A DNA stretch of 64,000 nucleotides from Planctomycetota bacterium (GTDB taxonomy: Bacteria > Planctomycetota > UBA1135 > GCA-002686595): NCBI GenBank assembly GCA_002686265.1, contig NZBA01000050.1:248001-312000 (forward strand), read 5' to 3'. This document shows, in pieces, positions 1 to 64,000 of the stretch (its first letter is position 1; each line of letters begins with the position of its first letter). The notes beneath the pieces were generated by a model that saw nothing but the letters and a program-made list of their open reading frames with translations, was not told the origin of the DNA and did not search any database. Position numbers and translations under genes: made by a program.

Positions 1-452
1 GCGCGCAAGGCCACGGGAACACCGCGCTTGCCGTACCCGTAGACGTCACCGACGAAACCGACGCCGTTGACGAACAGACGCGAGGCACCCTGCAGGTCCG
101 CCATCAGCACGCCCCCCGTGGAGAGCTCGACCGCCGTGTAAGCCCAGGCCGCGTCTTCCCGTGGAAGCCGCCCGTCCTCGCCAGCGTTGCGCTCGGTCCA
201 GACCCTGGCGTGTCCCAGCTCCCCGGGAGCAACTTCCTCGCCGGAGACGGGCGGCGTGCTGCGGGGATCGAGGAGGTAGCGCAGGAACACCGCGTCGGGA
301 CCGAAGGGCCGGCGGCCGCGCCGGTCGGTCGCGGAGAGCACAAGCCACTCGCGGGGCACGAGCTGCTCGGGCAACTCGGGGGCGACGAGGGTGTTGGGGA
401 GGGAGCTGGAACCGAGGACGACAGCGAGGATCACAGACCACATGACGCGCAT
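1..452 (-). CDS. Exported protein, N-terminal part only (runs off left edge)
   Basis: Only the first 150 codons lie in the window, so the C-terminus and any catalytic part are missing. The N-terminus (MRVMWSVILAVVLGSSS) looks like a Sec signal peptide with its hydrophobic core at residues 4-15, so the product is probably exported. Residues 126-141 (LFVNGVGFVGDVYGYG) resemble the beta-sandwich N-terminal modules of secreted esterases or peptidases; this is an impression, not a domain assignment. ATG 452 is taken as the start and ATG 443 (residue 4) is in frame; neither has a clear SD. The gene diverges from the dynamin-like GTPase gene across 157 bases. Function unknown. Confidence 0.7.
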   Translation of the reverse strand, partial: MRVMWSVILAVVLGSSSLPNTLVAPELPEQLVPREWLVLSATDRRGRRPFGPDAVFLRYLLDPRSTPPVSGEEVAPGELGHARVWTERNAGEDGRLPREDAAWAYTAVELSTGGVLMADLQGASRLFVNGVGFVGDVYGYGKRGVPVALR

Positions 453-609
453 GCTAGCCTGTTCGCGTGGACACGCCATCCGCGCTCCGCCCCGTTCCGC
501 GCCCCGTGGGAAACGACTGGTCGGGGACGGACCGAGCGACTACGGTGTCGGGTGGCGCGTCCGCCCCCCTCGTCCGCCCCGAAGCACCCCCCTCGAAAGA
601 TCGCCCGAC

Positions 610-2886
610 ATGCGAACCCTGCTGAGCAAGTTCTGCGAGGAGTTCGACCGCTCCGTCGAGCCGCTAATGGAGCCCCTGCGCCGGGCGAACGAGATCCTCG
701 CCGAGAACGCCGGGCGTGCCTACGCCCGCGACGTGCTGCCCGAACTGCAGGAGCTCGCCCACCAGCTCGAGACCCTGACCGAGAAGGTGGCCGAGCAACA
801 GGCCTACGTGCTCATTTTCGGCCCCCTCAAGAGCGGCAAGTCGACACTCATGAACGCCATGAGCGCGGCCTACGTCAGCGAGGTGACCAGCCTGCCCGCG
901 TACCCGTGCATGGTCTACGTCGCCGACGCCGACGAGCGCGAGTTCATCACGACTCGCCACGACGGGACCCAGGATGTCTTCCACGATCCGGCCGCCCTGC
1001 GCCTACAGGTCTCGCGCGCCCACACGGACCTCGCGGAGCACCTGCGGAGCGTCGAGAGCGAGGGCCCGGACTTCGACCCGGCGGTGCACTTCCCCGAAGC
1101 CATCCGACGAATCGACGTGCGCCTGCCCGCGGGCGAGCTCGCCCGCTCGGGGTCGGTGCTGGTGGACACGCCGGGCCTCTACAGCCGCATGAAGTTCGGC
1201 TACGACCGAATGACGCGAGAGTTCCGCAACTCCGCCGCCTGCGCCATCTTCGTCGTCAAGACTGAGAACCTCTTCCTCGAGCAGGTCTTCGAGGAGTTCA
1301 ACGACCTGCTCGACCTCTTCAGCCGCATCTTCCTCGTCGTCAACGTCGACAGCACGAAGAAGGACCTGCGCCCCGACGGCGCCCTCGTGCCCAGCCTGGA
1401 AAGCGAGGACCCTCTGCGCGTGATCGAGGCCTTCGAGAACCTCGCCATGAATGCGCCCCTGAAGGCCGCCGCCGACGAGGGCCGCCTGCGGATCTACCCG
1501 GTAGACCTGCTGCACGCCGCCTCGCGCCGCCTCGGTGGCGAGACGGTCACGGGCGCGCCCGCCGCGGCCAGCACCGACGAAGGCGGCGCGGCGATCGGCG
1601 GGCATCAGGCGGACTTCGAGGGTTTCATGACCGACCTGGCCGAGTACCTCGACTCGACCGACTATCTGCTGGCCTTCCTCGGCGACAGCATGCGCTGCGC
1701 CCTCGGCCTCCTGGCTGACCTGGAGACCGTTTGCCAACACCGCGCCTTCGGCGCCCTCGGCCAGGAGTTGTCCTCCCTCGAGCACGAGCACACCCTTTGC
1801 CGACAGCAGGTAGCGGCACTCGAACGCCTGGCGGGCTTCCCCTGGAGCGATGCACTCGAACGCCTCGGCGCCGGGCACGTCCCGGCGGACGACTCCGCCG
1901 CCCTGGAGGCCTTCCGGGACTTCGACCAGCAGATCGGCTCCGCGGTCCATCGCTGGTTCAAGACCGACGCCAGCCTGCACTCCCTGCTCGAGACAGGAGT
2001 GGCACCGCTGGTCGCCGCCGCCCAGCAGGACCACGCCGCTAGAGCGCGGGCGACCCTGCGGGACCTCGTCGATGAGGACACCGACGCCCGCGGGCTGCCC
2101 GAAGCCGTTGCCGGTGACATGGCGACCACGGGCCTGCGCCTGGCGGAATTCGCCCGCGGCGCCCTCGAGGAGCTCGACCCCCGGACCTTGGTCAGCTGCG
2201 AGATCCCCGTCATCGAGCTGGACGCGCTCCCCGTGCGCCGGGGCCCCGTCGACTGGCTCCTCTTGCGCTCGCGCGCCCGCGTGCAGCGCTCCCTCTTCGG
2301 CTCCCCCTCCCGCCCCGACAAGCTCCTGCCGCGAGACGTCAAGGCCCGACGCCTGGGCGAGATCGGCCGCAAGGCGATCGAACGAGCCCTGACCAGCGCT
2401 CTGCGCCGGCGCCTGCCCGAGCTCCTGAACGATGTGGCGGCCCGCCTGCACGGAGACTACGCCGCCGCCGTGGGCGAGGCCCTCGGCGGCCGGGTCGAGA
2501 CCCTGCGCGCGGAGCTCGGCGCCGCCCTCAAGGCGACGCAGCAGCACCTGAGGGAGTTCCGCAAGGTGCTCAATCGCCTCTCGGACCTGGAGGCGTCGGC
2601 GACCATGACGCGTGATGCGATGACGCGCTTGGCCCGGGACTACCGCGAGACCGACGCCGAGGTGCTCCTCGCGCCGATCGAGAGCGAGCCGCAGGCCCAC
2701 GCACCCGCCACCCTGGGCGACGAAGCCCCCCTCGCCGAGCAACGACAGGCCCCTGGCCGCGCGCCGGCGCGGCCCGAATCCGAGGGGTCCACCGAGGAGC
2801 CGGGAACCGACCAGCCGGCCCCCATCGAAGAGCCCACGACGCTCGAGGTCGACTGTTCCTCTGAGTCTCGAGAGCAGACGCTCTAG
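610..2886 (+). CDS. Dynamin-family GTPase
   Basis: 758-residue GTPase of the bacterial dynamin-like superfamily, expected to act at membranes by nucleotide-driven assembly. The P-loop is GPLKSGKST at residues 71-79, G3 is DTPG at 186-189, and the likely G4 is TKKD at 249-252 after VVNVDS. The segment before the P-loop (residues 15-67) is helical, as expected for a neck or bundle. The long helical region after about residue 330 fits a stalk. The last ~70 residues are Pro/Glu/Ala rich and probably disordered. The frame is open from 391, but ATG 610 begins the recognisable helical protein. Its TAG stop shares the CTAG at 2883-2886 with the convergent transporter gene. Being a single gene rather than a tandem dynamin pair, its exact role (fission, membrane repair or phage defence) is open. 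Confidence 0.85.
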   Translation: MRTLLSKFCEEFDRSVEPLMEPLRRANEILAENAGRAYARDVLPELQELAHQLETLTEKVAEQQAYVLIFGPLKSGKSTLMNAMSAAYVSEVTSLPAYPCMVYVADADEREFITTRHDGTQDVFHDPAALRLQVSRAHTDLAEHLRSVESEGPDFDPAVHFPEAIRRIDVRLPAGELARSGSVLVDTPGLYSRMKFGYDRMTREFRNSAACAIFVVKTENLFLEQVFEEFNDLLDLFSRIFLVVNVDSTKKDLRPDGALVPSLESEDPLRVIEAFENLAMNAPLKAAADEGRLRIYPVDLLHAASRRLGGETVTGAPAAASTDEGGAAIGGHQADFEGFMTDLAEYLDSTDYLLAFLGDSMRCALGLLADLETVCQHRAFGALGQELSSLEHEHTLCRQQVAALERLAGFPWSDALERLGAGHVPADDSAALEAFRDFDQQIGSAVHRWFKTDASLHSLLETGVAPLVAAAQQDHAARARATLRDLVDEDTDARGLPEAVAGDMATTGLRLAEFARGALEELDPRTLVSCEIPVIELDALPVRRGPVDWLLLRSRARVQRSLFGSPSRPDKLLPRDVKARRLGEIGRKAIERALTSALRRRLPELLNDVAARLHGDYAAAVGEALGGRVETLRAELGAALKATQQHLREFRKVLNRLSDLEASATMTRDAMTRLARDYRETDAEVLLAPIESEPQAHAPATLGDEAPLAEQRQAPGRAPARPESEGSTEEPGTDQPAPIEEPTTLEVDCSSESREQTL

Positions 2887-4223
2887 CCCGCCTCGCCCAG
2901 CGCCGCCTCCGCGGCCCGGGCCTGCGCCCGGCCGCTGCGCAGGTCAACGCGCGTCAACAGCGCGCCGCCCACGAGGAACATCCCGGTCAAGGGCAGGATC
3001 GCGGTCCGGATCGACCCGGTCGCCAGCAGGGTCAGGGAGAAGATCGCCGGTCCGACGACGCCGGCGAAGCGATCGAGGACCGCGAAGAGGCTGAAGAACT
3101 CCGCCGATCGCTGGCGCGGGATGAGGCTGGCGAACAGAGAGCGGCTGAGGGCCTGAGCTCCGCCCTGCACCATCGCGATCAGGAAGGCGAGGATGTAGAA
3201 CTCGACCGTCGAGTCCATCCGCCAGGCCAAGATCCCCGTCGCCGTGTAGACGCCCAGGGCCAGGAGCACCGACGCCTTGGCGCCCAGGCGACGCGCCAAC
3301 ACACCGAACATCAGAGTGAAGGGGATGCCCAGGAACTGCACCGCCAAGATGGCGCCGATCAGGTGCAGGCGGCCGATCCCCACACGGTCGCCGTAGATGG
3401 CCGCCATGCGGAAGATGGTCGCGATTCCGTCGTTGTAGATCAGGAACGCCAACAACATCAGGGTCGCCTGCGGGAAGCCGCGCAGGTCGCGAAGAGAGGC
3501 CACGGTGGCATGCAGGGTCTCGCGCACGGGCCCGACGCCCTCGGTCGTCGAGCGCGCCACGCCGGCCGGTTCGCGCACGTGCCGGAAGAGCGGCAGAGAG
3601 AAGAGCACCCACCAGACAGCCACCGAGAGGAACGCCAAGCGCGTCGGCAGGGTCGCCTCGGCCGGTGTGAGCCCCTCGCCCGAGGGCAGTCCGAACAGAT
3701 CGGGCCGTTGGATCCAGGCCAGGTTCAAGCCGAGCAGCAGCCCGCCGCCGAGGTATCCGAGGGCGTAGCCCGAGAGTGACAGGCGATCGAGAGTCTCCGG
3801 CGGCGCAACGTGCGGTAACAGGGAGTCGTAGAAGATGAAGCTCCCCGAGGCTCCGATGTTGGCCAGGACGAACAGAACCAGAGCCGCCACCCAGTGCCCA
3901 TGCTGGAGGAAGGTCATTCCCGCGACCGCGCTCGCGCCCAAGGCCAGGAAGATGCCTAGGAGGGACTTCTTCCTGCGGAAGCGATCGGCCATCACCCCGA
4001 GGAAGGGCGCCATGAGGGCGATCAGGGCCAAGCTGAGGGCGGTGGCCGCCGAGTAGCGGATGTCCGCGCGGTTCGGTTCGACCCCCGCCGCGGCCACCTG
4101 GGCGTAGTAGATCGGGAAGACGGCCGTGACAACGACCGTGATCATGCCCGAATTGGCCCAGTCGTAGAGCGCCCAAGCGCGCATCCGAGGATCGTGCAGA
4201 GCCAGGCGCTCGAGGACCTTCAT
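2883..4223 (-). CDS. MFS transporter, Atg22/UMF1-like family
   Basis: 446-residue polytopic membrane protein with about 12 hydrophobic segments. Residues 15-25 (RAWALYDWANS) are the hallmark of the vacuole-effluxer-like UMF1/Atg22 branch of the major facilitator superfamily. The cytoplasmic loop motif RFRRKKSLLG after the second helix pair fits the MFS fold. Bacterial members are mostly uncharacterised and the substrate cannot be inferred, though eukaryotic Atg22 exports amino acids from vacuoles. ATG 4223 is preferred over 4298 because the family motif normally lies close to the N-terminus. Upstream is TATACG eight bases before the ATG and no SD. The stop codon shares CTAG with the dynamin-like gene. 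Confidence 0.88.
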   Translation of the reverse strand: MKVLERLALHDPRMRAWALYDWANSGMITVVVTAVFPIYYAQVAAAGVEPNRADIRYSAATALSLALIALMAPFLGVMADRFRRKKSLLGIFLALGASAVAGMTFLQHGHWVAALVLFVLANIGASGSFIFYDSLLPHVAPPETLDRLSLSGYALGYLGGGLLLGLNLAWIQRPDLFGLPSGEGLTPAEATLPTRLAFLSVAVWWVLFSLPLFRHVREPAGVARSTTEGVGPVRETLHATVASLRDLRGFPQATLMLLAFLIYNDGIATIFRMAAIYGDRVGIGRLHLIGAILAVQFLGIPFTLMFGVLARRLGAKASVLLALGVYTATGILAWRMDSTVEFYILAFLIAMVQGGAQALSRSLFASLIPRQRSAEFFSLFAVLDRFAGVVGPAIFSLTLLATGSIRTAILPLTGMFLVGGALLTRVDLRSGRAQARAAEAALGEAG

Positions 4224-4387
4224 TGCCGCATCGTATAGACTGTCGGTCGCAACCCTATACCATCGGTCATGCCGCTTCTTCCCGAGCTTCCCTCCCATCG
4301 TGCATCCACGGCCGCGGGCCCTCGTGCGCGTGGTGGGCGCCCGGCCGCTCCCGTCCGCTCTCCTTGGGCACGCCCTCCCGACCCGAC

Positions 4388-5140
4388 ATGAAGACCGACG
4401 CCGTGGAGGTCGCCGCTCCCGCGATCATCTGCACCCTGCCCACCTACGACGAGGCGGACAACATCGAGCCGCTGACCCGCGAGCTCTTGGCGCTCGGGCC
4501 GAACTACGAAGTCCTGGTGATCGACGACGACTCGCCGGACGGAACCTGGCAGCGCGTCGCGGCCATGAGCCGCGCACAACCGCGAGTGCACCTCCTGCAC
4601 CGCACCCGCGACCGTGGACGAGGGCGCGCCGGGCGTGCTGGATTCCTGCGCGCCCTGGAGATGGGCGCGGAGGTCGTGATCGAGATGGACGCCGACCATT
4701 CACACGATCCCGAGTTCGTGCCGGCACTCGTGGAGCGCCTGGCCACCGAGCCCGCGGTCGGTCTGGTCCTCGGTTCGCGCGGCGTACCGGGAGGGCACAG
4801 CACCGAGCGCACCGTCCTGCGCCGCTTGCTGACCAGGGCGGCCAACGCCTACATCCGCACGCTCCTCGGCCTCTCCGTGCGGGACTGCAACTCCGGCTTC
4901 CGCTGCTGGCGGCGCTCCACCCTCGAGCGCATCGCGGTCGCCGACACCTTCTCCCCCGGGCCGGCCATCGTGCAGGAACTGCTGTACAAGACCGCCCGCG
5001 CCGGGATCTCGATCGCCGAGGTCCCGATCACCTTCCGCATCCGCCACGCCGGGAAGTCCACCCTGACCCTGCGCACGCTCCTCGCCGGCTACGCGGCCGT
5101 CCTCAAGCTCCGCTGGCTCGCCCTCAGGGGGGAGCTGTAG
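4388..5140 (+). CDS. GT2 glycosyltransferase, polyprenol-phosphate mannosyltransferase-like
   Basis: 250-residue soluble GT-A enzyme of the dolichol-phosphate mannose synthase type. It should transfer a sugar from a nucleotide donor to polyprenyl phosphate at the inner membrane. Visible motifs are LPTYDEADNI (17-26), the nucleotide-binding DDDSPDGT (46-53) and the metal-binding DADHSHDP (101-108). The length matches single-domain DPM1-like enzymes that lack C-terminal membrane helices. Start ATG 4388 gives the usual short N-terminus; no SD is seen. Twenty-one bases downstream lies a broken GT-C type membrane gene, the class of enzyme that normally uses such lipid-linked sugars, so the pair probably once formed a functional unit. 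Confidence 0.85.
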   Translation: MKTDAVEVAAPAIICTLPTYDEADNIEPLTRELLALGPNYEVLVIDDDSPDGTWQRVAAMSRAQPRVHLLHRTRDRGRGRAGRAGFLRALEMGAEVVIEMDADHSHDPEFVPALVERLATEPAVGLVLGSRGVPGGHSTERTVLRRLLTRAANAYIRTLLGLSVRDCNSGFRCWRRSTLERIAVADTFSPGPAIVQELLYKTARAGISIAEVPITFRIRHAGKSTLTLRTLLAGYAAVLKLRWLALRGEL

Positions 5141-5161
5141 CTCCCCGGCCGCCCCCCGCTC

Positions 5162-6189
5162 ATGCCGAGGATGTCCAGCCTCGGTCTCCTCCTGGCCGTT
5201 CTCGTCTACGTCCTCCTGCGTGGGTTGATCCTCTACAGCGCCTTCGATTCGACGGCGCTGCCGATGTTCGAGCTCTACCCCATGGGAACCGCGCCCAAGG
5301 CCCTTCTCGAAGGAGTCGGGTTCCCGCTCTCGATCTACTTCGAGAACGCCGCGGGTCCACTCCTCGGGAGCCTGACCTCGCTCCCGTTCTACCTGGCCTT
5401 CGGCGAGACCTACCTGGCCGTCAGATTCGTCCCGGCGGCCTTCGGCCTGGGGGCACTGCTCTGCGGCTGGTGTTTCCTCGATATCGCAGCCGGGCGCAGA
5501 GCGGCCACGGCCGGGGCCCTGCTCGTCTCTTGGGGCGCCGCCCTCGCGGGCGTGCGGAGCAGAGCTTCCTGAGCGTCGAGGGCTTGCTCGCGGACATGCC
5601 GGGCTCGGCGCACATCGACCTGGCGCGCGGGGCCGGACGGGACCTCCGCTTCCAGGCTCTCATGATGACTGGCGACACCCGCCTGCTCACCGACCTGTCT
5701 GCCCTGGCACGGACTGGGGCGCCCTACGCGAGCGCGGTCATCGAGGGCGCCGCCGCCGGTGAGGACTACCCACCGGTAGCCCGGCGCATCGCACCGCGCC
5801 AGAGGGAGTGCCTGCGCCTGCTGGATCGGCTCCCCTCCGACCTGCGGCCAGCCTTCGCGCGCGGGATCGGCCTCGATTGCGGGCGCCTGGTGCGGCGCGG
5901 GATTCCCTCCGAGCTCGACGAGATCGAGACCCTGCTGCGCGCCATCCCGGCGACCCTGCTCGACACAACCCTGCAGGGGATCGATTGGGGCATGGCCGAC
6001 GGCGGTCAGTCCCCGGGCCTGCCACTCGGCCGGCTTCCTTTCGTGCCTTCACCGCACCACGACTCCCTCCAGCGCGGATACGCGGCCGGGCGGCTGCACG
6101 TCTTCGGACCGCGGCAGGCCCTCGAACGGCTCGGAGACCTCCCCGCGGAATGGCGCGAAACCAACGAGAGCCTGGTCCTCGGCGGCTAG
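5162..6189 (+). pseudogene. Broken GT-C-like membrane glycosyltransferase (frameshift, probable internal deletion)
   Basis: Two coding frames are joined here. Bases 5162-5572 encode 136 residues with a hydrophobic N-terminus, an acidic-aromatic first loop (FENAAGPLLGSL) and two further helices, as in the first part of GT39-like polyprenyl-sugar transferases. It then hits TGA in the wrong frame. A second frame running to TAG 6189, readable from about 5560 (EQSFLSVEGLLADMPGSA), encodes about 205 mostly soluble residues. These include two similar segments, FARGIGLDCGRLVRRG and LQGIDWGMADGG, that look like a C-terminal repeat. The central membrane part expected in this family is absent, so I infer an internal deletion with a shift near 5550-5575; an assembly error or two small genes are the alternatives. 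The stop shares CTAG with the convergent methyltransferase gene. Confidence 0.6.
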
Positions 6190-7166
6190 TCCGGCTTGCG
6201 CGCCACCACCCGCAGGCGAGCTCCGGGGAGCAGCCCAAGGCGCATCAGGCCGTCGAGGGCCAGGAACGTCCAGCGCTGCAGGAGCTCGACGGGGCTCAAG
6301 TTCACGGCCTTGAACAGGTGCGCCGGGCGCGGGACCGAGCCGCGGACGGAGAGCACCTCGAGACCGGCTCGGGCCAGCAGGCGTAGCAGGCTGGCCCGAT
6401 CGAACTCGAGGATGTGGTAGGGAGCGCCGCCGTCGTGGTCGGGGGCGAGCTTCAACAGGCGCAGCAGCCTCGCGCCCACTAGGCGGCGCGGGAGCCAGGG
6501 CCCCAGGCCGCGCGCCGCGCGGAAGAAGACCGAGTTCACGTAGGTCGGGACGATCACGAGTAGGTGACCGCCAGGCCGTAGCAATCGGCGCAGGTCTCCC
6601 AGGACCTCCAGCGGGGCAGCCGTGTGCTCGAGCACGTTGTCCGCCACGCACAGGTCGAAACTCCCGGCCGTGAGGGGCGCCTGGGAGAGCTGCCCCTCGA
6701 AGACGTCCAACCCGAACTCCTCGATTGAGAAGCGGGCAGCCTCGGGCGAGAGCTCGACCCCGCACACCCGCCAACCTCGTCGCCGGGCCGCCTCGATGAA
6801 GAACCCGCCCGCCGAGCCCAGCTCGAACAGGGCAGCCGGCCCGCCCAGCTCACGCTCCAGCGACGCGACTTCGGTGTCATACCGAGCGAGCAGCTCGGCG
6901 CGCCGCTCGAAGTAGCTCCCCGTCTCCACGCCAAGGCTGTAGCCCTCGGTGAAGTAGTCGGGATCGCCGTACAGCTCCTCCAGGGTCGCGCCGTCCGGGC
7001 TGGGGTCGAGGTAGACGAAGCTACAGACCCGACACCGCACCAGGTCGAAGGAGCGCCCGCGCAGGGCGTACATCCGACGCTGGTACTCCACCGGGTCGTC
7101 GCTGCCGCAGACGGCGCACCACGCGTGGCGGGTGAAGACCGGAGGGTTGTTCACCGCCGCGTTCAC
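6186..7166 (-). CDS. Class I SAM-dependent methyltransferase with N-terminal zinc ribbon
   Basis: 326-residue protein. Residues 17-48 hold two CxxC pairs (C17/C20, C45/C48), the putative zinc-binding knuckle found in sugar C-methyltransferase-like and other planctomycetal methyltransferases. A Rossmann SAM-binding domain follows, with motif I FELGSAGG at 114-121, an acidic residue at the end of strand 2 (GVELSPEA) and VADNVLEHT as the post-II/III region typical of Methyltransf_11/23 enzymes. The C-terminus is hydrophobic and basic. No ATG precedes the ribbon in this frame; GTG 7166 is chosen, GTG 7154 is equally possible, and the further-upstream sequence does not look coding. Beside the GT genes it may methylate a glycan or lipid-linked sugar, which is inference from position. 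Confidence 0.8.
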   Translation of the reverse strand: MNAAVNNPPVFTRHAWCAVCGSDDPVEYQRRMYALRGRSFDLVRCRVCSFVYLDPSPDGATLEELYGDPDYFTEGYSLGVETGSYFERRAELLARYDTEVASLERELGGPAALFELGSAGGFFIEAARRRGWRVCGVELSPEAARFSIEEFGLDVFEGQLSQAPLTAGSFDLCVADNVLEHTAAPLEVLGDLRRLLRPGGHLLVIVPTYVNSVFFRAARGLGPWLPRRLVGARLLRLLKLAPDHDGGAPYHILEFDRASLLRLLARAGLEVLSVRGSVPRPAHLFKAVNLSPVELLQRWTFLALDGLMRLGLLPGARLRVVARKPD

Positions 7167-7410
7167 CCGCGTATCGGGGGCGCCAGGACGAGAGGGAAGA
7201 AGAATCGCATGGAAGGGACGACGGAGCCACGTCGGTGGTCGGCATCCTAACAGTCCGTCCAGAAAGGACCCAGCGGGACGAAGGCGCCTTCGTCTCTGCA
7301 AGTCGGGCGAGGTCGAGGCGGCGCAGCCGCTCCCGAAGGGCCTCCGAGCCGGGATCGGCGCGTCCGACGCCGCGGCGGCGGAGAAGGCGAACCCGGAGTA
7401 GGGCGCTCTG

Positions 7411-7424
7411 CAACGGGCTGCTAG
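7411..7424. repeat. Dispersed motif CAACGGGCTGCTAG, copy 1
   Basis: CAACGGGCTGCTAG lies 20 bases beyond the stop of the SPFH gene that ends at 7444. The same sequence in inverse orientation occurs at 40123-40136 and, less one base, at 40156-40169, and a TGCGGGCTGCTAG variant holds the stop of the DUF72 gene near 32871. The 277-base gap 7167-7443 around it shows no gene. Confidence 0.5.
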
Positions 7425-7443
7425 CCCACTCTCCCCTCTCCGT

Positions 7444-8739
7444 TCACTCCCGCTCTCCCAGGACCAGCTCCGTCAGGTGATCGAGGTCCATGAAGTTGGG
7501 GACGTCGGGATCGGAGGAGTTCAGAGTCACACGGGACAAGCGCAGGCTCTGGGCCGCCCGACGCGCAAGGTACAAGCGCGCCCCGGGCATGGCGTAGGCC
7601 TCGTTGGCGAGCTGCGTGCGGGCGGCTTCGGCCCGGTACAGTTCGAGGTTCCCCTCGCTCACCAGCTCCGCGTGGCGCTGGTCGGCCGCCAGGCGCACCT
7701 CTTGGCCGTACTCCTCCGTCCCGCGCACGAGCAGCGCCAGCTCCGCGGCGCTCTCGTTCTTCAGCCGGTCCATCTGAAGGTCCAGCTCATGGGTGACCTC
7801 CTGCAGGGAGCGCTCGATCTCCTGCAAACGCGTGGCGACCTTCTCCTCCTGCTCAGCGACGACGCGCGAGGCGTCGAGCAGCTGCGTCGTCTGGTGCATC
7901 AACTGCGTCTGTTGCAGTTTCTTCTCGTACTCCGTCGCGAAGGCGACGGAGGTGAACAGGATCCCCTGCGCTTCAACGTGCAGGGGGCGCACGGCGCGGT
8001 TCAGCTCGTCCAGGTTCTCTCGCACCCACTCGCCGCGCGCGGCCGTATCCGTCAGGTCCTGGGCACTCAAGCCCGCCATCTGCTGCACGAGCACCTTCTC
8101 GACCGTCGCCCGCACCAGCCGAGGGTAGCTGGCCTTCATCCCCTCCTGCACCACCCGATGCCCCTCGCCCGAGCGGATGGCAAAGGGCACGCACGCGCCC
8201 ACCCGCGCCTGAGTTCCATCGCGGGTCCGCACGTCGAGGGCCGCTGCTTCGGAATCCTCTCCCTCACCAGAGAAAGTCAACAGGTGCGTGCCGCGCCGCA
8301 GGAGGTGCCAGTCGTGCCAACCGGCCAGTCCCAAGTGCAGGCCCGCGGCGAAGTCGCGCTCCTCGATCCCGCCCTCGCCCCAGCGCGCCGCCCGCACGCC
8401 GATGGCCTCGGCCGGGACGCGCACCACCAGGGTCCGCCCCGCCGCCCAGACGACGCCGCCCACCAGGGATCCCACGGCGACCGCGCGTAGGACGAAGGCC
8501 GCTCCTCGCCGCGCCGCCGGCCGGCCCGGCAAGCGCCGGCGCACGCCGGCGATGACGTCCTTCACCTTCGTGACCATGGTCACGATTCCCGGCCGCCCCG
8601 CAAGGGCTGCCCCCCGGGCGTGCGTGGCCTTCCAGGCCTTCACAGACCATCGCCACCCACGCACCACGGTGCCAGCCAACACGTCCCAGCCCCTGCGCGT
8701 CGGCGCGCGCTCGGTCGTTTGCTCTTCGCTGTTCATCAT
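7444..8739 (-). CDS. SPFH/Band 7 domain membrane protein (second of a tandem pair)
   Basis: 431-residue member of the stomatin/prohibitin/flotillin/HflK-C superfamily. A basic N-terminal ~80 residues is followed by one transmembrane helix at about 85-102, the Band 7 domain to about 270, then a charged, Glu-rich coiled coil (about 275-365) and a short C-terminal tail. Such proteins form ring or cage assemblies in membranes and scaffold proteases or lipid domains; the side of the membrane and the partner are unknown. GTG 8742, ATG 8739 and ATG 8736 are consecutive; ATG 8739 is chosen because AGAGG precedes it. The gene starts only eight bases after the stop of the upstream SPFH gene, so the two are co-transcribed, like hflK/hflC. 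Confidence 0.82.
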   Translation of the reverse strand: MMNSEEQTTERAPTRRGWDVLAGTVVRGWRWSVKAWKATHARGAALAGRPGIVTMVTKVKDVIAGVRRRLPGRPAARRGAAFVLRAVAVGSLVGGVVWAAGRTLVVRVPAEAIGVRAARWGEGGIEERDFAAGLHLGLAGWHDWHLLRRGTHLLTFSGEGEDSEAAALDVRTRDGTQARVGACVPFAIRSGEGHRVVQEGMKASYPRLVRATVEKVLVQQMAGLSAQDLTDTAARGEWVRENLDELNRAVRPLHVEAQGILFTSVAFATEYEKKLQQTQLMHQTTQLLDASRVVAEQEEKVATRLQEIERSLQEVTHELDLQMDRLKNESAAELALLVRGTEEYGQEVRLAADQRHAELVSEGNLELYRAEAARTQLANEAYAMPGARLYLARRAAQSLRLSRVTLNSSDPDVPNFMDLDHLTELVLGERE

Positions 8740-8747
8740 CACGCCTC

Positions 8748-9866
8748 TCAGTGCTTGCCTGCCACGGACTGTTCGATCACGCGCACGCCCTCGGGGGCGG
8801 CATCGAGGCTGTAGGGGACGAGTTCGAACTCGACCCCCGCCAGGGTTTCGATCAGAGCCTCGCGCACCGCGGCCTCCCCGCGTTGCTCGAGGGCCAACAT
8901 CTGCAGGGTGAGGCCGTCGGCCTCTGCCTGGTAGCGCACGACGAGACCGTGCGCCTTCTGCTCGAGGGCCAAGCGCTCTAGCTCCCCCGCCTGAAGCCGG
9001 TTGGCGGCATAGAGGTCGGTGGCATGCCGCCGGTTGACCCCCTCGCGCTGCGTGGCGTCGCGGGCCTTGCTGATCTGGTCTTCGAGGACCTTCAGCTCGA
9101 CGACCTTGTCCTTGCGGCGACGGGCGACCCGCTCTCCGCGCTCCGTTTCGAGCTGCACGAGCTTGCGCTTGAGCCGCTCGATCTCCTGCAGCGCCACCTG
9201 CCGCCGCTCGACCGCCTGCTCATAGGCCGGGTCGAACTTCGGGCGGATCGTCGAGAGCTCGAGAACCTCGATCCCGTGCGGCGCAAGCTCGCGGTTGAGG
9301 ATCGCCTTGCAGGCTTCTGAGGCCTCTCGCAAGGTCTCCTGCTTGCTGATCTCCTCCGTTGGGTAGAGACCGAACTGGTCGCGCAGGACCGATCGTGCCC
9401 AGACCTCCACCAAGCCCGCCCTGGCCAGCGGATCGTCGCCCGTGTCGGCCACGGCCTCCCGCGCTCCACCCGAGACGAGTGCGTACTGGATGCTGAATGA
9501 GTCGAGCCCGAAACGCGAGCCGTCGTTGGCCCGCAGGAGCAGGCGCGAGACATGGGACGCATCAGCGCCTCCCTCCCCCTCCATCGTGAGCTGCTCGGGG
9601 CTGCGTGAGAGCAGGCGCACATCGTCGACGTAGGGCACGAACAGGAGGTTCCCAGGCTGCTCGACCACGCGGCTCGCCGAGCCGCTCCCCTTGAAGACGA
9701 CGGCCACCTCTTCGTCTCCGACCGCGGCGACGCCCGCTGCACCAGAGAGTCTCTGCAGCGCACAGAGGCAGCCGAGCAGAGAGAGAACAACGGCGGCGAG
9801 GACGTCCGGTAACGCCGCTCCGCCTCGGGCACCCAATGACGAATGCCCAGGGTTTCGCTGAAACAT
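8748..9866 (-). CDS. SPFH/Band 7 domain membrane protein (first of a tandem pair)
   Basis: 372 residues: a signal-anchor helix at about 21-46, then a Band 7 domain with the typical strand FKGSGSASRVVEQPG and VPYVDDVRLLSRSP, followed from about 225 by a Lys/Arg/Glu-rich coiled coil (ERRQVALQEIERLKRKLVQL) and a C-terminal segment ending GVRVIEQSVAGKH. The layout matches HflK/HflC-type paired scaffolds, but no NfeD protease/OB-fold partner and no hflX or ftsH lies nearby. ATG 9866 has a good SD (GAGG five bases upstream), so this is the first gene of the pair. Its divergence from the downstream paralogue argues for a hetero-oligomer. Confidence 0.82.
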   Translation of the reverse strand: MFQRNPGHSSLGARGGAALPDVLAAVVLSLLGCLCALQRLSGAAGVAAVGDEEVAVVFKGSGSASRVVEQPGNLLFVPYVDDVRLLSRSPEQLTMEGEGGADASHVSRLLLRANDGSRFGLDSFSIQYALVSGGAREAVADTGDDPLARAGLVEVWARSVLRDQFGLYPTEEISKQETLREASEACKAILNRELAPHGIEVLELSTIRPKFDPAYEQAVERRQVALQEIERLKRKLVQLETERGERVARRRKDKVVELKVLEDQISKARDATQREGVNRRHATDLYAANRLQAGELERLALEQKAHGLVVRYQAEADGLTLQMLALEQRGEAAVREALIETLAGVEFELVPYSLDAAPEGVRVIEQSVAGKH

Positions 9867-9901
9867 GAGAACCTCGGGGGATCACGCGCGCGTCATCCGT
9901 G

Positions 9902-9918
9902 GGAGGGCGGAGCCCTCC
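9902..9918. terminator. Stem-loop after the AspA-like gene
   Basis: Perfect 7-bp stem GGAGGGC/GCCCTCC with a three-base loop. It sits in the 177-base gap between the AspA-like gene (stop 10044) and the SPFH pair start (9866). There is no T-tract, so it could terminate the GCS2/AspA transcript or be part of the SPFH leader. The rest of the gap shows nothing coding. Confidence 0.3.
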
Positions 9919-10043
9919 GCGCGCAAGACCTGCAACCCTGCGTCCCCGGCAGGTTTCGCGAAACAACGCGCACGCAGTCACGGCGACGGCGAGAGGAGCT
10001 CCGACTCGACTCCGCTGGGGATCGCGGCGACCGGAGCGGTCCC

Positions 10044-11045
10044 TCAGCGACGGGGGCTCAGCCAGCGCAACGCGCGCGAGACCAAGAGCGCCGCGCGCGA
10101 CACGCGGCGGCCGATGAAGAAACCGTCCTCGCCCTCGCCCTGATAGAGCGGCAAGAGCAAGAGCCCGTCTGCGGGGCTCTGGATCTCCCCATCCGCGTCG
10201 TGGGCGATGACCTCGCCGCGCGCGACCGGGCCGAAGTTGACGAGGCCGGGCGCCATGCGGAAGCGGTCGCGGGGAGTGATCGGGTGACGGTGTCGCACCT
10301 CCACCACGGACGGCAGCCCCTTCGCGGCGCTCCTCAGGCGCTCGCGCAGGGCGGCGTGGTCGCGCAGGTCCTCCCGTTCCAGAGCGCCGCAAGCGACGAG
10401 GGTCAACCAGATGGCGGCGACGTGGTGCTCGAGGGTCAGCGGGTCCTCGTGGGCGCCGCCCTCGAACCCGATAGCGGCGTGCCCACGCTCGCCGAAGTAG
10501 GTCAGGAGCGTGCCCTCTACGCTCTCTTCCAGCCCCAGAACCACGGGAACGGGCAGGCTGTCCGCCAGACACCGGTTAGAGGGAGTGTCGCCCACGATGG
10601 TGAAGGGCGCCCCACCCGAGGAAGTCGAGTGCAAGTCGAGCAGCACCACCGGCCCGCGGGCCCGCTCCAGCGAGCCAGCGATGTGCGCCAGCAGGGTGCG
10701 GCGCGCTCCACCGTCCTCGCCCTCGACCTCGCGCCCTCCAGCGCCCCACATGCGATTGAGGTCGCTCTCGACGAAGCGGCTGCCCCGCCGCAGGGCCGGC
10801 AGATTCCCGGCCAGCCCGATCAGGGTGCAGCGCAAGCGCAACCGACCACCCCGCAGGCTCTCGAACACGCGGCGAATGGCGCGCACCCCCGCGGGCTCGT
10901 TGCCGTGCAACCCCCCGACGATGAGCACGGTCACCTCGCAGGGATCGCCGTCCACGCGTCCCAGTAGGTGGTCGCCCAGCTCGCGCAGGTCAGGCTCCGC
11001 GTCCTGGGGCGGTTCGGCGTCAGCCGGCGGTCGCAACACCGTCAC
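10044..11045 (-). CDS. Succinylglutamate desuccinylase/aspartoacylase-family zinc hydrolase
   Basis: 333-residue M14-type metallohydrolase of the AstE/AspA family, which removes acyl groups from N-acyl amino acids. Zinc and substrate motifs are visible: GGLHGNEP at 44-51 (H47, E50), SDLNRMW at 94-100 and the third zinc ligand in LLDLHST at 135-141 (H139); FEGGAHED probably supplies the catalytic Glu. The start is GTG 11045, which overlaps the last 26 bases of the GCS2-CBS gene, so the two are translationally linked. The coupling suggests a shared pathway: the upstream ligase forms an amide on glutamate and this enzyme hydrolyses an acylated amino acid or related amide. The actual substrate is unknown. 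Confidence 0.85.
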   Translation of the reverse strand: MTVLRPPADAEPPQDAEPDLRELGDHLLGRVDGDPCEVTVLIVGGLHGNEPAGVRAIRRVFESLRGGRLRLRCTLIGLAGNLPALRRGSRFVESDLNRMWGAGGREVEGEDGGARRTLLAHIAGSLERARGPVVLLDLHSTSSGGAPFTIVGDTPSNRCLADSLPVPVVLGLEESVEGTLLTYFGERGHAAIGFEGGAHEDPLTLEHHVAAIWLTLVACGALEREDLRDHAALRERLRSAAKGLPSVVEVRHRHPITPRDRFRMAPGLVNFGPVARGEVIAHDADGEIQSPADGLLLLPLYQGEGEDGFFIGRRVSRAALLVSRALRWLSPRR

Positions 11046-12975
11046 CCGCGCCTCCTCGCTCGCTCTCGCCGCCGAGCCGTTCTTCCAGCAGAGCTGCCGC
11101 CGCGGCCAGGAAGTCGTGTTCGGTGACGATTCCCACGAGGCGGCCCGCGCTCACCACCGGCAGGGCGCTGACACGCTCCTTGCGCATCATGCTGATCGCT
11201 TCCAGCGTCTTCGTCTCGGGCGCCACGGTCAGGGGATCGGGCTGCATCACCTCGCGCACCGCGATGGTCGCGCCACCCTCGCGCATGCCCCGCCCCACCA
11301 GACGCAACACGCGGCGGTGGGAGAGAATCCCCACCAGGACGCCTTCGTCATCCTCCACCGGGACATGGCGCAGGTGCTCCCAATCCATCAAGCTCGCCGC
11401 GAGGTCCACGAGATCCTCGGGGTGCACGGTGAACAGGTCGGTCGTCATCACCTGCCCGACCTTCTCGCAGCCGGCGAGGAGATCGCTGCCGGCATCGAGG
11501 ACGGCCGGCGGCCAACGGTGCACCGGGACGCCCGTGCGCTGGTTCTGGTACATGGCAGCGGCCAAGGCCCGGGAGCGTGCGTCGCCCGTGCCCTGTGCTC
11601 CCATCCGTTCCAGAGAGTCGAGAGCCCACTGCGCGCCGGTCCTTCCAGCCCGAACGCGATCCTCTATGAGCCCCAAGAAACGCTCGCGGTCCCCCGCGTC
11701 GACCCCCTGAGCCGCGAGCCCCCCGTGCGCCAGGGGGAGCAGCTGATCGAGGATCAACTCCTCCGCGGACCAGGAGCGGCCCCCGGTCCAATTCAGCCGC
11801 GCGCTCAGTCCGTAGCGCGCCACGGCCACGAAATTGGCGCGCGCGTGGTCGAATTCCATCACCTCCCGCACGTCACCCAACTCCTCGGCCAGAGCCGAGA
11901 GCAAACCGAAGTAGAAAGAGGCGTTGGCGATCTCGTCGGCAACGGTCGGCCCAGCGGGCAGAGCGCGGTTCTCGATGCGCAGGTGGGCCACGCCGTCCTT
12001 GACCCCGTAGCAGGGCCGGTTCCAGCGGTAGACGGTCCCGTTGTGCAGGCACAGAGCGCGCAGGGCGGGGATCTCCCCGCGGTCGAGGACGGCGGCGGGG
12101 TCCTCGTCGCGCTCGCCTGCGATCAGGACCTTGAAGCGCGCTACGTCCTCGCGGTAGATCTCCATCACCGAGCGTTCGACCCAGCGCTCCCCAAAGCTCA
12201 CGCGCTGGCGTGATCCCCGCGCCTGATGAGCCTTCGAGCGCGCGTCCAGAGATTGCTGGAAGAGCGCCACGCGGCTCTCGTGCCACAGGCGGTGCCCGAG
12301 CAGCACGGGCGAGTTGACCGCCGCCGCGAGCACCGGAGCGGTGATCGCCTGCGCGAGGTTGTAGAGGTTGGCGAACTCGTCCGGACCGACCTGGAAGTGG
12401 ACCTGGAAGCTCGTGTTGCAGGCCTCGAGCATCACGTTGTCGTGGGTCGCGTGGAGTTCGTCGACGCCCTTGATCAGCGTCGTGAACTCGCCGCCGCGCA
12501 GTTCGGACATGACGCGGTTCAGCTCGCGATAGCGCGGCGTTGGCGTCATGTTCTCGAGGATCAGGTGCTCCCGCCGCAGGGTCGGCAGGATGCCGGTCAG
12601 GAGCACGCGTGCGCCGTGGTCCCCGGCAGCCTCCCGCGCGCGTGCGAGACAGTCTTCGATCTCGGCCTCCATGCGCCCGAGGGAGTCGCCTCCTAGCAGG
12701 CGCGGGCGCAGGTTCGCCTCCAGGTTGAACAGGCCCAGCTCGGCGGTGAATGAGCTGCCGGACAGGGCCGCGAGGACCTCGGCCCCGCAGGCTGAGGGTT
12801 CCATGTTCTCCTGAACCAGGAACATCTCCTGCTCGGCTCCGATGCGCCGGACGCCGGACTCGAAGAGCCCCTCCTCGAGCATGCGCTCGAGGGCGTGCAC
12901 GTCCGCGAGCACGGCGCGCATGAAGACGCGCAGCTCGCCTCGATCACGGGCGGGGTTCTCGTCGTGGTGTCCCAT
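11020..12975 (-). CDS. GCS2-type glutamate-cysteine ligase-like protein fused to two CBS domains
   Basis: 651 residues in two parts. Residues ~20-480 form a glutamine-synthetase-fold carboxylate-amine ligase of the GCS2 family, with IGAEQEMFLV near 45-54, FNLEANLRP near 83-91, a central FQVHFQVG strand and RIENRALPAGPT near 340. Residues ~505-565 (VMTTDLFTVHPEDLV) and ~572-625 (VMQPDPLTVAPETK) are a tandem CBS pair (Bateman module) that normally binds adenine nucleotides. ATG 12975 has an SD-like GGAGGT eight bases upstream. I infer that the ligase activity is gated by adenylate charge. Whether the acceptor is cysteine or another amine cannot be told; GshB is not nearby, and the coupled downstream gene is an AspA-like deacylase. 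Confidence 0.85.
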   Translation of the reverse strand: MGHHDENPARDRGELRVFMRAVLADVHALERMLEEGLFESGVRRIGAEQEMFLVQENMEPSACGAEVLAALSGSSFTAELGLFNLEANLRPRLLGGDSLGRMEAEIEDCLARAREAAGDHGARVLLTGILPTLRREHLILENMTPTPRYRELNRVMSELRGGEFTTLIKGVDELHATHDNVMLEACNTSFQVHFQVGPDEFANLYNLAQAITAPVLAAAVNSPVLLGHRLWHESRVALFQQSLDARSKAHQARGSRQRVSFGERWVERSVMEIYREDVARFKVLIAGERDEDPAAVLDRGEIPALRALCLHNGTVYRWNRPCYGVKDGVAHLRIENRALPAGPTVADEIANASFYFGLLSALAEELGDVREVMEFDHARANFVAVARYGLSARLNWTGGRSWSAEELILDQLLPLAHGGLAAQGVDAGDRERFLGLIEDRVRAGRTGAQWALDSLERMGAQGTGDARSRALAAAMYQNQRTGVPVHRWPPAVLDAGSDLLAGCEKVGQVMTTDLFTVHPEDLVDLAASLMDWEHLRHVPVEDDEGVLVGILSHRRVLRLVGRGMREGGATIAVREVMQPDPLTVAPETKTLEAISMMRKERVSALPVVSAGRLVGIVTEHDFLAAAAALLEERLGGESERGGAGDGVATAG

Positions 12976-13001
12976 CGGTCTGACCTCCGGGGCACAAGCT
13001 T

Positions 13002-13035
13002 AGCCCGCTGGGGGACCGCGGTCCCCCTCCGGGCT
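13002..13035. promoter_or_regulatory. 34-bp inverted repeat between divergent genes
   Basis: A perfect 18-bp palindrome at 13010-13027 (GGGGGACCGCGGTCCCCC) is flanked by matching AGCCCG and CGGGCT arms, giving a 34-bp dyad with a single mismatched two-base step per arm. It lies between the starts of the GCS2-CBS gene (12975, leftward) and the SGNH gene (13096, rightward). It is therefore more likely an operator for one or both promoters than a terminator. Confidence 0.4.
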
Positions 13036-13095
13036 CCCGCGAGGTGGAGGCCCGCCCCCCCACGGACTAGAATCCGCGTGGATCGCCCCACAACG

Positions 13096-14352
13096 ATGCC
13101 GCGCCGCCTCCTGCTCTCCTCGCTCGTCGCCGTCCTGACCCTACTGGGGGCCGAGGGCGCCCACCGTCTGTGGTCTGCGGCTCGCCCCCCAGGGGCCTAC
13201 GACGCCACCGATACGCGAACGGCGATGCAGGAGCTGTTGAACTCCGTCAACCAGACGATCCCCATGCCGGGGGACGTGAAGGCGGCGAGCTTCAGCGACA
13301 GTTCCAAGCGCTTCGAGATCCTGCACCCCTTCCTCGGCTTCGACGCCAACTACGGCCCCGAGCAGCTGCTCAACGACATCGGGAACATCCGCCACGACCC
13401 GGACGCCTACTGGATCCTGATCCTAGGCGGCTCGGTGGCCAACATCTTCGGCCAGCAGGGCACGGAGCGCCTGGGGGAGCTGCTGGCCGCCGACCCGCGC
13501 TTCGCCGGACGCTCGGTGCGCTTCTTGAACTACGGTCGGGCGTCCTTCAAGCAGCCCCAACAGGTGATGATGGCCACCTGGCTGTTCAGCTTCGGCATCC
13601 AGCCTGACGCGGTCATCAACCTCGACGGCTTCAACGAGGTTGCCGTCAGCAATGCCAACGTCGCGCGCGAGATGCACCCGGTCTACCCGGCCTACGGGCA
13701 GTGGTTGGCCCAGGTACGCTCGGGCGACGCGGACATGACCAGCCTCGAGATGCTGACCGAGAGCCGCCGACGGCGCTCGGAGCTGATCGATTTCACCCAA
13801 CGTTGCCTCGATCGCCGGTTGTACCTCAGCTCCCTCGCGGGAGGTTGGGCTCTCGGGCGAATGCGGGCGGAGCGCAAGGCTCTGGTGGCCGGGACCATGG
13901 ACTACCTCGAGCACCTCAAGGCGGGCGGCCTCGACCCCTGGCTGCTCGGACCGACATTCGCTCCCGACCGCGACCAGGGCCTGCAATTCTCGGTCGCCAA
14001 CTGGCAGCGCTCCTCCATCTCCCTGGCCGGGCTGTGCGCCGGACACGGGGTTCTCTACCTTCACGCCCTCCAGCCGACCCTCTACGACGAGGGTTCCAAA
14101 CCACTCACCGACCAGGAGCTCGAGGTCAGCAAGACGATCGTTGAGTGGGTCGAGGGTGCGCGCCTGGGCTACCCGCTCCTGCGCGAGGCCGGCGAGACGC
14201 TGCGCGAGCACGGCATCGGGTTCGTCGACTGCTCGATGGTCTTCGAGGACGTAGTCAGACCCCTCTACTACGACGCCTGCCACTTCACCCGCGGAGGGAA
14301 CGTTCGCCTGGCCGAGGCCATAGCCCCGGCGTTCCTCGCGCACCTTCCCTGA
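13096..14352 (+). CDS. SGNH/GDSL-like membrane-anchored or exported protein
   Basis: 418 residues. A basic hydrophobic N-terminus (MPRRLLLSSLVAVLTLLG) serves as signal peptide or anchor. The mature part has SGNH-like blocks: ILGGSVANIFG (block I, with Ser), FLNYGRASFKQPQQ (block II), INLDGFNEVAVSN (block III with Asn) and DACHFTRGG near the C-terminus (Asp-x-x-His). These suit an esterase or glycan O-acetyl-modifying hydrolase acting outside the cytoplasm. ATG 13096 is chosen; in-frame GTG 13078 lies four bases after a TAGAAT hexamer and is a possible leaderless start. A distant similarity to the SGNH protein at 36651 is visible in block order only. Substrate unknown. Confidence 0.75.
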   Translation: MPRRLLLSSLVAVLTLLGAEGAHRLWSAARPPGAYDATDTRTAMQELLNSVNQTIPMPGDVKAASFSDSSKRFEILHPFLGFDANYGPEQLLNDIGNIRHDPDAYWILILGGSVANIFGQQGTERLGELLAADPRFAGRSVRFLNYGRASFKQPQQVMMATWLFSFGIQPDAVINLDGFNEVAVSNANVAREMHPVYPAYGQWLAQVRSGDADMTSLEMLTESRRRRSELIDFTQRCLDRRLYLSSLAGGWALGRMRAERKALVAGTMDYLEHLKAGGLDPWLLGPTFAPDRDQGLQFSVANWQRSSISLAGLCAGHGVLYLHALQPTLYDEGSKPLTDQELEVSKTIVEWVEGARLGYPLLREAGETLREHGIGFVDCSMVFEDVVRPLYYDACHFTRGGNVRLAEAIAPAFLAHLP

Positions 14353-14393
14353 AGACGGCGTTTCGGCCTGCTTCGTTCACGAGCGATGCGGCC

Positions 14394-15791
14394 TCAGAGC
14401 AAGCGCGCGGCGCGCGGGTAGCAGGCGACGAGCGCGGCGCGCGTCGCGTCGGTCAGGACCGCCTCGAGGGCCGCGGGCCCGCCCCCGTCGGCGCGGCCCG
14501 TCTCCAGGGCCCCAGTGAACTCCTCCGAGCGCTCGGCGAGGGCTCGCGCCACGTGCTCGCTCCAGAAGCCGGGCCCCTGGCCATCGCGCCAGTTCCCTTG
14601 CCCGCGGCCGAAGTGAGCTACGGCCAGATACCGCAGGAGCAGCTCCTGCGCCAGGCGCTCGAGTAGGCCGGGGGTCCACTCCACGCACGGGTGCTCCTTC
14701 CCGCTCACCCACTCCACGGCGCGCCCCGCCCCGTGACCGGCCAGCCAGCCCCCGGCCGCCCCGAGCAACATTCCCCCACCGAGGCTGAAGCCACCCGACG
14801 CGAGGTCGGCCGCGAGGCCACCGATGAACCCCGAGATGACGGCACCGCGCAGGCCGAGCTTCCGTGGTGAGAGCCCCCCGCCGGTGGCCGCGAAATCCTT
14901 GAGTGCGGTCCGCAGCTCGGCCCGGCCCCGCCCCTCGATCCCGTGCAGCTCGATCAGCTCGTCCAAAGCGCGGCCCAGGCCGTTCTCCAGTCGGGCAGCG
15001 AGTCGCTCCATGCCGCGCCGGCGCCCCGCCCTCAGGGCCCCTTCCTCGAGCTCCTCGCGATCATCCCCGGCCCGCCAGAGTTCCTTCGCGATCAAGCTCA
15101 TGGCCGTCCGCCAGCGTACGCGGCGCTCGTCCATCCAGGCCTCGAGCAAGGGATCGCAGGCGGAACGCCGCTCGAGGGGAAGGGCCTCGCGGACAGCCTC
15201 GAGCAGGGCGCCCTCCTGCACCCAGCAACGCGTGAAGGCGTCGAGGCCGAGCACGCCGCGCACGATGTCGAACCCCTCGCAGCGGGTGCGCCAAGCGTCC
15301 TCCTCGGCCCGCCGCTCCCCCGCCTCGCGCGGCGGGCCGGTCTGGTTCAAGAGCAGTAGGACCGGCCGGCCGATCCAGGCCAGCAGCTCCAGCTCGGCGT
15401 GGACGTAGCCGGCGTCCTCGGGATTCTCGGCACCGTTCACCAGGTACAACACGCAGTCCGCCTCATCGCGCACGTTGCGCGCCGCCTGTTGGCCACACCA
15501 CAAGGGCCTGTCGGCGAGACGATCCCAGGTTTGGGCGAAGAAGGCCTTCAAGGGCTCCTCACTCGCACGCAGGCGCGCCAGGAGCCGGGCCGAGTCTCCG
15601 AAGCCGGGCGTGTCCCAGAGGACGAGCTCTCCGCCATCGGCGTCGGTCACGAGGACGTGGCGGGTGCTCTCTTCGGTCACGTGCGCCCGGTCGCGCACCT
15701 CCCCGACGTCCTTCCCGAGCAGGGTGCGTGCCAGAGTCGTCTTCCCCACGTTGGTGTGGGAGACGAGGCTGAGAGTCAGGCGCCCGCTCAT
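14394..15791 (-). CDS. GTPase with DUF3482-type C-terminal domain
   Basis: 465-residue P-loop GTPase of the TrmE/Era-like class. Walker A is SHTNVGKTT (11-19), G3 is DTPGFGDS (60-67), and LLLLNQTGP occupies the G4 position with NQTG instead of NKxD. A glycine-rich hydrophobic stretch around 310-360 could insert in or lie on the membrane. The domain arrangement matches DUF3482 proteins, which are usually paired with a DUF2868 membrane protein, and such a gene lies directly upstream. ATG 15791 is chosen over 15821 because it gives an ATGA overlap with the upstream stop, implying translational coupling. The biochemical role of the pair is not established. Confidence 0.85.
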   Translation of the reverse strand: MSGRLTLSLVSHTNVGKTTLARTLLGKDVGEVRDRAHVTEESTRHVLVTDADGGELVLWDTPGFGDSARLLARLRASEEPLKAFFAQTWDRLADRPLWCGQQAARNVRDEADCVLYLVNGAENPEDAGYVHAELELLAWIGRPVLLLLNQTGPPREAGERRAEEDAWRTRCEGFDIVRGVLGLDAFTRCWVQEGALLEAVREALPLERRSACDPLLEAWMDERRVRWRTAMSLIAKELWRAGDDREELEEGALRAGRRRGMERLAARLENGLGRALDELIELHGIEGRGRAELRTALKDFAATGGGLSPRKLGLRGAVISGFIGGLAADLASGGFSLGGGMLLGAAGGWLAGHGAGRAVEWVSGKEHPCVEWTPGLLERLAQELLLRYLAVAHFGRGQGNWRDGQGPGFWSEHVARALAERSEEFTGALETGRADGGGPAALEAVLTDATRAALVACYPRAARLL

Positions 15792-17371
15792 CCGCTCGCC
15801 TCCGCCACCGGTGCGGGCCACATGGCCGCCCGCGCGGCGGCGAAGACGTCACTCCCGCCGCGCTCGGACAGCTCACAGTACAGGGCCTCGATCCCACGTT
15901 CGCCCAACACCTCCTCCCAAACCCGGCGGCGCTCGGCGAGCCGTTCGGCTCCACCCCCACCGCAGCGCAGGCGCAGGACGCTCTCGTCCACCACGACGAG
16001 CAGCCGCTCCCCTGGGGCCGCAGCGGCCAGGGCCTCGGCGAGGTGAACGCCGTGCACCTCTCGCTCGGGGCATTGCCCGGCGTTGAAGACGATCACCCGG
16101 CTACCCGAGCGCCTGCCTCCCGTGTCGCCACCGTAGGGGACGCGCTCCAACTCACCCAGCTCGGCTCGGCCACCGAAGACCTCGGCGAGCATCGCGCGCA
16201 GCCCCGCCTCGGCCTCGTCCGAGAGCCCGTAGGAGTAGGACTCGAGGTCCACGCGCACGCCACGGCCGCGGTCAGTGGCCAGAGCGCGTGCCAGGGAGGG
16301 GAAGGCGTCGCGCTCGAGGCACAGACTCGCCCCCAGGAGCCGCGCCCGGTGCGCGGACCAAGCAGCCAGGCCCAAGCGCGGGACGATCGCCAGGGCGAGG
16401 GTGGTAGCGGCGAAGAGGTGGATCCACTCGGCGGCGGGAACTCCCGCGTCCGGGCCGCCCATGGCGTCGAGGAGCGCGGGCTCGGGCACCCCGCGGCCCA
16501 GCAACCACGCCCCGGGAGCGAGCAGGACCGAGAGCAGAACGTGCACCTGCTCGGCATCGAGGAAGGTGCTCTCCCAGCCGGCGCGGTACTCGAAGACCAG
16601 GCCGCGCAGGTAGATGCCGCCCAAGAGTCCGAGGGCCAAGCCCGCGGCGCCGAGGTCCAGAAGGCAGCGCATGCGCGCCCCCACCAGCGGCGCGGCGACG
16701 CGCCCCCAGCTCTCGAGGAACCGTCCATGGATCGCGGCCGAGAGGCCTCCGGCCCGGTGCCGCCAAGTGGCCCAGGGTCGCTGGAGAGCGAGCCACACAC
16801 CGACGCGCTCCAGGCCCGCGGGCCGCGGGAGTCCGATGCGGCAGGCGACGGAGACCGCGACGCGCAGGGGATAGGCGACGAGATTCCAGGCCAGAAGGGC
16901 CAGGAGCGAGAAGGACAGCAGGTTCAGGCGCTGGGACATCTCGAGCCGATCGGCGCCCAGGCCCAACAGGGCGGTCACGCCGAAAACCAGCCAGGCCGGC
17001 GGTGCGGGAGCGGCCGTGAGGGAGAGCAGGCGAGAGGAACCGGGAAGGTCGCGTGCGAGTCCTTCACGCAAGAGGCGCGCGCGCTCGACCAGAAAGCGCT
17101 CCTCGACCTCGGACCGGGCCGCGGGAGTCGCGGCCGCCGGTGCCCCGTTGCCAGGCGGCTCCCAACTCGGCTGCGCGGCGCCCAGCACCGCGCGCGCCCG
17201 GCGACTGGCCCGCCGGCGCTCCTCGTGCGCCAGCAGCGTTCCCTCGTGGTCGAGCTCCTCGAAAGCCTCCACGAGCAGCACGTCGCGCAGACTCCCCGGG
17301 TCCACGCCTAGAACCTCTTCCGCTCGCTCGACCCGATCGTCATCCCCGAGAGCCTCGCCCCGCCGGCCCAC
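15788..17371 (-). CDS. DUF2868-type polytopic membrane protein
   Basis: 527 residues. The N-terminal ~115 residues are charged and helical, followed by about five hydrophobic segments (about 125-145, 152-172, 235-255, 282-300 and 325-345). The remainder is a soluble C-terminal domain with RVIVFNAGQCPE and a putative nucleotide-fold strand LLVVVDESVL. This matches the DUF2868 family, the habitual partner of DUF3482 GTPases. The only available start is GTG 17371; no SD is evident. The gene ends in the ATGA that starts the GTPase gene. The pair is presumed to form a membrane-recruited GTPase complex; no cargo is known. Confidence 0.8.
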   Translation of the reverse strand: MGRRGEALGDDDRVERAEEVLGVDPGSLRDVLLVEAFEELDHEGTLLAHEERRRASRRARAVLGAAQPSWEPPGNGAPAAATPAARSEVEERFLVERARLLREGLARDLPGSSRLLSLTAAPAPPAWLVFGVTALLGLGADRLEMSQRLNLLSFSLLALLAWNLVAYPLRVAVSVACRIGLPRPAGLERVGVWLALQRPWATWRHRAGGLSAAIHGRFLESWGRVAAPLVGARMRCLLDLGAAGLALGLLGGIYLRGLVFEYRAGWESTFLDAEQVHVLLSVLLAPGAWLLGRGVPEPALLDAMGGPDAGVPAAEWIHLFAATTLALAIVPRLGLAAWSAHRARLLGASLCLERDAFPSLARALATDRGRGVRVDLESYSYGLSDEAEAGLRAMLAEVFGGRAELGELERVPYGGDTGGRRSGSRVIVFNAGQCPEREVHGVHLAEALAAAAPGERLLVVVDESVLRLRCGGGGAERLAERRRVWEEVLGERGIEALYCELSERGGSDVFAAARAAMWPAPVAEASG

Positions 17372-17436
17372 GGGGTCAAGCAGGGGAGCTCCTGCGTTGA
17401 GGTGATCTCGCCCTGACGGGCTTGGGCGAGCTTCTC

Positions 17437-17466
17437 TTGTGGAGGCCGCCCCCGCCCGCGGAGAAT
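17437..17466 (+). promoter_or_regulatory. Candidate promoter for a leaderless GH20 mRNA
   Basis: TTGTGG (17437-17442), an 18-base spacer, then GAGAAT (17461-17466), which lies six bases before the GTG start at 17473. The geometry would start transcription at about the first codon. The hexamers are only partial matches to TTGACA/TATAAT. Confidence 0.35.
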
Positions 17467-17472
17467 CGGGGC

Positions 17473-19347
17473 GTGGACGACCGCACCGACCCGCTCGATC
17501 TGCTCCTCCCCGTCCCCACCGAGGCGACGGGCGGGCCTGGGCTCTGGCTCCCTTCCCGCCCTCTTGGCGTCACCCTCGCCGCCGCGGCGGCGGTCGGTCC
17601 GGCCCTCGCACGCTTGGCTCGCGCCCTCGCGCCGCGTGGCGTCGCACTCGCCGGCGCCGACCCCGCGGGCGAGCTGCGGCTCGAGCTTCAGAGCGACCTC
17701 GAAGCGGAGGCCTACCGGCTTGATGTCACCCGGAGCGGTGCCCACATCCGGGGCGGCTCGGAAGCCGGCCTCTCCCACGGGCTCTCGACCCTCGCCCAGT
17801 GGACGACACTCTCGCGCCCCGCCGGCGAGCCGGCCCTTGCCGAGCTGCACCTGCGCGACGCGCCGACCTTCCCCGAGCGCGGCGCGCTCCTGGACGTCGC
17901 CCGCGGCCGCGTGCCCACGATGGAGGCACTCTTCGAGCTCGTCGAGAGCATGGCCGCCTGGAAGCTCAATCGCTTGCAGCTCTACATGGAGGCCAGCTTC
18001 GCCTACGCCGGGCACGAAGCGGTGTGGGCCGACAGCGCGCCCTTCACGGCGGCCGAGCTCACCGCCCTCGACGCCTTTTGTCGTGCGCGCCACATCGAGC
18101 TTGTACCCAACCAGCAGAGCCTCGGGCACATGCACAAGTGGCTCGTGCACCCCGATTACCGTGCGCTCGCCGAGTGTCCCGAGGGAGTCGAGCACCCCTT
18201 CAGCCGCGAACGCGAGCCCTTCAGCCTGACCCCCAACGATCCGCGCGTCCTCGACCTGCTCGGCGATCTCTACGACCAACTGCTGCCGTGCTTCACCAGC
18301 CGGGTCGTCAACGTGGGACTCGACGAGACCTTCGACATCGGTCGCGGTCGGTCGCGCCGGGCCTGCGCCGAGCACGGTCCCCACGGGCCCTACCTCGAGC
18401 ATCTCGTCGCGGTGGCGCGGCTCGTGGGCGAGCGCGGATTCCGCATGCAGTTCTGGGGCGACGTCGTGCTCGAGGACCCGGCCTGCCTGGAGCGCATTCC
18501 CGCCGGAAGCGAGGCGCTGGTCTGGGGCTACGAGGCCGACCATCCCTTCGACGAGCAGCTCCCCCACTTCGCGCGCACCGATCATCCCTTTCAGGTCTGC
18601 CCCGGCACGAGCAGTTGGAACAGCGTCACCGGCCGCGCCCGCAACGCCCTAGCCAACCTCGCGCGCTCCACGGATGCCGGGCGACGCCACGGTGCGCGCG
18701 GAGTCTTGATCACCGACTGGGGGGACCGCGGGCATCTCCAAGCCCCATGGGCCAGCACCCTGGGCTGGCTGTCGGGAGCCGCCTGCGCCTGGAACCCCGC
18801 GGCCGCCGCGCGCCTGTCCCTCGAGTCCCTGCCCGAGTTGCTCGACCGCCACGCCTTCGACGCCCCGCGCACCTCCCTCGGCCACATCGCCGTCGAGCTG
18901 GCCGACTTGCACCGCTCGGCGGGGGGCTCTGCGCGAAACGGGACGAGCCTGTTCTACCTGCTGGCCTTCGCTGACGAGCCCTTCCCCCACGCCGCCGTGG
19001 GGCCTCTCGATGACGCAGGCCTCGCTCGGGCGGAGGAGATCGCACGGGCCCTCGAAACCGAGCTCGCGGCCGCGCCGGAGACGACGCCGGGCGAGGCTCT
19101 GCTGCGGGCGGAGATGAGCTGGGCCGCGGCCTTCTCGGCGCTGGGCGCACGCCTCGGACGAGCCCGCCTGGCCGCCCCCGCGGGCGCACCCATCGAGGCT
19201 CTCCCGGCTCCCGTGCGAGGCGAGCTGGGCGCCGAACTGCGACGCCTGCTGGCCGAGCAGCGCGCACTCTGGCCGCGGCGCTCGCGGCCGGCGGGCCTCG
19301 ACGGCGCGCTCGCGCACCTCGTGCGCGTCGCCGGGCGCCTGGGTTAG
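17473..19347 (+). CDS. Glycoside hydrolase family 20, beta-N-acetylhexosaminidase
   Basis: 624-residue cytoplasmic-looking GH20 enzyme that removes terminal beta-linked GlcNAc/GalNAc by substrate-assisted catalysis. An N-terminal alpha/beta domain (to ~120, RGGSEAGLSHGLSTL) precedes the TIM barrel, which begins at FPERGALLDVARG and continues through MEASFAYAG. The catalytic Asp-Glu pair is D284-E285 in NVGLDETFDIGRG. FWGDVV and WGYEADHP fit the later barrel strands lined with aromatic sugar-binding residues. No signal peptide is visible. GTG 17473 is chosen over TTG 17422 because the extra N-terminus is unlike coding sequence and a promoter-like element ends six bases before it. It may act on peptidoglycan fragments or imported amino sugars. 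Confidence 0.85.
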   Translation: MDDRTDPLDLLLPVPTEATGGPGLWLPSRPLGVTLAAAAAVGPALARLARALAPRGVALAGADPAGELRLELQSDLEAEAYRLDVTRSGAHIRGGSEAGLSHGLSTLAQWTTLSRPAGEPALAELHLRDAPTFPERGALLDVARGRVPTMEALFELVESMAAWKLNRLQLYMEASFAYAGHEAVWADSAPFTAAELTALDAFCRARHIELVPNQQSLGHMHKWLVHPDYRALAECPEGVEHPFSREREPFSLTPNDPRVLDLLGDLYDQLLPCFTSRVVNVGLDETFDIGRGRSRRACAEHGPHGPYLEHLVAVARLVGERGFRMQFWGDVVLEDPACLERIPAGSEALVWGYEADHPFDEQLPHFARTDHPFQVCPGTSSWNSVTGRARNALANLARSTDAGRRHGARGVLITDWGDRGHLQAPWASTLGWLSGAACAWNPAAAARLSLESLPELLDRHAFDAPRTSLGHIAVELADLHRSAGGSARNGTSLFYLLAFADEPFPHAAVGPLDDAGLARAEEIARALETELAAAPETTPGEALLRAEMSWAAAFSALGARLGRARLAAPAGAPIEALPAPVRGELGAELRRLLAEQRALWPRRSRPAGLDGALAHLVRVAGRLG

Positions 19348-19598
19348 GGCGTGCCGCCGCCGTCCCTGCCGGCGAGGTAGGGCTTGTGGCAGGCGCGCGG
19401 CGCCCGGCAGTCCTCGGGGGCGACGATCTCCCCGTCGGGGCCGAGGGCCTGCAGGGTCTCGCCGCACCAGCAGTGCCGGCTGGCGTCCAGAAGGTCTTCC
19501 GTCGTCTGCGGCGGGCGGACTGAGAAGACCAGCTTCTTGCTGCGCAACTCGCGGCAGAAGGGGCTGATCCCAGCGGTGGGGCGCGGGAGCTCGCTCAC
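19344..19598 (-). CDS. Small cysteine-rich protein, function unknown
   Basis: 84 residues with five cysteines (C15, C43, C45, C64, C70) and a His between them (H42), a pattern suggesting a small metal-binding fold. The core SPFCRELRSKKLVF and HCWCGETLQALGPDG looks conserved rather than random, and I recall similar short proteins in other Gram-negative genomes without assigned function. GTG 19598 is chosen because GGAGG lies five bases upstream; TTG 19610 and GTG 19604 are in frame but sit on or before that SD. Its stop shares TTAG (19344-19347) with the GH20 gene. It lies 103 bases after the molybdenum-hydroxylase operon on the same strand and could be read from it. Confidence 0.65.
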   Translation of the reverse strand: MSELPRPTAGISPFCRELRSKKLVFSVRPPQTTEDLLDASRHCWCGETLQALGPDGEIVAPEDCRAPRACHKPYLAGRDGGGTP

Positions 19599-19701
19599 GG
19601 GCACCTCCAAGGGGTGGACGAGGAAGAAGGACGGAGTCGGCCCGCCGGCGGAGATACGGCCAGGTCCGCGGGCCCGTGAACGGAAAGGGGGTCGTCCGCC
19701 A

Positions 19702-20685
19702 TCAGGTCAAACTCCGTAGCGCCTTGCGCAGCAGGCCCTGAGCCAGGGGCACCTTGTAGGCGTTGTGCTCGAGGGGCTCGGCCTCCTCGAGGGCGTCGAG
19801 GGCAGCGCGCTGGAACAGTGCCTCGCCGGGCACCTGCCCGACCAGCAGGCGCTCGGTGCGCTCGCAGCGCCAGGGCACGGGAGCGACACCTCCCAGACAG
19901 ATCCGAGCGTGATGAATGCGTCCTCCGGTGACGCCGAGGGCCAGGGCCACCGAGGCCGAGGCGAAGTCAAAGGAGGCGCGCTCCTGGAACTTCAGGTAGG
20001 TCGAGCGCACGCCGTCCACAGGAGCCGGAACCTTCACCGAGGTGATCAACTCCCCCGCCGCCAGGGTCGTCTCGCGCGTGACGTCGCCCTCGCTCGGCAG
20101 AGTGAAGAGGTGCTCGACGACCTCGTCGCGCTCCCCGCCGCTCCCAGCGATCCGCACCCCCGCGTCCAGAGCGACCAGGGCCGGGGCCAGATCCGAGGGA
20201 TGAACGATGAAGGACGGCCCACCGCCCAGGATGGCGTTGCCGCGGTTGAGCCCGCCCTCCGCGAAGCACTCCTGCCCGCCCTTCTTGAGGCACACGGCGT
20301 GCTCGTTGCGGAAGTAGGGGCAGCGCGGGCGCTGACAGAGGTTGCCGCCGACGGTGGCCTGGGTCCGAATCTGCGGGCTGCCCACCGACCGGGCGGCCTC
20401 GGCCAAGGCCGTCCATGAGTTCAGCACGACCTCATCACGGGCGAGGTCCGCGAGCGTCGCCATGGCCCCCACGCGCAGACCGCCGTCCTCGGCGCCGACC
20501 TCGTCCAGCCCCCCGACCCCGCGCAGGCTGACCAGCATCTGCGGCTCGAGGAGATGCTCCTGCAATTCGCTCAAGAGGTCCTGGCCACCGGCGAGGGCGA
20601 CGGCCCGCTCTCGCGCCCCGGCCTCGGACAGAGCCTCGAGCGCCTCGGCGAGGCTCTCGGGTTGGAGCAAGTCGAAGGCCTTCAT
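19702..20685 (-). CDS. Molybdenum hydroxylase FAD subunit with extra Fe-S cysteine motif (PaoB-like)
   Basis: 327-residue FAD-binding medium subunit of the xanthine dehydrogenase family, passing electrons from the Fe-S subunit to FAD. FAD motifs are LAGGQDLL (31-38) and TVGGNL (111-116). Directly after these, C117, C122, C132 and C140 form the insertion CQRPRCPYFRNEHAVC...C. This resembles the loop that binds a [4Fe-4S] cluster in PaoB and 4-hydroxybenzoyl-CoA reductase beta subunits; cluster binding is inferred. ATG 20685 overlaps the Mo-subunit stop as ATGA, so the operon is translationally coupled. The enzyme probably oxidises aldehydes or N-heterocycles outside the cytoplasm. Confidence 0.88.
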   Translation of the reverse strand: MKAFDLLQPESLAEALEALSEAGARERAVALAGGQDLLSELQEHLLEPQMLVSLRGVGGLDEVGAEDGGLRVGAMATLADLARDEVVLNSWTALAEAARSVGSPQIRTQATVGGNLCQRPRCPYFRNEHAVCLKKGGQECFAEGGLNRGNAILGGGPSFIVHPSDLAPALVALDAGVRIAGSGGERDEVVEHLFTLPSEGDVTRETTLAAGELITSVKVPAPVDGVRSTYLKFQERASFDFASASVALALGVTGGRIHHARICLGGVAPVPWRCERTERLLVGQVPGEALFQRAALDALEEAEPLEHNAYKVPLAQGLLRKALRSLT

Positions 20686-22835
20686 CGGGACTCCTCCCCC
20701 CGCGCGCGCGTCAGCTCCGCCAACCCCTCGAGCACCTTGCCCGGGGTCAAGGGCAGGTCGCCGAGGCGCAGGCCGCAGGCGTTGTGGAGCGCGTTGGCGA
20801 TGGCCGCCGCGCCGGGAATGACGACCGCCTCGGCCATGCCGATCGGAGCGAGGCGCTCGTCGTCGTCGTCGATGATCGCCACCAGCTCCGGCATCTCCAG
20901 GGCACCGGCGATCTTGTAGTCCCCCAGGTTGTCGCTCAAGAGCAGGCCCAGATCGGGATCGATCAGGCGTTCCTCGAGCAGGGCGTAGGAGAGGGCCTGG
21001 ATCATGCCGCCGTTGATCTGGCTGCGTAGAGCCAGGCGGTTGAGTGGCAGGCCCACATCCTGGACGCAGACCATTTTCTCGACCCGCAGCCGGCCGGTCT
21101 CGAGGTCGACGCGCACGCGCGCCGCCTGGGCGCCGTGCACGCCGCTGGCCTGGAGGTGCTCGCGCCAGACGCCTCGGGCGGTAATCCCCTCGTCGGGGAG
21201 CGTCCGACAGGCATCGTTCCACGCCATCGAGGTCGCACCCGTGTGCACCTCGCCTTCCTCGAAAGCGATCCGCTCCGCGTCCACGCCCAAGACCGCGCCA
21301 AGGTGCGCCGCGAGGGCCAGACGCGCCTCGTGGGCGGCGTCCTTCACGGCGGGCGCCGCCGAGCCGGTCGTCACGCTACCCCCCGAGGCGTTCGCGCGCG
21401 GCAGGCGGTTGTCCCCCAGGCGCGCCTCGACTTGCCCCAGCTCAAGGCCCAGTTCCTCGGCGACGATCGCCGCCAGATAGGTGCGCACGCCGGTGCCCAG
21501 GTCCTGGCTCCCCATCGAGGAGGTCACGCCGCCGTCGCGCTCGATGCGCACCTCGCACTCGCAGGCGTTGGGCCGCCCCCCACCACCCCAGACCGAGACG
21601 CCGAAGCCGATGCCCACCGCTTCCAGGCCGTCCCCGCGCCCCGGGCGCGAGCGATGCGGATGGTCCGACCAGCCGATCTCGAGCCCGACGCGATCCAACT
21701 GCCGGTGATAGACGGGGTCGGCGAGGTTGCGCTTGCGAAACTCCAGCAGGTCGAAGCCGCCCGCGACCGCCAGCTCGTCCACCAAGGACTCCATCGCGAA
21801 GCTGGCCTGGGGATGGCCCGGAGCCCGCATGGCGCGGCTGGAGTCGGTGTGCGTGTACACCGACGCGCGCCGCGCGTGGACCTGGGCGACCTCGTAGATG
21901 TACGGCATGCTCGCCACGGCTCCGCCGCCGACGCCACCGTACATCTCCGACTCCGCCTCGAGGGCGAGGATCTCCCCGTCCGCGCTCACCCCTCCCCGCA
22001 GGCGCTGGCGGCTGCCGCTGCGGTTGCCCCCGGTGTGGAATTCATCGGATCGGGCGACGAGCAGGTGCACAGGCCGAGAGCACTGCTTGGAGAGCATGCA
22101 GGCGATGCGCCCGTGGATGTCGAGGGAGAACTTCGAGCCGAAGCCGCCGCCCATGTGGTGCACGATCGTGCGCACGTTGCGGGCGGGGATGTCGAGCACG
22201 CGCGCTGCGTCGCGCGCGATGCCGAAAGTGGCCTGAGTGGAGGCGTAGATGGTCGCCTCCTCGCCGCCGCGGTAGTCGCAGACGCAGCCGTGGGTCTCCA
22301 AGCAAACGTGGTGCTGGACCGGCAGAGTGTAGGTGGCCTCGACGACGGCGTGGCTGCGCGCGAGAGCCTGCGCGACCGCCTCGGCGTCACCGTCCTCGCC
22401 GCGTTCGCGCCGGTTGCCGCGGCGTGTGACACCGGGGGCGCCCGGAGCTAGGGCCTGCTCGCGGTCCACAGCCCAGGGCAACTCCTCGATCGTGAGCCGG
22501 ACCGAGCGGGCTGCGTCCTCGGCCTCCTCGGGGGTGCGGGCGGCGACGGCGGCCACGGGCTGGCCGAGGGTGCGGGTCATGCCCTCGTGGACGACGACAG
22601 CCGCCTCGACACCCGGCAAGGCGACAGCGGCGCTGAGGTCGACGGCGACCTCGGCCGAGGGCAATGGACAGCAAACGAGCCGCCCGTAGAGCATGTCGGG
22701 CAGGCGCACGTCGTGGGAGTAGCGGGCGCGACCGCTGACCTTGTCCGGACCGTCCACGCGCGGCAGGTCGTGGGCCAGAAGGCGCTGGCTCGAGCGCGGC
22801 TTCCAGGCCGGCCCCTCCGTTCGCGCGGAGGTCAT
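20682..22835 (-). CDS. Molybdenum hydroxylase large (molybdopterin-binding) subunit
   Basis: 717-residue catalytic subunit of the aldehyde oxidase/xanthine dehydrogenase superfamily, binding the Mo-pyranopterin cofactor and hydroxylating the substrate. It begins with the family's RVDGPDKVSGRARYSHD region. Cofactor-binding blocks are HHMGGGFGSKFSLD, SRAMRAPGHPQASFAMES and SSMGSQDLGTGVRTYLA, and the base Glu is in GMAEAVVIPGAAA. The length suits PaoC/YagR-type large subunits. ATG 22835 is fixed by a one-base overlap (TGATG) with the Fe-S gene stop. The order Fe-S, Mo, FAD differs from the Fe-S, FAD, Mo order of paoABC. No cofactor-insertion chaperone (PaoD/XdhC) is visible in the window. Confidence 0.9.
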   Translation of the reverse strand: MTSARTEGPAWKPRSSQRLLAHDLPRVDGPDKVSGRARYSHDVRLPDMLYGRLVCCPLPSAEVAVDLSAAVALPGVEAAVVVHEGMTRTLGQPVAAVAARTPEEAEDAARSVRLTIEELPWAVDREQALAPGAPGVTRRGNRRERGEDGDAEAVAQALARSHAVVEATYTLPVQHHVCLETHGCVCDYRGGEEATIYASTQATFGIARDAARVLDIPARNVRTIVHHMGGGFGSKFSLDIHGRIACMLSKQCSRPVHLLVARSDEFHTGGNRSGSRQRLRGGVSADGEILALEAESEMYGGVGGGAVASMPYIYEVAQVHARRASVYTHTDSSRAMRAPGHPQASFAMESLVDELAVAGGFDLLEFRKRNLADPVYHRQLDRVGLEIGWSDHPHRSRPGRGDGLEAVGIGFGVSVWGGGGRPNACECEVRIERDGGVTSSMGSQDLGTGVRTYLAAIVAEELGLELGQVEARLGDNRLPRANASGGSVTTGSAAPAVKDAAHEARLALAAHLGAVLGVDAERIAFEEGEVHTGATSMAWNDACRTLPDEGITARGVWREHLQASGVHGAQAARVRVDLETGRLRVEKMVCVQDVGLPLNRLALRSQINGGMIQALSYALLEERLIDPDLGLLLSDNLGDYKIAGALEMPELVAIIDDDDERLAPIGMAEAVVIPGAAAIANALHNACGLRLGDLPLTPGKVLEGLAELTRARGEESR

Positions 22836-23470
22836 CAGCGTCCTCCCCGCATGCGCCGGGCGGCTTCGAGTCCGGCCTGAAAGACGTGCGGGTAGGTGCC
22901 GCAACGGCACAGGTTGCCGGCGCAGCCCTCCCGGATCTGGTCCAGGGACGGATCGGCCTCGCGCGCGAGTGTGGCGGTCAGCGAGAGCGCGAAGCCCGGC
23001 GTGCAGAAACCGCACATCAGCCCGTCTTGGGCGCAGAGCTCCTCTTGCACGACGGAGAGGGTCTCCGAGTCTCCCAGCCCTTCCACCGTGGTCACCTCGC
23101 GGCCCACGGCAGAGAGGGCCAAGGTCAAGCAAGCGTTCGCTGGCTCGCCGTCGAGCAGCACGGTGCAGGCTCCGCAGCTGCCTCGCTCGCAGACGCTCTT
23201 GGTGCCAGTCAACTCCAAGCGGTCGCGCAGCGCGGAGAGCAGCGTCGTGCGCGGCTCGACCTCCAAGGTGTGTGCCCGTGCGTTGACCGACAGGGTGATC
23301 TCGACCGTCCCGCTCAAGACAGCGCCGGACGCGCGATGGGCGGGTGCCCCCTCGGTCGCTTGAAGCTGCGCGCCCAGAGCTCCTCCGGCGGCGACCCCCC
23401 CGGCGCCAGCCAGGAAGGTGCGCCTGGAGAGGGTGCGGCGCCTCGGATCGGAAGCCGGGTCGGGCGTCAT
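22835..23470 (-). CDS. Tat-exported [2Fe-2S] subunit of the molybdenum hydroxylase (PaoA-like)
   Basis: 211 residues. The N-terminus carries a twin-arginine signal (SRRTFL at 15-20, then a hydrophobic AGAGGVAAGGALGAQL), so the holoenzyme should be exported folded, as with PaoABC. The mature part has the two family [2Fe-2S] sites: a plant-ferredoxin-type cluster (C94, C99, C102, C114) and an alpha-helical cluster (C153, C156, C188, C190). ATG 23470 is chosen because it places the Tat motif at normal distance. The gene heads the three-gene operon. Electron acceptor and substrate are unknown; the closest functional analogy is periplasmic aldehyde oxidoreductase. Confidence 0.9.
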   Translation of the reverse strand: MTPDPASDPRRRTLSRRTFLAGAGGVAAGGALGAQLQATEGAPAHRASGAVLSGTVEITLSVNARAHTLEVEPRTTLLSALRDRLELTGTKSVCERGSCGACTVLLDGEPANACLTLALSAVGREVTTVEGLGDSETLSVVQEELCAQDGLMCGFCTPGFALSLTATLAREADPSLDQIREGCAGNLCRCGTYPHVFQAGLEAARRMRGGR

Positions 23471-23584
23471 GTTCGCTTTCTGCTCGTGTCTGTCCGGTTC
23501 GGCGGGGACGCGGTGCGGCACGCACGCGATGGGCCTGGATTGTAGGCGCGGCCGCTCACGGCCTCCAGGGGGCACGGGCGCGGG

Positions 23585-24187
23585 TCAATCGGGTCGCCGG
23601 TGCTCGTAGACCGTGCGCAGGAGAGCGGGGCCGCCGCCGGGCGGAGCGCTCTCGAACACCAGGCGCCCGTCCACGAGGCGCAGCAAGGTGCGCGAGCCGT
23701 CCAGGGAGGCGAGGGCGATCCCCGCCTCGTCCAGGCGCCCCGGACCCGAGGCCGTGCGCAGGCCCGACTCCGCCTGCGAGGCCCAGACGAGCTGATAGCG
23801 GTCGCCCTCGCGGTCGTAGGCCAAGAGGCCCTCCGCCTCCACCGGGCCTCCTTGCCGTTCGAAGCGCACCGACAGGCGCAACAGGCGTCCGCCGAGCAGG
23901 GCCTCGAGGCGGGCCGTGCCCCCCGTCGAGGTGAGGGAGCCGCCGTCATCCCGAAGAACCTCGCGGCGCACTCGCCACTCTCCCGCCAAGGAGGCCAGGG
24001 CGCGCTCGTTGGGATCGCGGACCAGGGGAGCGCCGCGCTCCACCGCCGCCTGCTCGTCGCCCGCCCCCCCCGCGAGGGCGGGAGCGGGGGGCGGAGCCAC
24101 GCAGGCCGCGCCCCCGCCGAGGCACGCGCCCGCGGCCAGCAGGTGCAGGGCGGGTGCCCATCGTCGGATGACTGCGCGGATGGTCAA
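23585..24187 (-). CDS. DUF1579-like lipoprotein
   Basis: 200 residues starting at TTG 24187, preceded by GAGG five bases upstream. The N-terminus is basic then hydrophobic, with a possible lipobox ending at C22 (LLAAGAC) and a second Cys in GGGAACVAPP, so a lipoprotein is likely. The mature domain (LASLAGEWRVRREVLRDDGG ... LLAYDREGDRYQLVWASQ ... GLRTASGPGRLDEAG) has the spaced W, G, Y and D pattern of the DUF1579 beta-barrel family. It is 114 bases upstream of the molybdenum-hydroxylase operon on the same strand and may share its transcript. No enzymatic residues are recognisable; function unknown. Confidence 0.65.
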   Translation of the reverse strand: MTIRAVIRRWAPALHLLAAGACLGGGAACVAPPPAPALAGGAGDEQAAVERGAPLVRDPNERALASLAGEWRVRREVLRDDGGSLTSTGGTARLEALLGGRLLRLSVRFERQGGPVEAEGLLAYDREGDRYQLVWASQAESGLRTASGPGRLDEAGIALASLDGSRTLLRLVDGRLVFESAPPGGGPALLRTVYEHRRPD

Positions 24188-24289
24188 GGTGTCCTCTGCG
24201 TGCGCCAGATTGCGTGTCGCACCCTCAACGGGTTCCTCCAGCGTAGCGCTTGGCGGCCGGCAGCCAAGCGTCGCAGCCGCCATCGCCGC

Positions 24290-24305
24290 CGGCACGGCAT
24301 TCGCA
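24290..24305 (+). promoter_or_regulatory. Candidate sigma-54 (-24/-12) promoter
   Basis: CGGCACGGCATTCGCA has GG and GC exactly ten bases apart and matches the TGGCACG-N4-TTGCA consensus at 6 of 7 and 4 of 5 positions. It lies 43 bases upstream of ATG 24348, with the SD between. Chance GG-N10-GC matches are common in GC-rich DNA, but this is the best seen in an intergenic region. Confidence 0.4.
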
Positions 24306-24347
24306 AGAGTGGGCGCGGCGCATCGACCCCAAACCGAGGACACTCCC

Positions 24348-24755
24348 ATGAACGCCCCCACCCTCTCCGTCCTGCTGGCCTCCCTCGCCCTGGCTCTCGC
24401 TCCTTCAGAAGCTCGCGCCGGCGGGGGCGTCTCGATCTCCTACCGCGGCGGCGGCCTCAGCGTCCAAGCCTCTCTGGGGCGTTCGGTACGCTCCTACGGC
24501 GGCTACCGCGCCTCGCGCCCCGCGCGACGTGTCTGGGTCCCCGGCCACCACGAGCTCGTCCAACGGCGCCACTGGATTCCTGGCCCGACGCGCCAGGTGT
24601 GGGTTCCCGCCCCGCGGCAGGTGGTCTACGACGCCTGCGGGCGCCCGCGCACGGTGCTCGTCTCCGGCGGACACTGGGAGACGGTGACCGATCCGGGACA
24701 CTTCGAGGTGCGCCATGTCCAGGTCTGGCGACGGGGAGCCTGGCGCTTCGGTTGA
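24348..24755 (+). CDS. Small exported protein with WVPGH-type repeats
   Basis: 135 residues: a clear Sec signal peptide (MNAPTLSVLLASLALALAPS, cleavage after SEARA), a Gly/Ser/Tyr/Arg-rich segment to ~55, then four aromatic repeats of the VWVPGHHE / HWIPGP / VWVPAPRQ / GGHWETVTDPGHFE type. Such YxW-PGHW repeats occur in many small secreted Gram-negative proteins of unknown role and may form a beta-structured surface or periplasmic protein. The protein is basic. ATG 24348 has a strong SD (GAGGA seven bases upstream) and a candidate sigma-54 promoter at 24290-24305, so its expression may be inducible. Confidence 0.75.
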   Translation: MNAPTLSVLLASLALALAPSEARAGGGVSISYRGGGLSVQASLGRSVRSYGGYRASRPARRVWVPGHHELVQRRHWIPGPTRQVWVPAPRQVVYDACGRPRTVLVSGGHWETVTDPGHFEVRHVQVWRRGAWRFG

Positions 24756-24801
24756 TGCGTGAACGAAGGGCCGGAACTCGTGGATGGGGCCCGGCCCGAC
24801 G

Positions 24802-24831
24802 AGCCCCCGCGACGCTTGCGTCGCGGGGGCT
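24802..24831. terminator. Perfect 14-bp stem bidirectional terminator-like hairpin
   Basis: Fourteen bases AGCCCCCGCGACGC and their exact complement flank a TT loop. It lies in the 174-base gap between convergent genes ending at 24755 (+) and 24930 (-). The symmetry and position fit a bidirectional terminator, although no T-tract follows on either strand. Confidence 0.55.
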
Positions 24832-24929
24832 ACTCAGGTTGGGGCCGGAGCTCGCGGACGGAGGACGAGGGGGAGTCGCTTGCGGCCTCCTCCGACCCCC
24901 TGGTGCGCGTTCTCAGAGACTACGCGAGC

Positions 24930-26306
24930 TCAATCGCCGGCGGTGCGCTCCCGGCCCCACTCCACCGAAAGGGCCGGATGCTCGGCGTGCAGAGCGGCGA
25001 GCTCCACCGACGGTGAGACGCCTCCCGCGACGAAGCGCTCGCGGAACTCCCTCGCGCAGCGCAAGTCGCGCGCACGGTGGAATCCCGCGGGAAGCCGCTC
25101 GGCTCCGGCCAGGGCCAGCTCCCACAGGTCGATCGCCACGGCTCTCAGGCGCGGATCGGCCAGTCCCTCGGACGCGGCGGCGGCCCAGCAGGCGGGTAGG
25201 GCGGCGCGCAGTTCGCCGAGCAGCTCGCCAGCCCCGTCGAGGCTCTCGGCGTCGTAGAGCAACCCGGTCCAGAACACCACCAGGGCGCCGCGCCAGCGGC
25301 GCGGTACCGCGTCCGCCGCACGCAGCTCCAAGAAGCCGCGCAGACGCACCTCGGGGAACAGGGTCGTCAGGTGGTAGTCGACGTCCGAAAGGCGGGGATA
25401 GCCGTGGCGCGCGTGCCCCTGCTCGATCCAGTCGCGCAAGCGAAAGCCCGGCTGACCGGGCACGGCCGCCTCATCCGCCTCGTAACCCAGGAACAACAGC
25501 GGGTCGGCCTCGAGGGCGAACTCGGCGTATTGGCGCCCCGGGTCGTCCTCGGTGCCCTCGAGGAACAGGGAGGGGAACCCGGTGCGCGTGGGGTCGAGGC
25601 CCTGCCACGCCTGGGCGCGCCGCGAAGCGGCCCCATCCAGCGGGCTCGAGGCGAAGCAAGCCGCGGCGAGAGGGCTGGCCAGGTTCGCCACGCACCAACG
25701 TGCAGCGGCGACCTCCGGGGGACCGAGATCCAGGTTGACCTGCAGGCTCGCCGTGTGCCGCATCATCACCGCTCCCTGCGGTCCACGGTTCGCGAGGTAG
25801 GCGGCCATGGCGCGGTAGCGCGGGGCGCGCAGCTGCTGGGGCACCCCTTCGAGGCCGCTCCACAAATCGATGCCGCTGGCGCAGAGAGCGAAACCGGCGG
25901 GGTCGAAGGCCTCCAGGAGGGCGTCGGCCGTCTGTTCCACGTCGGCCATCGCCGCGGCGGCGGTGGCGTGGATCGCCGTCGAATGCTCCACCTGCGCCCC
26001 GGGTTCGAAGGTGATGCGTCCGCCATCGCCGAGGGTGTAGACCGGCGGCGGCCCGCCGTAGGCGCGGCGGAAGCGGCGCCGGCGGCCGGCGACGACGCTC
26101 ATGCAATCCAGGACGCCGCCGTTGGCCTCGAGGGGCACGCGCCCGCTCGGCGCGCCGTCGGCGCCGAGCTGAAAGAGCAGGAACTCCGGCTCCAGGCCCA
26201 CCTGCCCACAGCAGGGCGCGGTTTCGTCGGGCCGGTAGACCGTGGACGCGATGCGCTCGCGCGCCTGTTCAACGCTGACGGCCTCTCTGCGATCAGGGGT
26301 GGGCAT
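24930..26306 (-). CDS. GCS2-family glutamate-cysteine ligase-like protein (EgtA/plant-GCL type)
   Basis: 458-residue carboxylate-amine ligase-fold protein. Characteristic strands are GLEPEFLLF near 36-44, GGRITFEPGAQVEHST near 94-109 and the central RHTASLQVNLDLG near 190-202, which place it with plant-type GCL and EgtA enzymes that make gamma-glutamylcysteine. It has no CBS domains and is the second GCS2 protein in the window. ATG 26306 is chosen over 26429 because the upstream residues look non-coding and GGAGG lies just before it, though only two bases away. No egtB/egtD or gshB neighbours are present, so the pathway (glutathione, ergothioneine or another gamma-glutamyl amide) is uncertain. 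Confidence 0.82.
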   Translation of the reverse strand: MPTPDRREAVSVEQARERIASTVYRPDETAPCCGQVGLEPEFLLFQLGADGAPSGRVPLEANGGVLDCMSVVAGRRRRFRRAYGGPPPVYTLGDGGRITFEPGAQVEHSTAIHATAAAAMADVEQTADALLEAFDPAGFALCASGIDLWSGLEGVPQQLRAPRYRAMAAYLANRGPQGAVMMRHTASLQVNLDLGPPEVAAARWCVANLASPLAAACFASSPLDGAASRRAQAWQGLDPTRTGFPSLFLEGTEDDPGRQYAEFALEADPLLFLGYEADEAAVPGQPGFRLRDWIEQGHARHGYPRLSDVDYHLTTLFPEVRLRGFLELRAADAVPRRWRGALVVFWTGLLYDAESLDGAGELLGELRAALPACWAAAASEGLADPRLRAVAIDLWELALAGAERLPAGFHRARDLRCAREFRERFVAGGVSPSVELAALHAEHPALSVEWGRERTAGD

Positions 26307-26440
26307 GGCCTCCGGTGGACCGCGCCGCCGGCCCGGCGCGCTCGACCCGCAGCAGGATAGCGCCCCACAGCGGGGCGCGACAGACTCGCGCACCCCCGCC
26401 TCCCACCGCCGCGGGCGAATTGGCATCATGCTCCGCAGCC

Positions 26441-29044
26441 ATGATCACCCCGGCCTTTTCCCTGCTCCTCGCCGCGCTCCTCGCCCCGCACGCGCCCGCG
26501 CCGCCAGACGGGCCGATCCTGGCGCGGGTCGAGCTGGGAGCGCCGAGCGCCTCTTCGTTCCTCCTGCGCGCCACCATCCCCGTCCCCGCCGGAGCCTTGG
26601 ACGGTCCTCTGGTTCCCTTCGGCCTACGGCGCGCCGGCCGCGAAGGGGCCGCGACGGTGGCCCAGATCGAGGTCGTCACACGCCGCGCTGACGGCACCCC
26701 CGAGGTGATCGAGGTGCTGGCTCCCATGGCGCTCGAGGAGGAGGACAGGGTGGGCGACCGCCTGCGCTTCGAGCTGGTGGCGCGGGCCAGCGGCGCGCCG
26801 CCCGCGCGCCGTTCCGACGGCCTCGATGCTCTCCTGGACGCCGCGCAAGGCGGACGACTCGTCCTGCGCATGAGCGACGTGTACGGCCACCGCTACCGCT
26901 GCGATCTGCTCGCGGCGGTCGGCGAGGGCGGCGTCGGCTCGCGGCGCACCGCTGCCGATGGCGCCTACCTGCGTCGTTGGCGAGTCGGCGGAGTCCTGCT
27001 CCCCGAGGAGCGGAACGAGGGCTCATCCTCCCCCGGCGGACCGCCCCTGCCCCACATGATGGGCGTCCACGCCTACCTGACCCGCCGCCGCAATGACGGG
27101 GTGCTGTCGCTCGATCTGCGCCTGCACAACGGCTCGAGCGCCGGTCGGCGCGACCCACTGCCGGGCGAGGAACCCGTGGGCACGCTCTACTGGCGCGAGA
27201 TCGAGCTGCTCGTCCCCGCCGGTTGGTCTGTCCTCCCTGAAGTGCGCGACCCCTTTTTCGGCGAGGCGCGCGCGGGGGACGGCGGCCTGATCTTCCCGCT
27301 CGTGGCCGCCCACGCCACCAAGGCCCTGCACATGATGCCGCCGCAAGGCCAGCTGTTGCGGCGCCTGGTCCTGGTCGCCAAGGGCGACGAAGCCGCTGGA
27401 AGACGGCGCCTGGCGCACGAGGGCCTCGCCTTCTGCACGCACGACGCACGCGCCTGGTCCTGGGCCAGCCCCACCACCCAAGCCTACTTCCCTCAGCGAG
27501 ACCTCGTCGGGAGCATGGATTGGTTCCGGCGCGGGTCCGACCGTGGCAAAGCTGCCCTGCGGCGCGCCGAGGACGTGCGGCTCGTTCAACTGCTGCGACA
27601 GCTGGAGGAGGGCGCCGAGGGAGCGTCACCGGGACGCTCCCCCTCCCTGGGCTGGGCCCATCCGCTCTTCAGGTCCCAGGAGGGAGCTCACGGCGGCGAG
27701 GGCATCCACTTCATCGAGGGACACCGGGCCATCGGCGGGGCGTCCGGCTCGTCCTACCGCCTACTCGAGCTCCACCACCGAATGAACGCCTCGCGCCAGG
27801 CCGAGGCCCTCTACGACCGGCGCGGCGATCCGGTCGGCTACGGCGAGTGGGCCGACGATCAGGGCGCCCTCGACTTCGACTTCCGGACCTACGGGCGGAC
27901 CGTGCCGCCGGAGTTCCGCCAGCACTGCCGGGGCGGGCCCGCCCCCCGCGAGCAGGTTCTCAGGGTGCTCGCAGACGACCTGCGGCCTCCCTACGACCGC
28001 GGAGATGGCCACGTCCAGGGGGGCAAGCTCCCGACCGGCGACGACGATCTCGTGCACTGGATGTGCCACGACACCCAGCACCTGGTGCGCTACACGAAGC
28101 AGACCAAGGCCTTGCAGTGGCTCGGCAACGATCCACTCGCGCGCGACGACCTGCGCCTGGGCGCGGAGCTGTTCCATCTCTGGTTCCACGAGGGAGCCTC
28201 GCCTCATCCCAAGGGGCGGGCGATCACCCTGCGCCACCTCGAGGCCCTGGCCGCCGCCCACCCCCACCAGGGCTTGCCGATCCACCGCGGCCACGCCTGG
28301 GGGATCGACGCCTTCTGCGCCGCTTGGGCCGCGGCCGACGACGCTTGGCGCGAGCGCCATCGTCTGTGGATCGAGCGCGTCGCGGACCTGTTGGTCGCCG
28401 GCGCCAATCCCGGCGGGATCGTGATCCGCAGCGACAGCCCGCCCCTCTTGAAGAACCCGCGCTACGAGGGAGCCCACGCCTTCCAGAGCGAGATCCTGCT
28501 GCTGGCCGTGCGCAGCCTGATCGAATCGGTCTTCCGCGGCGTGGACCCCGAGCGCACCGCGGCGCTCGAGGACCTCTACCTGCGCGGCAGCGACTACCTG
28601 TTCTTCGGCCCGGTCTTCGGCAAGCTGGCGGCCACCTGGTCGAATCCCCAGGACCCGGTCTGGTTCCACGGTCCCCGCTGGGCCTTCGCCGTGGCGCGGG
28701 CCGACGGTTACCGCACGCCGCCCTTCAGTGACACGGGGTTCTGGGGGCCGGACTACTTCCCAGAGGACGGTTTTCGCGGCGACTCCGTCGAGACGACCTA
28801 CGGATTCGCCATCCTCGCGCTGGCGGCGGACCTGAGCCCTTCCGAAGGGCGCGGACTGGAGAACCGCTACCTGCGCCGCTCGCTCGACCTGTGGAAGCCC
28901 CAGAGCGAGTGGCCCGCGCGCCTGCGCTCGTTGACCGAGCGCTTCGGCGAGGAGTCCTTCGACAACTCTCCCAACTGCATCGGCTACCTCGGCCGTTTGC
29001 AGAACGCGGGGGTCCTCAAGGCGCAGTCGTCATCAGCTCGGTGA
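26441..29044 (+). CDS. Large exported protein, unknown function
   Basis: 867 residues starting with a signal peptide (MITPAFSLLLAALLAPHAPA). The first ~400 residues are beta-rich with internal Gly/Arg-rich loops. From about 480 the protein becomes helical with many His and Trp (GIHFIEGHRAIGG, HWMCHDTQHLVRYTKQ, LFHLWFHEGASPHPKG, IHRGHAWGIDAFCAAW). The alternation of His-rich helix ends resembles an alpha/alpha-toroid as in polysaccharide lyases or unsaturated glucuronyl hydrolases. I cannot name a family. ATG 26441 is chosen for the signal peptide. The last 29 bases overlap the convergent htpG gene. It probably acts in the periplasm or outside the cell, perhaps on glycans. Confidence 0.7.
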   Translation: MITPAFSLLLAALLAPHAPAPPDGPILARVELGAPSASSFLLRATIPVPAGALDGPLVPFGLRRAGREGAATVAQIEVVTRRADGTPEVIEVLAPMALEEEDRVGDRLRFELVARASGAPPARRSDGLDALLDAAQGGRLVLRMSDVYGHRYRCDLLAAVGEGGVGSRRTAADGAYLRRWRVGGVLLPEERNEGSSSPGGPPLPHMMGVHAYLTRRRNDGVLSLDLRLHNGSSAGRRDPLPGEEPVGTLYWREIELLVPAGWSVLPEVRDPFFGEARAGDGGLIFPLVAAHATKALHMMPPQGQLLRRLVLVAKGDEAAGRRRLAHEGLAFCTHDARAWSWASPTTQAYFPQRDLVGSMDWFRRGSDRGKAALRRAEDVRLVQLLRQLEEGAEGASPGRSPSLGWAHPLFRSQEGAHGGEGIHFIEGHRAIGGASGSSYRLLELHHRMNASRQAEALYDRRGDPVGYGEWADDQGALDFDFRTYGRTVPPEFRQHCRGGPAPREQVLRVLADDLRPPYDRGDGHVQGGKLPTGDDDLVHWMCHDTQHLVRYTKQTKALQWLGNDPLARDDLRLGAELFHLWFHEGASPHPKGRAITLRHLEALAAAHPHQGLPIHRGHAWGIDAFCAAWAAADDAWRERHRLWIERVADLLVAGANPGGIVIRSDSPPLLKNPRYEGAHAFQSEILLLAVRSLIESVFRGVDPERTAALEDLYLRGSDYLFFGPVFGKLAATWSNPQDPVWFHGPRWAFAVARADGYRTPPFSDTGFWGPDYFPEDGFRGDSVETTYGFAILALAADLSPSEGRGLENRYLRRSLDLWKPQSEWPARLRSLTERFGEESFDNSPNCIGYLGRLQNAGVLKAQSSSAR

Positions 29045-30884
29045 CCAGACGCGCGAAGCGCGCCGGATCGCGGGGCGTCGTCCCCTCGGCCAACAGGGCC
29101 TGGCCGTGGAGCAGGTCCGCGAAGTCGAACAGTCGCGGATCGTCTTGCGCCTCGGCGTGCATCGCGCACAGGCGCTCGATCAGCGGGTGGCCGGGGTGGA
29201 GTTCGAGGATGCGCTCAGGGCCGGGCAGGTCGGGAGCCATGCCGCCCTCGCGCAGGGCACGCTCGAGGTGCGGGCGCGGGGGGCCCGCCTCGCTCACCAG
29301 CACCGCCGGGCTCTCCACCAGGCGCGTGGAGAAGCGTACCTCCTTGACTTCTTCGCCGAGGTGCTCGTTCAGAGCCTCTAGCAAGCCGGCGCTCGCCTGA
29401 GCCGCGGCGCTGGCGCGCTCCTCTCCCTCCTCGTCGGCCAAGTCGAGGTCAGCCGCATGGACCGACCGCAGGGGCTTCCCGGTGAACTCGCTCAGGCGGT
29501 CGACCATCCACTCGTCCACCGGGTCGGTGAGGTAGATCACCTCCCAGCCGCGGGATCGCAGGGGTTCGACGAGGGGTGACGCATCGAGGGTCGCCCTATC
29601 GGGTCCGAGCAGGGTCCAGATCGCCTCCTGCTCCTCGCCCATGCGCTCGACGTACTCGCCCAAGGTGGTGCGCTCGCTGGCTCGAGAGCTCTCGAACAAG
29701 GCCAGCCCGGCGATGCGCCCGTCCTCGTCCTCGCCCGTGCAGATGCCCTCCTTGAGGACCGTGCCGAAGGCGTTCCAGACGCCGTCGTAGGCCTCCCGGT
29801 CGCGCTCCCGCAGGGACTCCAGAGAGCCCAGGATCTTCTTCGTCAGGCTGCGCCGAATCTGCCGCACGTGCGGGTTGGCTTGCAGGATCTCGCGCGAGAC
29901 GTTCAGCGGCAGGTCGGAGGCCTCGACCACTCCTCGCACGAACCGCAGCCAGGGGGGCAGGAGGTCCTCGCACTCGGCGGTGATGAACACACGCCGCACG
30001 TAGAGGCTCAGCTGCGTTCGCCCCGCCTCCCCGCCGAAGAGGTTCGCCGGGCGCGCGGAGGGGATGTAGACGAGGGCCGTGAACTCGCTGGCGCCTTCGG
30101 CCTTGAAGTGGATCGTCTCCGCCGGCGCGTGCCAGTCGTGGGTCAGGTGCTGGTAGAACTCGCGGTAGTCGTCGTCGGAGAGGTCCGCCTTCGGTCGGGC
30201 CCAGAGGGGTTTCTGGGAGTTGAGCACGTCGTCGCCGAGGCGGATGGGGTACTCGACGAAATCGGAGGATCGGCGCACGAGGGCGCGCAGGGTGCCTTCG
30301 TCGAGGAAGTCGGGCGTCTCGCTCTCATCGCCCTCACGCTCGCTGAGCAGCAGGGTCACGCAGGTCCCGCGCTTCGCGCCCGGGGCGGGCTCGATGGTGT
30401 AGTTGCCGTCGGCCTCCGATCGCCAGCGATAGCCGTCTTCCTCACCGGCCTTGCGCGAGACGACGGAGACCTCCTCGGCGACCATGAAGCTGGAGTAGAA
30501 CCCGACGCCGAACTGCCCGATCAAGTCGGGAGCGCTGGCTCCCTGGTTCGCGGAGATCTCCTCGAGGAAGCGCTGGGTGCCGGAGCTCGCGATCGTCCCG
30601 AGGTTGGCGATCAGCTCGTCGCGGTCCATCCCGATCCCGTTGTCGATCACCGAGAGGGTGCGGGCATCGGCGTTCACCTCCAGGGTGATCGCCAGCTCCT
30701 CGTCCCCCTCGCCGAGGTCGGGCTGGGTCAGGTTCTCGAAGCGCAGCTTGTCCAATGCGTCGCTGGCATTGGACACGAGCTCGCGCAGGAAGATCTCCTT
30801 CTCCGTGTAGAGGGAGTGGATCATCAGGTTCAGGAGTTCCTGGACCTGGGCTTCGAAGGGGCGTGTTTCGGCGGTCTCGGTCAT
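29016..30884 (-). CDS. htpG: Molecular chaperone HtpG (Hsp90)
   Basis: 622-residue bacterial Hsp90, a cytosolic ATP-dependent homodimeric chaperone. The N-terminal GHKL ATPase domain shows the family signatures [18 protein letters not shown] (about residues 32-49), DNGIGM (81-86) and [13 protein letters not shown] (123-135). The middle-domain signature [11 protein letters not shown], with the catalytic Arg, follows near 325, and the dimerisation domain completes the normal length. ATG 30884 has GGAG seven bases upstream. A GGGGC/GCCCC dyad lies in the leader, but no CIRCE-like repeat is seen. It overlaps the convergent exported-protein gene by 29 bases. Confidence 0.98.
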
Positions 30885-30947
30885 CGTCGTTCTCCAGGCG
30901 TAGGGGGCATGGCAAGCCCCGGATTGTGCGCCCTGAGGGCGTCCCTG

Positions 30948-31580
30948 TCACCTGGTCGGAGTGAGGATCGGGGACGCGGGATCCGGTCCGGCCAGCAGGA
31001 TCTGTTCCGCGAGCGCGCCCCCCACGACGGACCAGGACCGCAGGTGGAGCTCGCCTCCCGCCCCCGGCGCGGCGATCAGGTGCGACCAGCCTTCGGCGGC
31101 GCCGGCTCGATCGGCCCGCGAGGGCCAGCCCGGACCGCCGGGATGGCTGTGCCAGACGCCGACGACGGCCAATCCGGCGGCGTGTGCCCAGCGTTCCCAG
31201 CGCAGGTGGGCGACGGGGTGAAGGCGGAAGCCGACGCCCGAGGAGGGCGGGTTCACGTTCTCCAGGCACGCGGCCCGCGCGACCGAGGTCGTCGCCGCTT
31301 GCCGCAGTCCCAGGAGCAGGCCACAGGCCTCCCGCTCGCCGGCCCTGCGGGCGCCGGCGAGGATCCGTCCCCGCTCGCGAGGCGGCAGCACCAGAGTTCG
31401 GAGCGCGCCGAAGCTCGCGTCAGCGTTCGCTCGTTCATTCCCATGCCCGTTCGCGGCGGTGTTCTCCAGGGCGTTCGCGTAGGCGCTCGCGTAGGCGCTC
31501 GCGCCTGGGCCGGCGCTCTTGGGAGCCTCAGCGGCGATGTTCGGCTGGGCGTCGAGAGCCTCACCCATCGTCATCCCCAT
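30948..31580 (-). CDS. JAMM/MPN-domain metalloprotease
   Basis: About 210 residues. The C-terminal ~150 form a prokaryotic JAB1/MPN domain with a complete JAMM zinc site: E84 in EREACGLLLG, and H144, H146, S154 and D157 in the HxH-x7-S-x2-D pattern HSHPGGPGWPSRAD. Such enzymes cleave isopeptides or C-terminal extensions of ubiquitin-like or sulfur-carrier proteins, as in Mec+ and CysO systems. The first ~55 residues are Ala/Asn-rich with an SAYASAYA repeat and look disordered. Three start codons (31580, 31574, 31568) are in frame and all overlap the end of the MORN-repeat gene by at least several bases. No E1, E2 or ubiquitin-like gene is present, so the substrate is unknown. Confidence 0.82.
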   Translation of the reverse strand: MGMTMGEALDAQPNIAAEAPKSAGPGASAYASAYANALENTAANGHGNERANADASFGALRTLVLPPRERGRILAGARRAGEREACGLLLGLRQAATTSVARAACLENVNPPSSGVGFRLHPVAHLRWERWAHAAGLAVVGVWHSHPGGPGWPSRADRAGAAEGWSHLIAAPGAGGELHLRSWSVVGGALAEQILLAGPDPASPILTPTR

Positions 31581-32388
31581 CTCCGAGGGAGGCTCGGCCG
31601 TCACTGTAGATCCCACTCTCCTGGCGGTTGCGCGAGCCGTCGGGGTGCCAGAACCGCCACGGTCCCTCCTCGACGCCGCGTCGCAGCTCGCCCTCGGCCC
31701 GCAGGTTGCCGTTGCGCCACCAGTGGACCCACCACCCTTCCAGCTTCCCGTCCACCAGGCTGCCCTCGGCCCGCAGGGCGCCGTTGGAATGCCACAGGCG
31801 CCACACGCCCACGCGCAGGCCCGCGCGGTACTCACCGGTCGAAGCGCGCTCTCCGACGGGGTGCCAGGTGGTCCATTCCCCCTCGGCCAGGCCGGCGCGG
31901 TAGTCGCCTTCGCTCAGCGGTCGCCCGCCGCGGCTCCAGCGCCGCCAGCGCCCCTCGCGCCGCCCGCCGGCGAAGAGGCCCTCGCGCCCGGCCTGCCCGT
32001 TGCGGTAGCTCTGGCGCCAGGTCCCCTCCCGCAGACCGGCGACCAGCCGCCCTTCGAGGGAGAGCTCGCCGTTGGCGTGCCAGAAGCGCCACAGTCCCTC
32101 GCAGCGGCCCGCGACGAAGATCCCTTCTCCGCGCAGGGCGCCGTCGGGGTGCCAGAAGGTCCAGGCGCCTTCACGCCGGCCGGCGCGGTGGCGGCCTTCG
32201 GAGCGACGCCCGCCGTTGTGCACGTGCCAGCGCAGGCCCCAACCTTCGCGCTGACCGGCGTCGTATTCGTCTTGGGCGTAACGCCGCCCGTGCTGGTCCC
32301 AGAAGGTCCAGCTCCCCGAGCGCAGCCCGTCGACCAGGGGCCCCTGGCTGGCCCGGCCTCCGGTGCGGTAGCGACGCGTGTCCCGCAT
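31561..32388 (-). CDS. MORN-variant (YwqK-like) repeat protein
   Basis: About 275 residues made almost wholly of ten or so tandem ~23-residue repeats with consensus G-x-W-x-x-W/F-H-x-x-G-x-L-x-x-E-G-x-Y/F-x-A-G-x-R-x-G (e.g. GAWTFWHPDGALRGEG). This is the MORN variant found in YwqK-type proteins, which form extended beta-hairpin stacks and probably bind proteins or lipids. ATG 32388 is chosen; the frame remains open to GTG 32484, whose extra residues include a short PKAA duplication. No signal peptide is visible. The gene overlaps the JAMM protease start, so the repeat protein may be the protease's scaffold or substrate adaptor, which is inference. Confidence 0.8.
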   Translation of the reverse strand: MRDTRRYRTGGRASQGPLVDGLRSGSWTFWDQHGRRYAQDEYDAGQREGWGLRWHVHNGGRRSEGRHRAGRREGAWTFWHPDGALRGEGIFVAGRCEGLWRFWHANGELSLEGRLVAGLREGTWRQSYRNGQAGREGLFAGGRREGRWRRWSRGGRPLSEGDYRAGLAEGEWTTWHPVGERASTGEYRAGLRVGVWRLWHSNGALRAEGSLVDGKLEGWWVHWWRNGNLRAEGELRRGVEEGPWRFWHPDGSRNRQESGIYSDGRASLGDGDDDG

Positions 32389-32868
32389 GTCCGCGGTCCA
32401 TGGTACCCCTGATCCCGGCCTTCCCGCCTCGCGGGCGGCCGCCTTGGGGACGGCCGCCTTGGAACGGGTCCCGGGCCGGGTCACAGCGGAACGGCGGCCC
32501 CGGAAGCGGAGGTCCTACGACAACGCTCCGCAAGCGGTGCAGCCCGCTCACGGAGCGAAGAACTACGGCCGGGGAACCCCGCGCCAGACGGAGGCCCTTC
32601 TGCCTGGATTGGAAGGTCCCCGACCGTGGTTATGCACATGGGACGAGGTGCGACGTCCGTCGGTTCCGCGGATTCTCGGAGAACCGGGACTCCCTTGGGG
32701 GCGCCCACGTGCCGTCCCACCCCTGGGAAGGGCGTCACCAGGCGCGTTTCCTGCGAGAGTCTCCTCCCGAGCGGGAGGGAAGCCGGGGGAACCTGCCGGT
32801 GACGCACTCCGGAGTGGAGCCGCTGGAAGGAACCGGCTGACGGCCGTCGGCGCTCACTCTGCGGGCTG
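32389..32868. other. 480-base gap without a convincing gene
   Basis: Long open frames exist on both strands, but their products (Pro/Arg-rich, no motif) look like GC artefacts. A 12-bp direct repeat CGGCCGCCTTGG occurs at 32436-32447 and 32451-32462. A perfect stem CCTCCCG/CGGGAGG at 32763-32778, about 90 bases beyond the DUF72 stop, could be that operon's terminator. The segment 32580-32760 has less extreme base composition and could hide a structured RNA, but I recognise no known RNA signature. Confidence 0.4.
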
Positions 32869-33762
32869 CTAGGCAAGGGGCCGGGCCGGGCGCTCCGCCG
32901 GAGCGGCCGGCGGCGACTCCTCCCCACCGACGAGGGAGGTCAGGCGGGCGATCGTGGCCGGACCGTGGCCGGCGAAGTGGTTGTTGGCGAAGGCGTAGGT
33001 CTCGCGCACGTCGGCGGGCAGGTCTCGCAGGAGCTCGGCCCAGGCCCGCAGGCGTTCGTCGCGGTCGATGACCACGCGATCGAAGGTGCTCGTCACCGCG
33101 TCGACGCGCTTGCGGTCACCGATCAGGCGCAGGTAGGTGAAGTCGGTCGTGAACAGATCGGCGCTTCCGGCGAGGTCCGCCGGGCCGGGCATGTACGGCA
33201 GGTCCACCAGGACCAAGGCCGCGCGGTGGCTGCGCAGGACCTCGGCGAGGGGCTCACCGAGCCAGCGGGGGTTGCGCACCTCGACGGCGTAGCGGAAGTC
33301 GCTCGGGAGGCTTCCGAGGAAGGCGTCCAGGCGCTCGAGGAAAGGCCCCGCATCCCTGAAGGCCTTGCGGTTGAAGTAGGGGAACTGCAGCACGAGCGGG
33401 CCGCACTTTGGGCCCAGGAACGCCATGGCCTCCAGGAAGCGATCGCGGTCCGCTCCGACCGACTCCTCCACCAGCAGCTTGCCCGGATCGGGGCGCGGGC
33501 CCTCTCCGGCGTGCACGATCGAGCGCGGGAACTTCGCGCACAAGACGAATCCCGCGGGTGTGCGCCGCTCCCAGCCCCCGACCAGCTTCGCGTCCGGAAC
33601 CCGGTAGTAGGTCACGTCGGCCTCGACGGCGCGCAGGCGCGTGGTGTAGTAAGGGAGGAACCCAGCCGCTTTCGTCCCCGCCGGGTAGAACGAACCGACC
33701 CAGCTCGGCGCCGACCAGCTGCAAGTGCCGAAGTACAGGCGCGGTCGGGACGCGGACGCCAT
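32869..33762 (-). CDS. DUF72 domain protein (TIM-barrel, YecE-like)
   Basis: 297-residue DUF72 protein, predicted TIM barrel. Family features are the opening YFGTCSWSAPSWVGSFYP, the Phe-Tyr-rich TTRLRAVEADVTYYRVP, GFVLCAKFPRSIVHA, PLVLQFPYFNRKAF, YAVEVRNPRWL and the C-terminal YAFANNHFAGHGPATI. The biochemical function of DUF72 is unsettled; the YecE family is widespread and sometimes linked with nucleic-acid or oxidative stress contexts. ATG 33762 is chosen over 34089 because it places the family start at residue 8. It follows the HEAT gene by 23 bases and is the last gene of an arsC-like/HEAT/DUF72 operon. Its TAG lies in TGCGGGCTGCTAG, a variant of the motif also seen at 7411 and 40123. 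Confidence 0.9.
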   Translation of the reverse strand: MASASRPRLYFGTCSWSAPSWVGSFYPAGTKAAGFLPYYTTRLRAVEADVTYYRVPDAKLVGGWERRTPAGFVLCAKFPRSIVHAGEGPRPDPGKLLVEESVGADRDRFLEAMAFLGPKCGPLVLQFPYFNRKAFRDAGPFLERLDAFLGSLPSDFRYAVEVRNPRWLGEPLAEVLRSHRAALVLVDLPYMPGPADLAGSADLFTTDFTYLRLIGDRKRVDAVTSTFDRVVIDRDERLRAWAELLRDLPADVRETYAFANNHFAGHGPATIARLTSLVGGEESPPAAPAERPARPLA

Positions 33763-33785
33763 GTCGAGCGGTGGCCCCGCGGTCC

Positions 33786-36110
33786 CTACTTGCCTTGGAT
33801 GCGCCGCAGGCGCACGAAGTTGGTCACGAGCTGGAAGACCGACAGGTCGCGCACCTCGCGGGCCGCCTTGAGGTTGTTCTCCCACCACTTCGCCTTGCGC
33901 GTCTCGCGCAGGCGCGCGTGGGAGAGGCCCATGTGGTCCATGGCGTAGGCCATGCGCTCCTCGCGCTTCTTGAGCTGGGAGGCCAACTCCAGACCCTGCA
34001 AGTCGAAGTGATTGACTGAGTCGAGGACGACGCCGTGGCCGAGGCGGAACCAACAGGCCAGATCGCCGCTGCCCCAGCGCTCGGTACACTCGGGGCTGTC
34101 CACCAAGACCTCCGCGCGTTCGGGCTGCAGCACCTCGATCAGGTGCGCACCCTGCAAGGCGTAGATCGGGCGCACGCCCGCGGTGAAGACACCCTCAAGG
34201 TAGGGGCTACCGGGCGCGCAAGGGCTGGCCAGGACGTTGTCGAGCACCTCGCCGGTGGTTTCGAACTTGCGCACCAGGCCGGGCTCGATGCGCTCGATGG
34301 TCTCGCGCAGGGCCCAGCAGGAGGTGAAGAGGTAGCCTCCGACGTGCACGAACCACTCGAGGCGCTCCACGTCCTCGGTCTCGATCTCGCCGGTGCAGTT
34401 GGCGACGAAGACGCCCGCTGCATCGAGGCCGTCGTTCACCACGCGTGCCGCGGCGCTCAGGCGGTGGTCTATGCCCAGGGTCTTCAACAGCTTCTGGATG
34501 TGGTCGCCACGGCTCTCGAGCACCATCACGTCGAGGCCCTCGTAGATGCGCGCCGCGGGCGCGGAGTAGCCGAAGCGTCGCTCGCGATCGGCCACCTCCT
34601 TCGGATCGATCATGCGCAGGCGGTCGCGGTTCTCGGCCCACCAAGCGGACCAGATTTCGGTGCGCGGCTCGAGCTCCTCGCGGGCCAGGGAGGTCAGGTA
34701 GGCGTGAGCCGTGCGGGCCACGAGAGGCTCGCGATCCTCGAGAGCCGCGATCAGGGGATCGACGGCCTCCTTGCGTAGACAGCGAGAGAGTCCCACCACC
34801 GCGGCGCCCCGCAGGCGCCAGGCCTCGGAGCGCGACAGGCGCGCGAGGGCGTCCACGGCGCCGGCGGAGCGCGTGTGCCCGAGGGAGACGGCGGCGGCCG
34901 CCGCCACTTTCCATTCCGCCGCTTCGAGTGCCTCGCAGAGCGGCCCGACGGCAGCCTCGAGACCCGCCCGTCCGAGGGCCACCGCGGCCCGCTCGCGCAC
35001 CCGAGGATCCGCGTCGCCGGACAGGCGCGCGGCGAACCAGGCGTGGTCGAAGGCCTCCTCGCCGACCGTCTCCGCCCCCAGGACGGAAAGGGACGCGTGG
35101 CGCACGCGGGCGCTGGGATCCCCCTCGCCCAGGGCGATCGCGCGCTCCCGGGCCCAAGGCGCATCGATGTTCCCCAGGACCGCCACGGCCTGAGCGCGCA
35201 CGCCCTCGCCGTCGTGCTCGAACGCCGCCGCCAGCGCCGCGCGCAGGTCGTCGGGCTGCACGAGCCCCGCCCGCAGCGCGGCCCGCGCCAGGCGCGGGCC
35301 GCGCGCGGCCGCGGCGGGCTCGACGGAGCCGCACAGGCGCGCCACGCGCGCGGAAACCTCTCCAACGCGCTCCGCGCCCGGTTCGAGCGCCCCGAGGCCA
35401 GAGACGAGGGCGGCGACGGCCCGGCGCTCGATAACGCCAGACAAGGCGGGCCTGGAGAGGAGCTCGCCTAGCAGGTCCACCTGCCCCCCCCGCGGGTCAT
35501 TCGCGGCGCTCTCGAGCGCCGCCGCGCGCACGGCGACGAACTCGCTCTCGAGGAGCTCCCCGAGCACGGCCGCGCGGTCCTCGCGCGCCGCCGTCAAACG
35601 CGCCCGCGCGGCGGCGGCCCGCGTGCGGCTGTCGCGGTCGCCCAGGAGCTTCTCCAGGTTGCGCGGGCTGCGGGGCTCGCTCGCCGCGGACGCCAGGAGC
35701 GGGAAGGCCTCCAGAGCCGTTGCGGTCTTGCGCCCACCGATCTTCTTGGCCACGTCGGCGAGAGCCTCGTCGGGGTCGAGGGCCGCCGCCGCCAGGGCCG
35801 CGGCCCGGCGCACGCGGGTCGCCGGTCCGTCGAGGATCACGTCGATCAGGGCGCCCACCGCCTTGGGACTGCCGACCTCCCCGAGCGCCTCGGCGGCGCG
35901 CTCGACGACCTCCCAGTCGCGGTCGCCGAGAGCACCCGAGAGGAGCCGCTCGGTCTTGGGATGCTCGGAGGTACGCAGGAGCTCGACCGCCTGCAAGCGC
36001 TCGGTGACGTCTCGCGAGCGCAGCAGCGCCGCGGGATCCTGCCACCCCGCCGCGGCGGGCCGGGCCAGAGCCAGGAGGAGCAGCGGCAGCCAACGGGAAC
36101 GTCGAGCCAC
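33786..36110 (-). CDS. Exported HEAT-repeat protein with C-terminal ThuA/amidotransferase-like domain
   Basis: 774 residues. Signal peptide MARRSRWLPLLLLALARPAAAG precedes about a dozen HEAT/PBS-lyase-type repeats to ~485 (for example VVERAAEALGEVGSPKAVGALIDVIL), a large protein-binding solenoid. After a Trp-rich linker (EIWSAWWAENRDRLRM) comes an alpha/beta domain (~530-690) with DVMVLESRGDHIQKLLKTLGI, VFVANCTGEI and WFVHVGGYLFTSCWAL. This recalls ThuA or class I glutamine-amidotransferase-like folds; the Cys in the latter sits at a position similar to the nucleophile elbow. A basic C-terminal tail follows. It starts seven bases after the arsC-like stop. Function unknown, probably periplasmic. 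Confidence 0.75.
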   Translation of the reverse strand: MARRSRWLPLLLLALARPAAAGWQDPAALLRSRDVTERLQAVELLRTSEHPKTERLLSGALGDRDWEVVERAAEALGEVGSPKAVGALIDVILDGPATRVRRAAALAAAALDPDEALADVAKKIGGRKTATALEAFPLLASAASEPRSPRNLEKLLGDRDSRTRAAAARARLTAAREDRAAVLGELLESEFVAVRAAALESAANDPRGGQVDLLGELLSRPALSGVIERRAVAALVSGLGALEPGAERVGEVSARVARLCGSVEPAAAARGPRLARAALRAGLVQPDDLRAALAAAFEHDGEGVRAQAVAVLGNIDAPWARERAIALGEGDPSARVRHASLSVLGAETVGEEAFDHAWFAARLSGDADPRVRERAAVALGRAGLEAAVGPLCEALEAAEWKVAAAAAVSLGHTRSAGAVDALARLSRSEAWRLRGAAVVGLSRCLRKEAVDPLIAALEDREPLVARTAHAYLTSLAREELEPRTEIWSAWWAENRDRLRMIDPKEVADRERRFGYSAPAARIYEGLDVMVLESRGDHIQKLLKTLGIDHRLSAAARVVNDGLDAAGVFVANCTGEIETEDVERLEWFVHVGGYLFTSCWALRETIERIEPGLVRKFETTGEVLDNVLASPCAPGSPYLEGVFTAGVRPIYALQGAHLIEVLQPERAEVLVDSPECTERWGSGDLACWFRLGHGVVLDSVNHFDLQGLELASQLKKREERMAYAMDHMGLSHARLRETRKAKWWENNLKAAREVRDLSVFQLVTNFVRLRRIQGK

Positions 36111-36117
36111 GCCGACC

Positions 36118-36525
36118 TCAGGCCCCTCCGGCGTCGACGGGCGACGTCGCGGGTGGAGCCTGTTCGTCCGCGAGCAACTCCAGGACCCGCTCGGGGGGGC
36201 GGGCGATGAGAGCCCGCTCGCCTCGCACGGCGATCGGGCGCTCCATCAGGATCGGCTCGGCGGCCATGGCGGCCAGGATCACCGCATCGTCGGAGCCCGG
36301 ACCGAGGCCCGCTGCGGCGTACTCGGGCTGCTTGCGCCGCACCCACTCGCCGATCGGTGCGCCGAGACCCCCGGCGAGGGTCGCGAGCTCGCCGGCGTCG
36401 AGGGGGTTCTCGAGGTAGAGGCGCACTTCCAGGGAAGCGCTGCTCTCCTCGAGCAGGGCGAGGGCGGCGCGGCTCTTCGAGCAGCGCGGGTTGTGGAGCA
36501 GACGGATCGCGGCGGGGTCGCTCAT
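36118..36525 (-). CDS. ArsC-family thioredoxin-fold reductase
   Basis: 135 residues of the glutaredoxin-like arsenate reductase family. The redox Cys is in LLHNPRCSKSRAALALL (C15); WVRRKQPEYAAAGL and ILMERPIAVRGERALIARPPE supply the conserved Arg and Pro loops of E. coli ArsC. ArsC-like proteins without arsenic-operon neighbours often have other redox roles, and no arsB, acr3 or arsR is present here, so arsenate reduction is not certain. ATG 36525 is the only sensible start. It is the first gene of the operon with the HEAT and DUF72 genes, preceded by a candidate sigma-54 promoter at 36554-36569. Confidence 0.88.
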   Translation of the reverse strand: MSDPAAIRLLHNPRCSKSRAALALLEESSASLEVRLYLENPLDAGELATLAGGLGAPIGEWVRRKQPEYAAAGLGPGSDDAVILAAMAAEPILMERPIAVRGERALIARPPERVLELLADEQAPPATSPVDAGGA

Positions 36526-36553
36526 GGTCCCGTGAGGGTAGCAGCGCGGCCGA

Positions 36554-36569
36554 TGCCCCGGAAGTGCCA
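36554..36569 (-). promoter_or_regulatory. Candidate sigma-54 promoter for the arsC-like operon
   Basis: On the minus strand TGGCACTTCCGGGGCA has a perfect -24 TGGCAC and GG-N10-GC spacing, but the -12 is GGGCA instead of TTGCA. The predicted start would leave an ~18-base leader before ATG 36525. Weak but positioned correctly. Confidence 0.3.
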
Positions 36570-36650
36570 CACGGGCGCATGGCCGACGAGGGCAGGCCTT
36601 TGCGCCTCCTGAAGGGAGGCTTGGAGGCGGCCGCGAGTTAGGCTCTCGCC

Positions 36651-37742
36651 ATGGGCTCTCTCCTGAAAGCAACGCTCACCGTCGCCGGCACGCTGGTCGC
36701 TGCGTTGGTCGTGCTCGAGACTCTGCCGCGCTGGGTCGACCTGCCCGGGCTGTCGGCCGGCGAGCTGGATCCTTACGCGGAGGGCGAGCGCAACGCCCGC
36801 GTCCAGCCTCACCCCTACCTGGCCTACGCGCCCAAGCCCAACCACAGCTTCGAGCAATCCCGGCACCGGGGCAGCCACAACAGCCTGGGCTTCCGGGGAC
36901 CCCAGATCAGCCTCAAGAAGCCCGCCGGCACCCTGAGGATCGCCTGCCTGGGAGGCTCCAGTACCTACGGCCACGGGCCGAGCAGCAACGAGACTACCTG
37001 GCCCGCGCGCCTGGAAGCCCACCTGGCAAGCGCCCGTCCCGAAGGCGCGATCGAGGTCATCAACGGCGGCTGTCAGGGCTACTCGACGTTCGAGAGCCTG
37101 GCCAACCTAGCCTTCCGCGTGCTCCCCCTCGAGCCCGACATCGTGATCGTCTACCACACGATCAACGACATGCGCTGCGCCCTGTATCCCGGAGCGAAGC
37201 CGGACAACACGCACTGGCGAGCGGTCTGGCGGCGCTACGAGCGGACCTGGATCGAGGACAGCATCACCTTCCAAGCCTGGCGCCGCTACTGCACCGACTA
37301 CATTCGCAGCCGGGGTGATATCGGCGCCTTCGCGATCGTGAACTTCGACGAGCTCAAGGAGCGCGATCTCTACGCCTGGCCCTCCGAGCGCCCCGTTGGC
37401 TTCACCAGCTTCCACCGCAACCTGAACGGCATCGTCTCCCTGGCCGAGCAACAAGGGGCGCGGGTCGTTCTGGTCACCCAGGGGCTGCGTCGCAGCAGCC
37501 TGGACGGGGCTCCGTCGCGGGAGGATCAGCTGCGGGCGTTCGACTACCTGACCGAGATTCTGGCCCTGGTGGCCCGCGAGCGGGAGGTCCCGCTGGTCGA
37601 CGCCCAGAGCGTTCTGGCGGACGCCGACGCCGCAAGCGAGGGCGGGGTCTTCACCAGCGACGTCCACATGACGGACTTGGGTGCGGACCGGCTCGCCAGC
37701 ACCCTGGCCCGCGAGCTGCTCGCCTCGGGCCTGATCCCCTGA
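36651..37742 (+). CDS. SGNH/GDSL hydrolase, membrane-anchored
   Basis: 363 residues. An N-terminal helix (ATLTVAGTLVAALVVLETL, 7-25) anchors or exports the protein. The catalytic domain shows all four SGNH blocks: IACLGGSSTYGHG (block I with nucleophile Ser), INGGCQGYSTFESL (block II Gly), VYHTINDMR (block III Asn) and VHMTDLGADRLA, where the block V His sits in a D-V-H context. An NSLGFRGP motif before block I is typical of exported SGNH proteins near exopolysaccharide loci, so glycan O-deacetylation is a plausible role. ATG 36651 lies six bases after TAGGCT and has no SD, so it may be leaderless. It diverges from the arsC-like operon. Confidence 0.82.
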   Translation: MGSLLKATLTVAGTLVAALVVLETLPRWVDLPGLSAGELDPYAEGERNARVQPHPYLAYAPKPNHSFEQSRHRGSHNSLGFRGPQISLKKPAGTLRIACLGGSSTYGHGPSSNETTWPARLEAHLASARPEGAIEVINGGCQGYSTFESLANLAFRVLPLEPDIVIVYHTINDMRCALYPGAKPDNTHWRAVWRRYERTWIEDSITFQAWRRYCTDYIRSRGDIGAFAIVNFDELKERDLYAWPSERPVGFTSFHRNLNGIVSLAEQQGARVVLVTQGLRRSSLDGAPSREDQLRAFDYLTEILALVAREREVPLVDAQSVLADADAASEGGVFTSDVHMTDLGADRLASTLARELLASGLIP

Positions 37743-37800
37743 CCCGCGAGGTTTCGATCGCCACGCCAGGGGGTCGCACCCGGCGGCGCGGGGAATTGCG

Positions 37801-38988
37801 ATGACCACCCGCGAGCCAGCGGGTATACCCACGCGCCGCGTGATGCACACCATGCCCCCCGCCGTCCACTCCGCCGCCCGCGGGCTCCTGGCCGCGTTCG
37901 CGTCGGCGATCGCTTCCCTGACGCTCGCCCCTGGCTGTGCGCCAGCGCCGGCGCCCGGGTTGGTGATCCAAAACCCCCAGGGCGAGCGACCGACCTTCCA
38001 TGACTTCGGCCGTATCGCGGCCTGGGAGGAGGTGCGCCACACCTTCATCCTGCGCAACAACGACCCCGAGCCGATCACCATCCGCCGCCTGATGCCCGCC
38101 TGCTCGTGTGCCGTCGGGCGCATCTCCTACCTGGACGCCGACGGAGAGCGCGTGCGCGGCCGCCCGCGGGAGGAGCCGGTCCTGACCCTCCCCGCCGGCG
38201 CCGAGGCCGAGCTCGAGGTCGTCGTCGACCCGCGTCACGTGCGCGTCAAGAACGCGGACAAGCTGGTCGTCCTGCGCTTGTCCTGCGACTCACCCAACAC
38301 GCCCTTCCTGACCTTCGAGCTGCACCTCTACGTGCAGTCTCTGCTCCAGGCCACGCCGCAGACGATCGACCTTGGCCCTATCCCCGCCAGCAGCGGCGGC
38401 ATGGGGACCAGCAAGGTGATCACCGGTGTCGCCGGTTCGACGGTGCGCGTGACCGGCATCGAGTCCACCAGCGATTCCCTGGAGGCGGAGCTGGCCCACA
38501 CCGTGCAGTCCAGGGAGCACCTGTGGACCGTCACGGCACGCGTCGCTCCCGGTCTTCCGCGCGGCGCTTTCCGCGGGGAGCTGCGCCTGGCTCTGACCGG
38601 CCCCGGCGGCCCCGATGATCGGCGCAGCTTTCCGATCCAGGTCCAGGCCACGGTCGTCCCGGACGTCATCCTGGAGCCGGGGACCTTCTCCTTCGGGAGC
38701 TTCTCCCCGGTCGACGGCGCCCTGGCCACGGCCGAGGTGCGGGCCCTGGTCGGGGGTGATCGGGTGATCGTGACCGGCGCCGCCGTGAGCGGAGCCGACG
38801 CTCAGGCGATCTCGGTCGCCTTCGAGCCGGTCGCCGCCGACAGCCTCGGACGTAGCGAGCGCTGGTCGGTGAGCCTCCACGCTCACCCTTCGATCCAAAG
38901 CGCCACGTTCAGCGGTCGCGTCGAACTGCAGCTCGAACACCCCCTCGTGTCCTCGATCGACGCGGGCTACGTCGGGCACACGCGCTGA
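37801..38988 (+). CDS. DUF1573-like lipoprotein
   Basis: 395 residues. After a long basic n-region, a hydrophobic segment ends in a lipobox (TLAPGC), so this is probably an outer-membrane or periplasmic lipoprotein. The mature part starts with a DUF1573-type Ig/ASH-like module (FHDFGRIAAWEEVRHTFILR ... ITIRRLMPACSC). Two more beta-sandwich modules follow (IDLGPIPASSGGMGTSKVI; EPGTFSFGSFSPVDGAL), each opening with the F/L-G-x-hydrophobic pattern. Such proteins abound in Planctomycetota and Bacteroidota with unknown function. ATG 37801 has GGGGA six bases upstream; ATG 37843 and 37852 are shorter alternatives. The stop abuts the convergent gene's stop in TGATCA. Confidence 0.75.
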   Translation: MTTREPAGIPTRRVMHTMPPAVHSAARGLLAAFASAIASLTLAPGCAPAPAPGLVIQNPQGERPTFHDFGRIAAWEEVRHTFILRNNDPEPITIRRLMPACSCAVGRISYLDADGERVRGRPREEPVLTLPAGAEAELEVVVDPRHVRVKNADKLVVLRLSCDSPNTPFLTFELHLYVQSLLQATPQTIDLGPIPASSGGMGTSKVITGVAGSTVRVTGIESTSDSLEAELAHTVQSREHLWTVTARVAPGLPRGAFRGELRLALTGPGGPDDRRSFPIQVQATVVPDVILEPGTFSFGSFSPVDGALATAEVRALVGGDRVIVTGAAVSGADAQAISVAFEPVAADSLGRSERWSVSLHAHPSIQSATFSGRVELQLEHPLVSSIDAGYVGHTR

Positions 38989-39987
38989 TCAGCGCCGGGA
39001 AGCCGGCAAGACCAGGGCCCCCGCTTCCTCGCTCCGCGTGTTCTCTCGCGCGCGGGCGGACAGCCAGCGCCGCCAGGCCTCGGCGTCTCCCCCGGGAATG
39101 GCCGTCCCCGCCAGCCACCGCAGGGGCCCGACGAGCAGTTCGAGGGTCAGCACGCTCATCTCCTCGACCATCGGCGTGAGCAGGTCGAGAGCCTCGGCGC
39201 GCCGCCCGGGCAGGATGCGCACGGCGCGCTCCATCAGAGCGGGCCCCCTGACCTGCTCCTCGCGCAGATAGCGCAGGAGCTCGGCCGGCTCCACGGGGGC
39301 GGGGGGGAGGAAAGCGGCCAGGCGTACACGCTCCGCCACGCCGACCCGAACATCGGCCGCCGGCAAACTGCGTTCGGCGAGCCGCGCCTCCACGGTCGTG
39401 AGTTCCAGGTACCAACGCGCCCGGATGGCGAGGGTGCCCGCGGGCGCCGAGAGGGTCATCGTCGCCAGGTGCCGGCGAACCTGCTCGCCGACGGGTAAGG
39501 GAAGCTCCTCGATGTCCTCGATCACCCCCACGCCGACGCGGCGATTCTCCGTTCCGTCGCAATCGACCGCGACGACGGTCTCCCGCAAGCGCGCCCCGCG
39601 CGGGCGCAGGACCAAGGCCTCGCCGGTCCCCTGGGAAGCGAGGAGGAACACATCGTAGGCCCCCGGCTGGCCGGCCCGCTCCTCAGCAACCAGGCGCAGA
39701 TCGAGGGCGGTGACCAGGGCGCGCCCGTCGAGGATGCGCTCGTAGGCACGGGCCAACTCCAGTGCCGGCCCGCGGGGGTCACGGGCCAGGAGCCGCTCGA
39801 GGATGCGCCGGGCGGACTCGTTCTCACCGGCCATCACGGCCAGGTGCAACAGCTCGAAGGCCGGGATCTTCTCCGGGTCGATGGCTCCCCGCGTGGCCAA
39901 CAACTGGGGAGCAGGGCCGGCGGCGGGCGGCGGGGTCCGGCAAGCGAGGGCCGAGAGGCTCAGACACAGGAGCAGGCTCGAACGCAT
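38989..39987 (-). CDS. Lipoprotein with TPR-like N-terminal segment, unknown function
   Basis: 332 residues starting MRSSLLLCLSLSALACRTPPP, a short lipoprotein signal ending at C17. Residues ~38-90 (FELLHLAVMAGENESARRILERLLARDP) look like a TPR hairpin pair. The centre is beta-rich (YDVFLLASQGTGEALVLRPRGARLRETVVAVDCDG), and the C-terminus is helical (LREEQVRGPALMERAVRILPGRRAEALDLL). No enzymatic motif is visible. ATG 39987 is chosen over 40113 because the extra N-terminus looks non-coding and the signal peptide would be buried. Upstream (39988-40120) nothing else is recognised. The stop abuts that of the DUF1573-like gene. Confidence 0.7.
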   Translation of the reverse strand: MRSSLLLCLSLSALACRTPPPAAGPAPQLLATRGAIDPEKIPAFELLHLAVMAGENESARRILERLLARDPRGPALELARAYERILDGRALVTALDLRLVAEERAGQPGAYDVFLLASQGTGEALVLRPRGARLRETVVAVDCDGTENRRVGVGVIEDIEELPLPVGEQVRRHLATMTLSAPAGTLAIRARWYLELTTVEARLAERSLPAADVRVGVAERVRLAAFLPPAPVEPAELLRYLREEQVRGPALMERAVRILPGRRAEALDLLTPMVEEMSVLTLELLVGPLRWLAGTAIPGGDAEAWRRWLSARARENTRSEEAGALVLPASRR

Positions 39988-40122
39988 CCAGGACTCCCGC
40001 GTTCCCCGACCGGTCGGTCGCGGCGAACCGGGGCGAATCGGCACGGGGCCGCTCTCCCGGCCGTCTTGCGGAGAGCGCCGCGAATCCGGTGCGGTGCAGC
40101 GAGACTCCTTCACGGGGTGCCT

Positions 40123-40136
40123 AGCAGCCCGTTGGC
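40123..40136. repeat. Dispersed motif, copy 2 (AGCAGCCCGTTGGC)
   Basis: AGCAGCCCGTTGGC preceded by CT; its reverse complement contains CAACGGGCTGCT, continuing to CTAG, as at 7411-7424. It lies in the 198-base gap between the lipoprotein start (39987) and the rpsA stop (40186), which holds no gene. Confidence 0.5.
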
Positions 40137-40155
40137 GATTCTCGTGCGGGCAGCC

Positions 40156-40169
40156 AGCAGCCCGTTGGC
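40156..40169. repeat. Dispersed motif, copy 3 (AGCAGCCCGTTGGC)
   Basis: Second direct copy of the same 14 bases, 33 bases from copy 2. Its CCCGTTG half also forms the left arm of the hairpin at 40161-40182 directly behind rpsA. Confidence 0.5.
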
Positions 40170-40182
40170 TTTGCTCAACGGG
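40161..40182 (-). terminator. Terminator-like hairpin three bases after rpsA
   Basis: CCCGTTG and CAACGGG pair around an eight-base loop (GCTTTGCT) that can itself add a GC/GC step. It begins three bases after the rpsA TAG on the minus strand. No T-tract follows. The arms are part of the dispersed CAACGGG motif. Confidence 0.5.
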
Positions 40183-40185
40183 ATC

Positions 40186-42147
40186 CTAGGCCTCGGCCGG
40201 CGCTTCCTCTTCCGTGGGAGCGGCCCCCTCGGGCCCCCCCTCGGTTTCCGAAGTGGCTTCGTCGGCCTGCTCGGCCTCCGGCCCGTCCGAAGCGTCGGTC
40301 TCGGCCGCGTCGGTAGCGTTCGCGGGCGCGTCCTTCTCGGTGGCCGCCTCCTCGGGCGCCGGCGCGTCGTCCGCCTCGGGCGCCGGCGCGGCGTCCTCCT
40401 CGGGCGCGGGCGCGTCGCTCGCCTCGGGCGCGGGCGCGTCGCTCGCCGCGGCGGGGTCCTCGCCCTCCATCTGGGTCAGGATCGCCTCGTTCTCCTCGAA
40501 GTCAGCGTGGACGAAGGAGAGACCGATCTTGCGCTCGTCGATGTCCACCCGGATCACGCGTACCTCGGCCTTCATCCCCGGACGCAGGATGTCCTCGGGC
40601 GTGTCGACCTTGGTGTCGGAGAGCTCGGAGATGTGCAGCAGTCCCTCGAGCTCGGAGTCCAACTTGACGAAGGCGCCGAAGCTGGTGGTCTTGGTCACGA
40701 AGCCCGAGAGCAGGTCGCCGACGTGGAACTTGTTGGGGATGTCGTCGATCCACGGGTCGGGAGTCAGCTGCTTCATGCCCAGGGCGATGCGCTTCTTCAC
40801 CTTGTCCGCCGAGAGCACGGCGCACTGCACGCGGTCGCCCTTCTTGACGACCTCGGAGGGGTGCGTGACCTTCTTGGTCCAGCTCATGTCGGAGACGTGC
40901 AGGAGGCCGTCGATGCCCTCCTCGATCTCGACGAAGGCGCCGTAGGAGGTCAGGTTGCGCACCGATCCCTCGATCACCGTGCCGGCGGGGGAGTGCTCGT
41001 CCACCAGATCCCAAGGGTTGGCTTCGGCCTGCTTCATCCCGAGGGAGATTTCCTGCTTCTCGTGGTCGATCGCGAGCACCACGACGCTGACCTCCTCCCC
41101 GCTGGTCACGAGCTCGGAGGGATGGTTGATCCGGCGCGTCCAGGACATCTCGGAGATGTGAACGAGGCCCTCGATCCCGTCCTCGAGCTTCACGAAAGCA
41201 CCGTAGGACATGATGTTGACCACCTCGCCCTTCTGGACACTCTCGAGCGGATAGCGCTTGTCGATGCCATCCCAGGGCGAAGCGCAGAGCTGCTTGAGGC
41301 CGAGGGCGATGCGCTCGCGGTCGCGATCGACGCGCAGCACCATGACCTCGACCTCCTGGTCCATCTCCACCATCTTTGACGGGTGATTGATGCGGCCCCA
41401 GGACATGTCGGTGATGTGCAGCAGGCCGTCGATGCCACCGAGGTCGACGAAGACGCCGAAGTCGGCGATGTTCTTGACCACGCCGGTGCGAACCTGCTTC
41501 TCCGTGATCTCCTCGAGCAGATTCTCCTTGAGGCGCTGGCGCTCCTCCTCGAGGAGCTTGCGGCGCGAGACGACGATGTTCATGCGCTCCGGATCGATCT
41601 TGATGATCCGCGCGCGGATGGGCTCGTCGATGAAGGCCGCGATGTCTTGCGTGCGGCGCAAGTTGACCTGACTGGCGGGCAGGAAGACGTTCACGCCCTC
41701 CACGTCCACGAGAAGGCCACCCTTGATCTTGCGCATCACCACGCCATTGATCTCGTCGCCCTCGTTGTACTTGACCGACACACGCTCCCAGGCGCGCAGG
41801 CGATCCGCGCGGCGCTTGGAGAGGTTCGCGGTCTGCTGGTAGGCATCCTCGCCCTCGTAGAAGACCTCGAACTCCTGTCCGGCTTCGGGCAGCGCCTCGC
41901 CGAACTCGTTCAAGGGAACGTGTCCCTCGGACTTCCCTCCGAAGCCCATCACGACCGTTTTCGTGTGGTCGTCGACGGACTCGACCGTGGCGATGATCAA
42001 CGTCCCCGGCTTGATGTCCTTGACCGACTCGAAGAGCCTCGTCTCGAGGTCCTGGGCCGAGGTGCCCTCTAGGGCGAAGTCGAGTTTCCGCTCGATCTCC
42101 TCTTCGGGGAGGTCGAAGCGCTTGAGCAGGCGCTGGGTCTTGGGCAT
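40186..42147 (-). CDS. rpsA: 30S ribosomal protein S1
   Basis: 653-residue S1 with six OB-fold S1 domains. The third to sixth are highly regular (VKNIADFGVFVDLGGIDGLL; IMSYGAFVKLEDGIEGLVHI; NLTSYGAFVEIEEGIDGLLH; KTTSFGAFVKLDSELEGLL). S1 binds mRNA leaders and delivers them to the 30S subunit. The C-terminal ~100 residues are an acidic, repetitive DAPAPE tail, longer than usual. The leader before ATG 42147 has no SD but contains two CCTCC blocks, consistent with the non-SD, S1-dependent and autoregulated initiation known for rpsA elsewhere. It lies downstream of the cmk/plsC-like genes on the same strand, a common cmk-rpsA arrangement. Confidence 0.97.
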   Translation of the reverse strand: MPKTQRLLKRFDLPEEEIERKLDFALEGTSAQDLETRLFESVKDIKPGTLIIATVESVDDHTKTVVMGFGGKSEGHVPLNEFGEALPEAGQEFEVFYEGEDAYQQTANLSKRRADRLRAWERVSVKYNEGDEINGVVMRKIKGGLLVDVEGVNVFLPASQVNLRRTQDIAAFIDEPIRARIIKIDPERMNIVVSRRKLLEEERQRLKENLLEEITEKQVRTGVVKNIADFGVFVDLGGIDGLLHITDMSWGRINHPSKMVEMDQEVEVMVLRVDRDRERIALGLKQLCASPWDGIDKRYPLESVQKGEVVNIMSYGAFVKLEDGIEGLVHISEMSWTRRINHPSELVTSGEEVSVVVLAIDHEKQEISLGMKQAEANPWDLVDEHSPAGTVIEGSVRNLTSYGAFVEIEEGIDGLLHVSDMSWTKKVTHPSEVVKKGDRVQCAVLSADKVKKRIALGMKQLTPDPWIDDIPNKFHVGDLLSGFVTKTTSFGAFVKLDSELEGLLHISELSDTKVDTPEDILRPGMKAEVRVIRVDIDERKIGLSFVHADFEENEAILTQMEGEDPAAASDAPAPEASDAPAPEEDAAPAPEADDAPAPEEAATEKDAPANATDAAETDASDGPEAEQADEATSETEGGPEGAAPTEEEAPAEA

Positions 42148-42260
42148 GGGAGGCGGGCGCCCACGGGGGAGCCATCTCAGGAGGTTTCAGGGTCGGGACG
42201 GACGAGCGGCACTGTGCGGCACCGGACGAAGCTCTCCCCGTCCGCCGCACCGGCCTCTCG

Positions 42261-42280
42261 CGGCCTGAATCGTCAGGCCG
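42261..42280 (-). terminator. Hairpin between plsC-like gene and rpsA
   Basis: Perfect 8-bp stem CGGCCTGA/TCAGGCCG with ATCG loop in the 184-base gap after the plsC-like stop (42332). No T-run follows, so it may attenuate or separate the upstream operon from rpsA, or lie in the rpsA leader. Confidence 0.45.
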
Positions 42281-42331
42281 AACGGGACAGTCTAGTCAAC
42301 TCGACGGGGGCGAGTCGAGCCCCAGCCGCCA

Positions 42332-42964
42332 TCAAGCGCCCCCAGCCAGGGCCGCGACGGCGTGCCGCGCGTCGGCGAGCGCTCCGGGGGCCACCGAGTC
42401 CAGAGCGGGGCCGAAGCGCAGACACACGCGCCCCAGACGCGGCCGGCGCGCGCCGACCGGCCAGACACCACCGGCGCCCGAAATACCAACCGGCACGATG
42501 GGCACGCCCGCCCGGCGCGCGGCGAGCACTCCCCCGCCCCGGAACTCACCCAGGGTCCCGTCGCTCGAGCGCGTGCCCTCGGGGAAAATGGCCAGGCAGT
42601 CGCCGCCGCGCAGGCGCGCGACCATGGCGCGCAGGGCCGCGCGGTCGGGTTCCCCCGGCCGCACCAGAACGGCCCCGCAACGCGCCATGATCCAAGCCAT
42701 CAGGCGCGAGCGCCCCAGGCTGGCGCGCGCCACGAAGCCCACGTGGCGGTCGGTCGCGACGGCGATCAGCGGGATGTCGAGGGCCGACGAGTGGTTCGCC
42801 ACCAGCAGCACGCCGCCGGTGGGAGGCAGGTGCACAGCGCCCTCGACCCGCAGGCGGTGGGCGCCGCGACACCACAGGCCGCTGACTGCGCGCAGAGCAC
42901 GGTAGATCGGAGTCTTGGGCGTGGCACTCCCCAGCTCACCGGCGTCCCCCCCCTCAGGGCTCAA
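42332..42964 (-). CDS. 1-acyl-sn-glycerol-3-phosphate acyltransferase (PlsC family)
   Basis: 210-residue LPLAT-family membrane acyltransferase that adds the second fatty acid in phospholipid synthesis, or acylates a related lipid. The catalytic HX4D is NHSSALD (H58, D63) and the glycerophosphate-binding block is FPEGTRS (127-133). VGFVARASLGRSRLM and VPIVPVGISGAGGVWP are further family blocks. The start is TTG 42964, overlapping the cmk stop as TTGA, which argues for coupled translation. cmk-plsC-rpsA is a known neighbourhood in several phyla. Confidence 0.9.
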   Translation of the reverse strand: MSPEGGDAGELGSATPKTPIYRALRAVSGLWCRGAHRLRVEGAVHLPPTGGVLLVANHSSALDIPLIAVATDRHVGFVARASLGRSRLMAWIMARCGAVLVRPGEPDRAALRAMVARLRGGDCLAIFPEGTRSSDGTLGEFRGGGVLAARRAGVPIVPVGISGAGGVWPVGARRPRLGRVCLRFGPALDSVAPGALADARHAVAALAGGA

Positions 42965-43644
42965 CTCCGGCTGCCTCCGCCGCCCAGGCGCTCGAGGAGC
43001 GTCCCGACCACCTCCTCCGCCGAGAGTCCGTCGGTTTGGACGACCACGGCGTCGGAAGCCTGCATCAAGGGCGAGGTCGCGCGCGTCGAGTCCTGACGGT
43101 CGCGCCGGGCGAGCTCGCCCTCGATCTCTCCCACGCGCTCCGGCTGGCCTACCTGCGCCGCTCGCCGGCGGGCGCGCTCGGTCGGGCTGGCGGTCAGATA
43201 GAACTTGTGCTCGGCGTCGGGGAAGACGGTCGTGGTCGTGTCGCGCCCCTCGGCCACCACGCCGGCTCCGCGTGCCGCGACTGCGCGCTGCACGGGGACG
43301 ATCTCCCGCCGCACCTCGGGGTGCGCCGAGACCGGCGAGACCGCCGCGTCCACCGCCGGCGAGCGCACCTCCCCTCCGCTGCGCACGCCGTCGAGGAGCA
43401 CCTCCCCATCGGACGCAACGTCGACGCTCACCGCGCGCGCGATCGCGCCGCAGGCCTCCCCATCCGTCGGGTCCGCCTCCGCGCGCAGCACCGCCAAGGT
43501 GATCGCTCGGTACATCGCGCCGGTGTCGAGGAAGGGCAGCGCGAGGGCGCGCGCGAGGCCGCGAGCAACCGAGCTCTTGCCGACACCGGCCGGGCCGTCA
43601 ATGGCGACGATCATGGCCCGGGAGGATACGCGCTCGGCGCTCAT
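42961..43644 (-). CDS. cmk: Cytidylate kinase
   Basis: 227-residue (d)CMP kinase that phosphorylates CMP/dCMP to the diphosphates. Motifs are the P-loop IDGPAGVGKSS (15-25), FLDTGAMYRAIT (39-49), VVAEGRDTTTTVFPDA (129-144) and the lid RARRRAAQVGQ; the final part DRQDSTRATSPL holds the conserved Asp-Ser-x-R. The GRD block reads GRDTTTTVFP where GRDIGTVVFP is usual; the essential R134 and D135 are retained. ATG 43644 directly abuts the upstream stop; ATG 43614 would begin exactly at the kinase fold. Part of a six-gene tightly spaced run. Confidence 0.95.
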   Translation of the reverse strand: MSAERVSSRAMIVAIDGPAGVGKSSVARGLARALALPFLDTGAMYRAITLAVLRAEADPTDGEACGAIARAVSVDVASDGEVLLDGVRSGGEVRSPAVDAAVSPVSAHPEVRREIVPVQRAVAARGAGVVAEGRDTTTTVFPDAEHKFYLTASPTERARRRAAQVGQPERVGEIEGELARRDRQDSTRATSPLMQASDAVVVQTDGLSAEEVVGTLLERLGGGGSRS

Positions 43645-44400
43645 TCACACCTCCCTCGTGCTCGACACCAGTTCCAGCTCGCCCGCGGCGCCGATGCGCA
43701 GCTCGTCCCGCTCGCCGCCGTAGGCATCGAGGACAATCCAGCGCAGCCCGGCGTCGAGGCGTTCGTCCCGCGCCTGGTGGGCGTGGCCGCAGACGAGGGT
43801 CGCCGCCCCGGCAGCGGCCGCCAGGTCGCGGGCGGCGGCCGGTTGCAGGGCCTTGTAGGCGGGCGTCTTGGCCGCCACCGCGCGCGAGGAGGCGCGCCGC
43901 AGGCGGCGACCGATGGCGCGCGCGAGGCCCCGCGGCAGGCGTGCGCCCAGCCAGCGCACGGCGCGGGCGCGGGCGAGCCGCTTGTAGCGCTGGTAGGCCC
44001 GGTCCTCGGTGCACAACTCGTCCCCGTGCACGAACACCGCCCGCCCACCGTCGGCCAGCAGTCCCAGGGCGCCGGCTGGGTGCAGGGTGCAGCCGCTAGT
44101 GCGCTCGAAGGAGCCGTCGAGCAGGAAGTCGCGGTTCCCCGGGACGAGGTCACACAGAACCCCCCGTTCGCGCGCCGCGGCGAGGGCGGCGATCACCTCG
44201 CCCGCCCCACGCTCGCCGGCGCTGCCAGGCCCCAACCAGGCGTCGAACAGGTCTCCGAGGATCACCAGTCGCGGCACGGCGAGAGCCTCCAGCCAGCGCG
44301 TGAAGGACTTGGCGCGCTCCTCGTCGGCGGTGTCCAGGTGCAGGTCACCGATGACGGCGGCGCCCGCCGAGAGGTCCACTTCGGGCCACTTCCCGACCAT
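43645..44400 (-). CDS. UDP-2,3-diacylglucosamine diphosphatase-like phosphoesterase (LpxH-like)
   Basis: 251-residue calcineurin-like metallophosphoesterase. Motifs are GDLHL (18-22), GDLFDAW (49-55), GNRDF (88-92), FVHGDELCTED (123-133) and a C-terminal GHAHQARDER. The HGDELCTEDRAYQRYK block is characteristic of LpxH, which hydrolyses UDP-diacylglucosamine to lipid X in lipid A synthesis at the inner membrane. No other lpx genes lie nearby. ATG 44400 is chosen; GTG 44406 is an in-frame alternative. It is 11 bases after the sigma-54 activator stop, hinting that lipid A-type metabolism is co-expressed with that regulator. Confidence 0.87.
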   Translation of the reverse strand: MVGKWPEVDLSAGAAVIGDLHLDTADEERAKSFTRWLEALAVPRLVILGDLFDAWLGPGSAGERGAGEVIAALAAARERGVLCDLVPGNRDFLLDGSFERTSGCTLHPAGALGLLADGGRAVFVHGDELCTEDRAYQRYKRLARARAVRWLGARLPRGLARAIGRRLRRASSRAVAAKTPAYKALQPAAARDLAAAAGAATLVCGHAHQARDERLDAGLRWIVLDAYGGERDELRIGAAGELELVSSTREV

Positions 44401-44411
44401 GGTCACCGATC

Positions 44412-45767
44412 CTAACCGCCCGGCCCCTCGAGGCCGTAGTCCCGCATCTTCTCCCACAGCACCTTGCGCGAGATCCTGAGTACTTCGGCGGTCTGGGTGC
44501 GGTGTCCGCCGGTGAGGACGAGGGCGCGGCGCAGGTGCTCGATCTCGCGCTCGCGCAGGAACTCGCGTAGGGGCTCTACCCGCTCGGGGACCTCGGTGGC
44601 CCCGCGCCAACGCTCGTCCCGCGCCAGAAGGTCCCCGGCGGCCAGCTCGCTCCCACCGCCGGCGAGGGCGATGGCGCGCTGCACCGCGTTCTCGAGCTCG
44701 CGCACGTTCCCCGGCCAAGGGTAGCGCTCCAGGCCGCTCATCGTCGAGGATGCGAGAGAGTAGTCGCGGCCACCGCCGTGGCGCTCGATCATGCACTGCA
44801 CGAGCAAGGGCACGTCACCGGCGCGCTCCCGCAAGGGCGGCAGACGCACGGGCACGACGTTGATGCGGTAGAAGAGGTCCTCGCGGAAGCGTCCCTCGCC
44901 GACGAGGTCGCGCAGGGGCGCCTTGGTCGCCGCCAGAACGCGGATGTCGATCGAGCGCGTGCGCTCGCTGCCCAACCGCTCGAGGGCTCGCTCTTGCAGC
45001 ACGCGCAGGAGCTTGACCTGCACCGCCAGGGGCATGTCGTCGATGTCGTCGAGGAAGATCGTCCCGCCGTCGGCGAGCTCGAAGCGCCCGCGGCGCTCCT
45101 TGTGCGCGTCGGTGAAAGCGCCCTTCTCGTAGCCGAACAGCTCGGCTTCCAGCAGGGACTCCGGCAGGGCCGCGCAGGAGATCGCGACGAAGGGGCCCTC
45201 GGCACGCAGGCTCGAATGGTGCAGCGCCAGGGCGACGCGCTCCTTGCCGGTACCGCTCTCGCCCTCGATCAGCACCGTGGCCTCGGTGGGCGCCACGGTG
45301 CGCACGCGCGCGAAGACCGCTTGCATGGCTTCGGAAGTGCCGATGATGCCCTCGAAGCCGCCTTCCTCGCCGAGGCGCTGCCGCAGGCTGTCGTTCTCTC
45401 GCTCGAGGTCGCGCAAGCGCACGAAGGTCTCCACCAGCGAGACCATCGACTCATTGCGGAACGGCTTCTGCACGGTGACCCGTGCGCCGCTGCGCACGGC
45501 CGCGTCGGCCTGCTCGAGGCTGGCGAAGCCGGTCATGATGATCACCGGCCGCGAGGGGTCGAGGGCCATCGAACGCTCGAGCACGGCCATGCCGCCCTCG
45601 CCTGGCATGCGCACGTCGGTCAGGACGGCGTCCGGTGTCTCCGCTTCCAGCACCGCCAGGGCCGCCTGGGTATCGGCCGCCGCGAACACCTCGTGGCCGG
45701 CCTCGGCCAGGGCGTCTTCGAGGGTCACGCGGATGGTGACCTCGTCGTCAGCCAGCAGGATCTTCAC
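44412..45767 (-). CDS. Sigma-54-dependent response regulator (NtrC family)
   Basis: 451 residues: receiver (1-115), AAA+ (~140-370), and Fis-type HTH ending GHRTQTAEVLRISRKVLWEK. The receiver is complete (D7, D8, phospho-acceptor D51, T79, K101). Walker A is GESGTGKE (169-176). The sigma-54-contact loop reads GAFTDA (216-221), and Walker B is TIFLDDIDDM, with Asp where Glu is usual after the first Asp; both variants occur in natural activators. The sensor/Arg-finger segment FREDLFYRINVVPVRLPPLRER is normal. GTG 45767 is chosen (GGAG eight bases upstream); 45818 would overlap the upstream gene by 35 bases. No sensor kinase is adjacent; the degenerate GGDEF and FHA-like genes precede it. Confidence 0.92.
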   Translation of the reverse strand: MKILLADDEVTIRVTLEDALAEAGHEVFAAADTQAALAVLEAETPDAVLTDVRMPGEGGMAVLERSMALDPSRPVIIMTGFASLEQADAAVRSGARVTVQKPFRNESMVSLVETFVRLRDLERENDSLRQRLGEEGGFEGIIGTSEAMQAVFARVRTVAPTEATVLIEGESGTGKERVALALHHSSLRAEGPFVAISCAALPESLLEAELFGYEKGAFTDAHKERRGRFELADGGTIFLDDIDDMPLAVQVKLLRVLQERALERLGSERTRSIDIRVLAATKAPLRDLVGEGRFREDLFYRINVVPVRLPPLRERAGDVPLLVQCMIERHGGGRDYSLASSTMSGLERYPWPGNVRELENAVQRAIALAGGGSELAAGDLLARDERWRGATEVPERVEPLREFLREREIEHLRRALVLTGGHRTQTAEVLRISRKVLWEKMRDYGLEGPGG

Positions 45768-45783
45768 CCTCGACGCTCCACGA

Positions 45784-46290
45784 TCAGCCGCCGCCGGTCG
45801 CGCAGCGATCACCGCCACCGCCCGCGGCCTCCTCGAGGGCCAGCTCGGCCCAGCGCAGCAGGTCGTCGAAGAACAAGGTCTCGCCGCTCGAAAGCCAGCT
45901 CGCGCCGATCGAAAGGGTGGTCCGAAGGCGCACTCCCTCCGCTTCCAGCTCCAGTCCTCGGCAGGCGGACAGCAGCCGCTCGGGCAGCACCTGCGCGTAC
46001 TCCTTGCGGGCGTGGGGCACCACCAGGAGCAAGCGGTCGTCGGAGAGCCGTCCCACGAAGTCGCTCGAGCGGGTCTCGGCCTGAGCGAGGGCGATCACCG
46101 CCTCCATCACCCTCTGCTTCGCGTCGTCCCCGTGGCGTTCGCGCAGACTTGCGAGCCCGTCCACTCCCAACAGCAGGCACAGGAGCGGGTAGCCGTAGCG
46201 CTGGGCCCGGCTGAACTCGACCTTCATCAGGTGCTGGATCTGAGCCAGGCTGTAGAGCTCGGGGTCGCTGTCTTTCGAGGTCGAGGCCAT
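45784..46290 (-). CDS. GGDEF-like protein with degenerate active site
   Basis: 168 residues with the diguanylate-cyclase fold pattern: an N-terminal helix (LYSLAQIQHLMKVEFSRAQRYG), the strand PLLCLLLGVDGLASLRERHGDDAK, then FVGRLSDDRLLLVVPHA where the GGDEF signature should be, and LRTTLSIGASWL. The signature is replaced by RLSDDRL, so cyclase activity is unlikely; the protein could be a c-di-GMP or nucleotide sensor or a scaffold for the regulator encoded 16 bases downstream. ATG 46290 is chosen over 46365 because the fold starts there. The middle gene of the FHA/GGDEF/NtrC run. Confidence 0.78.
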   Translation of the reverse strand: MASTSKDSDPELYSLAQIQHLMKVEFSRAQRYGYPLLCLLLGVDGLASLRERHGDDAKQRVMEAVIALAQAETRSSDFVGRLSDDRLLLVVPHARKEYAQVLPERLLSACRGLELEAEGVRLRTTLSIGASWLSSGETLFFDDLLRWAELALEEAAGGGGDRCATGGG

Positions 46291-46316
46291 GATCGGGGGA
46301 GGCGCGGCGGCGGTCG

Positions 46317-47147
46317 TCAGCGGCCGGTTACACGGTCGAAGAGCTGATCGTAGCTCCAGCCCCACTTGATGCGACAGAGGATCATGATCACCAGCAGCAG
46401 GCCGGTGTAGATCCCGATCGTGACGCCCTGAGCGACCACCATAGCGGCTCCGCTGCGGACCTGCTTGCGCGCCCGGCGTCCCGCGCCGCGGATCCCGCTC
46501 GTGGCCGACGACATCAGGAAGTCACGCAACAGGCGCCCGGCCCGGTCGAGCAGGCGCGGATCGTCGGCGCGCACGCCTCCAGCGCCCAGGAGGTCTCGGG
46601 CGCAGGCATCGGCGTCGAACTCGCGGCGCACCACGGCCTCCTGCCAGCGAGCCGCGCTGCGCCGGTCGGCCATCCCCAGGTCGACCGCCATCCCGGCCTG
46701 AACGCGCCACCAGGCGCGCTCGGCGATGCCCGCCGCCGGCGCCGCAGGCGGGGCCTGATCGGGAACGGGCGCGAATACGGGAGAGGTGACGGGCGCGCTG
46801 GGGGGAGCCGCGACAGCCGCCTGCACGGGGCTCGGCGGTGGCGTGCTCGGCTCCTCGATCAGGACCGGGGCGGACCGTGCCTGGTATCGCAGGCGCACGC
46901 CGCCCCACTCGATGCGATCTCCCGCCTCGAGGAGCACTTCGACGACCTCGACCCCGTTGACCCGCGGTCGGCCGGCGGCCCCGACGAAGACGACCTTCGG
47001 CGGCTCGTCCCAGAAATGCAGCTCCCCGGGCGGCGCGCCGGACACGACCACGTCGGTCCCCGCCCCGCCCACGCGGGTCAACCCGCGGCCGAGGAGCTGG
47101 CGTAGCTCCCCCCCCGCGGACTCGATCTCGAGCCAAGACTCTCCCAC
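46317..47147 (-). CDS. FHA-like membrane protein
   Basis: 276 residues. An N-terminal beta-rich domain (~5-95; LLGRGLTRVGGAGTDVVVSG, LHFWDEPPKVVFVGAAGRP, VNGVEVVEVLLEAGDRIEWG) fits a forkhead-associated fold, the module that normally reads phospho-threonine; the usual RSxxxN motif is not obvious. A Pro/Ala linker (100-145) and a helical segment follow, then a C-terminal transmembrane helix (IGIYTGLLLVIMILCRI) that anchors it with the FHA part in the cytosol. GTG 47147 is chosen; TTG 47201 is upstream in frame. Likely the signal-input gene of the downstream GGDEF/NtrC operon. Confidence 0.7.
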   Translation of the reverse strand: MGESWLEIESAGGELRQLLGRGLTRVGGAGTDVVVSGAPPGELHFWDEPPKVVFVGAAGRPRVNGVEVVEVLLEAGDRIEWGGVRLRYQARSAPVLIEEPSTPPPSPVQAAVAAPPSAPVTSPVFAPVPDQAPPAAPAAGIAERAWWRVQAGMAVDLGMADRRSAARWQEAVVRREFDADACARDLLGAGGVRADDPRLLDRAGRLLRDFLMSSATSGIRGAGRRARKQVRSGAAMVVAQGVTIGIYTGLLLVIMILCRIKWGWSYDQLFDRVTGR

Positions 47148-47279
47148 GGGCCTATCTGTAGCTTCTGAAGGCCGTCGTTGCACGCTCGCGCCCGTAGTCA
47201 ACCCCTTTCTGCGACACTAGGGAGGATCCGTGGCCGCCCGCCGGATCTCCGGCCTCCTCGACCGAACCGGGAGAACAGA

Positions 47280-48881
47280 ATGAACATCGCCCTCCTCGCC
47301 CTGCTCGCCCTCCCCGGAACAAGCCAGGACTGGCACTCCACCCAGCTGCCGTCGTTGAGCATGGAGCCGGTGCCCGCGCCCGCATTCGCGGCCCTCGCCA
47401 ACGGACAGCACGTGCTGCTCACCGAGGAGCCCGCCAACTCCACCGCGGAGCCCGCACCCGCCCTCCCCGCTAGCCAGGTGCGCCAGATGCTCGAGGCCGA
47501 GGCCCGGCGGCAGGGGCGTTCGCTCAGCTTCTACCCCACCTCGCCCCCCCTGCTCGTCAGCGGCAGCCCGGAGGATCGCGCCTGGCTCGACACCGCCCTC
47601 GACGAGCTGCAGCGGGCCGGAGAACGCACCGAGATCGAAGTCTCCGCCTGGCTGCGTCCCGGCCTCGCGGGCGGCACGACTGGGGACAGCCTGCCGCACG
47701 ACGGCCAGGCCCCCGCGGGCAGCCACGCCTGGCACGGTCGGCTCAGGTCGGGAACCCAGGCGGCCTTCGGTCGCCGGTCGCAGGAGAGCTTCCTGGCGGG
47801 CTTCGACGTCGAGGTCGCCCAGGACGAGGGCGTCGCCGTACCGGTGGTCGGCCAAGTCCTCGCCGGCCACACCCTCCACGTGCGCGCCGCGCGCATGGAC
47901 GGCGGGCGTTCGATCCACATCGTCGGCGTACTCGACCTCGCCCGCCTGCGTACCTACGAGGACTTCGATCCCGGCACGCCGGATCTCGGCAGCGTCCGCC
48001 AGCCCCTCGTGGACCTCGTGCAAGTCCACTTCTCCGGCGTCGTCCCAAGCGGCGGCTTCCTGACCGTCAGTATCGCGGGCTCGCCCCTCGATTCCCCCGA
48101 CTGGGTCCTCTGGGTCCAAGCCGCCACCCAACCCGACCCCGAGCGGGCTCCCGGGGCCGGCTGGCGCGTGGCGGACCTGGCCCTGCTCGCCGCTCCCGCC
48201 TCGCGCCTGCCCATCTGGCGCGCCCACTGGGGCCCCCGAGGCTGGAGGTTGCCCTCCCTGGCGGTCGCCGCCCTGCCCGCCCTCGCCGAGCCCGCCGTCT
48301 CGGTCTCTCCCGCCGGCTTGGACTCCCTGACCAACTCGGCCGACCGCCGCCCTCCGCGCTCCCTGCCGCCCGCCTACTGGACCGAGCGGCTGCTGCTCGT
48401 GCACCCCGAGGACGTCGAGCGCTGGCAACGGACACGCGAGCTCTGCCGCACGATGGAGAGCGCGCGCCTTCCCTCCGCACGCCTCGAGCTCGCCGCCGGC
48501 GACCTGCGCATCTCCCTCCCGATCGCCGCCGGCGTCCCCGCGCGCGTGCTCGTGGGCACCGAGCGCACGTTCCTCGTGGGCTACGAGGCCGAGGTCGCTC
48601 CGGACGTCTCCATGCCGGCGCCCGTCATCGAGCGCTGGTTCGAGGGCCTGGCCTGGCAGGGCCGGCTCTCGTCGGGCCGGCTGCAGGCCACGCTGCGCAC
48701 CACTCACACCGAGTCCGTGGAGATCGCGCCGCGCTCCGACACCATCCTCGGGGACCTGCAGCTCCCCCGGCGCTCGGTGCGCGCGGCCGAGCTCAGTCTG
48801 GCGCTCGGCGCTGGGGCAGAGGTCGCATTCGAGGCCGAAGCGGACGCCGCGGCGGTGAGTCTGAGGCTGGTCGAACCCTGA
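47280..48881 (+). CDS. Exported protein, unknown function
   Basis: 533 residues with a short signal peptide (MNIALLALLALPGTSQ). Two similar halves may exist: each contains a secretin-N-domain-like helix-strand unit (SPEDRAWLDTALDELQRAGERTEIEVSAW and HPEDVERWQRTRELCRTMES) and a segment of the form LAGFDVEVAQDEGVAVPVVGQ / LVGYEAEVAPDVSMPAPVIE. This internal repeat is directly visible and suggests duplication; some exported planctomycetal proteins resemble secretin N0/N3 units, but no secretin core is present. ATG 47280 has GGGAG seven bases upstream. Divergent from the FHA-like gene. No function can be assigned. Confidence 0.7.
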   Translation: MNIALLALLALPGTSQDWHSTQLPSLSMEPVPAPAFAALANGQHVLLTEEPANSTAEPAPALPASQVRQMLEAEARRQGRSLSFYPTSPPLLVSGSPEDRAWLDTALDELQRAGERTEIEVSAWLRPGLAGGTTGDSLPHDGQAPAGSHAWHGRLRSGTQAAFGRRSQESFLAGFDVEVAQDEGVAVPVVGQVLAGHTLHVRAARMDGGRSIHIVGVLDLARLRTYEDFDPGTPDLGSVRQPLVDLVQVHFSGVVPSGGFLTVSIAGSPLDSPDWVLWVQAATQPDPERAPGAGWRVADLALLAAPASRLPIWRAHWGPRGWRLPSLAVAALPALAEPAVSVSPAGLDSLTNSADRRPPRSLPPAYWTERLLLVHPEDVERWQRTRELCRTMESARLPSARLELAAGDLRISLPIAAGVPARVLVGTERTFLVGYEAEVAPDVSMPAPVIERWFEGLAWQGRLSSGRLQATLRTTHTESVEIAPRSDTILGDLQLPRRSVRAAELSLALGAGAEVAFEAEADAAAVSLRLVEP

Positions 48882-48956
48882 GCGGGGCGCACCCGCGACT
48901 CGGAGTACCGCGGGCTATACTCGTGGTCCCCCTCGACGCACGCGGGGATCGTCAAC

Positions 48957-50426
48957 GTGAGACTCGGCCTCCACCAATCCGCCCACCTGGCTCAGCGACT
49001 GGTTCAGTCGCCGCAGATGATCCAGGCCATGAAGATCCTGCAGCTGCCGGCGCTGGATCTCGAGGCGCGCATCCAGCAGGAGCTGGACGAGAACATCATG
49101 CTCGAGCGTCGCGAGGAGGAGACAGCCGCCGCCGAGGCCGCACCCGCGGCGCCCGAGGAGAGCGCGGAGTTCACCGAGCGCGACGCCATCGACAAGATGC
49201 TCGAGGACCTCGAACGCCTCGACCGCGATTACGGAGACGGCTCCCGGGTCACCGGCAGCGGCGGCGCCGAGGACGCCGATCGCAAGCTGGCCGCCATGCA
49301 GAACGCGCCCGACGTCCCCAAGTCCATGGCCGAGGCCCTGACCGAGGAGCTCGCCTTCCTCGACCTCACTCTCCGCCAGCGCTCGATCGCCGAGTACCTC
49401 GTGTGCTCCCTCGACGAGCGCGGTTACCTGCGCGAGGACCTCGAGGACCTCGCCGCCGCCTGCCCCCTGGAGCCCATCGAGGATTCCGACACACCGACCG
49501 ATCCGATCGGAGTCGAAGAGGTCCTCGAGGTCCTGACCCTGCTGCGCGAACTCGTCCACCCCGGCCTCGGAGCGCGGGACCTGCGCGAGACCCTGCTGCT
49601 CCAGATCGACTCCCTCGACCTCTCCACTCCCCTGCCGCGCACGATCGTCGCCGGACACCTCGATGACCTCGAGCGCAATCGCCTGCCCCACATCGCCCAC
49701 GAGACCGGCGCCTCCATCGAGCAGGTCAAGAGCGCCATCGAGACGCTCAAGACCCTCGACGCCACTCCCGGCGCGGACTACGGCGAATCGCGCGCGAGCG
49801 TGATCCACCCCGACGTCATCGCCGAGGACCTCGACGGGGAGTTCGTCGTGCGCCTCGACCGCGAGCGACAGCCGCGCCTGACCCTCTCGCGGGCCTACCG
49901 CGAGCTGCTCAAGAACGCCGACAAGGGCGACGACGTCGAGTCCTGGCTCAAGAAACGCCTCGAGAGCGCACGCTGGTTCATCGACGCTCTTGCCCAACGC
50001 CAGAGCACCCTCGAGCGCGTCGCGCGGGTGGTCCTGACCCATCAGCGCCCGTTCTTCGAAAAGGGCCTGACCGCCCTCCAGCCCCTGCGCATGCAAGAGG
50101 TCGCCGACGAGATCGGCGTACACATTTCGACCGTCAGCCGCGCGGTCAGCGGCAAGTACGCCCAGACTCAGCGCGGCATCTTCCCCCTCAAGTTCTTCTT
50201 CTCGGGGGGGACCACCGCCGACACCGGCGAAGTCACCAGCCAGGGGAGCATCCAGGAGCGGATCCGCGAACTGATCGAGAGCGAGGACAAGCAGAAGCCG
50301 CTCTCCGACGAGGCGATCGCCAAACGCCTACAGGAGGACAAGGGCATCTCCATCGCCCGTCGAACGGTCACCAAGTACCGCAAGATGATGTCCGTGCCCT
50401 CCTCCAGCCAGCGCCGGACCTACTGA
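48957..50426 (+). CDS. rpoN: RNA polymerase sigma-54 factor
   Basis: 489-residue sigma-54. Region I (1-48; LVQSPQMIQAMKILQLPALDLE) contacts activators. An acidic linker (50-80) is followed by the core-binding domain. The helix-turn-helix VADEIGVHISTVSRAVSGKY precedes the C-terminal RpoN box ARRTVTKYRK (467-476), which reads the -24 element. The start is GTG 48957. A TATACT hexamer lies 35 bases upstream without a clear -35. The window also encodes two activators (44412-45767 and 57949-59412), and -24/-12 candidates exist at 24290 and 36554. Confidence 0.97.
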   Translation: MRLGLHQSAHLAQRLVQSPQMIQAMKILQLPALDLEARIQQELDENIMLERREEETAAAEAAPAAPEESAEFTERDAIDKMLEDLERLDRDYGDGSRVTGSGGAEDADRKLAAMQNAPDVPKSMAEALTEELAFLDLTLRQRSIAEYLVCSLDERGYLREDLEDLAAACPLEPIEDSDTPTDPIGVEEVLEVLTLLRELVHPGLGARDLRETLLLQIDSLDLSTPLPRTIVAGHLDDLERNRLPHIAHETGASIEQVKSAIETLKTLDATPGADYGESRASVIHPDVIAEDLDGEFVVRLDRERQPRLTLSRAYRELLKNADKGDDVESWLKKRLESARWFIDALAQRQSTLERVARVVLTHQRPFFEKGLTALQPLRMQEVADEIGVHISTVSRAVSGKYAQTQRGIFPLKFFFSGGTTADTGEVTSQGSIQERIRELIESEDKQKPLSDEAIAKRLQEDKGISIARRTVTKYRKMMSVPSSSQRRTY

Positions 50427-50487
50427 CCTTCCACCCGCCGGGCGCCCGCGCCCACCCCAACCACCCCAGAGCCGAAGCACCTCTCCC

Positions 50488-51054
50488 ATGAGCGTCCGAG
50501 CCACCGAGCTGCGCAAGGGCAGCGTGATCGAGCGAGACGGCGACCTGCTGAAGATCACCGAGTACCACCATTCCACGCCCGGCAACTGGCGCGCCATCAT
50601 CCAGATGAAGACCAAGAGCCTGACGACAGGCCATGCGGGCTCGATCCGCGCCGGCTCGGGCGACACCTTCGAGATCGCCTTCCTCGAGCGCCGCAAGTGC
50701 GAGTACCTCTACCGCGAGAGCAACGGCGACTGCGTTTTCATGGACGGCGAGTCCTTCGAGCAGTTCCCCCTGCCTGCCAGCCTGGCGCGGGACAGCATGG
50801 GCTACATCAAGGAGAACACGACCGTCGAGCTGACCTTCCACGACGGAAGCGCGATCGGCATCGACCTCCCGCCGACGGTCGAGCTGGAGGTGACCGAGGC
50901 CGAGGCGGCCGTCAAGGGCAACACGGCGACCAACGTGAAGAAGGACGCCGTGGTCGAGACCGGCCTGGGGGTCAAGGTGCCGATGCACGTCTCCGTCGGT
51001 GACCGCATCCGTATCAACACCGACACGGGCGAGTTCCAGGGCCGCTGTACCTGA
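50488..51054 (+). CDS. efp: Elongation factor P with Asn at the loop tip
   Basis: 188-residue three-domain EF-P, which enters the ribosome E site and relieves stalling at polyproline. The N-terminal KOW domain ends in the tip loop STPGNWRAIIQ; the residue at the position usually modified (Lys34 in E. coli, Arg32 in Pseudomonas) is N33 here. The two OB domains are normal (FEIAFLERRKCEYLYRES; the C-terminal VETGLGVKVPMHVSVGDRIRIN carries the EF-P signature region). It lies 61 bases after rpoN. No epmA/epmB, earP or ymfI is nearby, consistent with an unmodified or differently modified tip. Confidence 0.96.
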   Translation: MSVRATELRKGSVIERDGDLLKITEYHHSTPGNWRAIIQMKTKSLTTGHAGSIRAGSGDTFEIAFLERRKCEYLYRESNGDCVFMDGESFEQFPLPASLARDSMGYIKENTTVELTFHDGSAIGIDLPPTVELEVTEAEAAVKGNTATNVKKDAVVETGLGVKVPMHVSVGDRIRINTDTGEFQGRCT

Positions 51055-51066
51055 CCCGCGGCGCGA

Positions 51067-52500
51067 TCACTCGCGCAGGTAGACGTGGACGTCGAGGTCG
51101 CGTCCCTCCATGTCGACAGCGAAGCGGCGCACGAGACGACAATCCGACCGAAGCCAGGCCTCGATGCGCGCCCTGTCCCGCTCGCCGAAGCCCTCGAACC
51201 ACTGCGGGCGCACGACGACCCAGATGCGCCGCGCGTGGCGCGCCCAGCGCCGCGGCCCGGCGGGAAACCACTCCGAGAGGGTGCCGACTACCTCGGGATG
51301 GCGCAGGTCGCGGTTGGCGCCGCCGAGGGTGAACTCGCCCACGGGCGCCGCCATGCCGAGCACCAGATCCCCCGGCCTCCGCCGCGCGTCCACGTACTCG
51401 TAGGCGGCGCGCCACTGCGGCCGCTCTCCCTCACGCACGACCATGTAGAGAGCCAGGTTGGCCAACGCCGGCAACAGCAGCAGGGCGGCGACGGCTCGAT
51501 CGCGCAGGCAGCGCTCGTCGCAGGCCGAGGGTGCGAGCAGGGCGCTCGCGAGCACCGCCGCCCACGGCAGGAGCGCGAGAACGTACTGAGCCGACATCAC
51601 GACCCGTGCCGCCAGGACCGTCACGAGCGCCGCGCAGAGCACGACGACCGTCAGGGCGAAGCCGATGAAGGGCTCACCCCGGCGCAGGCCCGCCCAGGCG
51701 CCGGCGGCGGCCCCGGCCAAGAGCGCGGGCGTGAAGAAGTAGCCGCAGGTCAACAGCAGGTGAGCCACGCCCGCGGCCGGGTGGGCGACCGGCTTCTGCC
51801 CGGCGTGGTGCGCCAGGGTGGCGAGGGCGCGCGGCCCCACCCCGACGACCGCCAGGAGCAGCAGGAGCAGGAGCGCCGCCCAGGCGGCGCGCGGCAACGG
51901 CTGCCCGCTTCGCGCACGGCGCCAGAGCGCGGCAGCGGCGAGAGGACCGGCCAGCAGGGCTGCCGAGGGGTGCATCGCCCCCGCCAGACAGACCGTCCCC
52001 AGCCCGGCAGCGGCCAGGACCCGCCCGCCGCCCGGACCGGCCCGACGCCACGCGCCGCGCAGGAACAGGCCCACGCCAAACAGGGAGACGGCCAGGGCGA
52101 AGGTGTAGAAGCGCGCGCTCTGGGACCAGTACACGTGCCAGGCACTACAGGCCAGGAGCGCGGCGGCGAAGGCCGAGCGACGCGTGCCGAGCGCCGGGCG
52201 GAAAGCCCACCAAGTGAGAGGCACGCAGGCGATCCCGCCCAGACAGGGCGCGAGGCGCAGGGAGAACTCGCTCGGTTCGCCTCCGGCGAGCGCGACCGCG
52301 GCCCCGATCAGGCGGTAGCCCCAGGGGTTGAAGATCTGCTCGCTGCCCAGGGCGTGGTGCAAGTCGGCCCAGGTGTAGGCCTCGTCGATCCACAGACCCC
52401 ACTCGCCCAGGCGCAGCAAGCGCACGGGCGCCAACAACAGCGCGAGCCACAGGAACGGACCCGCGCCCGCTTTCCAGGACTGCCCTGAGAATTGCGACAT
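51067..52500 (-). CDS. GT-C membrane glycosyltransferase (ArnT/GT39-like)
   Basis: 477 residues with 10-12 hydrophobic segments and a soluble C-terminus from about 360. The first periplasmic loop contains LWIDEAYTWADLHHAL, whose Asp-Glu matches the catalytic acidic pair of polyprenyl-phosphate-sugar-dependent GT-C enzymes. SARFYTFALAVSLFG and CSAWHVYWSQ are further family-like elements. Such enzymes transfer a sugar from a lipid carrier to lipid A, protein or teichoic-like glycans on the outer face of the inner membrane. The donor is probably made by the GT2 pair at 53594-55562. ATG 52500; divergent from the PEGA lipoprotein. Confidence 0.8.
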   Translation of the reverse strand: MSQFSGQSWKAGAGPFLWLALLLAPVRLLRLGEWGLWIDEAYTWADLHHALGSEQIFNPWGYRLIGAAVALAGGEPSEFSLRLAPCLGGIACVPLTWWAFRPALGTRRSAFAAALLACSAWHVYWSQSARFYTFALAVSLFGVGLFLRGAWRRAGPGGGRVLAAAGLGTVCLAGAMHPSAALLAGPLAAAALWRRARSGQPLPRAAWAALLLLLLLAVVGVGPRALATLAHHAGQKPVAHPAAGVAHLLLTCGYFFTPALLAGAAAGAWAGLRRGEPFIGFALTVVVLCAALVTVLAARVVMSAQYVLALLPWAAVLASALLAPSACDERCLRDRAVAALLLLPALANLALYMVVREGERPQWRAAYEYVDARRRPGDLVLGMAAPVGEFTLGGANRDLRHPEVVGTLSEWFPAGPRRWARHARRIWVVVRPQWFEGFGERDRARIEAWLRSDCRLVRRFAVDMEGRDLDVHVYLRE

Positions 52501-52567
52501 GAGAGCTTCAGCAGAGTTCCACAGCCGGCCGACGATCGCAACAGCCCTCCGAGCACCTCACCGGCGC

Positions 52568-52596
52568 TTGCGTCCCCTCCCGCCGCATCCCAGAAT
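52568..52596 (+). promoter_or_regulatory. Candidate promoter for the leaderless PEGA-gmhB mRNA
   Basis: TTGCGT (52568-52573), exactly 17 bases, then CAGAAT (52591-52596), seven bases before GTG 52604. Both hexamers match 4 of 6 consensus positions. The predicted start of transcription coincides with the start codon. Confidence 0.4.
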
Positions 52597-52603
52597 CAGC
52601 CTC

Positions 52604-53029
52604 GTGCCGCGCCTCATCCACCGCCTCCGCCCGGCCCTCGCCGTCCTCGCCGCCCTCACCGCCGGCTGCGCCGCTCCCGGCGGCCGCACGCCGGTTCTCT
52701 TCACGACCGAGCCCCCCGGCGCTGCCGTGCTCCTCGACGGCCGTTACTCCGGCTTCGCCACGCCCTGCCAGATCGGCCTGCCCCTCGACGGCGGTGCGAT
52801 CCACGTGGAACTGGCCAAGGACGGCTTCGTGACCGCCGTGCGCGACCTGGAGGGGGGCACGCACACGATCACACTCCTGTGGAGCGAGATGAACGTCGGC
52901 CACCGCGCCTGGCGTTTCCCCCTGCACCTCAACGCCGACGACTTCTTCGTGCCGGTGCGCGCGGTGAGCCCGATCAAGCCGGCGCGCATCTTCGTTCGCC
53001 TCGCCCGCAGCGCGGACTCGGAGCTCTGA
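52604..53029 (+). CDS. PEGA-domain lipoprotein
   Basis: 141 residues. A basic n-region and hydrophobic core end in the lipobox LTAGC, giving a lipoprotein. The mature N-terminal part is a PEGA domain (VLFTTEPPGAAVLLDGRYSG ... TPCQIGLPL ... VELAKDGFVTAVRDL), a small beta fold named for its PEGA motif (here PPGA) and common in surface or S-layer-like proteins. The C-terminal ~40 residues (FPLHLNADDFFVPVRAVSP) are unique. GTG 52604 is chosen because it gives a normal signal peptide and fits the promoter geometry. The gmhB gene starts two bases after its stop. Confidence 0.75.
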   Translation: MPRLIHRLRPALAVLAALTAGCAAPGGRTPVLFTTEPPGAAVLLDGRYSGFATPCQIGLPLDGGAIHVELAKDGFVTAVRDLEGGTHTITLLWSEMNVGHRAWRFPLHLNADDFFVPVRAVSPIKPARIFVRLARSADSEL

Positions 53030-53030
53030 G

Positions 53031-53621
53031 GTGCGGCCGGCGGTCTTCCTGGATCGCGACGGCACCCTGATCGTCGAGCGCGACTTCCTGACCGAAGCCG
53101 ACGAGCTCACGCTCCTGCCGGGAGCCGCAGAGGCCGTGGCGCGCCTGAACACCGCGGGCTGGGCGGCGGTAGTCGTCACCAACCAGAGCGCCATCGCCCG
53201 CGGCCTGCTCGACGAGCGAACCCTAGGCGAGATCCACCAGCGTCTACACGCCGAGCTCGCCGAGCACGGCGCGTACCTCGACGGCGTGTTCCACTGTCCC
53301 CACCACCCCGAGCACCCGACGCCGCCCCTGCGCGCCACTTGCTCGTGCCGCAAGCCGCTCCCCGGCCTGCTCGAGCGCGCCGCGCGCGAGCTGGACCTCG
53401 ACCCCGTGCGCAGCTGGTGCGTGGGCGACGCCGAGCGCGACCTGTTGGCGGGCGAAGCACTCGGAGCGCGCGGGATCCTGGTAGCCACCGGCAAGGGCGT
53501 GAGCGAGGCGGCGCGCATGAGCGCCGCCGGCCGGCCGCCCGTTCGCGCGGCCGCCGACCTCATGGCAGCGGTCAGCACGATCTTGAGCGCCGATCAGGCC
53601 TCGGCGTCGGGCTGCTCGTAG
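53031..53621 (+). CDS. gmhB: D-glycero-D-manno-heptose 1,7-bisphosphate phosphatase
   Basis: 196-residue HAD-family phosphatase that removes the C7 phosphate in ADP-heptose synthesis for LPS core, or the GDP-heptose route for glycoproteins. HAD motifs are FLDRDGTL (6-13; nucleophile D8, acid D10), TNQS (50-53), CRKP with the conserved Lys (106-109) and VGDAERD (131-137). The structural zinc site is present (C89, H91, C104, C106). GTG 53031 starts two bases after the PEGA stop, so the genes are coupled. The last 28 bases overlap the convergent GT2 gene. Confidence 0.9.
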   Translation: MRPAVFLDRDGTLIVERDFLTEADELTLLPGAAEAVARLNTAGWAAVVVTNQSAIARGLLDERTLGEIHQRLHAELAEHGAYLDGVFHCPHHPEHPTPPLRATCSCRKPLPGLLERAARELDLDPVRSWCVGDAERDLLAGEALGARGILVATGKGVSEAARMSAAGRPPVRAAADLMAAVSTILSADQASASGCS

Positions 53622-54607
53622 ACGCGCTCGATGCGGTACTCGCGCAGGGCGCTGGCGCGGGTGTAGATGATGATCTCGCCCACCAGCCCGAAGCCGACGA
53701 CCTGCACCCCGAGCACGAAGAGCATCACGCCCAAGAGGAACAGCGGCCGGTTCCAGACGCCCGCCTCGGGGATCAGGAGCTTCTGCACCAGGACGCCGCC
53801 CGCGAGCGCGCCACCGAGGAACGCGAACAGGCCGCCGAGGGCACCGAAGAAGCGCAGGGGCTGCAGGGTGAAGCGCGTCAGGAAGACCACCGCCGCGATG
53901 TCGATCGCGCGCCGAACGTAGACGCCCAGGCCGAAGATCCCCGCCCCGCCCCATTCGCGCACGTGACGCACCTTGACCTCCTCGACGGTGAACCCCTGGC
54001 GGTAGGCGACCACCGGCAGGAAGCGGTACATGTCGCCGTAGATCGCCAATCCGGCCAGAGCCTCGCGCCGCATGGCGCGCAGGTAGCAGTTGAGGTCGTG
54101 GAAGGGCGCCCCGATGATGCGCCGAATCAGAAGGTTGAAGCAGGCCGATTGCAGACGATTCAGCACGGGATCGACGCGCGGCTTGCGCCAGGGGACGACC
54201 AGGTCCGCGCCGCCGTCGATGGCGCTCAACATCGCTCCAAGCTCCGCCGGATCGATCTGGACGTACTGCGGGGAGGTCACGATCACGCGCCCGCGAGCGC
54301 GCTCGAGGCCGGCGGAAAGGCAGGCTGACTCGCCGAAGCGCTGCTGAAAGGCGAGCGGACGCACTTGCTCGGGGTTCTCGAGCTCCAGGGCCGCCGCCTC
54401 CTCCCAGGCCGAACCTCGCACACCGTCGAAGACGGCCACGCACTCCCAGCTACGCCCTTGGCGCGTGAGCTCGGCCCCCAACGCCTCGATCACCTCCCGA
54501 ACGCAACCGTCCGCAGTCTGCACAGGCAGGACGATCGTCACGTCGAGAGTCGCCTCCGCCTGGGGCGCCGCCTCGCGCGCGGGGGGCTGCTGCTCCGGCT
54601 CACTCAT
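53594..54607 (-). CDS. GT2 family membrane glycosyltransferase lacking the DxD motif
   Basis: 337 residues with the GtrB/DPM-like layout: a GT-A domain (~20-230) and two C-terminal transmembrane helices (~255-280 and ~290-315). The usual donor-site motifs are altered. Where the upstream paralogue has VTLDGDLQNDP, this protein reads VTSPQYVQIDP (110-120), and the first acidic patch is VFDGVRGSA instead of VDDHSRDQS. The rest of the fold is preserved (FGESACLSAGLERARG; HDLNCYLRAMRREAL). I infer a catalytically impaired partner or a changed donor mode. ATG 54607 overlaps the upstream GT2 stop by eight bases, so both are made together, as for a heteromer. Confidence 0.82.
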   Translation of the reverse strand: MSEPEQQPPAREAAPQAEATLDVTIVLPVQTADGCVREVIEALGAELTRQGRSWECVAVFDGVRGSAWEEAAALELENPEQVRPLAFQQRFGESACLSAGLERARGRVIVTSPQYVQIDPAELGAMLSAIDGGADLVVPWRKPRVDPVLNRLQSACFNLLIRRIIGAPFHDLNCYLRAMRREALAGLAIYGDMYRFLPVVAYRQGFTVEEVKVRHVREWGGAGIFGLGVYVRRAIDIAAVVFLTRFTLQPLRFFGALGGLFAFLGGALAGGVLVQKLLIPEAGVWNRPLFLLGVMLFVLGVQVVGFGLVGEIIIYTRASALREYRIERVYEQPDAEA

Positions 54608-55562
54608 GGGGACTCGTCGTGAGGATGCGGCGGCCGCGCCCGGCGAGGTGTACATCGCTGGCCTTCACGACCAACTCGGCCAACAAACCGAGCAGGAAGA
54701 AGTAGACCCACGCCATGAAGCACAAGGCGAAGGCGCCCAGCATGGCGCCGAACTCGACTCCGCCGGTGGATCCCCGCGCGCCGAGGGACCAACCGCCGTA
54801 GGCGACCGCTAGGGCAGCGGCGCCGAAGGGCGCAGCCAGGAACAGGAAGTACTGCAACGGACTGCGCGAGAAGGAGGCGATCATCTTGACCGTCAGGAGA
54901 TCCGCCAGGACGCCCCACGCCCGAGCCAGACCGTACTTACTGCGGCCAAAGCGCCGCGCGCGATGACCGACGACGACCTCACCCACGCGCGCCCCACTAC
55001 CGGCCGACATGGCCGGCAGGAAGCGGTGCTGCTCGGCGTAGATCGGCAGCTGCTCGACCAACTGACGCCGGAAGGCCTTCAGGGTGCAGCCGGTGTCGTG
55101 GATCGCGACGCCGGTGATCCAAGCGATCAATCTGTTGGCGAGCTTGGAGGGCAGGGTGCGCAGCAGGACGCCATCGTGCCGCTCGCAGCGCCAGCCGGCG
55201 ACGATGTCGTAGCCCTCGTCGAGCCGGCGCAGGAGGGCGGGGATGTCGCGCGGATCGTTCTGCAAGTCACCGTCGAGGGTGACCACGACGCGCCCGCGCG
55301 ACTGAGTGAACCCCGCGGCGAGGGCGGCGGTCTGGCCCGCACGGGCCCGGAAGCAAACTACCCGCACGCGGCGATCGCTCCGCCACAGCTCCAGCAACCG
55401 CGCTCGAGACTGGTCCCTGGAATGGTCGTCGACGTACAGCACCTCCCAGGTCCAGCCGCCCGACTCGAGGGCGGCCACCAGCTCGGCGTGCAGGACCGGT
55501 AGGTTCTGCTCCTCGTCGAACACGGGCACGACGATCGAGAGGTCGAGGGGGAGGGACATCAT
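54600..55562 (-). CDS. GT2 family polyprenyl-phosphate glycosyltransferase (GtrB/ArnC-like)
   Basis: 320 residues: a GT-A domain followed by two C-terminal transmembrane helices (~235-258 and ~275-300), the layout of GtrB/ArnC-type enzymes that load a sugar onto undecaprenyl phosphate on the cytosolic face. Motifs are VVPVFDEEQNLP (11-22), VDDHSRDQ (44-51), the metal-binding LDGDLQNDP (96-104) and the IHDTGCTLKAFRR block. ATG 55562 or the adjacent ATG 55559 start the fold; the long open frame further upstream is not coding-like and lies opposite the divergent gene's N-terminus. The product likely feeds the ArnT-like transferase at 51067. Confidence 0.88.
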   Translation of the reverse strand: MMSLPLDLSIVVPVFDEEQNLPVLHAELVAALESGGWTWEVLYVDDHSRDQSRARLLELWRSDRRVRVVCFRARAGQTAALAAGFTQSRGRVVVTLDGDLQNDPRDIPALLRRLDEGYDIVAGWRCERHDGVLLRTLPSKLANRLIAWITGVAIHDTGCTLKAFRRQLVEQLPIYAEQHRFLPAMSAGSGARVGEVVVGHRARRFGRSKYGLARAWGVLADLLTVKMIASFSRSPLQYFLFLAAPFGAAALAVAYGGWSLGARGSTGGVEFGAMLGAFALCFMAWVYFFLLGLLAELVVKASDVHLAGRGRRILTTSPHE

Positions 55563-55717
55563 GAGAGGGAAACCAAGACGACCCCGCGCACGGCCGGGGC
55601 ACGCGGGCCGGGGCCCCTTGGGGTTCTTCGGCCGAGAACGCGGCAGGATAAAGGTCCGGAGCACTCTCAGCCGCCCTCGACCCACGACAGGCGCCGCACA
55701 GAGGATTTGTCCCGACT

Positions 55718-55746
55718 TTGAGACTGAGCCCGATCCGGGATAGGAT
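55718..55746 (+). promoter_or_regulatory. Sigma-70-like promoter for a leaderless mRNA
   Basis: TTGAGA (55718-55723), a 17-base spacer and TAGGAT (55741-55746) end six bases before ATG 55753. It matches TTGACA at 5 of 6 and TATAAT at 4 of 6, the best such promoter noticed in the window. Transcription would begin at or next to the start codon. Confidence 0.55.
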
Positions 55747-55752
55747 GCGGTG

Positions 55753-57114
55753 ATGAGCGACGACCTTGGAGCGGTACCGAGGGAATGCCCCTGGACCCTG
55801 GTGCTCGGCCCCGGCCCTGCCCTGGCGCGCCTGGCGGCCTGGCTCCGGGCACACCCCGCGGAGCCCGCCGGCGGGACTCCGAAGTCGGTCGAACAGCTCG
55901 ACGATTGGTGTGAGCTGTATTCCACCTTCCCAGACAATGGCCGCCTGCTGGTGGATGCGGACGCTCTCGCGGCTTCCGACCGAGGGAGGATCGAGGACTT
56001 CCTCGACGCCCACCGCGCTTGGCGCCTGCACCTGTGCGGCAGTGATCCCACGGGAGCAGCGGCGCGCCGCCTGCTCGATGCCGAGCGAGCACGATGGACA
56101 CCCTGGCCCCCCGATCTGCTCGAGCTCGAGGGCCTGCTGCGCACACCGGCCTCGCCGTCGCTCCAAGGAGCGACGGCTCCCGAGCAACGACCCGCCCAGG
56201 CGCGCGAGGAGGCGGGCCCGGACGCGAGCGGCGAGACGAACGACCCCGCCCGCACGGACGCCACCCCCCCGCTCGGCTCCGGAACGTCAGGACGCCTCGA
56301 CCCGCGCATGCGGGAGGAGATCGAGGCCATCCTCGAGTGCCCCGGGACGCCCTCCGACGCCGCCCCCCACTCTCCAGCCGAGCTGACCGAGCCAGCCGGG
56401 CAGGCCGGGCCGGCCGGGCAGACCGAGCCGGCCGGGCAGGCCGAGCCGGCCGACCCCGCTCCGTTCTTCCGCGCGCAGGTGGCGGACCTCGCCGACATCG
56501 CCCAGCGCCTGCACTTCTCCCTCGCGCGCTGCCGCCCGCTACCCGACTCCGACAGCGCGGACGCACCCGCGGCGCCCGACGCCGCCGCCTTCGACGACCT
56601 CGAAGCCGAGCTGCTGCACCTCGAGCAGTTCACGCGCACTCTCGGCTACACGGCCGCGCCCCCCGCCTGCGGCAAGCAGACGCTCGACCTCGAGCGCCTG
56701 CTCGAGGAGCAGCTCGCCTCCCTGACCGCCGTCGAGCCTCGGCCGACCACGCACCTCGCCACCGGTGAGGCCCTGCCGGTAGCCGCCGACAAGGCGCTCT
56801 TGGCCCAAGCCCTCGACGCACTGCTCTTCCTGGCTCTCTCGACGACCGGAGCCGACGGCACCTTACGCATCGAAGCCGCCGCGGACGGTCCTAGGGCGCG
56901 GGTGATCCTGGCCTTCCCCGCCGGTCCCCTCGCGGGCCTGGAGCCGGCGGTGATCCTCGAACCCTACGGCGTCTCCGCGCTCCTGCCGGAGCTGGGCCCC
57001 AACGCCCTCGCCGCCGCACGCGGCATCATCCGCGGCCAGGGCGGCTCCCTGACCCTCTCGACCGGGCCCGAGGAGCACCTGATCTGGCTCCTCGAGCTGC
57101 CCCTGGCCAAGTGA
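55753..57114 (+). CDS. Histidine-kinase-like protein with degenerate ATPase domain
   Basis: 453 residues. An N-terminal alpha/beta part (~10-115) is followed by a disordered linker with an 18-bp-period repeat (residues ~213-236). A two-helix segment (~240-310; QVADLADIAQRLHFSLARC, LEAELLHLEQFTRTLGY) sits where a DHp domain would be, and the C-terminal domain resembles HATPase_c. The latter keeps the late G-box-like AAARGIIRGQGGSLTLSTG but lacks a clear N-box Asn, and no phospho-acceptor His in an H-E/D context is visible. It may be a pseudokinase or non-catalytic partner for the activator at 57949. The promoter ends six bases before ATG 55753; GTG 55750 is adjacent. Confidence 0.7.
   Translation: MSDDLGAVPRECPWTLVLGPGPALARLAAWLRAHPAEPAGGTPKSVEQLDDWCELYSTFPDNGRLLVDADALAASDRGRIEDFLDAHRAWRLHLCGSDPTGAAARRLLDAERARWTPWPPDLLELEGLLRTPASPSLQGATAPEQRPAQAREEAGPDASGETNDPARTDATPPLGSGTSGRLDPRMREEIEAILECPGTPSDAAPHSPAELTEPAGQAGPAGQTEPAGQAEPADPAPFFRAQVADLADIAQRLHFSLARCRPLPDSDSADAPAAPDAAAFDDLEAELLHLEQFTRTLGYTAAPPACGKQTLDLERLLEEQLASLTAVEPRPTTHLATGEALPVAADKALLAQALDALLFLALSTTGADGTLRIEAAADGPRARVILAFPAGPLAGLEPAVILEPYGVSALLPELGPNALAAARGIIRGQGGSLTLSTGPEEHLIWLLELPLAK
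56389..56460 (+). repeat. Coding 18-bp tandem repeat (EPAGQA units)
   Basis: Four imperfect 18-bp units encode EPAGQA, GPAGQT, EPAGQA and EPADPA in the linker of the histidine-kinase-like protein. Being a multiple of three, copy-number change would keep the frame and alter only linker length. Confidence 0.65.
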
Positions 57115-57123
57115 GCACCGCGC

Positions 57124-57644
57124 CTACTCACCGCCCGGCGGCCTGGGCGCGGGCTCATTGATGCGCTCGAGCGCCGCGAGGGCCGCGGCGCTCACCGCCG
57201 GCCCCTCGCCCAGCAGGCCGATCAAGGCCGGGATGGACTCCCGCGCACGGAAGGTCCCCAGGCCGCGCACCGCCTCGACGCGCACCGCCTCGTCCCGATC
57301 GGGCCCGAGAATCGCCAGGAGCATGTCGAAGGCCGCGGGTGGCCGCTCGACGGCGAATCGCTCCTCCGCGGGCTCCCCGGCGCCGCCGGCGTCGCTCCAA
57401 GACAAGGGCGTTCCGAGGGCAGCGACCGGTGGAGCGGCCTCTTCGAGCAGATCGCGCCAGGCGATGCGGACGAGTTCCGCCGATGCGTCGACGCGGCTCG
57501 CCAGGCCCGCCGATGCGCGCGCGCGAGCATCTCCGCCGGGAAGCGGGTCGCCAGCGCCGCCCAGACCAGGGCCGCCGCCGAGAGCACGCCCGCCACGACC
57601 AGGAACCGCCCGCGGCCCGGACCGATACCGGGAGCCGGGTTCAT
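57124..57644 (-). pseudogene. Frameshifted HEAT-like membrane-anchored protein
   Basis: Reading from ATG 57644, the first frame gives an N-terminal anchor (RFLVVAGVLSAAALVWAAL) and continues to FPAEMLARA. The following residues then turn Arg/Ser-rich and out of character. A second frame carries the rest (AGLASRVDASAELVRIAWRD ... FDMLLAILGPDRDEAVRVEA ... RESIPALIGLLGEG), a pair of HEAT-like repeats ending at TGA 57124. Removing two bases from the GCGCGCGCGCG run at 57515-57525 joins them into one ~170-residue protein. The break may be a real slippage mutation, a phase-variable tract or a sequencing error. TATGAT six bases before the adjacent GTG is a -10 candidate. Confidence 0.7.
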
Positions 57645-57948
57645 CACGCAGCGATCATACTCGCGAAACCGTGCACCCGGCGGTGTGGGCCTTTCGCTGG
57701 CGGTGCTCCCGCGCCCGTGGCCCGCGGACAATCGTGGAGGTCGTCGAGGACGCGGGGCATGGGAGAGCGCCTCCAGCCGGCCGTGCGCGCGTTCTCGGCT
57801 GGAGGTTCGCGAGGGAAGCGGGTCGAGCCCGCGGAGAAGGCGGACGGGCAGGGCGGAGTCAACGCGTCTGGACCGGGCTCGGCGCCTGTCCTGCGCCTGC
57901 GCCACTGCGCCTCAACTCCCGCGGGGCCGGATGTCGAAGAAGGTGAAC
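57645..57948. promoter_or_regulatory. Divergent intergenic region with 9-bp dyad
   Basis: No gene is visible in these 304 bases. CCTCCAGCC at 57770-57778 and its exact complement GGCTGGAGG at 57797-57805 form a dyad with an 18-base spacer, about 145 bases upstream of the activator gene, a plausible regulator-binding or attenuator site. The SD GAAGAAGGTG for the activator lies at the right end. Confidence 0.4.
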
Positions 57949-59412
57949 ATGCCCGCCTCTGCCAAGCCCTCCCCCCTGCCCCAGCGCCTGCTCCTGATCG
58001 ACGGTGATGTCGAGGGAGCGCGACACCTCGCCGACGCCCTCGAAGTCCGCGGGAACTCGGTCGAGGTCTGCGGCGGCGGCCGGCGACTCGAACGCCTGCT
58101 GCGCGGCGAGGTCTGGGACGCGATCCTGAGCGATCCGCAGGTCGCACCCATGGAGACCTTCGCCGGGCTGCTCGAACGCCCCGGCGCACCGGCCGTGATC
58201 CTGATCTCCGGGTTCGGCTCGATCCAGGACGCGGTCGCGGCCATGAAGCTGGGAGCCTCCAACTACCTCTCGCGGCCGGTCTCCTCCGAACAGGTCGCCG
58301 TCGCCCTCACGCGCGCGCTCGAGAACCGCGACCTGCGCGCCGAGAACCGTCGCCTCAAGGCCGAGGTCGGCGAGCGCTTCGAACTCGACAACCTGCAGAG
58401 CCGCCACCCGTCGATGGCGGCCGTCTTCGAACTGCTGCGGTCGGTAGCCGACACCCGCGCCACGATCCTGATCGAGGGCGAGAGCGGCACGGGGAAGACC
58501 CTGCTGGCGCGCGCCGTCCACCGCCACTCCGCGCGCGCCGACGCACCCTTCGTCGAGGTCAACTGCGGCGCCCTCCCCGATAGCCTGCTCGAGAGCGAGC
58601 TCTTCGGCCATGCCCGCGGCGCGTTCACCGGGGCGGCCCGCGAGCGCAAGGGCAAGTTCGAGACAGCCCACACGGGCACGCTCTTCCTCGACGAGATCGC
58701 CTGCGCATCTCTCGACCTGCAGGTCAAGCTGCTGCGCGTCCTGCAGGACCGCGAGTACGAACGCGTCGGCGACGACCGCACGCGCAAGGTCGACGTGCGC
58801 GTCATCGCAGCCACCAACACCGACCTCGAGCGAGCCGTACGCGAGGAGCGCTTCCGCCAGGACCTGTACTACCGAATCCGCGTCCTGCACGTGGAGGTCC
58901 CGCCCCTTCGCAAGCGCCCCGCCGACGTGCCGCTCTTGGCGGAGGAGTTCTGCGAGCGCCTGAGCGCCGAGCACGGGCGCTCCCTCGCGGGGATCGATCC
59001 CGGTGCTCTGGCCCTCTTGTGCTCCCACGACTGGCCCGGCAACGTGCGCGAGCTACAGAACGGGATCGAGCGCGCCGTGCTGCTCGCCCGCGGTGAGCGC
59101 ATCCGCACGCGCGATCTGCCGCCGGAGCTAGCTCTCAGCGAAGCGCCCGGCCGCGCCGCCTCCGCCCCTGCCGAGGGCGGTTGCGCCCCTACCACCCTGC
59201 GCGCCGCCGTCGACGAGACCGAGCGGGCGACCCTCGTTGCGTGCTTGCGCCGCTACTCGGGTTGCCGGAAACACGCCGCGCGGGAATTGGGCGTGAACAG
59301 GACGACCTTGTTCAACAAGATGAGGAAGCACGCCCTGATGGATGTGGACTTCGAATTGCCCTCGGGCGGGTCCACGCCGACGGCCGCGCCCGAGCCCCGC
59401 CCCTCCCCATGA
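57949..59412 (+). CDS. Sigma-54 activator with degenerate receiver domain
   Basis: 487 residues: receiver-like domain (12-125), AAA+ (~150-390) and Fis HTH (CRKHAARELGVNRTTLFNKM). The AAA+ is canonical: Walker A GESGTGKT (177-184), GAFTGA (224-229), Walker B LFLDEI (245-250), arginine-finger region FRQDLYYRIRVLHV. In the receiver the acidic pair is spaced as D18-G-D20 and the invariant Lys is Arg (R109 in LSRP), while D62 is kept. Phosphorylation control may therefore be weak or replaced by protein contact. ATG 57949 is favoured by an AGAAGG SD; ATG 57931 is in frame. The stop overlaps the TPR gene start as ATGA, so the TPR protein is translationally coupled. Confidence 0.9.
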   Translation: MPASAKPSPLPQRLLLIDGDVEGARHLADALEVRGNSVEVCGGGRRLERLLRGEVWDAILSDPQVAPMETFAGLLERPGAPAVILISGFGSIQDAVAAMKLGASNYLSRPVSSEQVAVALTRALENRDLRAENRRLKAEVGERFELDNLQSRHPSMAAVFELLRSVADTRATILIEGESGTGKTLLARAVHRHSARADAPFVEVNCGALPDSLLESELFGHARGAFTGAARERKGKFETAHTGTLFLDEIACASLDLQVKLLRVLQDREYERVGDDRTRKVDVRVIAATNTDLERAVREERFRQDLYYRIRVLHVEVPPLRKRPADVPLLAEEFCERLSAEHGRSLAGIDPGALALLCSHDWPGNVRELQNGIERAVLLARGERIRTRDLPPELALSEAPGRAASAPAEGGCAPTTLRAAVDETERATLVACLRRYSGCRKHAARELGVNRTTLFNKMRKHALMDVDFELPSGGSTPTAAPEPRPSP

Positions 59413-62400
59413 AGTGGACCCTGCGCCTGCTGATCGCCACCGCCCTGGGCCTGGCCCTCGCCCTGAGCGGCATCCTCGGCGGCGGCGACGCCGCCTCCGG
59501 CAGGGAGCTGCTGGCCGAGGTGCGCTCGGACCTGGAGGACCCCGATCACGACCCGGACGAAGCCCTGCGCCACTTGGGCACGGCTCTGCGCCTGGCCGAG
59601 AGCCATGGCCCGCGCGTCCTGGCCGCCGAGGTGCTGCAGACGCGCGCCGAGCTGCTGATGGAGATCGGCGCCACCGAGGCCGCCCGCGCGGACATCGAGA
59701 CGGTCCTCGAGCGCTACCTGCCCGAAGACCGTGACCTGCGCCTGATGCTCGTGGAGACGGACCTCGCCTCGGGCGACCTCGAGCGGGGCTTGGCCACGAC
59801 CGCCGCCCTCCTGGCCGACGCCCCCGACTTCGGTCCCGCCCTGGTCGCCTCCGGGCGCCTGCGCGAGGGACTCGCCGACCGGCGCCTGGCGGAGTGCCAC
59901 GAGATCCTGAAGGTGGTCCTGGTCGCCGACGACGCCCTGGAGGCCCACCGGCTCCTGACCCTGCTGGTCGGACGGCGTGCGGACGACCCGGGACGCGCGA
60001 CCAACGCACTGCAACTCCAGGCCCTCTTCCCGCCCGGCGAGGAAGAGCGTCTGGCGCGCATCCTGGCCTTGGCGGACGAGGCCAGCGGAGCCGTCGGCTC
60101 GGCCCTCGACGAGTACCTGAGTAGCCTGAGCCATGGGTACTTGGCTCCCCAGGCGATCCTCGGGATCTTACGCGCCCTGACCGACGCGGGACGCGGGGAG
60201 CTGGCCGCCGACCTCGGCATGCTGGCCCGCGCCTGGCCCGCCATCGACGAGAACGTCGACGTCACCAGGGCGCTCCTGAGCATCCTGCTCGCCCGCACGG
60301 ACCACGAGCGCGCGGGTGACGTCGCCAAGACCTGGGTGCGGCGACGGGGCCACTTGGAGCCGGAATTCCTGCACCAACTGGCAGAGGCGCTCTACTTCGC
60401 GGAGACCTGGAATGCCCTCCTGTTGTGCGCCAGCTGGTTGGGGGACGCGGGGACTCACAGCCAGCAATCCGCCAAGCTGGTCTACCGCGGCTTCTCGCTG
60501 GTCGCCCTCGGGCGCGCGGAGGAAGGCGCGGCCCTCCTGCGCCGATTCGCCTCCAGGCGCAGAGTGATCCCGATCCCCGGCATGCGCACCCGGGCCTGGC
60601 TCGGCGTGGCCGACGCCTCGCGGACTCTCGGGGATCCCTTCGGCGAGCGCGAAGCCCTGTACGAGGTGGCGCGCCTGTCCCCCGAGGAGTCCGGCGACGC
60701 CTGGTACCGCCTGGCCGGGATCCAGCTCTCCGATCGCCGCAGCGGCCTGGGCCTGCCCCTCGAGGCCATCGCGCAGGCCATGCGGCTCGACCCGCGACGC
60801 AACGACGAATTGCTCGACTCCTTCGTCGATGTCGGGGAGCAACTGCTCGACGCCGAGGGCCGCGACATGCGAGTCCTTTACGCCGACCTGCGCGAGGAGC
60901 TCTCCCTGCTCCCACGGCGCACGATGAACGCCTACGAGCTGCACCGCCTCGCCGAGCTGTACGCGGCCGATGGCGAGGACTTCGGCGTCCTGACCGCGAC
61001 ACGCCAGATGCTCACCCGCTACCCGGGCTTCCTGCCCGCCATCGACCTGCAGGCCGACGCCCTGATCCGCATGGGGCGCATGCGCGAAGCGGCCGAATTG
61101 TGCGTGCAGCGCCTGGAGATGAAGGGCCGAGATTCCATCGCCTCACGGCTGCTCGACCTGGTCCCCGCGGAGGCCTTCAGTGGAGAGCAGATCGTGCGCC
61201 TGATGGTGGCTGATCCCGCGCGGACCGGCCGCCTGGAAGCCGCCGCGCACCTGCGCGCCCGAGGGGATCGCCAGGGTGCGCTGGAGGTCCTGCAGCACGA
61301 GCGCGGCGCGAACCCCGCGCCGGAGATCCTGCGCGCGATCTGTGAGGTCTTGGCCGATCAGGGCGAGTACGGACCGGCCCTGGCCGCCTTCGAGCTCCTG
61401 CGTGCGGGCGCGGCTCCCGGCGCGCCCGCGAAGCCCGACCAGCTCGAGCTCGTCTGCGCCCTGCGCAGCCGCCGGGCGCCTCGGGTCCGAGCCCTCGTCG
61501 ACGCCCTCGTCGAAGCGCCGGACACCACCGACGAGGACCTCGAACTCGCCGCGGACACCCTTCTGCGCCTGGGCGCCCCCGAGGAGGCGAGCGGGCTCCT
61601 CGACCTGCTCGCAGGCAGGCGTGCCGTCGACGGAGCGCTCCTCTTGCGCGCCAGCTTGTGCGCCCTGGCCGCGGGCGACCTCGAGCGCGCGGAGATCGAG
61701 CTCGACCGCGCCGAGCCCTTCCTCTCTAACGCGGCGGCCGCCGTCGCGCGCGTTCAGCTCGCCAGCCGCCGGGAAGACTGGGCGACGGTCGCGGACTCCA
61801 CCCGCGGCCTGGGTGACGACGGCCCGGCGGGAGCGCCCCACGTCGCGGCCCTGACCGCCCTCCTGGGGGCCAATCCCGAACGCGCGCTCGAGCTGTGCGC
61901 CATGGACCCGAACCCGCCGGGCGCCTTGCAGACCTTGGTCGACGCCTTGGCCCGCCATGCCAGCGGCACCGCGCCCGCGCCGGCCGACGGGCTCGGTCCA
62001 GACGGCGCGCGAGTCATGGCCGAATTCCTGCTCGGCAAGGGCCCCTCCCGGCGCTCGCCGCTACACGCCGCCGCCCTGCTGCTGGCCCTCGAGACCCCTG
62101 GCTTCCAGGCCTTCGCCGCCCACGAGCTGCGCGGAATCACCCCGCCGATGCGCGAGAATCCCTGGCCGGCGACCCTCGAGGCCGAAGCCTGCCTGCGACT
62201 GGACGCCCGAGCCGAGGCCGAGAACCTCCTCCGGGGCGTGACCACCCGCCAGGGAGCCTTCGTGCCGGCCTGGGACCAACTCGAGCACGCCGTGCGCGAA
62301 CGCGTCCGCACCACCGACCACCCCCATCTGACCGAACTGCGCGAGCGCCGCCTGACCAGCCGCGCACGGGCAGAGCCCGACTCGCCCGAGAGCCTGGTGC

Positions 62401-63473
62401 TGCTGGCACGCAAGGACCGCGCCGAGGGACATCCCCTGCGCGCGCAAGCCGCTGCACTCGCGGCCATGCGGGCCCGACCCGGTTGGGTCGAGGCCCTGGC
62501 GGAAGCTGCCCGCGCCGCGTCCGCCGCCGGCGCTCACACCCAGGCCGTGACCGCTTGGCGTCGAGTGCTCCTCGAGCACCCACCCCACATCGCCCGTCCG
62601 TTCGTACCCGATCTCCTCGACGCCCTGGCTGGCGGAGCGGCGGGCCGGGAGCCGAGCCTGGACGCCGCCACGCGCAGTGCGGCCCTCGAGGAGGTCAGCG
62701 AGCACCTGGCGGACGATCCGCGTCTGGCCCTGGCCCGCGCCCGCCTGGTCCTGCTCGATAAGCCGGACAACCCGGCGCTGGGCATCGCCCGCGCCTTCGG
62801 TCACCTCGACGCGTTCCTCGCCGGCCATCCCGACACGACCCTCGAGAGCCTGCAGCCCGGCTCCTCTGAGGCCTGGGCGGAGTTCTACGTCGCGATCGAC
62901 CCGGAAGTCGCCGAGACCTTCCTGCGCTCTCAGCGCGAGCGCGAACCGGGAAACGTCGAGCTCTGGCTGCAGCTCGGCCGCGTGCAGCGCAGGTCCGGAG
63001 CGATCGACGAGGCGACCGAGACCCTCCTACGCGGCACGCGCATCTCCCCCGACCCGCGCCTGCGCCTGGAGCTGGCGCGCTCGGCGTCCTCGAAGGCCAT
63101 CCCCACGAATTCGCTGCAGTCCCTACTCGGGCCCCGGACCCACCCCACCGGCGGGCGCGTCGCCTTGGAGGCGCAGCTGATCTCCGCCCGCGCTCTGCTG
63201 CGCCAACCGGCGCGCAACGCGTGGCTGAACGCAGCGACCTCCCTCGCGGAGCTCTGGCAGCGACACGAGCGGGTCGAGTCCGCCGACCTCCGGCGCGAGC
63301 TCGGCGAGCTCTTCGCCACGGCACTCCTCGCCCGCGGGCAGGAAGGCGACGCAGAAGTGGCCGAGGTAGCGCTCGCCCTGGCCGTCGAAGGACTCGAGGA
63401 CCCCTATCGCCTGACCTACCTGCGCACCCTGGCGGGCCTGGCGCGCGTCGGGCACGGCAAAGCGCGCCCCTGA
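59409..63473 (+). CDS. Large exported TPR-repeat protein
   Basis: 1354 residues. The N-terminus (MKWTLRLLIATALGLALALS) is a signal peptide or signal anchor. The rest is nearly all helical and Ala/Leu/Arg-rich, with TPR-like hairpins throughout (for example AARADIETVLERYLPEDRDLRL and AEEGAALLRRFASRRRV), comparable to long periplasmic TPR scaffolds of exopolysaccharide (PEP-CTERM/Xrt) systems such as PrsT-like proteins. No enzymatic domain is seen. ATG 59409 overlaps the activator's TGA. Next to a deacetylase of the exosortase type on the other strand, a role in polysaccharide export is plausible. The resemblance to PrsT is by architecture only. Confidence 0.8.
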   Translation: MKWTLRLLIATALGLALALSGILGGGDAASGRELLAEVRSDLEDPDHDPDEALRHLGTALRLAESHGPRVLAAEVLQTRAELLMEIGATEAARADIETVLERYLPEDRDLRLMLVETDLASGDLERGLATTAALLADAPDFGPALVASGRLREGLADRRLAECHEILKVVLVADDALEAHRLLTLLVGRRADDPGRATNALQLQALFPPGEEERLARILALADEASGAVGSALDEYLSSLSHGYLAPQAILGILRALTDAGRGELAADLGMLARAWPAIDENVDVTRALLSILLARTDHERAGDVAKTWVRRRGHLEPEFLHQLAEALYFAETWNALLLCASWLGDAGTHSQQSAKLVYRGFSLVALGRAEEGAALLRRFASRRRVIPIPGMRTRAWLGVADASRTLGDPFGEREALYEVARLSPEESGDAWYRLAGIQLSDRRSGLGLPLEAIAQAMRLDPRRNDELLDSFVDVGEQLLDAEGRDMRVLYADLREELSLLPRRTMNAYELHRLAELYAADGEDFGVLTATRQMLTRYPGFLPAIDLQADALIRMGRMREAAELCVQRLEMKGRDSIASRLLDLVPAEAFSGEQIVRLMVADPARTGRLEAAAHLRARGDRQGALEVLQHERGANPAPEILRAICEVLADQGEYGPALAAFELLRAGAAPGAPAKPDQLELVCALRSRRAPRVRALVDALVEAPDTTDEDLELAADTLLRLGAPEEASGLLDLLAGRRAVDGALLLRASLCALAAGDLERAEIELDRAEPFLSNAAAAVARVQLASRREDWATVADSTRGLGDDGPAGAPHVAALTALLGANPERALELCAMDPNPPGALQTLVDALARHASGTAPAPADGLGPDGARVMAEFLLGKGPSRRSPLHAAALLLALETPGFQAFAAHELRGITPPMRENPWPATLEAEACLRLDARAEAENLLRGVTTRQGAFVPAWDQLEHAVRERVRTTDHPHLTELRERRLTSRARAEPDSPESLVLLARKDRAEGHPLRAQAAALAAMRARPGWVEALAEAARAASAAGAHTQAVTAWRRVLLEHPPHIARPFVPDLLDALAGGAAGREPSLDAATRSAALEEVSEHLADDPRLALARARLVLLDKPDNPALGIARAFGHLDAFLAGHPDTTLESLQPGSSEAWAEFYVAIDPEVAETFLRSQREREPGNVELWLQLGRVQRRSGAIDEATETLLRGTRISPDPRLRLELARSASSKAIPTNSLQSLLGPRTHPTGGRVALEAQLISARALLRQPARNAWLNAATSLAELWQRHERVESADLRRELGELFATALLARGQEGDAEVAEVALALAVEGLEDPYRLTYLRTLAGLARVGHGKARP

Positions 63474-63488
63474 GGGCGCGCGGCTGCT

Positions 63489-64000
63489 TCAGCCGACGAC
63501 ATCGGCGTTTTCGGCGAGCACGCGCTCGTAGGGGTCGAAGCGGAAACGCTCCAGCAGGCGCTCGAGGCGCGGCAGCGTGCGCTTCAGGTTGAGGGTGTGC
63601 CGGAAGCGCGCGAGCAGCGGCGCCGGACAGCGCGGCTGGTCGGAGTCGAACTCCCAGGGATGCAGGTAGAGCGCCGCCGGGCGCCCGCGACGCTCCAGGC
63701 CGGCGATGGCGGCCGCGCTGACGGCTACGGGCAGGAGCCGGAAGTAGCCGCCGCCCCCCACGGGCAGATTGCGCCCGGCGCAGGGCCAGGTCGCCACGGG
63801 AAACTCGCGGATCGAGCCGCCGGCGGCCTCGACGGTCGAGATGCCCGGCTCGAAGCCGGGCACGCCGTAGAGCGGGTGGCGCACCGGGTGCACGCTGGAG
63901 TCGTAGCGGTAGCCGCGCTCGACGAGCACATCGAAGGCCCACCACGTGTCTCGGGTCAAGGTGAAGGTCGAGGCTCGGAATCCGCGCGGCGCGGGTGCAC
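63489..64000 (-). CDS. Exosortase-type polysaccharide deacetylase, C-terminal part (runs off right edge)
   Basis: The last ~170 codons of a polysaccharide deacetylase of the XrtA/PEP-CTERM-associated type with a DUF3473 C-terminal domain. The visible order is GFRASTFTLTRDTWWAFDVL, YRYDSSVHPVRHPLYGVPG, REFPVATWPCAGRNLPVGGG, GYFRLLPVAV, then YLHPWEFDSDQPR and RFRHTLNLKRT. These match the conserved strands of that family, which removes acetyl groups from an exopolysaccharide during assembly. The N-terminal catalytic Asp/His part lies outside the window. The gene ends 15 bases from the convergent TPR gene. It predicts an exopolysaccharide/exosortase locus immediately to the right. Confidence 0.88.
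   Translation of the reverse strand, partial: APAPRGFRASTFTLTRDTWWAFDVLVERGYRYDSSVHPVRHPLYGVPGFEPGISTVEAAGGSIREFPVATWPCAGRNLPVGGGGYFRLLPVAVSAAAIAGLERRGRPAALYLHPWEFDSDQPRCPAPLLARFRHTLNLKRTLPRLERLLERFRFDPYERVLAENADVVG

Follow-up and report, generated by a model that had tools for sequence, protein, structure and literature searches.

A GCS2-fold ligase with a CBS pair and its conserved partner zinc hydrolase in Planctomycetota and other bacteria: a candidate gamma-glutamyl amide module

The gene pair

We analysed a 64,000-nucleotide stretch of contig NZBA01000050.1 from a Planctomycetota bacterium, called the window below, in which a ligase gene and a hydrolase gene overlap on the minus strand. 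The features under study are, in window coordinates:

11020..12975, minus strand: GCS2-fold ligase with C-terminal CBS pair, 651 aa, ATG start; Pfam GCS2 and CBS
11506..12975, minus strand: predicted GCS2 catalytic core of the ligase, aa 1-490, from residue invariance and profile alignment
11098..11466, minus strand: CBS pair of the ligase, aa 504-626; Pfam, two CBS domains, 96.9 bits
10044..11045, minus strand: AstE/AspA-family zinc hydrolase, 333 aa, GTG start; Pfam PF24827 (AstE_AspA_cat)
11020..11045, minus strand: 26 bp overlap of the ligase 3' end with the hydrolase 5' end, from the ORF listing
24930-26429, minus strand: second GCS2 protein, EgtA-like (206 bits; equivalog cut-off 370.8)

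A preliminary description of this DNA had reported a GCS2-CBS ligase overlapping by 26 bases an AstE/AspA hydrolase with intact HGNE, DLNR and DLHS motifs. The ORFs and Pfam matches confirm this arrangement, provided that GTG 11045 is the hydrolase start; with an alternative start at GTG 11039, 6 bp further on, the two ORFs would share 20 bp. All three motifs are present, and E195 and Y301, the catalytic Glu and Tyr, are likewise in place. A congener (G001) has the identical 26 bp overlap, and among 57 orthologue pairs 27 overlap, 15 of these by 4 bp, while 18 have a gap of 0-100 bp. GC contents by codon position are 0.75/0.46/0.87 and 0.77/0.51/0.88 for the two ORFs, and orthologues in other phyla reach down to ~41% identity for the ligase and ~30% for the hydrolase. 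Both ORFs are real genes because of these cross-phylum orthologues and the high GC at codon position 3; the same orthology and codon-position GC rule out a chance or antisense ORF artefact.

Several other arrangements were seen in the window. Two adjoining Band 7/SPFH proteins are encoded downstream of the pair (7444-8742 and 8748-9866, minus strand), a GTPase with DUF3482 overlaps a DUF2868 protein in what appears to be another pair (14394-15821 and 15788-17371, minus strand), and a Prok-JAB domain protein (30951-31835, minus strand) lies just upstream of an HSP90-like protein.

The ligase

Pfam GCS2 (PF04107) matches aa 46-273 at 33.8 bits, above the gathering cut-off of 21, and matches 46 of 54 ligase homologues at E<=0.001. 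Ten residues (E48, E50, E79, E86, H193, R235, W318, R320, E335 and R337) are invariant across 78 ligase sequences; we take them, from general knowledge of GCS enzymes, to bind Mg2+, ATP and glutamate. The AlphaFold model has a pLDDT of 91.8, and its best Foldseek matches are yeast glutamate-cysteine ligase (3ig5), plant glutamate-cysteine ligase (2gwc) and YbdK (1r8g/1tt4), the E. coli putative glutamate-cysteine ligase 2, followed by CBS pairs. By sequence the core is far more isolated: a search of the PDB gave no match even at E=10, and single-sequence hhalign found no signal against YbdK or the second GCS2 protein, alignment succeeding only with family profiles. Against a profile of YbdK, its relatives and EgtA-like GCS2 proteins the core aligned at E=1e-16 (probability 98.8). 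When the core is aligned to a profile built from YbdK and the proteins nearest to it, E48/E50, E79/E86, H193, R235, W318/R320 and E335/R337 fall on or near the YbdK motif positions. The predicted fold and the positions of the catalytic Glu, His and Arg residues thus place the ligase in the GCS2 class.

Among the closest known proteins is YbdK, which has the GCS2 fold in common with the ligase (TM-score 0.77-0.79 by target length) and aligns with it at the E-x-E, second Glu pair, His, Arg, W..R and E-x-R motifs; YbdK is however a 372 aa protein without a CBS pair, whereas the core of the ligase is longer and, compared with YbdK by itself, shows no direct match in sequence. The plant and yeast glutamate-cysteine ligases, although its top structural matches, are only ~14-18% identical and lack CBS domains, and the ligase for its part has no gshB partner. 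EgtA belongs to the same superfamily; an EgtA/ergothioneine identity for the ligase was rejected, since the match to TIGR03444 is weak (20.6 bits against the equivalog cut-off of 370.8).

In the CBS pair, CBS2 carries the nucleotide motif G-h-x-T/S-x-x-D at aa 615-621 (G615...D621) in most of the 78 sequences, with D at position 621 in 67 and N in 5; the Asp of the motif is absent from CBS1. Foldseek matches the pair to AMP/ADP-bound AcuB and CBSX2. The CBS2 motif, with its putative ribose-contacting T/S-x-x-D, is compatible with adenylate binding.

The hydrolase

The hydrolase scores 66.4 bits with AstE_AspA_cat (PF24827; cut-off 25), and its AlphaFold model (pLDDT 91.8) matches AstE (1yw6, E=3e-15), DoeB/EutE (6twm), aspartoacylase and CphZ in Foldseek. 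H47, E50 and H139 (zinc), R90, N97, R98, E195 and Y301 are conserved in every hydrolase sequence covering these positions. By motif we take R90, N97/R98 and Y301 to be the counterparts of R63, N70/R71 and Y288 of aspartoacylase (ASPA), with residue roles assumed from general knowledge. Profile, the predicted H..E..H zinc site and the catalytic Glu assign the protein to the AstE/AspA catalytic-domain class.

With AstE, DoeB/EutE and aspartoacylase the hydrolase has in common the fold, zinc ligands, catalytic Glu and N/R carboxylate grip; it differs in falling below the equivalog cut-offs (AstE TIGR03242, 52.9 vs 305.65; aspartoacylase NF002601, 45.3 vs 180) and at the counterpart of ASPA Arg168, the residue that contacts the aspartate side chain. 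That counterpart is apparently not conserved (R187 in 18 of 48 hydrolases), so the substrate is probably not N-acetylaspartate-like. CphZ, a cyanophycin dipeptide hydrolase of the same fold family at 13-14% identity, is a known case of hydrolysis at an amide formed by the side-chain carboxyl of an amino acid (PMC10206079), although its substrates are beta-Asp-Arg/Lys in cyanophycin breakdown and it has no known GCS2-CBS ligase partner. Most hydrolase orthologues have an extra C-terminal stretch of ~55-65 aa (LPGV...AR...HL-GYR...RR), which is missing in the source genus and some other lineages.

Distribution and linkage

We compared 61 close genomes: the source genome plus others from its genus, family and order. 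A full-length ligase orthologue is present in 43, of which 40 carry the hydrolase directly downstream, 2 of the 40 being cut by contig ends; the pair is conserved in relatives, as the preliminary reading had needed. In a phylum-wide sample of 294 genomes we found the ligase in 66 and the hydrolase in 49: both in 46, ligase only in 20 and hydrolase only in 3 (Fisher p=4e-34, uncorrected for phylogeny). The hydrolase is thus present in 46/66 ligase carriers vs 3/228 non-carriers. None of the three hydrolase-only genomes is a clear exception: in two the hydrolase is at a contig end where the upstream ligase would fall, and the third has a distant homologue of 60 bits. From these counts the hydrolase accompanies the ligase, while the reverse does not always hold.

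The association is not only positional, since in 11 of the 46 co-carriers the genes are both present and non-adjacent; some of these may reflect contig breaks, and others are on long contigs (G142, G157 and G293). Two sequences titled as chromosomes, CP070717 (Acidobacteriota) and CP070670 (Gemmatimonadota), likewise have the hydrolase orthologue far from the ligase. Ligase and hydrolase distances are correlated over 52 pairs (r=0.80 vs a permutation maximum of 0.27), to which shared ancestry contributes.

Ligase orthologues span 8 phyla or more. In named genomes that we scanned, ligases carrying the CBS pair turned up in Planctomycetota, Myxococcota, Acidobacteriota, Gemmatimonadota, Balneolota/Rhodothermota/Bacteroidota, Calditrichota, Krumholzibacteriota, KSB1 and Gammaproteobacteria. 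The order ligase then hydrolase is found in Planctomycetota, Myxococcota, Acidobacteriota, Gemmatimonadota, Calditrichota, Krumholzibacteriota and Balneolota; in Balneolota two tandem, diverged GCS2-CBS ligases precede the hydrolase (L104:8001-13010 and L112:8001-13015). One metagenome-assembled genome (MAG) labelled Gammaproteobacteria (L075) has the pair; its ligase groups with those of Gemmatimonadota, so this genome may be misbinned. On the ligase tree the paired status requires ~14 changes, suggesting that linkage was gained or lost repeatedly, some of the unpaired labels being contig ends. No hydrolase orthologue was found in ligase-bearing genomes of Wenzhouxiangella, Marinicella, an Alcanivoracaceae MAG, Archangium or Salinivenus. 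Adjacency and co-inheritance nevertheless support the two genes as a conserved functional module.

We found no universal third neighbor in the pair neighborhoods that would define a pathway; neighbors cluster only by lineage. Examples, named by eye from sequence, are a sigma-factor-like gene in some relatives and, beside the ligase in Gammaproteobacteria, acyl-CoA-ligase-like and SLC13/TrkA-C-like genes. In some Gammaproteobacteria (L065, L066, L068 and L070) a ~614-aa permease, by eye SLC13-like with TrkA-C domains, is directly upstream of the ligase, and an adjacent hydrolase is absent.

Glutathione genes and the second GCS2 protein

Canonical gshB was not found in the source genome, where only a weak 25-bit ATP-grasp stretch was detected, nor in 39 of 40 relatives, the lone strong match being in G013 (177 bits). 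Ordinary glutathione synthesis, which the preliminary description had argued against, is therefore unlikely in this group, and for the source genome the ordinary glutathione pathway was rejected on this ground.

The second GCS2 protein had been placed at 24930-26306 and offered as a sign of two coexisting gamma-glutamyl routes. It is present, with an ORF running over 24930-26429, a later start having been chosen before; judged by profile it is EgtA-like and of another subfamily than the CBS ligase. Homologues of it lie ~0.4 kb (G021) and ~3 kb (G016) from egtD. The source genome (91.9% completeness) yielded no egtD, and its egtB-like matches are all partial, none amounting to a full egtB; the suggestion of two routes has to be qualified accordingly.

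Proposed function and alternatives

The pair would be a two-gene module, probably translationally coupled, by which a small gamma-glutamyl amide is built and unmade. With ATP and Mg2+, the GCS2 core would convert the side-chain carboxylate of glutamate into an acyl phosphate and then join it to an amine; the probable acceptor is the amino group of an amino acid or of a compound related to one. The CBS pair may bind an adenylate at CBS2 and so switch the ligase with the energy state of the cell. The zinc hydrolase would cleave the amide made by the ligase or one derived from it, N97/R98 holding the freed amino acid by its alpha-carboxylate; the net effect would be an energy-gated gamma-glutamyl pool, built and recycled. 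We infer glutamate as donor, the acceptor, the substrate shared by the two enzymes and the adenylate gating, and give close to an even chance to an adenylate-gated ligase whose partner hydrolyses the same or a derived amide. The preliminary proposal of such a cycle under energy control, distinct from glutathione, gains from the conserved module, the fold matches, the catalytic residue sets, the CBS2 motif and the missing canonical gshB. It loses by the ligase-only lineages (the sampled Gammaproteobacteria, Archangium and Salinivenus), by which a strict cycle is not universal; also weighing against it are the 20 of 66 phylum ligase carriers without hydrolase and the distance by sequence of the ligase core from characterised GCS enzymes.

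The alternative that we would consider next, unlikely yet deserving attention, is a one-way supply with no cycle, in which the hydrolase strips the acyl group from an N-acylated amino acid or diamine, releasing the amine that the ligase takes as acceptor. The closest fold relatives of the hydrolase, AstE, DoeB/EutE and aspartoacylase, are indeed N-acyl amino acid deacylases, and ligases without the hydrolase could take a freely available amine. However, genomes with the hydrolase practically always have the ligase too, and some separated hydrolase copies adjoin another type of amide ligase; being tied to ligases in this way suggests that it acts on ligase products, with which supply is still compatible. 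It is rather improbable that the ligase represents a diverged glutamate-cysteine ligase whose product, gamma-Glu-Cys or a compound derived from it, is a low-molecular-weight thiol recycled by the hydrolase: true glutamate-cysteine ligases (3ig5 and 2gwc) are among its fold relatives and the missing canonical gshB leaves room for a thiol made of gamma-Glu-Cys only, but no sequence similarity to either was detectable in the PDB search, the source genome already has a separate EgtA-like GCS2 protein, and no conserved gene that looks thiol-related was seen in the pair neighborhoods.

Ionic strength is another signal to which CBS pairs can respond, OpuA being an example, and the names of several carriers point to saline or marine origin (Salinivenus, Rhodohalobacter, Wenzhouxiangella and Marinicella), so the product might be an osmolyte-like gamma-glutamyl dipeptide made under such control; with the canonical ribose-contacting T/S-x-x-D/N motif in CBS2 speaking against it, we regard this compatible-solute version as quite improbable. 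Relatives of the GS/GCS fold such as PafA act on proteins, and the ligase might likewise add glutamate to a protein or polymer from which the hydrolase removes it, as in other GS-fold ligase/hydrolase pairs. Ligase-only lineages would fit such target-specific use, but no conserved small target gene adjoins the pair and most AspA-type hydrolases of known function have small-molecule substrates (by fold matches and general knowledge), which makes modification of a macromolecule very improbable.

The built and recycled gamma-glutamyl amide would, in its widest form, be a new and probably non-thiol metabolite of an undescribed, ancient, energy-gated module, with the CBS ligase in at least 8 phyla and a dedicated zinc amidase in most; we hold this tentatively, as a possibility well short of even. 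Both proteins come from known enzyme superfamilies, and the architecture and partner are widespread over phyla and strongly conserved. The literature searched, which covered few subscription papers, held no description of the ligase-hydrolase pair, and this conserved architecture and pairing of known folds appears undescribed. If the proposal is true, many bacteria without glutathione hold a new gamma-glutamyl metabolite under nucleotide control. Cultured carriers include Nannocystis exedens DSM 71 and Rhodohalobacter sulfatireducens.

Separated hydrolase copies

In G157 and G160 a separated hydrolase copy is directly upstream of an ATP-grasp protein; G160 has a normal GCS2-CBS pair besides. 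These copies belong to a single clade, which comprises seven separated hydrolases and spans two families. The sole NCBIfam match of the ATP-grasp protein is BesA (NF042917), a propargylglycine-glutamate ligase; the score of 156-158 bits, with the cut-off at 750, does not imply BesA function. It would be an amide ligase, like the GCS2-CBS ligase, though of unrelated fold, and its position beside separated hydrolase copies is an independent hint that the hydrolase cleaves what a ligase makes. As a general third component it was rejected, occurring in only 13 of 294 genomes, 9 of them with the ligase (p=3e-4), and adjoining in two; its link to the module is a lead only. At several loci (L149:1242-3988, L159:3521-6182, L160 and L162) a separated hydrolase precedes a BesA-like ATP-grasp gene, a PPK2 gene or both, the PPK2 being polyphosphate:AMP phosphotransferase-like.
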